Source: Clostridia bacterium (GTDB taxonomy: Bacteria > Bacillota > Clostridia > Lachnospirales > WQUN01). From it: 24,026 bases of DNA. The DNA lies in NCBI GenBank assembly GCA_025997155.1, contig BNUF01000016.1, positions 1-24,026 on the forward strand, written 5' to 3'. Both the position numbers and the translations under genes were made by a program. This document shows positions 1 through 24,026 of the stretch, piece after piece. The stretch's first letter is position 1, and each line of letters begins with the position of its first letter. Below the pieces are notes generated by a model. That model was not told the origin of the DNA. It saw only the letters and a list, made by a program, of their open reading frames with translations, and did not search any database.

Positions 1-266
1 GTCTTGCCGACACCTGACGTTCCAACAAAGACAAAACTCCCCAAAGGACGGGCGGGGTCTTTGAATCCAGTCATATTGCGCCTGATTGCGTGGCAAACTG
101 TGGAAATCGCGTTGTCTTGACCGATAATCCTTTTCTTGAGTTCGCTCTCTATGTTGAGCAGTTTTCGTTTTTCGCCGACAGACAACCCTGTACCATATTG
201 CATTTCCGTATTTTGATTAAAAACTCTTTCATCGTCGTCACAACAATATTCCGGAGCATTTGTCAT
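1..266 (-). CDS. ClpA/ClpB-type AAA+ ATPase, N-terminal part (runs off the left edge)
   Basis: The minus strand reads from ATG at 266 to the window edge, giving about 88 residues with no stop. A GGAG ribosome site lies at 275-278. After about 30 non-conserved residues comes a stretch typical of the second AAA+ module of Clp/Hsp100 proteins: a GQDNAI motif, then FVGTSGVGKT, a complete Walker A motif, at the very edge. Clp/Hsp100 ATPases unfold or remodel proteins using ATP. Here the large N-domain and first AAA+ module are absent, so this is a single-module Clp-like protein or a rebuilt 5' end. The rest lies outside the window, so ClpB, ClpC and a phage-specific remodeller cannot be told apart. 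The family call is firm; the exact member is not. Confidence 0.75.
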   Translation of the reverse strand, partial: MTNAPEYCCDDDERVFNQNTEMQYGTGLSVGEKRKLLNIESELKKRIIGQDNAISTVCHAIRRNMTGFKDPARPLGSFVFVGTSGVGK

Positions 267-686
267 TTGCTCGTCTCCTTTGAATTTATGTTTTGATTTT
301 ATCTTAAATATCGCCCGACGCTCCGAAAGGAGCGTCCATTTTTTATCCTAATTTTATTCTGTTTGTTTACTACTCGCTATGAACTTTAAGTGTCATTTAT
401 TTGTCACTCTTTTTGGAAATACGTGTTTAATTTTTAAGCGCAAAAAAAGGCACTCATTTTTTTGTGAATGCATTGGATTTGATTTATATACAATTTATCA
501 CTGTCTAAATAGTGACCCTAAATTACGAATATTAAAGAAATTTTTATCCGAGTCAAAATTTTACCAATAGACTAATTGTTCATATTGAAAACGGTTGTCA
601 ATTTTTAGAGGCGTTTATATCAGAATGAAATAGTTGCTTATTTCGGCTCGATTCAAGTAAACCGCCTGTTTTCAGCGATTTACTTT
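267..686. other. AT-rich intergenic region, 420 bp, no supported gene
   Basis: This gap separates two leftward genes. It contains a GC-rich hairpin at 317-336, a second inverted repeat at 655-685, and AT-rich sequence between. A short plus-strand frame at 379-570 (63 codons) has no ribosome site, no recognisable motif and AT-driven composition, so I do not call it a gene. A TTGACA occurs on the minus strand near 588-593 but has no good -10 box at 16-18 bp. The promoter for the Clp-like gene probably lies here but I cannot fix it. Confidence 0.5.
317..344 (+). terminator. GC-rich hairpin with T tract
   Basis: GACGCTCC and GGAGCGTC pair perfectly (8 bp) around a GAAA tetraloop at 325-328. Six Ts follow at 339-344 on the plus strand after a two-base gap. 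This has the form of an intrinsic terminator for rightward transcription, but no rightward gene ends here. On the minus strand it lies in the leader of the Clp-like gene without a T tract after it, so it may instead be a leader hairpin. Confidence 0.45.
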
Positions 687-688
687 TT
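655..688. terminator. inverted repeat at the 3' end of the CxxC-ladder gene
   Basis: AAGTAAACCGC at 655-665 pairs with GCGATTTACTT at 675-685 (11 bp, one G-T wobble) around a 9-nt loop, immediately past the stop codon of the leftward gene. A T tract at 684-688 follows on the plus strand, but the minus strand has no T tract after the stem. It could be a weak leftward terminator or an RNA-end-protecting hairpin. Confidence 0.4.
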
Positions 689-2351
689 ATGCGTTTATGC
701 GGTACCCACTAACCATAGTGCCGTTGTCAAAAATATCGCCGCAACCTTCGCACTCCGTGTAATGCTTATTAAGGCATTCGTTGCAGATTTCAATATCGTT
801 GCCGTTTACATCGTGCGCTTGAATTATGCTGTCCTCGTGGACGAACTCTTCACAATGAGAACACTGAACGTAGTGGTCGTCGCGGCAATCTCGGCAAACC
901 TGTCTTTCTCTGCCTCGCGCGTCATAAACCGTGTATGTGTCTTCGTTCCGGTAATACTGTTCGCAGTCATCACAGTAGGTGTAATATTCGTCTAAACATC
1001 TGTCGCAGACCCAATCGCCACCGGCAACTTCCGTTACCCTATCGTTAGCGTGGTAATCACCGCAATGTTCGCAGTAGCTATAATGCTCGTCTCTGCAATA
1101 ATCGCAGACTTCCTCCTCGTTGCCGTGACGGTCATAGACTATGTGTATATCATCGGGGTCTACGCGTTCCCCGCAATGTGCACAGTAACCATCATCGCCG
1201 CTATCGCAATCTCCACAGTAAAGACCGCTGCTGATTTCTTTGCCACAGCTGATGCACAAGCCGAAAGTTCCAACGGTGAGACTTTCGTAACTTTCCTCGG
1301 AACCGTTTCGGATGCTGACCTTGCCGTCAAAACTTTCGTAAATCCAGTCTGCGTAACCGCCGAACCCGTCTCCGGTATCAACGCAATGCGAGTAGTTGCT
1401 GTTGAGGCACGAGTGGGTTTTCCACAGGTTTGCGGCGTCTTCAAGTTCGGAAATCTCGCGTTGAACCAAATCGCGGTATAGTTTCGATTCTTCCTGCGCT
1501 CCTTGTGTACCTCCGCTTGTGTTATACAACCGACTCTGCAACAGAAGTCCATTGCCGGGCTTGTATGCGAATATCTGCCGTGTGGTCTTGCGGTTGTTCA
1601 ACGTCTCCGAGTCTTTCGGGTCGGACGCTGTGAAAATTATAAAGCTTGTCTCGTCCCACGCATACCCGGTACAACCTACGTTGTATTGGTACTCCGTTGA
1701 GTTCAAGGAGTGACAACTCGTCAGTGTGTTTCCCCGCTCGTCGTTTTTAGGATTACTCATTGTCAGAAAATGCGCCGGATTAAGCGACACAAACAGCTTG
1801 AAGCTGATTTTCTTCGCAGTCAGCTCGTCCGCAAATCGGGCGTAAAGCCTTTGAAAAGGACTACCCGCGTTATCGTCCGTGATGTTCAGCACATCACAAA
1901 TTGACCTAAAAATCCGGCTCGGTTTTTTGTTCGGGGCGTAAGCCTTCGGCGCGATTGCTTTTATCGCGGCGATGTATTCCTCCTGAAAAGGAGAGTCCGC
2001 CTCTGCGAAAAACTTAATCACTTTTGGGAGTTGCAGGTCTACGTCGTTATCTACCGCCACAAAAGCTGGGTGAAGAATCTGCTCTGCCAAGTCTGTGATA
2101 ACCGCGCTGTCGGGATTGTGTGTCCGCGTTCCGTTTATCACAAGCGCGTCGAGTTTCTCGTCCCAAACTGGCGACTTGCTGAATAGTTCACGAAGGTCTT
2201 TCTTAGCGTGGGTGTTATCCTCGGCGAGACGATAAATAAACTCGTCGGTGATGTTGTCGAGAACGTCTGTGGCGGTCGTATGTCTGCGGTAATCCCGAAC
2301 CGCTTGCTTGATGTTTACTTTGGCATTTTCGATTGTTTCTTGCGTTGTCAT
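687..2351 (-). CDS. large protein with C-terminal ladder of CxxC zinc knuckles
   Basis: A 554-residue protein of unknown function. Residues 1-365 form a globular region with a Cys/His-containing stretch (TSCHSLNS) and aromatic-rich segments. From residue 366 to the end there are eleven CxxC pairs (CISC, CGDC, CAHC, CDYC, CEHC, CDRC, CDDC, CRDC, CSHC, CNEC, CEGC). They repeat roughly every 20-25 residues in a pattern of YCxHCG, an acidic linker with valine/aspartate, then VCDxCxDEHY. Adjacent pairs would give about five treble-clef or ribbon-like zinc sites. The tail is very acidic, so protein binding seems more likely than nonspecific DNA binding; that is inference. Proteins of this general build occur in phages and mobile elements of Firmicutes. 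It is the last gene of a leftward set, 12 bp after the gene at 2364-2798. No catalytic motif is recognised. Confidence 0.85.
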   Translation of the reverse strand: MTTQETIENAKVNIKQAVRDYRRHTTATDVLDNITDEFIYRLAEDNTHAKKDLRELFSKSPVWDEKLDALVINGTRTHNPDSAVITDLAEQILHPAFVAVDNDVDLQLPKVIKFFAEADSPFQEEYIAAIKAIAPKAYAPNKKPSRIFRSICDVLNITDDNAGSPFQRLYARFADELTAKKISFKLFVSLNPAHFLTMSNPKNDERGNTLTSCHSLNSTEYQYNVGCTGYAWDETSFIIFTASDPKDSETLNNRKTTRQIFAYKPGNGLLLQSRLYNTSGGTQGAQEESKLYRDLVQREISELEDAANLWKTHSCLNSNYSHCVDTGDGFGGYADWIYESFDGKVSIRNGSEESYESLTVGTFGLCISCGKEISSGLYCGDCDSGDDGYCAHCGERVDPDDIHIVYDRHGNEEEVCDYCRDEHYSYCEHCGDYHANDRVTEVAGGDWVCDRCLDEYYTYCDDCEQYYRNEDTYTVYDARGRERQVCRDCRDDHYVQCSHCEEFVHEDSIIQAHDVNGNDIEICNECLNKHYTECEGCGDIFDNGTMVSGYRINA

Positions 2352-2363
2352 TTTTATCTCCTC

Positions 2364-2798
2364 CTATAAAGGCATTTTGTCGTTGATGTAATTTGCGAAA
2401 ATCCAGTTGCGGCAAGTGTGCTGCTTATCGGAAAACCAACCCTGCGGGTTTGGAACGTAGCCCGAAAAATCAATTCTTCGCGCGTCCGTAATCGTAAGTC
2501 CGATATTGGCATTGTCCACGATAACCTTTTCACCAGGAGCGGGAACGAACGCGACGTGCGTGTTCTCGTACCAGTTGTACCCCGCACTCAATCCGCAGAG
2601 GTAATACGCTTTCGCTTTCGGATGTTCTTGTACCTCAATGTCGATTAGTGCGTAGGGTTTATTCAGCGTTCCATAATAAACCCTGTTGTCCTTGCCTCCG
2701 AGAAAGCATTTCGCGCAGCACTCGTAGATGTTCACGTTGCGAATGTCTCGGAGCCAAAAGAATTCGTGGTACCGTTTGACTTCCAATCGTAATTGCAT
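2364..2798 (-). CDS. hypothetical protein, 144 aa
   Basis: I do not recognise this family. The protein is soluble, aromatic-rich (many Tyr, Phe and Trp) and carries five cysteines (CC at 27-28, C31, and two later) that do not form clear CxxC pairs. The start ATG directly abuts the stop codon of the upstream gene (TAA then ATG), with GGAGGA just before it inside the preceding coding sequence, so the two are translationally coupled. It sits between an unknown 185-residue protein and the CxxC-ladder protein in one leftward operon. No signal peptide or membrane segment is visible. Confidence 0.75.
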   Translation of the reverse strand: MQLRLEVKRYHEFFWLRDIRNVNIYECCAKCFLGGKDNRVYYGTLNKPYALIDIEVQEHPKAKAYYLCGLSAGYNWYENTHVAFVPAPGEKVIVDNANIGLTITDARRIDFSGYVPNPQGWFSDKQHTCRNWIFANYINDKMPL

Positions 2799-3356
2799 TT
2801 ATCTGTCCTCCTCAATTTGAGACTGCTTCGGCTCGTCGATTACCCAAACCAATTTGACCTTGAACGCCGACTGACTCATCCGCTCGATTTCGCAGCTCCA
2901 ATTCTCGCCGCTGACCGCAACTTCCGGTTCTTCCCGATTTGCTTCCAGCATCGCTGTTTCGACTTGCTCCGCGATTTGCGTGAGAATGTTTACCGCCTTC
3001 GCACATTCGAGATATTTGAGTAGCCAGTGGGCGGCTTTGCGGTAGGACCGCACGGTGTAAAGGGCTTCCGCTTGGCAACGCTTGTCGCCAACGGTTATGT
3101 CCATTACGTTTTCCTTCTCGTCGAAGTTGGCTTGTCCTTGCTGGTGGACTTTTACCCAGCGACTTGATTTCAAGCCTTGCTTATCTACCGTAGCCTTCTG
3201 GGTAAAGTGCTCTTCTTCTGGGCTTTCGACTGTTTGAGCGACTTCAATCGTGGCGGTTTCATACTCGGTGCGGCTGATTTTTGTTTTCTTGCTGTCAGTT
3301 ATGCAGTAGTAAAGCGACTTGCCGTTCTTGTCGGTTTGTGTTGTGTAGGTTGTCAT
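2799..3356 (-). CDS. hypothetical protein, 185 aa
   Basis: Start chosen at the ATG at 3356 because GGAGGTGA lies just upstream at normal spacing; a TTG five codons earlier would place this ribosome site inside the gene. The product (begins MTTYTTQTDKNG) is charged, with beta-rich ends and a helical middle (about residues 100-145, LLKYLECAKAVNILTQIAEQVETAM). No family is recognised. The N-terminus (KNGKSLYYCIT) resembles short beta-hairpin modules common in phage accessory proteins, but that is only an impression. It is the second gene of the leftward set and is coupled to the next gene. Confidence 0.75.
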   Translation of the reverse strand: MTTYTTQTDKNGKSLYYCITDSKKTKISRTEYETATIEVAQTVESPEEEHFTQKATVDKQGLKSSRWVKVHQQGQANFDEKENVMDITVGDKRCQAEALYTVRSYRKAAHWLLKYLECAKAVNILTQIAEQVETAMLEANREEPEVAVSGENWSCEIERMSQSAFKVKLVWVIDEPKQSQIEEDR

Positions 3357-3396
3357 TTCAGTCACCTCCAATTTTGTATTTGACCTGTCTCATCAG

Positions 3397-3436
3397 AACG
3401 GGTAGGTCGTTTCCCGTTGACGGGCTTTAAGCCCGT
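3397..3436. repeat. two tandem hairpins between leftward genes
   Basis: AACGGG (3397-3402) pairs with CCCGTT (3413-3418), and right next to it ACGGGC (3420-3425) pairs with GCCCGT (3431-3436) around a TTTAA loop. Both share the CGGG core and can also pair with each other in other registers. There is no T tract on either strand, so these are more likely RNA processing or stabilising hairpins in the 94-bp gap between genes than intrinsic terminators. Confidence 0.45.
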
Positions 3437-3442
3437 TTCGAC

Positions 3443-3748
3443 TTATGATACGTAAGCGAGTATTTCATACGGCTCGTCAAGCCCGCGAACGAAGCATTTA
3501 TAAGCTGATAAGTAACCGACCGTCCTGCCCTCGTACCATTCCCCAGTTTCATCGTCGGTTTTGTCCTCGACGACCTTGTAGAAGTAGTGCTTGCTCGTCA
3601 TATCGCTGTTGTACTCGACTTCGCCATTCAACAGGCTCAACACCGCATTGTAGAGTTCGTGTAACATCGCCGTGAAATCTTTATCTTCTTTGCCATACCC
3701 TTGATAGTTTCTAATTAAGTCGTTCGCCTTGCGGATTGTCGTCGTCAT
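3443..3748 (-). CDS. hypothetical protein, 101 aa
   Basis: A small acidic protein (begins MTTTIRKANDLIR, ends EPYEILAYVS) of unrecognised family. The first half is predicted helical and the second half carries several Tyr/Phe-rich beta segments. A strong GGAGGAAA ribosome site lies 6 bases before the ATG. It is the first gene of the leftward set, and its upstream region lies within the truncated AAA ATPase gene, so any promoter must span or lie beyond the rearrangement joint near 3785. Confidence 0.75.
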   Translation of the reverse strand: MTTTIRKANDLIRNYQGYGKEDKDFTAMLHELYNAVLSLLNGEVEYNSDMTSKHYFYKVVEDKTDDETGEWYEGRTVGYLSAYKCFVRGLDEPYEILAYVS

Positions 3749-3777
3749 TGTTGTTTCCTCCTCGTGTGATTTGTGGA

Positions 3778-3806
3778 ATTGTAGTATTTTGCTCTAATGC
3801 GGCTAA
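3778..3806 (-). promoter_or_regulatory. possible promoter for the leftward gene set
   Basis: On the minus strand a TACAAT (-10 like, at 3778-3783) is preceded by 17 bp and then TTAGCC (3801-3806), a poor -35. The distance to the start codon of the 101-aa gene is suitable. Only the -10 is convincing. Confidence 0.3.
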
Positions 3807-4237
3807 CCACCGAACTTGAAGACGAAGAAAAGGCACTCGGAAAGAAATATGAGGAAGCCGAACGTGCTTTATTCCTTTGCGAGAAGTTTACGCGGGTTAA
3901 GTCGGCTTTGCTGAATGACAAAATCAACGAGAAGTTCAGTACGGTTCGCTTCCAGTTATTTAAGCAAAATATCACCAATGACGGCATAGACGACATCTGC
4001 GACGTACTTGTCCCCTCTGACGCGGGAGCGTTCGTTCCCTTTGGTGACGCAAACAAGGCGGCGCGATTGAACGCGGGCATTGAAATTATCGGTGTATTGG
4101 GCAAACATTACGGAATTGAACTTCCGATATTCGTTGACAACGCCGAGAGCGTAACGCGCATTATCCCCACAAAGGGGCAGTTGATACGGCTTGTCGTTTC
4201 CGAAAGCGACCAAGCGTTAAGGCTTGAAACCCTCTAA
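3797..4237 (+). pseudogene. C-terminal remnant of phage SbcC/RecN-like AAA ATPase
   Basis: The 146 residues match the C-terminal end of phage AAA ATPases that normally precede RecT and run to several hundred residues. The recognisable part is a coiled-coil exit (residues 1-40), the LNDKINEKFSTVRFQLF segment, then LNAGIEIIGVLGKHYG and PIFVDNAESV (Walker B/D-loop-like end of the ATPase), finishing with the final strand RLVVSESD. No Walker A half exists upstream: the frame is closed by a TAG at 3782-3784, and there is no ribosome site before the ATG. The N-terminal several hundred residues have therefore been lost at a joint near 3785-3797. It directly precedes RecT by 20 bp, the normal place for this gene. 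It is probably non-functional. Confidence 0.8.
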
Positions 4238-4257
4238 AAACGAAAGGAGCAATTACA

Positions 4258-5328
4258 ATGAGCAATACGAATAACGAACTGGCGAACACAACGCCGGAAC
4301 AGCAGACACCAACACCTCCAGTCGCGTTGACTTCTTCGCAACGCTTCACCAATATGGTGATACGCGAGTACGCGACAAACGCGGCGCAGGGAGCAATTCA
4401 GCTTAATGAGCAACAGCGTAGATTGGTTCAAGGTTATTTCGTAATGGTAGACCGTGCCTTAAAAACCGCTGACGATAACCGTCTTCGGAAGAACAAAGGT
4501 AATCGCAATCATCAATACGACAATCTTATACCGTATGACTGGCAACACGTCAATATGACCGACCTTGCGCTTGACGCGGTTCATTACGCCCGAATGGGAC
4601 TTGATATGCAGGAGAAAAATCACCTGTTCCCGATTCCCTACGCAAACAAGAAAAACAACAACTACAATATCACGTTTACGATAGGTTACAGCGGTATTCA
4701 GTACATTTCTGAAAAGTACGCTCTTACTCCACCCAAAAGTGTGACAATCGAAGTCGTGTACTCAAACGATGTGTTCAAGGCTTTGAAAAAGTGTGCCACG
4801 AAACCGTATGACGCATATGAGTTTGAGATAGTCAACGCCTTTGACCGTGGAGAAATAGTAGGCGGTTTCGGGTATATCGAATATGACGAGCCTACCAAAA
4901 ATGAACTCGTGATAATGAAACTATCCGACATCAAGAAAAGAGCGGGCAAAAACGCCAACGCCGAGTTTTGGGGAACAGAGTTTACCGGGAAGAAAGTGCA
5001 GGAATGGGAGAACGGCGAAAGGGTTATGAAAGACGCGGAGGGTTGGCTCGACGAGATGTGCCGCAAAACACTTATACGCGAGGTTTACAGCGGTAAGCAC
5101 ATACCGCGTGACCCCTCCAAGATTGACGACAGTTACCAGTATTTGCGTGAACGCGAAGTCGTTTATGCCCAAGCGGAGGTAGAGAATGACACACTCGAAA
5201 ACGCTAACACAATTCCTATTGACACGCCGAAAGAACCGTTGAAGATAACGGACGGAGGGCAACAGGAATCCAAAACGGAGCAGTCTGCACCGCCAATCAG
5301 CGACGGCGTAACAGACCCAGATTTTTGA
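4258..5328 (+). CDS. recT: RecT single-strand annealing recombinase
   Basis: RecT-family proteins bind single-stranded DNA and anneal complementary strands in phage recombination. The 356-residue product has the family core from about residue 28 to 290. It includes the helical lead (TNMVIREY), ALDAVHYARMGLDM, the IPYANKK...TFTIGYSGIQYI segment, and WLDEMCRKTLIREVYS near the end of the core. Residues about 305-356 are an acidic, Gln/Pro-rich tail, as in many RecT proteins that contact SSB or a partner nuclease. The ribosome site AAAGGAG precedes the ATG. The next gene starts one base after its stop, which suggests coupling to the MBL-fold protein. Confidence 0.93.
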   Translation: MSNTNNELANTTPEQQTPTPPVALTSSQRFTNMVIREYATNAAQGAIQLNEQQRRLVQGYFVMVDRALKTADDNRLRKNKGNRNHQYDNLIPYDWQHVNMTDLALDAVHYARMGLDMQEKNHLFPIPYANKKNNNYNITFTIGYSGIQYISEKYALTPPKSVTIEVVYSNDVFKALKKCATKPYDAYEFEIVNAFDRGEIVGGFGYIEYDEPTKNELVIMKLSDIKKRAGKNANAEFWGTEFTGKKVQEWENGERVMKDAEGWLDEMCRKTLIREVYSGKHIPRDPSKIDDSYQYLREREVVYAQAEVENDTLENANTIPIDTPKEPLKITDGGQQESKTEQSAPPISDGVTDPDF

Positions 5329-5329
5329 T

Positions 5330-6031
5330 ATGGATATAAAAATTATCGCGTCGGGCAGTAGTGGCAACGCCACGCTCATAAGCGACAGCAAGACATCGCT
5401 TCTGCTCGACGCAGGGCTTGCGATTAAAGAACTTCAAGAGGGAACAGATTTTAGATTGTCTAATGTTAGCGATTGTCTAATTACTCACGACCACGGCGAC
5501 CACAGCAAGGCGGTAAAAGACCTCGTGAAACGAGGACTGGACGTGTACGCAAGCAAAGGAACGCTTGACAAATTAAGCGCAAACGGACACCGCTATCACG
5601 CTCTGACCGCTCTTGAAGACTTGACCATTGGGACATTTAAGGTTATGCCGTTTGATGTTCTTCACGACGCGGCAGAACCGCTCGGCTTTCTTGTTGAGAG
5701 TACGGTGACAGGTGAAAAGCTGATTTATTTCAGCGATACCGCTTACGTCAAGTACACTTTTCAAGGACTTACCCACATCATAGCCGAGTGCAACCACGGT
5801 GAACAAGAGTTGCGTCAGAGCGTTATGAGCGGGGTTATTAACCCCGAACTTGCAAAACGTATAGCCAAGAACCATATGAGCCTTGAACGGTTGATTGACT
5901 TCTTCAAAGCGAACGACCTATCGCGACTCAAAGAGGTGTACCTTGTACATCTATCCGATAACAACAGCAACGAACACCGTTTCAAGCAAGCGATACAGCG
6001 TGTTACAGGAACGGAAGTTTACGTCCATTAG
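5330..6031 (+). CDS. MBL-fold metallo-hydrolase (putative recombination nuclease)
   Basis: A 233-residue metallo-beta-lactamase fold protein. The zinc motif THDHGDH is at residues 52-58, with the starting strand IIASGSSGNATLI (YycJ/WalJ-like group), further ligand candidates in FSDTAY, and a late HLSDNNS. In many Firmicutes phages a gene of this group follows recT, where it is presumed to be the nuclease that makes single strands for RecT; that role is inferred from position. The start is one base past the recT stop and lacks a good ribosome site of its own, so it is probably translated by coupling. Confidence 0.9.
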   Translation: MDIKIIASGSSGNATLISDSKTSLLLDAGLAIKELQEGTDFRLSNVSDCLITHDHGDHSKAVKDLVKRGLDVYASKGTLDKLSANGHRYHALTALEDLTIGTFKVMPFDVLHDAAEPLGFLVESTVTGEKLIYFSDTAYVKYTFQGLTHIIAECNHGEQELRQSVMSGVINPELAKRIAKNHMSLERLIDFFKANDLSRLKEVYLVHLSDNNSNEHRFKQAIQRVTGTEVYVH

Positions 6032-6043
6032 GAGGACTGAAAT

Positions 6044-6460
6044 ATGAATAGTTGTCAGTTAATGGGAAGACCCACGAAAGACCCGGAAATCAGATATACA
6101 CAGAGCAACACTCCGGTCGCGACGTTTGTACTCGCGGTTGACAGGCGCAGAGCGAAAGATAAAGAGCCGGAAACAGATTTCTTGCCTGTGGTAGCGTGGA
6201 GAAATCACGCGGAGTTTGCGTCAAAGTATATCCGCAAAGGACAGCGCATAGCCGTCACAGGTTCTATACAGACTCGTCACTACGACGACAAGGACGGTAA
6301 ACGCCAGTACGTTACAGAGATAATCGCCGACAACATCGACTTTGCCGACGGCAAACAGAACGCAACAGTGGATAAACCCGCAGATAACACAGCATATAAC
6401 GCTCCGAACTCAAATCAGGATAGTCAACAGACAGATGACGACGGTGGTTATCCATTTTAA
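6044..6460 (+). CDS. ssb: single-stranded DNA-binding protein
   Basis: A 138-residue SSB with the OB fold at residues 1-105 (NSCQLMGRPTKDPEIRYTQ, VATFVLAVDR, FLPVVAWRNHAEFASKYIRKGQRIAVTGSI, YVTEIIADNIDF). A Gln/Asn-rich linker follows, then the acidic tip ending DDDGGYPF, the docking peptide for partner proteins. The core lengths match bacterial SSB but the linker is short, as in phage copies. GGAGG precedes the ATG. It follows the RecT/MBL pair and precedes the initiator, consistent with a replication-recombination operon. Confidence 0.95.
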   Translation: MNSCQLMGRPTKDPEIRYTQSNTPVATFVLAVDRRRAKDKEPETDFLPVVAWRNHAEFASKYIRKGQRIAVTGSIQTRHYDDKDGKRQYVTEIIADNIDFADGKQNATVDKPADNTAYNAPNSNQDSQQTDDDGGYPF

Positions 6461-6491
6461 TCATTTCATATCAGCGAAAGGAGGTGGTTTA

Positions 6492-7310
6492 ATGAAAACT
6501 GTTCGCCTATATGAAACGGAAATCAAGACATTGCTTGCTCTCCCCGACGAACAGCGAGGAAAGATACTAACAGCGATACTATCTGACTGCATAGGCGCAG
6601 ACATACCTAATCTTGACCCTATGGAAGCGGCGGTGTATACACTTGTAAACTCGCAAGTAAAACGTGCGGAACAACTGTCGAACAAACGCAAACAAAGCGT
6701 TAATTCGAGGTGGAACTCCGATACAAACTCCGACGGAGAAATACAAGATGATACAAACGATATACAAAACGATACAAACTCCGATAGCGAAGATACAAAG
6801 CCATACACGAATACCGTTACCAATACCGTAACCCTAACCAATACCGTTACGAATACGAATACCGATACCGTTACGAGTACCCCAACCAATACCGAGAGTT
6901 CGTCCGCTTGCGCGGACGGCGGTGGTGGGATTGTGACAGAATCGAAACAAAAGCCAAAAAAATCTGTCGAAAAGAAAGTCAAGATACCCAAAACTCAATT
7001 TGCAGAGTTTGTCAGTATGACCGACGCAGAACATTCTGCGCTCGTTACGAAACTCGGAGAACAGGGGACGGCGAGGTGTATTGAACTTCTTGACAACTAC
7101 AAGGGGCAAAGCGGCAAGAAATACGACAGCGACTACCGGGCTATTCTCAACTGGGTTATCAAGCGTTACGAGGAGGAATTGGCAAAAACGCCTAATCGAC
7201 AAACGCCTAATTACAGCAATCAGCAGGGAGCGTACAGGCAACAGGCAGACGCTAACAGACCAAGCAAAAATCCTTTTATCAACGCTGTAATGGGCAACGG
7301 GGAGGTGTAA
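6492..7310 (+). CDS. phage replication initiator-like protein (DnaD/DUF6291-like) with internal repeats
   Basis: Start placed at the ATG at 6492 because AAAGGAGGTGG lies directly upstream; an upstream frame extension overlapping ssb has no such site. The 272-residue product has an N-terminal helical domain (residues 1-75, ending in SVNSRW) like phage DnaD/Lin1244-type initiators. A low-complexity linker (about 76-145) is rich in Asp, Thr and Asn (NTVTNTVT-type repeats). A C-terminal helical region (about 160-230, with YDSDYRAILNWVIKRYEEE) matches the DnaD-like C-terminal motif that contacts DNA and the helicase loader. The tail is Gln/Asn-rich. It lies immediately before a G39P-like loader, supporting a role in opening the origin and recruiting helicase. 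The linker DNA carries repeats that may be the origin. Confidence 0.75.
   Translation: MKTVRLYETEIKTLLALPDEQRGKILTAILSDCIGADIPNLDPMEAAVYTLVNSQVKRAEQLSNKRKQSVNSRWNSDTNSDGEIQDDTNDIQNDTNSDSEDTKPYTNTVTNTVTLTNTVTNTNTDTVTSTPTNTESSSACADGGGGIVTESKQKPKKSVEKKVKIPKTQFAEFVSMTDAEHSALVTKLGEQGTARCIELLDNYKGQSGKKYDSDYRAILNWVIKRYEEELAKTPNRQTPNYSNQQGAYRQQADANRPSKNPFINAVMGNGEV
6721..6798 (+). repeat. helically phased ATACAA repeats, candidate replication-origin iterons
   Basis: ATACAA occurs at 6721, 6741, 6751, 6762, 6772 and 6793, several copies within a longer GATACAAAC. The intervals are 20, 10, 11, 10 and 21 bp, i.e. whole multiples of one helical turn. None is a multiple of three, so the repeats fall in different reading frames and cannot be explained by a repeated peptide. 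Iterons inside the initiator gene are known in lambda O and other phages; assigning an origin here is inference. Confidence 0.6.
6811..6894 (+). repeat. ATACCG-rich repeats encoding a Thr/Asn/Val linker
   Basis: ATACCG starts at 6811, 6823, 6841, 6859, 6865 and 6889, usually followed by TTAC or GTAAC. All intervals (12, 18, 18, 6, 24) are multiples of six, so they keep the reading frame and encode TNTVTNT-like peptide. This tract may be a protein-level linker repeat. It adjoins the helically phased set at 6721-6798 and could extend the origin. Confidence 0.55.
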
Positions 7311-7311
7311 T

Positions 7312-7971
7312 ATGCGATACGGACAGACCGAAGACACCGCTCTCACGACATACAGCAAGAATTGGCTTGCGGCACAAATAGAACGACCACTAACGGAAAA
7401 ACAGCTTTCCGCACAACTTATGACCTTGCAAACGGCGTTTCCGACGGTAGTCCGAAATTACGAGCCGCTTGAATTCAAGGCAATGCAAATGCTTTGGTAT
7501 GAAATATTCAAGAATGTGCCGGAGGAAATAATGCGGGAAGCAATACGGCGGTTTATAATTAACGACCGCAAAGGCTTCTTTCCCTCTCCCGGTCAGATTG
7601 TCGGGTGCATAGAGCAAATCGTCAAGGAAGAACAAGACCGTCGTGACGAGATAGCTACACAGGAACACTTGGCGCGGTTAAGGGAGTATCAACGGCTTGT
7701 AGAAATCGGCGAAAATTGCGGTAACTGCTGTCATTGTCGGCACGAATGGGTTGAGCCGTCATATGCCGATGAGAATTACGATAAATTCCTTAGATGTTAC
7801 GACGAGGAAGAAAAGAAACAGTATTACATTGAGAAATTCTATTGCGAGAACCGCGATAGTCATAACTACGAAGACGAATCAGAGCATAAATGGGAAACAT
7901 CAAACACAAAGCGTTGTGACTTGTTCCGACAGCAAGCATTACAAATTACAGCAGGAGGTGATAATCCGTGA
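7312..7971 (+). CDS. G39P-like helicase loader/inhibitor with C-terminal cysteine cluster
   Basis: Residues 30-105 resemble the loader of the replicative helicase G40P (SPP1 G39P): helices around LMTLQTAFP, MLWYEIFKNVPEEIMREAIRRFI and FFPSPGQIVGCI. Such proteins bring the hexameric helicase to the initiator-bound origin. After a charged helix (about 105-130) there is a cysteine-rich extension (Cys136, 139, 140, 142, with later cysteines near 162, 178 and 202) that may hold zinc. G39P itself is about 126 residues, so the 219-residue length reflects this added domain. The start ATG follows the initiator stop by one base. It is followed by RusA, whose GTG overlaps its stop. Confidence 0.7.
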   Translation: MRYGQTEDTALTTYSKNWLAAQIERPLTEKQLSAQLMTLQTAFPTVVRNYEPLEFKAMQMLWYEIFKNVPEEIMREAIRRFIINDRKGFFPSPGQIVGCIEQIVKEEQDRRDEIATQEHLARLREYQRLVEIGENCGNCCHCRHEWVEPSYADENYDKFLRCYDEEEKKQYYIEKFYCENRDSHNYEDESEHKWETSNTKRCDLFRQQALQITAGGDNP

Positions 7972-8381
7972 AATTAAGTTTCACAGTTCCCGGAAAACCG
8001 CAAGGAAAAGCGCGACCGCGTTTTGACGGCAGAAACAAACGAACATACACGCCGGAATCAACGAGAGCCTATGAGGAAATGGTGCGGCTGTATTACAGGC
8101 AAGCGCATAGGAACGCGCAGATTGAGGGCGAAGTCACGGCGATAATCGTAGCGTGCTTTCCGATACCCAAGAGTGCGAAGTTAGCGGATAAAGAAGCTAT
8201 GATTGCAGGAGAAATCAAGCCTACAATCAAGCCGGACGCTGATAACATCATCAAGGCGATACTTGACGCGCTTAATGGGCTTGCCTACCATGACGACGCG
8301 GCGGTTGTAAATGTAACAGCGGAGAAAAGGTACTCGACCACGCCGAGGGTTGAAGTCACGATAACGAATGAGGGGTGTTGA
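7968..8381 (+). CDS. rusA: RusA-family Holliday junction resolvase
   Basis: A 137-residue protein beginning at GTG 7968, with AGGAGGTG seven bases upstream, overlapping the previous stop. It carries the family hallmarks: an N-terminal strand with GKPQGKARPRF, the KPDADN motif at residues 88-93 with ILDALNG directly after (98-104), and the Asp pair HDD at 108-110. RusA is a dimeric, magnesium-dependent nuclease that cuts four-way junctions formed during recombination and replication. Full length for the family. It fits the RecT/SSB replication set. Confidence 0.95.
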   Translation: MKLSFTVPGKPQGKARPRFDGRNKRTYTPESTRAYEEMVRLYYRQAHRNAQIEGEVTAIIVACFPIPKSAKLADKEAMIAGEIKPTIKPDADNIIKAILDALNGLAYHDDAAVVNVTAEKRYSTTPRVEVTITNEGC

Positions 8382-8382
8382 T

Positions 8383-8853
8383 ATGAAATGTGCTGATTGC
8401 AAGCATTATGCACAAAGGGCGTATTATGAGGATTGGCATTGTAAATTTGTCAAGGAAAAGCCGAAAGAGTGCGCGTATAAAGACAAGTATATTGATGACC
8501 TTGTATTCACAGACGACTCGGCGGCGTTGAGGTTTTTAGCTCACGAACTGCACTATGGAGCGGGTAGAGTAATAGGTGGCACACGGTTTTGCTTGTTAAG
8601 ACGAGCGGCAGAAAAAGCGGAGCGGTTCACGCCAAAAGCTGTTGACTATGAAAGCGTTGATAACTGTATAGGCGTTCCTATATGCGACGGAGTTTGTCCG
8701 AACTGCCACCATTGCTTTGACAGAGTGTTCTATGGCGATAGTACCTCTTGTTGCGAAAGCGGGGAATATACCGAAGCGTATGAAATTGACTGCAATTTTT
8801 GCCCGAACTGCGGACAAGCGTTAGATTGGAGCGTAAACAATGAAACGACATAA
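8383..8853 (+). CDS. cysteine-rich zinc-ribbon protein, unknown function
   Basis: The start at 8383 is preferred over an upstream in-frame ATG at 8368, because GAGGGGTG lies upstream of 8383 and the upstream start would overlap RusA further. The 156-residue protein has an N-terminal cluster (CADCKHY, then WHC and ECAYKDKY) resembling the short Cys-rich proteins of Clostridia phages. The C-terminal part holds CPNCHHCF and CNFCPNCGQALDW, a classical zinc ribbon end. No catalytic motif is visible. Its stop overlaps the next HNH gene by 14 bases. Confidence 0.75.
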   Translation: MKCADCKHYAQRAYYEDWHCKFVKEKPKECAYKDKYIDDLVFTDDSAALRFLAHELHYGAGRVIGGTRFCLLRRAAEKAERFTPKAVDYESVDNCIGVPICDGVCPNCHHCFDRVFYGDSTSCCESGEYTEAYEIDCNFCPNCGQALDWSVNNETT

Positions 8854-9220
8854 TCAGCGGCGACGGCTCACCAAAGCCGAACGGCACAGGATTCTAAAAA
8901 AGACCAACGGGCATTGTGCCTATTGCGGTTGCGAACTTATGTATGAGGATATGCAAATAGACCACGTTGTTCCCATATCCTGCGGCGGCGCGGACGCGGA
9001 TAACAATATGCTACCTGCTTGTCGGAGTTGCAACCACTACAAGGGCGGCAGTCAGATTGATACGTTCCGGCGGTACGTTGAGAAAATGCCCTCGACACTC
9101 GACCGCGATAGCGTTACATACCGTAACGCCGTTAGGTTTGGGCTTGTAGTACCTCGACCGCATAAGGTCACATTCTATTTTGAACGGGAGGGCAGACATA
9201 ATGAAACCGACAACATTTGA
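8840..9220 (+). CDS. HNH endonuclease
   Basis: A 126-residue HNH nuclease. CAYC at residues 26-29 and CRSC at 61-64 form the zinc knuckle, IDHVVPIS (Asp41-His42) gives the general base, and asparagines 55-56 plus HYKGG complete the beta-beta-alpha-metal site. The N-terminus is very basic (KRHNQRRR). HNH enzymes cut DNA with a divalent metal; phage copies may be homing enzymes, packaging helpers or host-DNA nucleases. A C-terminal extension (residues 75-126) has no known motif. It overlaps both neighbouring genes, so it belongs to the operon and is not a free-standing homing insert. Confidence 0.9.
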   Translation: MKRHNQRRRLTKAERHRILKKTNGHCAYCGCELMYEDMQIDHVVPISCGGADADNNMLPACRSCNHYKGGSQIDTFRRYVEKMPSTLDRDSVTYRNAVRFGLVVPRPHKVTFYFEREGRHNETDNI

Positions 9221-9395
9221 AGCCGCGTGGAAAAGCGGCGAGATTGACGAGGGCTTTATCGAGGATAAAATGTGTCCTGTGTGCCGTAAAATGTTCGCGA
9301 ACGAAATTATGGGACGCGAAATGAGCGGCAGTAGCTGTGAGGGTTCATTCTGCGATAAAGTCTACGATGAAGTTATGGAGGGTGCGTTTGAATGA
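9201..9395 (+). CDS. small zinc-knuckle protein, 64 aa
   Basis: A 64-residue acidic protein starting at ATG 9201 after GGGAGG, inside the end of the HNH gene. CPVC is at about residues 25-28, and further cysteines (SSCEGSFC) may complete a zinc site. No family is recognised. Its stop overlaps the start of the DUF5131 gene by four bases, implying coupled translation. Confidence 0.65.
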   Translation: MKPTTFEAAWKSGEIDEGFIEDKMCPVCRKMFANEIMGREMSGSSCEGSFCDKVYDEVMEGAFE

Positions 9396-10228
9396 AAAAT
9401 ACAAAGATTGACTGGGCTGACGCGACGTGGAATCCCGTCACAGGCTGTAATCACGATTGCCAATATTGCTATGCTCGTGGTATAGCGAAAAGGTTTGCCG
9501 GGTTTGAGTCGAGATCTGGCGGCGAAATCATACCAAATGGCAAAGGAGTTGCGCGTCTTTCGGGGAACAGGGAATTAGTCAAAGTAACCGATAGCATTTA
9601 CGCTACAACCCACGGAGAACCGCTACACGTTTTTGGCAGACAACCGCAGAAGCGGACGAAAAATGGCAGTTGGCAAAAGGCGGTATATCCATATGGCTTC
9701 GAGCCAACGCTTCACCGCTATAATCTTGACGTTGTTAAAGCGGTAGGAAGAAAACCTAAAACTGTGTTCGTTTGCTCAATGGCTGACTTGTTCGGAGAAT
9801 GGGTGCAAATAGACTGGATAAAAGCTGTGTTTGACGCTTGTCAAAACGCGCCGCAACATAGGTATCTATTCTTCACCAAGAACCCGGCACGATTTAATAG
9901 CCTGTATGACGAAATGCCGAAAGGAGAAAATTTCTACTACGGATATTCTAAGGCGCAAGGCGAGATACAAGGCTTCCGCACCGACATAAACAGCTTTGTC
10001 AGCATAGAGCCGCTGTTGGGCGAAGTTAGTATCTCCCCGCTTGCACATCTAAACTGGATTATAGTCGGTGCGGAAACAGGCAACCGAAAAGGTAAGATAA
10101 CGCCCAAGCGTGAGTGGCTTGATGAGATATTGGCGTATTCTGAACAAACAGACACGCCAGTCTTTATGAAAGACAGCTTGCTTACGATAGTAGGCGAAGA
10201 AAATATGAGGAGGGAATTTTCGTGGTAA
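9392..10228 (+). CDS. phage Gp37/Gp68 family protein (DUF5131), radical-SAM-like cysteine motif
   Basis: A 278-residue protein of the DUF5131 family. The N-terminus reads TKIDWADATWNPVTGC, followed by CNHDCQYCYA, i.e. Cys-x3-Cys-x2-Cys as in iron-sulfur radical-SAM enzymes. Later landmarks are FVCSMADLFGEWV, YLFFTKNPAR, FVSIEPLLG and WIIVGAETG, which fit a TIM-barrel. The substrate is unknown; some relatives are annotated as spore-photoproduct-lyase-like, which would suggest a nucleic-acid target, but this is not established. Phage copies are common near replication genes. Its stop overlaps the GTG of the next gene. Confidence 0.88.
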   Translation: MKNTKIDWADATWNPVTGCNHDCQYCYARGIAKRFAGFESRSGGEIIPNGKGVARLSGNRELVKVTDSIYATTHGEPLHVFGRQPQKRTKNGSWQKAVYPYGFEPTLHRYNLDVVKAVGRKPKTVFVCSMADLFGEWVQIDWIKAVFDACQNAPQHRYLFFTKNPARFNSLYDEMPKGENFYYGYSKAQGEIQGFRTDINSFVSIEPLLGEVSISPLAHLNWIIVGAETGNRKGKITPKREWLDEILAYSEQTDTPVFMKDSLLTIVGEENMRREFSW

Positions 10229-10921
10229 ACAGAAGCAATGGGAACGGGCGCAAATACGTGAAAATAAAACCTTTTGTAACGCTTTGTGTTGTTTTGGCAG
10301 TAGTCGTTTCAGTCGTGATAATCGCGGTGACAACCAAAAGAGAGCCAACGGCAATTTATCAGACATACGACGCTACCGAGCCAACACCGACGGAGTCATT
10401 ACCTCCGCTGACGGCAGATAATGAAACGCCGACAGGGTGGACGCTTGACCCTCAACCCACACTGGAACAAAGTAGCGATAACGTGATAGGTGGTTATGAG
10501 AACGCACTTCACTATTGGTATACCGACGATGAGATTGACGCGCTTGCTCAAATGGTGTGGGGAGAAGCGAGAGGTTGTACCGCAGACGAGATTGACGCGC
10601 TTGCTCAAATGGTGTGGGGAGAAGCGAGAGGTTGTACCGCAGACGAGCAAAACCTTGTTGTATGGACGGCTCTAAACAGAGTGAACGACGGTTACTGGGG
10701 CGATACGATAATGGACGTGCTGACCTATCCGAGCGCATTTGCGGGATATGACACGTCGTTCCCTATCATCGACGATATACGAGTTATTTGTTACAAAGCT
10801 CTTCGCAGAGTGGGCGCACTTCGGAGAAGCACCGACACTCGCGCCATACGCGACAACAACGTCATATCTTTATTTCGACGGTGACGGCGACCATAATTAT
10901 TTCCGAGATGAATGGAGATAG
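10222..10921 (+). pseudogene. SleB/CwlJ-like cell-wall hydrolase with duplication and frameshift
   Basis: The product starts at GTG 10222 after AGGAGGG. It has a membrane segment at residues 17-38, a Pro/Thr-rich linker, then a SleB-type hydrolase domain (IDALAQMVWGEARG, whose Glu is the expected catalytic residue; NLVVWTALNRVNDG; LTYPSAFAGY). Two defects are visible. A perfect 57-bp tandem duplication repeats the WGEARG segment (residues 113-118 and 132-137). Near 10801 the frame shifts by +1: the frame from 10222 ends at 10884 with an unrelated tail, while the next frame supplies the usual family end (FAEWAHFGEAP, YLYFDGDGDHNYFRDEW) to a stop at 10921. One extra base, or a +1 shift, around GCTCTTC restores the full domain. 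Its position inside a replication operon is unusual; such enzymes normally act in lysis or spore cortex breakdown. Confidence 0.8.
10531..10644 (+). repeat. perfect 57-bp tandem duplication
   Basis: The unit starting GAGATTGACGCG at 10531 is repeated exactly at 10588, and the next GAG at 10645 begins a third register. It adds 19 residues including a second WGEARG. Perfect identity implies a very recent event or an assembly artefact. Confidence 0.95.
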
Positions 10922-11370
10922 TCAAAGCACGAAATCCCGGTTGCGGCAAAACTCACCTGTCAATCGGAATAGCGAAGCGGGCGATTGAGAGCGGAACAGT
11001 TGCGGCTTATAACACCGTGCCGTCAATATGCCAAGAATTGGAACGACGACGGTTCAGCAAGAAAAACCGTGACTATGACGATAACGGCGATTCCTCGACA
11101 GACGAATATGAGGACACACTCCGCACGGTAGACTTACTGATACTTGATGACCTCGGAGCGGAAGCGGCGACCCAGTATAGCGTATCGCAGATGTACGAGA
11201 TTATCAACGCTCGGATTAATGCGAGAAAGGCGACTGTTATCAGCACCAACCTAACGAATGACGAGATTGAGCGTGTTTATGGAACGAGAGTTCTGTCACG
11301 GCTCAAACTGTTCACCCCTCTAAATTTTGCCAAAATAGATATGCGTGATTATGGGAGGGCGACGCTATGA
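10912..11370 (+). CDS. DnaC-like helicase-loader ATPase, N-terminally truncated
   Basis: The 152 residues match the ATPase half of phage DnaC/IstB-type loaders: NPGCGKTHLS (residues 8-17) is most of Walker A, LLILDDLGAE (75-84) Walker B, STNLT sensor 1 and RVLSRL the arginine-finger region. Full-length family members run to about 250-330 residues. The N-terminal helicase-binding domain is missing, and Walker A lacks its first glycine (Arg7 is in that place). The gene begins inside the end of the SleB-like gene (ATG at 10912, sleB-frame stop at 10921), and there is no clear ribosome site. This looks like a deletion joint that fused the end of one gene to the P-loop of another. The ATP site is probably impaired. 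Confidence 0.8.
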   Translation: MEIVKARNPGCGKTHLSIGIAKRAIESGTVAAYNTVPSICQELERRRFSKKNRDYDDNGDSSTDEYEDTLRTVDLLILDDLGAEAATQYSVSQMYEIINARINARKATVISTNLTNDEIERVYGTRVLSRLKLFTPLNFAKIDMRDYGRATL

Positions 11371-11666
11371 GCGACCGCAGGAAAAGTACCGACATATCCA
11401 CCAAAAGCCGGATAGCTGTTCACGACCGCGACGGGTACAGTTGTGTTTATTGCGGTCGCTCCGACTGGGGAATAGAACTGGCACATTACATCAGCAGGGC
11501 GCAGGGCGGGTTAGGCATACCGCAGAACCTTGTCAGTTTGTGTGTCAAATGCCACCGCGAGTACGACGGCGCGGAACGTAACGAGATAAAACCGTTTCTT
11601 GAAAATTACTTGATGTCAGCTTATCCCGACTGGAACGAGAGCAAGCTGTATTACCGAAAGGAATGA
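11367..11666 (+). CDS. HNH endonuclease
   Basis: A 99-residue HNH protein: CVYC at residues 26-29, LAHYISRAQGG (His40) as the first catalytic segment, Asn54 in PQNLVSL, and CVKCHREYD (59-67) closing the zinc site. This is the group often annotated as phage HNH or recombination-associated endonuclease, near NinB-like genes. The ATG overlaps the stop of the DnaC-like gene. It differs clearly from the HNH protein at 8840-9220, with a shorter tail. Confidence 0.9.
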   Translation: MSDRRKSTDISTKSRIAVHDRDGYSCVYCGRSDWGIELAHYISRAQGGLGIPQNLVSLCVKCHREYDGAERNEIKPFLENYLMSAYPDWNESKLYYRKE

Positions 11667-11670
11667 GACT

Positions 11671-12198
11671 ATGAAAGTAACAGGAATTGAAATTCGCGGC
11701 GATGATTTCATACTCCACACCTCACACGCCGACGCGGTTAGGTTCGCTGTTAAAAACGACCCATTCAAAGAGGGCGAGTATGAGTTAAAGCGTGTGCGAA
11801 AACTGCGAAGCCTTGACGCGAACGCCTATTTGTGGGTGCTGTGTACCGAAATAGCGGACGCGGTAGGTGTAAGCAAAGAGGAAGTGTATCGCCGTAATAT
11901 TCGCGACGGCGGCGAGTATACACCACTTCCGATAAAGGAAGAAGCTGTCGAGGACTTCTCGCGGATATGGTCGGCACACGGTATCGGTTGGTTCTGCGAC
12001 GTGGTAGACAACAGCAAGCTACCCGGTTACAAGTTGTTGTTCGCTTATCACGGTTCGAGTGAGTACGATTCCAAGCAGATGTATTTGCTGATTGAACGTG
12101 TCAAGCAGGACGCGGAAGCCGTCGGCGTTGAAACCTTGTCGCCGGATAAACTTACGGCTATGATGAATGACTGGGGTGAGAGGAATGATAAAGTGTGA
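11671..12198 (+). CDS. NinB/YqaN-like recombination protein
   Basis: A 175-residue protein with the pattern RSLDANAYLWVLCTEIADAVGVSKEEVYRR at residues 47-76 (here split for reading: RSLDANAYLW, then VLCTEIADAVG) typical of the NinB-like family in Firmicutes phages. The YHGSSEYDSKQM segment and the C-terminal helix ending LTAMMNDWGER are also typical. Lambda NinB (Orf) works with SSB-coated DNA in recombination and can replace host RecFOR; the function here is inferred from that similarity. AAAGGA precedes the start. It lies directly after an HNH gene, a common pairing. Confidence 0.75.
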   Translation: MKVTGIEIRGDDFILHTSHADAVRFAVKNDPFKEGEYELKRVRKLRSLDANAYLWVLCTEIADAVGVSKEEVYRRNIRDGGEYTPLPIKEEAVEDFSRIWSAHGIGWFCDVVDNSKLPGYKLLFAYHGSSEYDSKQMYLLIERVKQDAEAVGVETLSPDKLTAMMNDWGERNDKV

Positions 12199-12580
12199 TA
12201 ACTGCAACGAATTAACAAAGTACATCGCCGCCTTTTGGGACGGTCAAGACGAGTTCGGCAATGACACGCACGGCGTAACCTATGCTTGCCACAACGCGAC
12301 TTGTAAAATAGAGAAAGCAAGGGAAGCCGAGCGGCGAGAGTTGCAAGCGGAACTTATCCGGATAAATGACGAGAATAAACTGAATGGCGTAGACCGACAG
12401 TATTTACGGCATTTGCGAGTTCAAGGAATACCGTATGTCAATCAGCTTAAAATGGCGCAAGCAATCGGCGTGTCAACTCCCCAGTACAGCGGTTGGGAGA
12501 ACGGAAATAAGGCAATGCCGCGAGAGATGTATGACAAGTCAATAAAATGGCTTCACAGCGAAGAAAGGAGCAAAAAATGA
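12185..12580 (+). CDS. zinc-finger plus XRE-type helix-turn-helix protein
   Basis: A 131-residue protein starting at ATG 12185, inside the end of the NinB-like gene. The N-terminus has cysteines CDNC and CHNATC that may bind zinc. A long charged helix links to a Cro/C1-type HTH near residues 82-115 (QLKMAQAIGVSTPQYSGWENG), the recognition pattern being GVSTPQYSGWENGN. It may regulate the operon or act as an accessory DNA binder; the target is unknown. Its TGA overlaps the ATG of the ASCH gene. Confidence 0.75.
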   Translation: MIKCDNCNELTKYIAAFWDGQDEFGNDTHGVTYACHNATCKIEKAREAERRELQAELIRINDENKLNGVDRQYLRHLRVQGIPYVNQLKMAQAIGVSTPQYSGWENGNKAMPREMYDKSIKWLHSEERSKK

Positions 12581-13224
12581 AAGCGATAACAATTTTACAA
12601 TCGTTCGCGTCACTTATCGTGTCCGGCGCAAAGCACTACGAAACACGGTCGTGGGCGACACGGCACAGAGGGCTTATAGCCATTCACGCCAGAAAGAGTT
12701 ATTATCCCGACCTCTTAGGCGTAGGCACAATGCGAGAAATTGTCAAGGCGTTTGGCGACTCGTGCGCTAATATTGAGCGGACACTTCCACGCGGCGCAAT
12801 CGTAGCTATTGCTGAACTCGTCGAGTGTTGGCAAGTGGAGTCAAGTCTACACATCGGAAACTCCGGCGACTTAGGCACACAGCTTGTGACACGCGACCGT
12901 GAGGGCTACCTTGTAAAGAGAAGCCAGACAATGGACGGTTCGAGCCATAAGCCGTTGCCGGAGGAAGAACTTCTCGGAAACTTCGCGCCGGGACGCTTCG
13001 CGTGGGAACTGCAAAACGTCAAGCCGTTACCAAGTCCGATTTATTGTAGCGGCAGACAGGGATTGTGGGATTGCGGAGAACATCTGCGGCAAACATACTA
13101 TTCTAATCCCTCTGACGAGATGAAAGAGTTTCTGCGCGAGTACTTCAAGCCTACACAGGAAATGTATCAAGCCTTGCGAAAGGGGGTGGACGCGTATGCA
13201 CGTTCCAACGGAAACGACCAGTAA
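12577..13224 (+). CDS. ASCH-domain protein
   Basis: The start at ATG 12577 is preferred because GAAAGGAG lies directly upstream and the ATGA overlap with the preceding gene is clean; an earlier in-frame ATG at 12547 lies inside the HTH gene. The 215-residue product opens with ITILQSFASLIVSGAKHYETRSW and GLIAIHARKS, the start of an ASCH (PUA-like) beta-barrel. AIVAIAELVECW and FAWELQNV continue it. ASCH proteins are thought to bind RNA or modified nucleotides; some hydrolyse N4-acetylcytidine. Phage copies are common. The C-terminal 50 residues are helical and unassigned. Confidence 0.88.
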   Translation: MKAITILQSFASLIVSGAKHYETRSWATRHRGLIAIHARKSYYPDLLGVGTMREIVKAFGDSCANIERTLPRGAIVAIAELVECWQVESSLHIGNSGDLGTQLVTRDREGYLVKRSQTMDGSSHKPLPEEELLGNFAPGRFAWELQNVKPLPSPIYCSGRQGLWDCGEHLRQTYYSNPSDEMKEFLREYFKPTQEMYQALRKGVDAYARSNGNDQ

Positions 13225-13636
13225 ATCAGACTATTTCAGAAAGATGTACCGCGCTCACGAAATCATTGCGGACATCAGCGAGAGGATTGATAAACTGTAC
13301 TCGTCCGCAACGTCGATAAGCCCTGTCAATGACGGTATGCCGAAATCGCCGAATCCACAGAGGTTTGAGAGCATAATCGTTGAAATGGCTGACCTACGGA
13401 CATATGCGGAGAAATTGTTATCGCAAAGGGCAAAATTTGATTTATTCGTTACATCGCTCAACCCATTTTATGCAAGACTTCTAAGTTTGCGTTGTGGGCA
13501 AAGTTTGAGTTGGAAAGAATCCGCGCAACAACTTGACATATCGGAAGTTTCGGCAAAACGTATCTATCGGAAATGCGTAGAAAATGCTGATGAAGCAGGG
13601 CTTTTTGTACCTGTGAACCCAAATGATACGAATTGA
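13196..13636 (+). CDS. ArpU/DUF1492-like late transcription regulator
   Basis: A 146-residue protein. Residues 1-85 are helical. Residues 88-135 form a sigma-region-4-like HTH (ARLLSLRCGQSLSWKESAQQLDISEVSAKRIYRKCVE, in which SWKE and SEVSAKRIYRK mark the two helices). This is the pattern of ArpU/DUF1492 regulators that switch on phage late genes in Firmicutes. The gene ends just before a control region with direct repeats and two promoters reading toward terminase, exactly where such a regulator would act. GGGGGTGG precedes the ATG; it overlaps the ASCH gene. Confidence 0.82.
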   Translation: MHVPTETTSKSDYFRKMYRAHEIIADISERIDKLYSSATSISPVNDGMPKSPNPQRFESIIVEMADLRTYAEKLLSQRAKFDLFVTSLNPFYARLLSLRCGQSLSWKESAQQLDISEVSAKRIYRKCVENADEAGLFVPVNPNDTN

Positions 13637-13665
13637 ACCGTTATGAACCCAATATAATCGAATTG
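13614..13665 (+). repeat. imperfect 22-bp direct repeat, candidate late operator
   Basis: Copy one (13614-13635) and copy two (13644-13665) both start TGAACCCAA and end CGAATTG, with a variable middle. Their starts are 30 bp apart, about three helical turns. They sit directly upstream of the -35 at 13670 and overlap the end of the ArpU-like gene, the expected place for an activator site. Confidence 0.5.
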
Positions 13666-13669
13666 TCTG

Positions 13670-13698
13670 TTGTAATTCAAAACGGCGTGTGTTATAAT
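13670..13698 (+). promoter_or_regulatory. sigma-A promoter P1
   Basis: TTGTAA (13670-13675), 17-bp spacer, TATAAT (13693-13698). The -10 is perfect, the -35 four of six. It is preceded by the direct repeats at 13614-13665. The transcript would start near 13705 and run into a hairpin at 13720-13758. Confidence 0.75.
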
Positions 13699-13719
13699 AT
13701 AATCAGCAGGATTGTAAAT

Positions 13720-13758
13720 GAGTGTCTTACTGATTGTTCAATGAAATGTAAGACGCTC
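13720..13758 (+). promoter_or_regulatory. leader hairpin downstream of P1
   Basis: GAGTGTCTTAC (13720-13730) pairs with GTAAGACGCTC (13748-13758), 11 bp with one G-T wobble, around a 17-nt loop. A tiny frame (ATG 13718 to TGA 13744, nine codons with stop: MSVLLIVQ) spans the left arm and loop, with AGGA upstream. No T tract follows directly. Possible attenuator or leader-peptide device; the hairpin is clear, its role is not. Confidence 0.45.
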
Positions 13759-13804
13759 TCACTGACCCTGATTTTATTATGCCCGCCAAAATTTCACGTT
13801 TATA

Positions 13805-13833
13805 TTGACATATTCGTCCGATTATGTTATAAT
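13805..13833 (+). promoter_or_regulatory. sigma-A promoter P2, perfect consensus
   Basis: TTGACA (13805-13810), 17-bp spacer, TATAAT (13828-13833). All twelve key bases match consensus at optimal spacing, so it should be strong and may not need an activator. The transcript starts about 35 bases before the HNH-like gene at 13874. Confidence 0.9.
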
Positions 13834-13873
13834 ATAATTGTAGGACTGTAAGCTGAAAGAGAGGTATAATAAA

Positions 13874-14227
13874 ATGGCATTATCTTGGTACAATGGGTTT
13901 TCGCCCGCACAGCGAGAACAAGGAAACAAGTGGGTACACGACGCGGTAGACAGCAACGAATTAGTTCCGTTGTCAGAATGCGCGTGTCACTACTGCGGGC
14001 AAGACGAGGGTATACGTCACTATCATTGTGAGGACTACTCAACAAAAGAAACTGTTGTAGGCGGGTCTGTTCCGGTATGTTGGCGTTGCCATATGATGAT
14101 ACATCGTAGATTTAGACACCCCAAAAGCTACGAAAAATATTTTGAGGAAGTTAAGTCCGGAAAGAGATACCCTCCGATATACAAGCAGAACCAATGGCAA
14201 GAGTTAAACCAACACTCAATAGATTAA
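13874..14227 (+). CDS. HNH-like zinc protein upstream of the late genes
   Basis: A 117-residue protein starting MALSWYNGFSPAQRE. It holds CHYCG (residues 38-42), a central HYHCEDYS (49-56), and CWRCHMMIHRRF (69-80), the layout of a degenerate HNH/zinc module, then FEEVKSGKRYPPIY. Similar short proteins often lie close to terminase genes in Firmicutes phages, where an HNH protein may assist packaging. The canonical catalytic DH pair is not clear (YHCED instead), so nuclease activity is uncertain. It has its own perfect promoter and is followed by a strong terminator, so it can be made as a single-gene transcript. Confidence 0.75.
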   Translation: MALSWYNGFSPAQREQGNKWVHDAVDSNELVPLSECACHYCGQDEGIRHYHCEDYSTKETVVGGSVPVCWRCHMMIHRRFRHPKSYEKYFEEVKSGKRYPPIYKQNQWQELNQHSID

Positions 14228-14233
14228 AAACTG

Positions 14234-14268
14234 GCAAGCGCATAATTTTATGCGCTTGCTTTCTTTTT
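14234..14268 (+). terminator. strong intrinsic terminator
   Basis: GCAAGCGCATAA (14234-14245) pairs fully with TTATGCGCTTGC (14248-14259), followed by TTTCTTTTT (14260-14268 region). The T tract runs straight into the GGAGG ribosome site of the next gene, leaving no space for a new promoter. Genes downstream must be read by read-through or antitermination, or from a promoter not visible here. Confidence 0.9.
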
Positions 14269-14278
14269 GGAGGTAGTT

Positions 14279-14827
14279 ATGGAAATCGTCAAGATAAGGG
14301 TGTCAGACGTTATACCATATGAAAACAATCCGCGCATAAATACGGACGCTGTTATGCCACTTGCTGACAGTATTCGTAGTTTCGGCTTCAACTCTCCAGT
14401 TATTCTTGACAAGGATAAGGTGATTATTTGCGGACACACACGTCTATTGGCGGCTCAAATCCTTGGAATTGAAGAAATTCCTTGTATAATTGCCGCCGAC
14501 CTTACGCCAGAGCAAGTTAAAGCATACCGGATATATGACAACAGAGTAGCAGATTTCTCTAAGTGGGACAAGAAACTGTTGGAGGAAGAAATTGAGTCCA
14601 TTGACAACTATGATGTAAGAACCTATTTTCGCTCTGATTTCAAATTTTACTCTAACATTGAAGATGATGAAAGTGAGAGCGATGACATATTTACCTATGA
14701 CATAACTTTCACATCAAGTGTGAATTTTGAAGAATTTCGTAGGTTCTTAACCCTATTGACTGCGAAATTTCCGGAGTTATCAACCAATACGGAACGCTTT
14801 GAAGCGCAGATTAAGGAGTGGGCGTAA
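14279..14827 (+). CDS. ParB/Srx-like domain protein, copy 1
   Basis: Start at ATG 14279, seven bases after GGAGG. The 182-residue protein has the ParB N-terminal (sulfiredoxin-like) domain at residues 1-95: VIPYENNPR (11-19), a helix ADSIRSFGF, VIICGHTR (48-55, the nucleotide/phosphate motif equivalent to ParB GExR), then LPEQVKAYR-like helix (LTPEQVKAYRIYDNR). The HTH and dimer domain of chromosomal ParB are absent. The C-terminal part (135-182: YDITFTSSVNFEEFRRFLTLL, then KFPEL) is a small domain shared with the next gene. Proteins of this type accompany phage methyltransferases and PAPS-reductase-like enzymes. First gene of the five-gene cassette; AT-richer than the early genes. Confidence 0.85.
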   Translation: MEIVKIRVSDVIPYENNPRINTDAVMPLADSIRSFGFNSPVILDKDKVIICGHTRLLAAQILGIEEIPCIIAADLTPEQVKAYRIYDNRVADFSKWDKKLLEEEIESIDNYDVRTYFRSDFKFYSNIEDDESESDDIFTYDITFTSSVNFEEFRRFLTLLTAKFPELSTNTERFEAQIKEWA

Positions 14828-15378
14828 TGATTAGAGAGATTAAAACATCTGAACTGCGCCCATATGAAAACAACCCGCGCAGGAACGATGAAACAGTAGA
14901 GCAACTCAAAGACAGCATACGGAGGTTTGGCTTTCGTTCTCCATTAGTGATTGACCGTAATAACGTTATCATATGCGGTCACGCTCGATATAAAGCCGCT
15001 CTTAGTATAGGGTTATCAACGCTACCCTGCGTTATTGCTGACGAACTAACCGAAGAACAGACTCGCGCATATCGAATAGCTGATAACGCTGTTGCAGAAA
15101 TAGCTGTTTGGGACAAAATTTTGCTTAATAGGGAAATGGCAGAGTTTGAATCTCTCGAACCGAAATATGAGGACATTGATGATTCAGAAAATATTACCGA
15201 AGACGCAACGGAGCAAGATGTCAAGGAAAGTTCCATAGCCTTTACTTTAACATTCCCGGACGCGGAACGTCTTCGTGAGTTTAAGAAGTTCATAACTGCT
15301 TTGAAAAAAGAGTTTCCGGATTGTCAAAACAACGAGGAACGAGTATTGCGAAAGGTGGCAAGTATTCTCAATGAATAA
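14827..15378 (+). CDS. ParB/Srx-like domain protein, copy 2
   Basis: Start at ATG 14827, sharing its A with the stop TAA of copy 1. The 183-residue protein is a clear paralogue of copy 1: LRPYENNPR (10-18), DSIRRFGFRSP, VIICGHAR (47-54), LTEEQTRAYRIADN. It has the same small C-terminal domain (AFTLTFPDAERLREFKKFITAL, split here at LREFKK, then KEFPD). The pair arose by tandem duplication and has diverged. Having two copies suggests a heterodimer or two specificities; that is inference. It overlaps the start of the PAPS-reductase gene by eight bases. Confidence 0.85.
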   Translation: MIREIKTSELRPYENNPRRNDETVEQLKDSIRRFGFRSPLVIDRNNVIICGHARYKAALSIGLSTLPCVIADELTEEQTRAYRIADNAVAEIAVWDKILLNREMAEFESLEPKYEDIDDSENITEDATEQDVKESSIAFTLTFPDAERLREFKKFITALKKEFPDCQNNEERVLRKVASILNE

Positions 15379-16492
15379 AAAAATACACATCGAAAAAGAC
15401 GTATTCACTGCCGCCAAAGAGCGCGTGAAGAATACACTATTGGAATATGATGACTGTGCTTGCGCTTTTTCCGGCGGTAAAGATTCTCTCGTCACAATAA
15501 ACCTTGTTGACGCTGTTCGCAAAGAAATGGGCTTGCAAGGTAAGACAAAGGTGTTTTTCCGTGACGAAGAACTAATATCCGGAAACGTCATTGAATTTGT
15601 TAAATCAATCGCCGAAAGCGGTAGGTTTGATTTTAGATATTTCGCAATCCCGCTTGAAAGCACAAAAGTCTTGTTAGGTAAACCCACCAGTTACGTTCAA
15701 TGGGACTGTAACCGCCAACATTTGCGACAACCGCCCGACTACGCAATAAAAGCAGAACCGTATAGGGTGTTTAGCCAGTATAACGCTGATGATTTTATCG
15801 CACAGGGAATGAATGGCAGAGTAGCATTTTTTCTCGGAATCCGGGCGCAGGAAAGTCTTAACAGACTTCAAATGCTCTTAAAGAAAAAGAGTAGCAGAAA
15901 CTATGTGTTCCCGCAGACAAAGCGTGTATCGACGGTCTGCCCAATATACGATTGGACAGAAGATGACGTGTTCCTCTACTTCTACAAGGAGAAAGTACCA
16001 TACTGTGAGATTTATGATAATCAAATGCTCAATTTCGAGGGATTGCGCGTTGCTACGCCATTCATAGCGGAAAGTGCGGCACATTTCAACAAGATTCGTA
16101 CACGCGACCCAATATATTATCAGCAGTTGGTTGATTTGTTTCCCGAAATGCTCGTTCAAGAGAGATACTTTGCCGAATACGACAAATCTACGTCGGGAGT
16201 GGACTTTGGCAAATACAGTCGTGACGCGAAAGGCATTTATGCTTTTATTGATGACGTATTAGATGACCAACACCAAAAAGATGTCGCAAAGAAAAAAGCG
16301 TTAGCGGCAATATCGGCACGGGAAACAAGGTTGAAGACCAATCCCGAATCAATCAAAAATCTTGGCGGCTATCCATTGCTGTACATTATGGAAAGTGTGC
16401 TGAACGGTTCATACAAAAGATACATTAAGGCTTGCTTAATGCCGACAGATAAACATTTTGAATATGAGGGGGTGGACAAAAATGCGCTATAA
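15371..16492 (+). CDS. PAPS reductase-family PP-loop protein (DUF3440, IbrA/DndC-like)
   Basis: A 373-residue protein with the PP-loop signature SGGKDS at residues 34-39 in CACAFSGGKDSLVTINL, which binds ATP and adenylates a substrate. Next comes the family segment KVFFRDEELI, then QWDCNRQHLRQPPDYA and FFLGIRAQESLNR (arginine-containing second motif), CPIYDWTEDDVFLYF and the C-terminal helical DUF3440-like half with YIKACLMPTDKHF. IbrA of E. coli and DndC/SspD of phosphorothioate systems belong to this group. IbrA is encoded beside a ParB-like partner IbrB, as here. The chemistry could be sulfur transfer or nucleotide activation for modifying DNA or tRNA; the substrate is unknown. AAAGGTGG precedes the start. 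Confidence 0.88.
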   Translation: MNKKIHIEKDVFTAAKERVKNTLLEYDDCACAFSGGKDSLVTINLVDAVRKEMGLQGKTKVFFRDEELISGNVIEFVKSIAESGRFDFRYFAIPLESTKVLLGKPTSYVQWDCNRQHLRQPPDYAIKAEPYRVFSQYNADDFIAQGMNGRVAFFLGIRAQESLNRLQMLLKKKSSRNYVFPQTKRVSTVCPIYDWTEDDVFLYFYKEKVPYCEIYDNQMLNFEGLRVATPFIAESAAHFNKIRTRDPIYYQQLVDLFPEMLVQERYFAEYDKSTSGVDFGKYSRDAKGIYAFIDDVLDDQHQKDVAKKKALAAISARETRLKTNPESIKNLGGYPLLYIMESVLNGSYKRYIKACLMPTDKHFEYEGVDKNAL

Positions 16493-17021
16493 CTCGCAGG
16501 AATATGTTGATGTGTATAATCGTTGCGGAGAATTTCCGTCAATCCACGACTATATATTCAATGTAGCCAGTACCATATCAAATGCAAGCGCACTCAACGC
16601 CGCCGACTTGGGAGCGAGTACCGGACTGCTCACTATACGCCTACGCAAGGTTTTTAAGAGCGTAACAGGGTATGAAGCTTCTGATGACGCTATACAACGT
16701 TCCGTTTCCGCCGCGAAGTTGAAGAAATTCAAGATAACCCCATTGTCACTAAAAGAGTTTGAAAAGGAACTTTTGCCGTATGATATTATTATCGCACGTC
16801 GAGTGTTCCCGGAATTGTATGACGCAAAGGTTGTATTTGACCTCCCAGAGATATTTTTCCGAACAGGGATTAAGTACATCTTGTTGGAGGGCAGAAAACC
16901 CGTGGCAAGACCCTCAAATCCATTATGGAGCGCGGACTTGGAAGCAAAAGTATTTGAAAACTTCTACCGCGTTATTAAGGTTGAGGGCGAAGTAAGATTA
17001 TTGGAGGTGAGAACGCAATGA
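16482..17021 (+). CDS. class I SAM-dependent methyltransferase-like protein
   Basis: Start at ATG 16482 after GGGGGTGG, overlapping the PAPS-reductase gene by eleven bases; an upstream start at 16458 would overlap more and lacks a site. The 179-residue protein has motif I ADLGASTG (residues 41-48), then VTGYEASDDAIQRS (motif II acidic end), and DIIIARRVFPEL in place of the usual DPPY/NPPY motif IV. Lack of an N/D-PP-Y motif argues against a standard adenine or N4-cytosine methylase. The protein is short for a DNA methylase and has no target-recognition domain, so it may depend on its ParB neighbours. The substrate is unknown. Confidence 0.75.
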   Translation: MRYNSQEYVDVYNRCGEFPSIHDYIFNVASTISNASALNAADLGASTGLLTIRLRKVFKSVTGYEASDDAIQRSVSAAKLKKFKITPLSLKEFEKELLPYDIIIARRVFPELYDAKVVFDLPEIFFRTGIKYILLEGRKPVARPSNPLWSADLEAKVFENFYRVIKVEGEVRLLEVRTQ

Positions 17022-17518
17022 AACACCCGATAGACAATATGCAATGGATAGCGGTTGACGAATTGAAAAGCAACGACTATAATCCGAACGTCGTATTCAA
17101 GAGTGAACTCTCGCTATTGAAATTCTCGCTTCTAACTAACGGTTGGATACAGCCTGTGCTGATAACGCAAGATAAGGTAATCATTGACGGTTTTCATCGA
17201 GCAACGCTTGCTAAAACCGATAAAGATGTGCGTAAACTTACAGATGGCAAAATTCCTTGCGCGGTGTTGGAACTGTCGGAAGAAGAACGCATAATGCTAA
17301 CCATACGCATTAACCGAGCGAAAGGTAGTCACGTTGCTTTCAAAATGAGCGATTGCGTTAAGCAACTCATAAGAGATTATGGACTTTCAGTTGACTCCGT
17401 ATGCAAAGGTATAGGCGCAACAAAGAACGAGATTGAATTGTTGCTTTGCGATGATGTCTTTAAGAAGAAAGGCATTAACGAGAGTACACAGTATTCACAG
17501 GCGTGGATAGTGGGGTGA
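17018..17518 (+). CDS. ParB/Srx-like domain protein, copy 3 (IbrB-like)
   Basis: The ATG overlaps the methyltransferase stop (ATGA). The 166-residue protein has the ParB N-terminal fold: VDELKSNDYNPN (13-24), then VIIDGFHR at 54-61 (the phosphate-binding motif), and LSEEERIMLTIRINRAKGSH. It differs from copies 1 and 2: its motif is DGFHR, and it keeps a helical C-terminal part (CVKQLIRDYGLSVDSVCKGIGATKNEIELLL) resembling the HTH of true ParB proteins. It is therefore closer to IbrB, the natural partner of the PP-loop gene two positions earlier. Last gene of the cassette, followed directly by terminase small subunit. Confidence 0.85.
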   Translation: MKHPIDNMQWIAVDELKSNDYNPNVVFKSELSLLKFSLLTNGWIQPVLITQDKVIIDGFHRATLAKTDKDVRKLTDGKIPCAVLELSEEERIMLTIRINRAKGSHVAFKMSDCVKQLIRDYGLSVDSVCKGIGATKNEIELLLCDDVFKKKGINESTQYSQAWIVG

Positions 17519-17524
17519 TTGAAT

Positions 17525-18025
17525 ATGGCAAGAACACCTTTGTACCGGAGCGAGTTCCACGACCCGTGGGCGTGGTCGTTGGCTATTCTCGGAAGAACTG
17601 ATGTGGAAATAGCCGAAGCAATGGGAATCTCCCGAAAGACGTTAAGTGCGTGGAAATACACAAAAATGCCCGACAATACAAAGGTGTTGACATCTTTTGG
17701 AGAAGCCCTTGCGAACGGCAAGGACGCAATAGACTTGCAAGTTGAGCAAGCCCTTTTCAAACGAGCGATAGGGTACACCATAGTTGAGAAAGAACAATTT
17801 AAGGTCAACGGTGAAACTCGTACCAAGCTAAAAGATAAACATATTCCACCCGACACCAAAGCCGCCGAAGCGTGGCTATATAACAGGCAATCCGATAGGT
17901 GGCGACCGCCGCAACAAGTGGCGGTAAACATCAAGAGCGAAGACGAAAACGGCAATACGCACAGCGTGGTTGTTCTGCCGTTCGGGTCTGATTGCCGAAT
18001 AAATAATGACGAAAGCGAGGGATAA
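17525..18025 (+). CDS. terS: terminase small subunit
   Basis: Start at ATG 17525, with GGGGTGAT at suitable spacing; the TTG at 17519 is less likely. The 166-residue protein has an N-terminal HTH (IAEAMGISRKTLSAWK, residues 28-50) that binds the packaging site. The central helices (SFGEALANGKDAIDLQVEQALFKRA, here SFGEALANGKDAID then QVEQALFKRA) and the KHIPPDTKAAEAWLYNRQSDRW end are typical of phage terminase small subunits. It is next to the large subunit, six bases apart. The packaging site probably lies in or near this gene; I cannot see it. Confidence 0.9.
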   Translation: MARTPLYRSEFHDPWAWSLAILGRTDVEIAEAMGISRKTLSAWKYTKMPDNTKVLTSFGEALANGKDAIDLQVEQALFKRAIGYTIVEKEQFKVNGETRTKLKDKHIPPDTKAAEAWLYNRQSDRWRPPQQVAVNIKSEDENGNTHSVVVLPFGSDCRINNDESEG

Positions 18026-18031
18026 AAACGT

Positions 18032-19426
18032 GTGTCTTCCAAGATTAGCCCACAGCAAGGTCCGCAAACCTTGTTTCTCACGACAGAAGCAGACATTGCG
18101 ATATACGGCGGCGCGGCAGGAGGAGGCAAGTCGTTTGCCCTCCTGCTTACTCCATTGCCTTATGTTGGAATAAAAGGCTTTGGTACAGTAATTTTTCGCC
18201 GCGACTATGGTATGATATTCTCTGAGGGGTCACTATGGGACGAATCAATGCGACTTTACACTGCGTTAGGTAACGTAACCGTTAAAAGAGGTCAAGCGGA
18301 AATGCGATTTACTGACCGCAAAGGTGACACCATAAGTAAAATATCATACCGCCACATAGCCCGCGACGATGAGTTATCGAACTGGCAGGGTTCGCAAATC
18401 TGTCAGATTTGTTTTGACGAGTTGACGCATTTCAGTCAAAAGCAATTTTTCTATATGCTGTCGCGTAATCGCTCGACTTGCGGCGTTCGTCCGTTTGTTC
18501 GCGCAACGTGTAACCCCGACGCTGATAGTTGGGTAGCTAAATTTATTAGTTGGTGGATAAACGACGAAACAGGATATGCCATTCAAGAACGTAGCGGTGT
18601 GTTGCGTTGGTTCATACGGCGCGGAGAAGAAATACACTGGGCAGACAGCAAAACGGACTTAATCGAACAGTTTGGCTTGAAAACAAGAGAAGAACAAGCA
18701 GAACCAAAATCCGTCACGTTCATTGCGTCAACGATATACGACAACAAGATAATGCTTTCAAAGAACCCGGAATATTTAGCCAACTTGAAAGCGTTACCGA
18801 TTGTGGAACGCGAAAGGTTGTTGTCAGGCAACTGGAAAATTAAGCCCGCCGCAGGATTGTTCTTCAAGCGCACACAAATTGGAGATATGCTTCCCATTAT
18901 TCCTGCTGATGTTAAAACTTGGGTACGCTCTTGGGATTTAGCGGCAACGTCAGAGGACGAGGGCGGCGAACCCGCGTACACGGCAGGCGTTCTTATGGGC
19001 AAAAGGTCAAACGGCAGATATATCGTAGCAGATGTCATCAATCGTAGACTATCATCTTCGGACGTTCGCGCTACAATTAAGCATACGGCGGCAACTGATA
19101 ATGCGCGACTTGGCAGAGTAGCAGTAAGACTTCCCAAAGACCCCGGTCAAGCGGGTAAAGACCAAGCAGAAAGTATGCTCAAATTCTTGGCAGGATATAA
19201 CGTCAAAGCAATTGCGGAGAGTGGTAGCAAGGAAGCGAGAGCAGAACCAGTCGCGGCACAATGGCAAAGTGGAAATTTTGATATTGTCGTGGGCGATTGG
19301 AACGAAATGTACTTCACGCAATTGGAGAGTTTTCCGTCAAGCAAATTCAAAGATATGGTAGACGCAACGAGTACAGCGTTTGCCGAACTCGAAAACGTGT
19401 TTGACATCACCAGTTTAATCACATAG
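18032..19426 (+). CDS. terL: terminase large subunit
   Basis: Begins at GTG 18032 after GAGGG. The 464-residue protein has Walker A GGAAGGGKS (26-34), Walker B ICFDE (126-130) and the nuclease domain with SWDLA (300-304) as its first acidic site, a central segment near RYIVADVINRR and a late DMVDA. It cuts concatemeric phage DNA and drives it into the prohead through the portal using ATP. Length is normal for the family, so packaging should be intact. The gene order TerS-TerL-portal is standard. Confidence 0.96.
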   Translation: MSSKISPQQGPQTLFLTTEADIAIYGGAAGGGKSFALLLTPLPYVGIKGFGTVIFRRDYGMIFSEGSLWDESMRLYTALGNVTVKRGQAEMRFTDRKGDTISKISYRHIARDDELSNWQGSQICQICFDELTHFSQKQFFYMLSRNRSTCGVRPFVRATCNPDADSWVAKFISWWINDETGYAIQERSGVLRWFIRRGEEIHWADSKTDLIEQFGLKTREEQAEPKSVTFIASTIYDNKIMLSKNPEYLANLKALPIVERERLLSGNWKIKPAAGLFFKRTQIGDMLPIIPADVKTWVRSWDLAATSEDEGGEPAYTAGVLMGKRSNGRYIVADVINRRLSSSDVRATIKHTAATDNARLGRVAVRLPKDPGQAGKDQAESMLKFLAGYNVKAIAESGSKEARAEPVAAQWQSGNFDIVVGDWNEMYFTQLESFPSSKFKDMVDATSTAFAELENVFDITSLIT

Positions 19427-19442
19427 AAAGGAGGGCGCGGGT

Positions 19443-20900
19443 ATGGCGACAGACAAACCAAAGGTTACACCTAAAAAAGGCGCGGTTGAACGCCGCGACG
19501 GCTATGTCAACCTTGTAAACAAGTATGGAACTCCGCAGGACAACTCAACGGCATACACCTTTCAGCGTGACGGTATGATACCGGATATTCTGCTGTCGGA
19601 GCATTACGAGCAGAACGGTATGTTTTCAAAGATAATCGACGCGCCCGCCGAGGAAGCGTTAAAACACGGCTTTGAACTCGACGGAGAACTGCCCGAAGCG
19701 GAGGAACTTCTCGCCGACGCGCTTGACGCTCTCGATTGGGAGCAAAAAGCGGCGACGGCTATCAAGTGGGCGCGGTTATACGGCGGCGCGATTATCGTAA
19801 TGTTCATCAATGACGGCGGCGGGATAGACGAACCGCTGAACCGTAACGCGATACAGGGCATAGACGAAATTCGCGTATATGAGCGGGCAATCGTTCAGGC
19901 GGACTGGGAAGCGGCGTTATACGGCGAACCGCAGTATTATTCGGTGAGCAGTTACAGCGGTTACTTCCGCGTTCACGCAAGCAGATGTCTTGTATTCAAG
20001 AACGGAACGCTCCCGGAGTATACTGTCAATCCACAGTACCGCTTTTGGGGCTTGCCCGAATACCTCCGCATAAAACGGGAATTGCAGGAATGTTCCACCG
20101 CCCACGGTTTAGGCGTGAAGTTACTCGACCGTTCCGTTCAAGCCATTTACTCAATGAAAGGTTTGGCGCAACTGTTGTCTACCGAAGACGGCGAGGACAA
20201 AGTTTTGAAACGCCTTGCGCTGATAGATAAGGCGCGTGGTATACTAAGTAGCATAGCGATTGACTCCGACGGCGAGAATTATGATTTTAAGTCCATACCG
20301 TTCAGCGGGGTTAAGGACATAATCGACACAACGTGCAATATGCTCTCCGCAGTCACGAGTATACCGCAGACAGTCCTGTTCGGTCGTTCTCCGGCGGGAA
20401 TGAACGCAACAGGCGTGGGCGACCTTGAAAACTACTACAACCTTGTCGAGCGTATTCAGAAGATAATGCTGTACGGCAATCTGAAAATGCTGTCCGACAT
20501 TATTTTCCGCGCTGCGCTTGCAACAGGCGACGTAGATGAACGACCGTTGGTTAAGTTGAAGTTCAAGCAGTTGTGGAGTCTGTCCGAAACCGAACAAGCG
20601 ATAGTAGAGCAGACACGGGCGGCTACTTCGCTCACAAAAGCGCAGACCGCACAGATGTATATTGATATGGGTGCGATTGACCCGTCGGAGATACGAAAAG
20701 GACTTGCGAACAATGGTGAGTTCGAGATTGAAAAACTTCTTGATGACTTGCCGGAAGCTGACCTTATGAGCGGGTGGGAAGATGAACCGCTTGAACAGGA
20801 GCAAGTTGAAGAAGCCGAAAGCGAGGAAGAACAGGGCGGCGAAAATAATTACGAAAATATAACGACAAACACTGGACAACAGCGTGAAACTATGGTATAA
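19443..20900 (+). CDS. phage portal protein (DUF1073)
   Basis: A 485-residue DUF1073-type portal, the ring through which DNA enters and leaves the capsid. Landmarks: an N-terminal DGYVNLVNKYGT, KIIDAPAEEALKHGFEL, ARLYGGAIIVMFIND (wing strand), RFWGLPEYLRI, the stem helices around IDTTCNMLSAVTSIPQTVLFG, then SPAGMNATGVGDLENYYN, and an acidic C-terminus (EAESEEEQGGENN). GGAGG precedes the ATG. A promoter for the next gene overlaps its final codons and stop. Some database entries of this family carry an anti-CBASS label because of an Acb1-like domain in relatives; I see no HxT/S phosphodiesterase pair here. Confidence 0.9.
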   Translation: MATDKPKVTPKKGAVERRDGYVNLVNKYGTPQDNSTAYTFQRDGMIPDILLSEHYEQNGMFSKIIDAPAEEALKHGFELDGELPEAEELLADALDALDWEQKAATAIKWARLYGGAIIVMFINDGGGIDEPLNRNAIQGIDEIRVYERAIVQADWEAALYGEPQYYSVSSYSGYFRVHASRCLVFKNGTLPEYTVNPQYRFWGLPEYLRIKRELQECSTAHGLGVKLLDRSVQAIYSMKGLAQLLSTEDGEDKVLKRLALIDKARGILSSIAIDSDGENYDFKSIPFSGVKDIIDTTCNMLSAVTSIPQTVLFGRSPAGMNATGVGDLENYYNLVERIQKIMLYGNLKMLSDIIFRAALATGDVDERPLVKLKFKQLWSLSETEQAIVEQTRAATSLTKAQTAQMYIDMGAIDPSEIRKGLANNGEFEIEKLLDDLPEADLMSGWEDEPLEQEQVEEAESEEEQGGENNYENITTNTGQQRETMV

Positions 20901-20901
20901 T
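20873..20901 (+). promoter_or_regulatory. sigma-A promoter of the toxin-antitoxin insert
   Basis: TGGACA (20873-20878), 17-bp spacer, TATAAT (20896-20901). Eleven of twelve key bases match consensus. It overlaps the portal stop codon and lies 33 bp before the antitoxin start. A small CATA/TATG inverted repeat downstream of the -10 could be an autoregulation site. Confidence 0.8.
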
Positions 20902-20934
20902 AGCAACATAGAATAATATGAATGAGGTGCTGTT

Positions 20935-21243
20935 ATGAATACCATAGTCAAGTCAAACCTTAACGTCCGCATTGACGCGGGAATAAAAGAACGCGCAGGG
21001 GCGTTGCTTACTCGTATGGGTATTGACCATACGACCGCTATTGAGATGTTCTATCGGCAGATAATCAATGAGAACCGTCTGCCGTTTACTCCCGCGCCTG
21101 TCATTTCGCTTGAAGACCAACTTCGGGCGGCGGTACGCGGTAAAAACTATCCGAAGGACGTACTCAAAACAAATGAGAAAGGGCAGATAATCGTGGACAA
21201 GGACAAAGACCCCGACCTTTACGATTTCGCGGTAAATGGTTGA
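20935..21243 (+). CDS. RelB/DinJ-family antitoxin
   Basis: A 102-residue protein: KSNLNVRIDAGIKERAGALLTRMGID (residues 6-31) and TTAIEMFYRQI give the ribbon-helix-helix DNA-binding domain of RelB/DinJ antitoxins, which also represses the operon. The C-terminal half (about 50-102) would wrap the toxin. GAGGTGC is the ribosome site. Its stop overlaps the toxin start (TGATG). The partner here looks like a PemK/MazF toxin and not the usual RelE/YafQ, a less common pairing. Confidence 0.85.
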   Translation: MNTIVKSNLNVRIDAGIKERAGALLTRMGIDHTTAIEMFYRQIINENRLPFTPAPVISLEDQLRAAVRGKNYPKDVLKTNEKGQIIVDKDKDPDLYDFAVNG

Positions 21244-21560
21244 TGAACATTTTCGATATTTACCTTGCCTATATGTCGTTTGACGAAGACAAAGGTGGCA
21301 AAGAACGCCCCGTGCTTGTCGTGGATATTGATGACGGTCTTGCGGTTGTCTACAACGTCACATCGCAGTACGGCGGCAAAAGCGAATATATACGTTCTAA
21401 GTATTATCCGCTCAAAGACTGGAAACAGGCAGGATTGCTGAAACAGTCTTATGTAGATACGGTTAAGGCGCGGTACATTGAACAGAGTGTTTGCACAAAG
21501 TCAATAGGAACGCTCACCGAAACTGATAAAACAGGACTGATAGCATTTCTTAACAGATAA
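21243..21560 (+). CDS. PemK/MazF-like type II toxin
   Basis: Start at ATG 21243 overlapping the antitoxin stop. The 105-residue product has NIFDIYLAYMSFDED, then KERPVLVVDIDDG (the loop that in MazF/PemK carries the active Arg), VYNVTSQY and the C-terminal DTVKARYIEQSVCTKSIGTL. This fits the small beta-barrel of PemK/MazF toxins, mRNA interferases that cut RNA to stall growth. MazF-like fold is inferred from the RPVLVV motif and length. Coupled to the antitoxin, as usual for these modules. Confidence 0.75.
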   Translation: MNIFDIYLAYMSFDEDKGGKERPVLVVDIDDGLAVVYNVTSQYGGKSEYIRSKYYPLKDWKQAGLLKQSYVDTVKARYIEQSVCTKSIGTLTETDKTGLIAFLNR

Positions 21561-21580
21561 ACAGTAAGGAGGTCACAGCA

Positions 21581-21901
21581 ATGGAAAAGTTTACGCTGAT
21601 TTATCGAATACTCCGCTTTATTGAATTGACGGCAGACAAAGACGAGTTTGACGCAAGTGCGTTTTCCGAAAAGCATTTTGATGTCACAAAGAACGAGTTT
21701 TTGAACGCGCTTGAAATGATAATTGACGCGAAGTATGTCAAAGGCGTTGAATTGCGGGAAGCGGTAGATTGGCGTATTGACCTATTTATCACGCGACCGA
21801 AACTCACGCTCGACGGGCTTAAATTCCTTGCAACCGATGAGGTTATGAAAAGGGAAGCCCAAAGTGCAAAGGGATTTAACCTCAACTCGCTTATAACATA
21901 G
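21581..21901 (+). CDS. YjcQ-family protein
   Basis: A 106-residue protein: FTLIYRILRFIELTADKDEFDA (N-terminal helix), a central winged-helix-like region (FLNALEMIIDAKYVKGV), and LTLDGLKFLATDEVMKREAQSAKG at the end, the pattern of YjcQ, a small phage/host protein of unknown function with a winged helix fold. AAGGAGG precedes the ATG. It follows the toxin by 20 bp and is followed by a terminator, so it belongs to the same inserted unit. Confidence 0.85.
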   Translation: MEKFTLIYRILRFIELTADKDEFDASAFSEKHFDVTKNEFLNALEMIIDAKYVKGVELREAVDWRIDLFITRPKLTLDGLKFLATDEVMKREAQSAKGFNLNSLIT

Positions 21902-21931
21902 ATATAAAAACAAACACGATAATGAAACGTC

Positions 21932-21958
21932 ACGCCACACGGCGCGGCGTTTTTCTTT
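21932..21958 (+). terminator. intrinsic terminator after YjcQ
   Basis: ACGCC (21932-21936) pairs with GGCGT (21946-21950) around a GC-rich loop, followed by TTTTTCTTTT. Moderate stem, good T tract. It closes the promoter-antitoxin-toxin-YjcQ unit and lies directly before the ribosome site of the head-protein gene. Confidence 0.7.
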
Positions 21959-21979
21959 TGTCTGAAAGGAGGACAGCGA

Positions 21980-23389
21980 ATGGACGCTCAATCAATGCAA
22001 CAGGCGACGCAGGAAGCGGTAAAGAAGAAATTCGGACGGAAGCGGTTACTGACGAGTAAGGTCGTGACTCATTACCCGGAAAACCTTGAACGTGAGTACG
22101 CCCGGCTGACAAACTCGTATATGTCGTTGTTCTCGAACACGCTCAAAACCTATCTGCCGAAAATCCGCGCAACGCTTGAAGACTATGAGCGAAGCGGTTT
22201 TATTATGGACATGGCAGACAATGATTCACAAATTAGTAATAAAGAATTGATTGCTAAAGCAAATGCGATTGCGGACGAAGACGGACGTATAAAAGGAGTA
22301 ATTCCTTTTGTGGGCAAGGAAACACAAGACAAGGTAAGGGCTGTCCCCTTTGATGCACTGAAAGCAGAGAAACGTATGATACCTCTGTCCGAATTAGCAA
22401 CTGCACAACGTGGTGTGGACGAAGACCACGTTGTAGATTTGATAAACGCGGGAGTATTAGATATTACAAGTCCAATAGAAGTTAATATAGTCAATGGACA
22501 ATATGTTATTAAGGACGGAAATCATCGTGCAATATTAGCTAAGTTGCGTGGTCAAAAAGAAATATATGCACAAGTTGCAAATTTAGACACCCCGCCTGTA
22601 ACTCACAGCGTGGCGGTAATTGCGGCGACTAACATAAAACTTGAAAGGTTGTTCGCGGAAGTGCTTGCTGACTTTGAGAAACGGCAAAACAATTTCAACG
22701 TGGCAAGCAGGATTGAAAAGTTATCGAACCTCACGCGCAAACTGACGGTCAAAGAGTGGAAGCGCGTCGTTAAGAATACGCTCGGCATTGATATTATGGA
22801 GGACTACTACAACGGCGCGAAGTTTCAGCGGCTGTTTGATTCGTGGATTGCGGATAACGTCGCCAAAATCAAGGCAATACCAAATGAAACCATTGTTAGT
22901 ATGCGTAACATCGTGAAGCAGGGCTACTTAAACGGTATTCCGGCAGTCAAGCGGGATTTTGCCGTTCAGCGCAAACTTAAAGACGGCACGGTGACAACGG
23001 TCACGCTCCACAGCAAACAGCCAACCATTGCCGAGCAGATACAAGAAGCCTACCAAATATCAAAGGAACACGCCCAGTTAATAGCCCGCGGCCAAATGGC
23101 AAAGCTGAACGCTCAAATCTCACAGGAGCAGATGAATGACGCGGGCGTGACCGAATATGTTTGGCGGGCGGTTAATGACGGCAGAACACGGGCTTGTCAT
23201 AAATCGCTGAACGGCAAGCGATTTATGTTTGCTGTTGGCGCGGAGCAATGGTACGACACCAAAAGCAAAGGCAGAGTTTCCACAGGCTACGCAAACCCCG
23301 GCGAGTATTATCAATGCCGCTGTGTCGCGCTTCCTGTGTTCGACCTTGATACGGTAGTATTGCCGTGGGAGAAAGGAGAAGCGAAATGA
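21980..23389 (+). CDS. Mu F-like minor head protein with an inserted ParB-like domain
   Basis: A 469-residue protein. Residues 1-75 and 208-469 are a normal Mu F/SPP1 gp7-type head morphogenesis protein: helical N-terminus (YPENLEREYARLTNSY), a middle helical body (KLTVKEWKRVVKNTLGIDI), AQLIARGQMAKLNAQIS, and the C-terminal signature VWRAVNDGRTRACHKSLNGK with PGEYYQCRC (440-448). Residues about 76-207 are foreign: a ParB/Srx-like domain with MIPLSELATAQRGVDEDHV, SPIEVNIVNGQYVIKDGNHRA (split at VIKDGNHR, 176-183) and AQVANLD. The reading frame is kept through both joints. The insert is far richer in A+T than its flanks. The Mu F part should sit at the portal or inside the capsid, so the insert may be carried in the particle. 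GGAGGA precedes the start. Confidence 0.88.
   Translation: MDAQSMQQATQEAVKKKFGRKRLLTSKVVTHYPENLEREYARLTNSYMSLFSNTLKTYLPKIRATLEDYERSGFIMDMADNDSQISNKELIAKANAIADEDGRIKGVIPFVGKETQDKVRAVPFDALKAEKRMIPLSELATAQRGVDEDHVVDLINAGVLDITSPIEVNIVNGQYVIKDGNHRAILAKLRGQKEIYAQVANLDTPPVTHSVAVIAATNIKLERLFAEVLADFEKRQNNFNVASRIEKLSNLTRKLTVKEWKRVVKNTLGIDIMEDYYNGAKFQRLFDSWIADNVAKIKAIPNETIVSMRNIVKQGYLNGIPAVKRDFAVQRKLKDGTVTTVTLHSKQPTIAEQIQEAYQISKEHAQLIARGQMAKLNAQISQEQMNDAGVTEYVWRAVNDGRTRACHKSLNGKRFMFAVGAEQWYDTKSKGRVSTGYANPGEYYQCRCVALPVFDLDTVVLPWEKGEAK
22205..22600 (+). other. AT-rich segment encoding the inserted ParB-like domain
   Basis: Hand counts of G+C per 60 bases are 18 at 22201, 20 at 22441 and 21 at 22501, against 29 at 22081 and 34 at 23161. 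Codon use shifts to A/T-ending codons in the same interval. The borders are approximate (within about 30 bp). This supports recent transfer of the domain-coding DNA into the head gene. Confidence 0.75.
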
Positions 23390-23616
23390 TACCCAAGTAT
23401 GAAAACGAAATCCTGTTGGCGTGTACGTCGGGCATAAAAGAACTGGAAGCCATTGCCGACTACACGCAGAAGCTGATAGAAAGCGAGAGCGACGAAATGA
23501 AAGCAATCTACACGGACAACCGCCGCGACGAGTTGCCGCATATTCAGAACATCGTCATTGCAATAACGGCAATGGTAAGCGGCGAAAGTCCGAAAATCGC
23601 GGAGGAGGTGGGTTGA
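23386..23616 (+). CDS. small phage structural-region protein, 76 aa
   Basis: A 76-residue helical protein (IPKYENEILLACTSGIKELEAIADYTQKLI, split at GIKELEAIADY, and DELPHIQNIVIAITAMVSG). It starts at 23386 after GAAAGGAGA, overlapping the Mu F-like gene by four bases. No known family is recognised. Its position between head protein and DUF2213 gene suggests a head-assembly accessory role, by context only. Confidence 0.7.
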   Translation: MIPKYENEILLACTSGIKELEAIADYTQKLIESESDEMKAIYTDNRRDELPHIQNIVIAITAMVSGESPKIAEEVG

Positions 23617-23619
23617 TAA

Positions 23620-23919
23620 ATGGCAAAAGCACCGAAGCTGACGAGAGTTACAAGGCTTGACGCTATCCCGCTTGAAAAAGCGCACTATACTGATGAGGGT
23701 TATCTTGTTGATAACCCCGTTGTTACGTCTTGCGGAATTTTCGAGTACCATAATCCCGACGGAAGCGTCCGCAAGGAACTCCGCTTGCAGGAACACGTCT
23801 TTGACGAGAAAAGTCTTGCGACATACAAAGGCAAGCCCGTAATCATAACCCACGACGCGGGGCGCGTTACAAAAGATAACGTCGCGGAGAACAGCATAGG
23901 TATAGTCGAGGCTATTTAA
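23620..23919 (+). pseudogene. DUF2213 protein, interrupted after about 94 residues
   Basis: The 99-codon frame (ribosome site GGAGGAGGTGG) matches the N-terminus of DUF2213 phage proteins, which are several hundred residues long and lie in head modules (possible prohead protease/scaffold): TRLDAIPLEKAHYTDEGYLVD, VTSCGIFEYHNPDG, LRLQEHVFDEKSLATYKGKPVI (split at FDEKSLATYKG), ITHDAGRVTKDNVAENSIG. Right after the conserved ENSIG the frame runs into foreign bases (IVEAI) and stops at 23919, where an IS630-type element begins. The rest of the gene would lie beyond the element, outside the window. Confidence 0.85.
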
Positions 23920-24026
23920 AAGCGTTAGCCAACGCATCCCAAAAAGAATCAAATTTGTGCATATGAAATCTCAATCTTCTTTTAACATTTGCCCACAATT
24001 TTTCAATCGGATTAAGGTCAGGTGAA
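23901..24026 (-). mobile_element. IS630-family insertion sequence, right-hand end (partial)
   Basis: The element enters from the right edge. Its transposase stop is at 23912, so the IS end must lie close by, between about 23890 and 23911. IS630 elements insert at TA; TATAGTCGAGG at 23901 offers a TA target and falls exactly where DUF2213 similarity ends. The border is inferred, since the other end is outside the window. Confidence 0.65.
23912..24026 (-). CDS. IS630-family transposase, C-terminal end (partial)
   Basis: On the minus strand the last 37 codons read SPDLNPIEKLWANVKRRL, then RFHMHKFDSFWDALANAFK and a TAG stop. The SPDLNPIEKLW motif holds the final glutamate of the DDE catalytic triad in the IS630/Tc1-mariner group. 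The rest lies outside the window. It runs opposite to the head genes. Confidence 0.9.
   Translation of the reverse strand, partial: SPDLNPIEKLWANVKRRLRFHMHKFDSFWDALANAFK

Follow-up and report, generated by a model that had tools for sequence, protein, structure and literature searches.

The closest described relatives of the head protein considered here are the MuF-type minor head (ejection) proteins gp7 of SPP1 and gp44 of 80-alpha. In SPP1, the portal is known to interact with gp7 and brings a few copies of it into the procapsid, and gp7 supports the start of infection (PMC6316719); in 80-alpha, the ejection protein gp44 binds DNA ends, and its function needs nearly the whole protein (PMC7290940). 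Extra domains and fusions already known on MuF proteins include a VIP2 toxin, a portal and a protease (PMC7302621), and in the MuF polymorphic toxins the head protein serves as a vehicle for a C-terminal toxin domain (PMC5576092). The second group to which this locus relates is the ParB/sulfiredoxin (ParB/Srx) fold, with its GxxR phosphate-binding (P, or Box II) motif. In fusions, domains of this fold can bind CTP, ATP or GTP, with NTP binding detectable in only 11 of 28 purified proteins of the ParB fold, and one phage fusion joins the fold to DUF1983, which is frequent on receptor-binding proteins (PMC12704722). ParB/Srx domains of the DdrB type occur in polyvalent phage proteins that may enter the head, and DdrB of phage P1 does so in processed form (PMC5512222).

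Here we describe, in the window (the whole 24,026-nt stretch of DNA that we analysed), a MuF gene carrying a foreign insert that, judging from its model, is probably a nucleotide-binding domain of the ParB/sulfiredoxin type. A head protein with an extra domain is already known; an internal ParB/Srx insert in MuF is a new variation, of which there is one example. The whole chain outside the insert is of the SPP1 gp7/80-alpha gp44 kind, and its gene likewise lies downstream of a portal gene; what sets it apart is a domain at a site where none of the 119 other best-listed relatives has one. As in the MuF polymorphic toxins of PMC5576092, a head protein appears as the vehicle for an extra domain, but the domain is internal rather than C-terminal and no insert-specific immunity gene was seen. 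The insert shares its fold and GxxR motif with the ParB-CTPase-fold fusion proteins (PMC12704722), SbnI, SerK and sulfiredoxin, and with the fusions also the attachment to an unrelated partner; here, however, that partner is MuF, and the insert is missed by PF02195. The words MuF, portal, capsid and virion have 0 occurrences in the main text of PMC12704722. With the DdrB-like domains the insert has in common a ParB/Srx domain in a phage protein that may be packaged in the head, whereas its carrier is a short canonical MuF. Literature searches, covering main texts, brought up no description of an internal ParB insertion in MuF. Because DdrB-ParB and MuF are both network hubs in PMC5512222, a polypeptide combining ParB and MuF may exist in the supplement of that paper.

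The MuF gene and the borders of its insert

The MuF product has 469 aa. Its Phage_Mu_F domain (PF04233) scores 53.7 bits against a curated Pfam cut-off of 29.6 and its gene lies close downstream of the portal gene, separated from it by three small genes (Table 1); both features place the protein in the MuF family. TIGR01641 scores 61.7 against a cut-off of 39.65, and the PHROGs family phrog_324 (head morphogenesis) covers residues 198-464 with an E value of 1.5e-44. The N-terminal MuF block has a long helix (34-74) at its end, followed by a variable acidic linker (AF2, alignment A1), and the AF2 block means are 79-96 from residue 211 on, except at 311-350 and in the last residues. A sequence search brought up no solved MuF relative, the weak MHC rows and one enzyme row being taken as chance, and the full-length model found nothing meaningful in the PDB (best E 0.4). 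At approximately residues 321-347 (22940-23020) lie some 25 residues, modelled as two strands; in the 30-sequence alignment, the only other protein to have them is the nearest relative, P0002. One homologue of 817 aa, P0015, carries the MuF and DUF2213 Pfam domains on one chain.

Table 1. Features of the MuF locus, in window coordinates
Feature	Position	Strand	Basis
Terminase large subunit gene, upstream of MuF	18032-19426		
Portal protein gene (PF06381), expected packaging partner of MuF	19443-20900	+	Pfam
MuF / SPP1 gp7-type minor head protein gene, with insert	21980-23389	+	PF04233, TIGR01641, phrog_324, homologues
Native N-terminal MuF block, residues 1-84	21980-22231	+	alignment A1, AF2 model
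Inserted domain of predicted ParB/sulfiredoxin fold, residues ~85-203, +/- a few residues	22232-22588	+	alignment borders, GC3 change point, fold
DGNHR, residues 179-183, with the GxxR phosphate-binding (P / Box II) motif	22514-22528	+	sequence; motif per PMC12704722; conserved in A4
Native C-terminal MuF block, residues 204-469	22589-23386	+	alignment A1, AF2 model
Pfam Phage_Mu_F match, residues 348-450	23021-23329	+	PF04233

The insert, of 357 nt and in frame at both ends, is located in the variable linker between two long MuF helices. Searching for MuF homologues gave 308 proteins at E <= 0.001, of which the best 120 were used for comparison. In the 59 other proteins of the first 60, homology falls into two blocks, approximately 1-85 and 205-466, that adjoin in the homologue; in a few homologues a block starts already at about query residue 154-184. 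An alignment of 30 sequences shows the nearest relative (65% identical) joining the equivalents of residues ~84 and ~204 directly, and the insert site as a short, often acidic linker that varies in length and sequence. Among the best 120 of 308 homologues, the window's protein is the only one whose excess at the site is above 30 residues; the excess in the relatives runs from about -20 to +25 residues, the largest extras being 25 and 12. At the DNA level, both MuF blocks are visible in 109 of 147 loci, and the extra stretch is present in 3 of these 109, all of them the window's own DNA; the 106 other two-block loci include at least two viral contigs counted twice. Named genomes account for 53 loci: in the 25 closest (L089-L113) the best is a Synergistaceae MAG and the others are mostly Clostridia/Bacillota-type genomes, and the 28 more distant ones are mostly Proteobacteria. 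We looked for a target-site duplication at the insert borders and found none, the longest exact repeat common to both border zones being 7 nt.

The composition of the insert is best seen in its third codon positions. Its G+C content is 38.9% and its GC3 0.26, a GC3 lower than in any of 505 119-codon windows drawn from the other listed genes (lowest 0.345, in a ParB-like gene). Plain G+C alone is unremarkable, because 396-nt windows as low in G+C as the first-pass segment described below make up 5% of the window. A homology-free change-point scan of GC3 placed the best segment of the MuF gene at codons 81-202, with a log-likelihood ratio of 23.4 that was reached in 0 of 1000 permutations (on a coarser grid); the same scan gave 4.3 and 4.4 in the neighbouring terminase and portal genes. 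G+C by codon position is 0.59/0.32/0.26, so that the insert codes in the MuF frame, and a Markov imitation of it stayed open in 1 of 5000 trials. The simplest reading of these sequence features is that the insert would have entered recently and in frame, from a genome richer in A+T.

The first-pass annotation had described an internal, in-frame, compositionally foreign ParB/Srx domain at residues 76-207 (22205-22600). That description stands, with two corrections. Alignment with homologues shows the borders to be too wide, taking in about 9 + 4 native linker residues, and the quoted 30-35% G+C is too low: the segment has 39.9% G+C and a GC3 of 0.28, although its contrast with the flanks (49.3% and 49.8% G+C; GC3 0.61 and 0.59) is real. 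Neither of the two outcomes named at first pass as refuting it was observed: the region is absent from the 119 other best-listed homologues and the 106 other two-block loci, and it does model as ParB/Srx. The roles suggested there, as an effector, a nuclease or a module at the portal, are treated below as candidates.

Fold, motif and related domains

The insert models as a ParB/sulfiredoxin fold, as in ParB, SbnI, SerK and sulfiredoxin, with moderate confidence and from an alignment whose rows were mostly gathered by the DGNHR motif, which agrees with the fold proposed for this region at first pass; in a full-length AF2 model made without the motif-gathered rows, the insert block has a pLDDT of 30-60. 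The GxxR phosphate motif is intact (GNHR, residues 180-183). In the insert model, confidence in which is not high throughout, helix 97-105 is followed by strand 110-117 with nothing between; the extra helix with a conserved tyrosine that DdrB-like domains have between last helix and strand (PMC5512222) does not appear in this model. The insert ends at the fold and is followed by MuF sequence, with no HTH and no dimerisation domain after the fold; a canonical partition ParB is therefore unlikely.

Family libraries gave little direct signal. Pfam ParB_N (PF02195) did not match the insert at E <= 10; the best Pfam row was PF23719 (VapB-like), at 20.1 bits below its cut-off of 27, with two weaker rows besides, and a search with PF23719 found 0 in 96 genomes and 0 in 14 controls, which says nothing on the presence of that family. 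In PHROGs, the insert matched a ParB-like family at E 0.09. Across 398 genomes of the phylum, five matches besides the insert itself were obtained at E <= 0.01, all to proteins with a ParB/Srx-type GNHR or GHHR. The best of them has an E value of 5e-4 per genome, for which about 0.2 would be expected by chance over 398 genomes; since one such match is not significant, the evidence lies in the agreement of all five.

Profiles gave a stronger signal. Three DNA motif scans yielded 45 stretches, of which 17 entered alignment A4 and 14 alignment A5; 28 were left out as near-copies, fragments or short chance frames (such as L150, L163, L184 and L187) or for brevity, and L169, L178 and L181 differ by 1-3 residues. 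A5 contains motif-collected viral domains and the window's three ParB domains, aligned without the insert, and its profile scores the insert at 40.2 bits, above all 2000 motif-keeping shuffles (maximum 35.5). With the motif masked, the score is 8.7 bits, reached in 1 of 2000; a profile of this type without portal-type rows gives 35.5 against a maximum of 24.5 in 1000. Profile comparison returned a probability of 96.4 for the insert and 0.5 for an insert-free homologue. The window's own three ParB proteins were also made into a profile, which does not single out the insert: the score of 8.8 bits was reached by 5 of 2000 shuffles with the motif retained, and masking the motif left no signal (1540 of 2000 shuffles reach it).

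A second example of this architecture was sought in several collections. Searching 5.8 billion proteins with the region returned the window's protein alone, and with the insert alone none, both searches reaching relatives that share 5-residue words. The insert had 0 matches in viral contigs, 19 weak matches in phage records (E 0.08-9, several annotated as ParB-like), one in plasmids (E 9) and four besides its own in 96 relative genomes (E 0.039-0.094). Relatives of the insert found by tblastn account for 2 of 262 viral stretches with the motif, on the contigs of L164 and L157; both are multi-domain phage proteins, L164 with a deaminase domain. PF04233 occurs at 77 places in 63 of the 398 phylum genomes; with the window's own copy and three copies from a single genome set aside, 73 MuF frames were compared from stop to stop (3 of the 73 reach the region edge). 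A comparable domain is present in 0 of 73: their best profile score is 4.8 bits, whereas the window's MuF, the control, scores 38.5. The 73 frames contain no DGxHR-type motif.

The same kind of DGNHR domain is found on another head-gate protein. L183, L185 and L189, which are identical, and L191 are Portal_Mu proteins with the domain in their C-terminal part; the L183 domain is still found, at 32.6 bits, by a profile made without portal rows. Unlike in the window, the carrier is a portal and the domain lies near the C-terminus, not between MuF helices; these portals belong to PF06074, the window's own to PF06381. At L169, the portal has no match, and a frame of 65 aa on the far side of the protease gene carries the domain. 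The Mu-type portals L183:2158-4533 and L191:1065-3140 also contain short repeats such as GHAFRGNQ and GHKFRGNQ.

Candidate roles of the insert

The insertion, foreign composition, fold and intact GxxR motif are supported by computation. We propose, as an account with about an even chance of being right, that the insert is a recently acquired, probably NTP-binding cargo domain that is packaged via MuF, delivered with the DNA and used for a task early in infection. The phage would have taken up a self-contained domain of ParB/sulfiredoxin fold by recent in-frame insertion from an A+T-richer source, at the flexible linker that joins the two long MuF helices. We infer that MuF with the insert would still bind the portal and be packaged in a few copies, and that the domain would ride as cargo on the helical hairpin and be ejected with the DNA. 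Once in the new host cell, the domain would be expected to bind a nucleoside triphosphate through DGNHR; its task would most likely lie at or close to the DNA end that MuF proteins are able to hold, in an NTP-controlled binding, protection or phosphotransfer step, or else in anti-defence. By analogy with SPP1 gp7, gp44, the ParB-fold fusions, P1 DdrB and the known MuF fusions, a packaged NTP-binding lobe acting early appears to be the best-supported reading, and MuF with the insert is probably the carrier of a new predicted activity at the start of infection. Since a single sequence of such architecture was found, no conservation backs a function of the insert, and because gp44 requires nearly its whole length (PMC7290940), the insert might also disturb MuF function.

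It is unlikely, in our estimate, that the insert is instead a toxin, such as an antibacterial nuclease, and the whole protein a MuF polymorphic toxin of unusual layout that delivers a Tox-ParB-like effector. C-terminal toxin domains are known on MuF proteins (PMC5576092), toxins with the ParB fold are on record for delivery systems of other kinds (PMC3482391) and some ParB-fold proteins are reported as DNases (PMC5512222). The domain here is internal, however, and the MuF protein has no C-terminal extension, ending only 19 residues past its own Pfam match, against the threshold of at least 100 aa used in PMC5576092, the main text of which has 0 occurrences of 'ParB'. Relatives of the small ORF at 23365-23616 occur at 9 of 105 loci behind MuF genes that lack the insert, 94-3240 nt downstream, and the ORF is thus not specific to the insert; an immunity gene may still lie elsewhere. 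A table passage of PMC3482391 lists Tox-ParB with T2SS, T5SS, T6SS, T7SS and PVC, not with MuF. A toxin is therefore a possible, less supported reading that comes without the usual marks of C-terminal position and dedicated immunity gene.

A structural or packaging role, in which the lobe would serve packaging or ejection from a place at the portal inside the particle, being an NTP-gated or DNA-handling element there rather than acting in the host cytoplasm, draws on the similar domain of the Portal_Mu proteins in other phages and on the MuF-portal interaction of SPP1 (PMC6316719). We judge it improbable: the domain is missing from the 119 other best-listed relatives, which argues against a part of the shared machine, and the interior of the particle is generally expected to offer no useful NTP.

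There is likewise only a small chance that the insert is an inert passenger, a tolerated, functionless recent arrival. Its singleton status in the collections searched and the length variation of the linker would fit this, whereas the intact fold and GxxR motif, the two in-frame ends and the rarity of open reading frames among the imitations speak against it. That an assembly chimera or sequencing artefact fused a ParB-coding piece into the MuF gene is very improbable: the source assembly has 502 contigs and is 77% complete, and this is a single observation, but each junction keeps the frame and falls within the variable linker, the inserted piece corresponds to about one whole fold, and the border zones share so short a repeat.

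The locus looks like a sharply bordered, recent case of domain capture within a virion protein, and points to the linker that joins the two long helices of MuF as a place where a folded lobe can be accommodated. It opens two questions to experiment, one on internal cargo delivery by MuF and one on whether nucleotide-binding ParB-fold domains act as phage infection begins. Going by the portal fusions, ParB/Srx-type domains would seem to be gained by head-gate proteins more than once. A broader idea, which we hold to be a long shot, is that NTP-binding domains of this fold are a recurrent head-gate add-on, in MuF here and on Mu-type portals elsewhere, and might work as nucleotide-controlled clamps or switches on the genome end, becoming active on meeting cytoplasmic NTP.

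Neighbouring genes

Between the portal and MuF genes, 20935-21560 holds a gene pair, first a RelB-like antitoxin and then a PemK/MazF-like toxin, neither of which was found in 105 relative loci, many of them short; by sequence, the pair looks like a toxin-antitoxin moron. The DUF2213-like protease frame at 23620-23919 reaches its stop at 23919, the profiles covering 3-85 of 167 positions in Pfam and 17-109 of 390 in PHROGs, and looks truncated or frame-disrupted. Upstream of the terminase gene, a cassette at 14276-17518 groups a PAPS-reductase/DndC-like gene (15371-16492) and a methyltransferase-like gene (16458-17021) with three distinct ParB-like genes placed around them. Recent duplication of the phage's own ParB genes was considered as a source of the insert and found no support, the best local match having 52.6% identity over 19 residues (E 0.003). 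The frame at 10222-10884 carries a tandem duplication of about 20 residues, in which EIDALAQMVWGEARGCTAD occurs twice.
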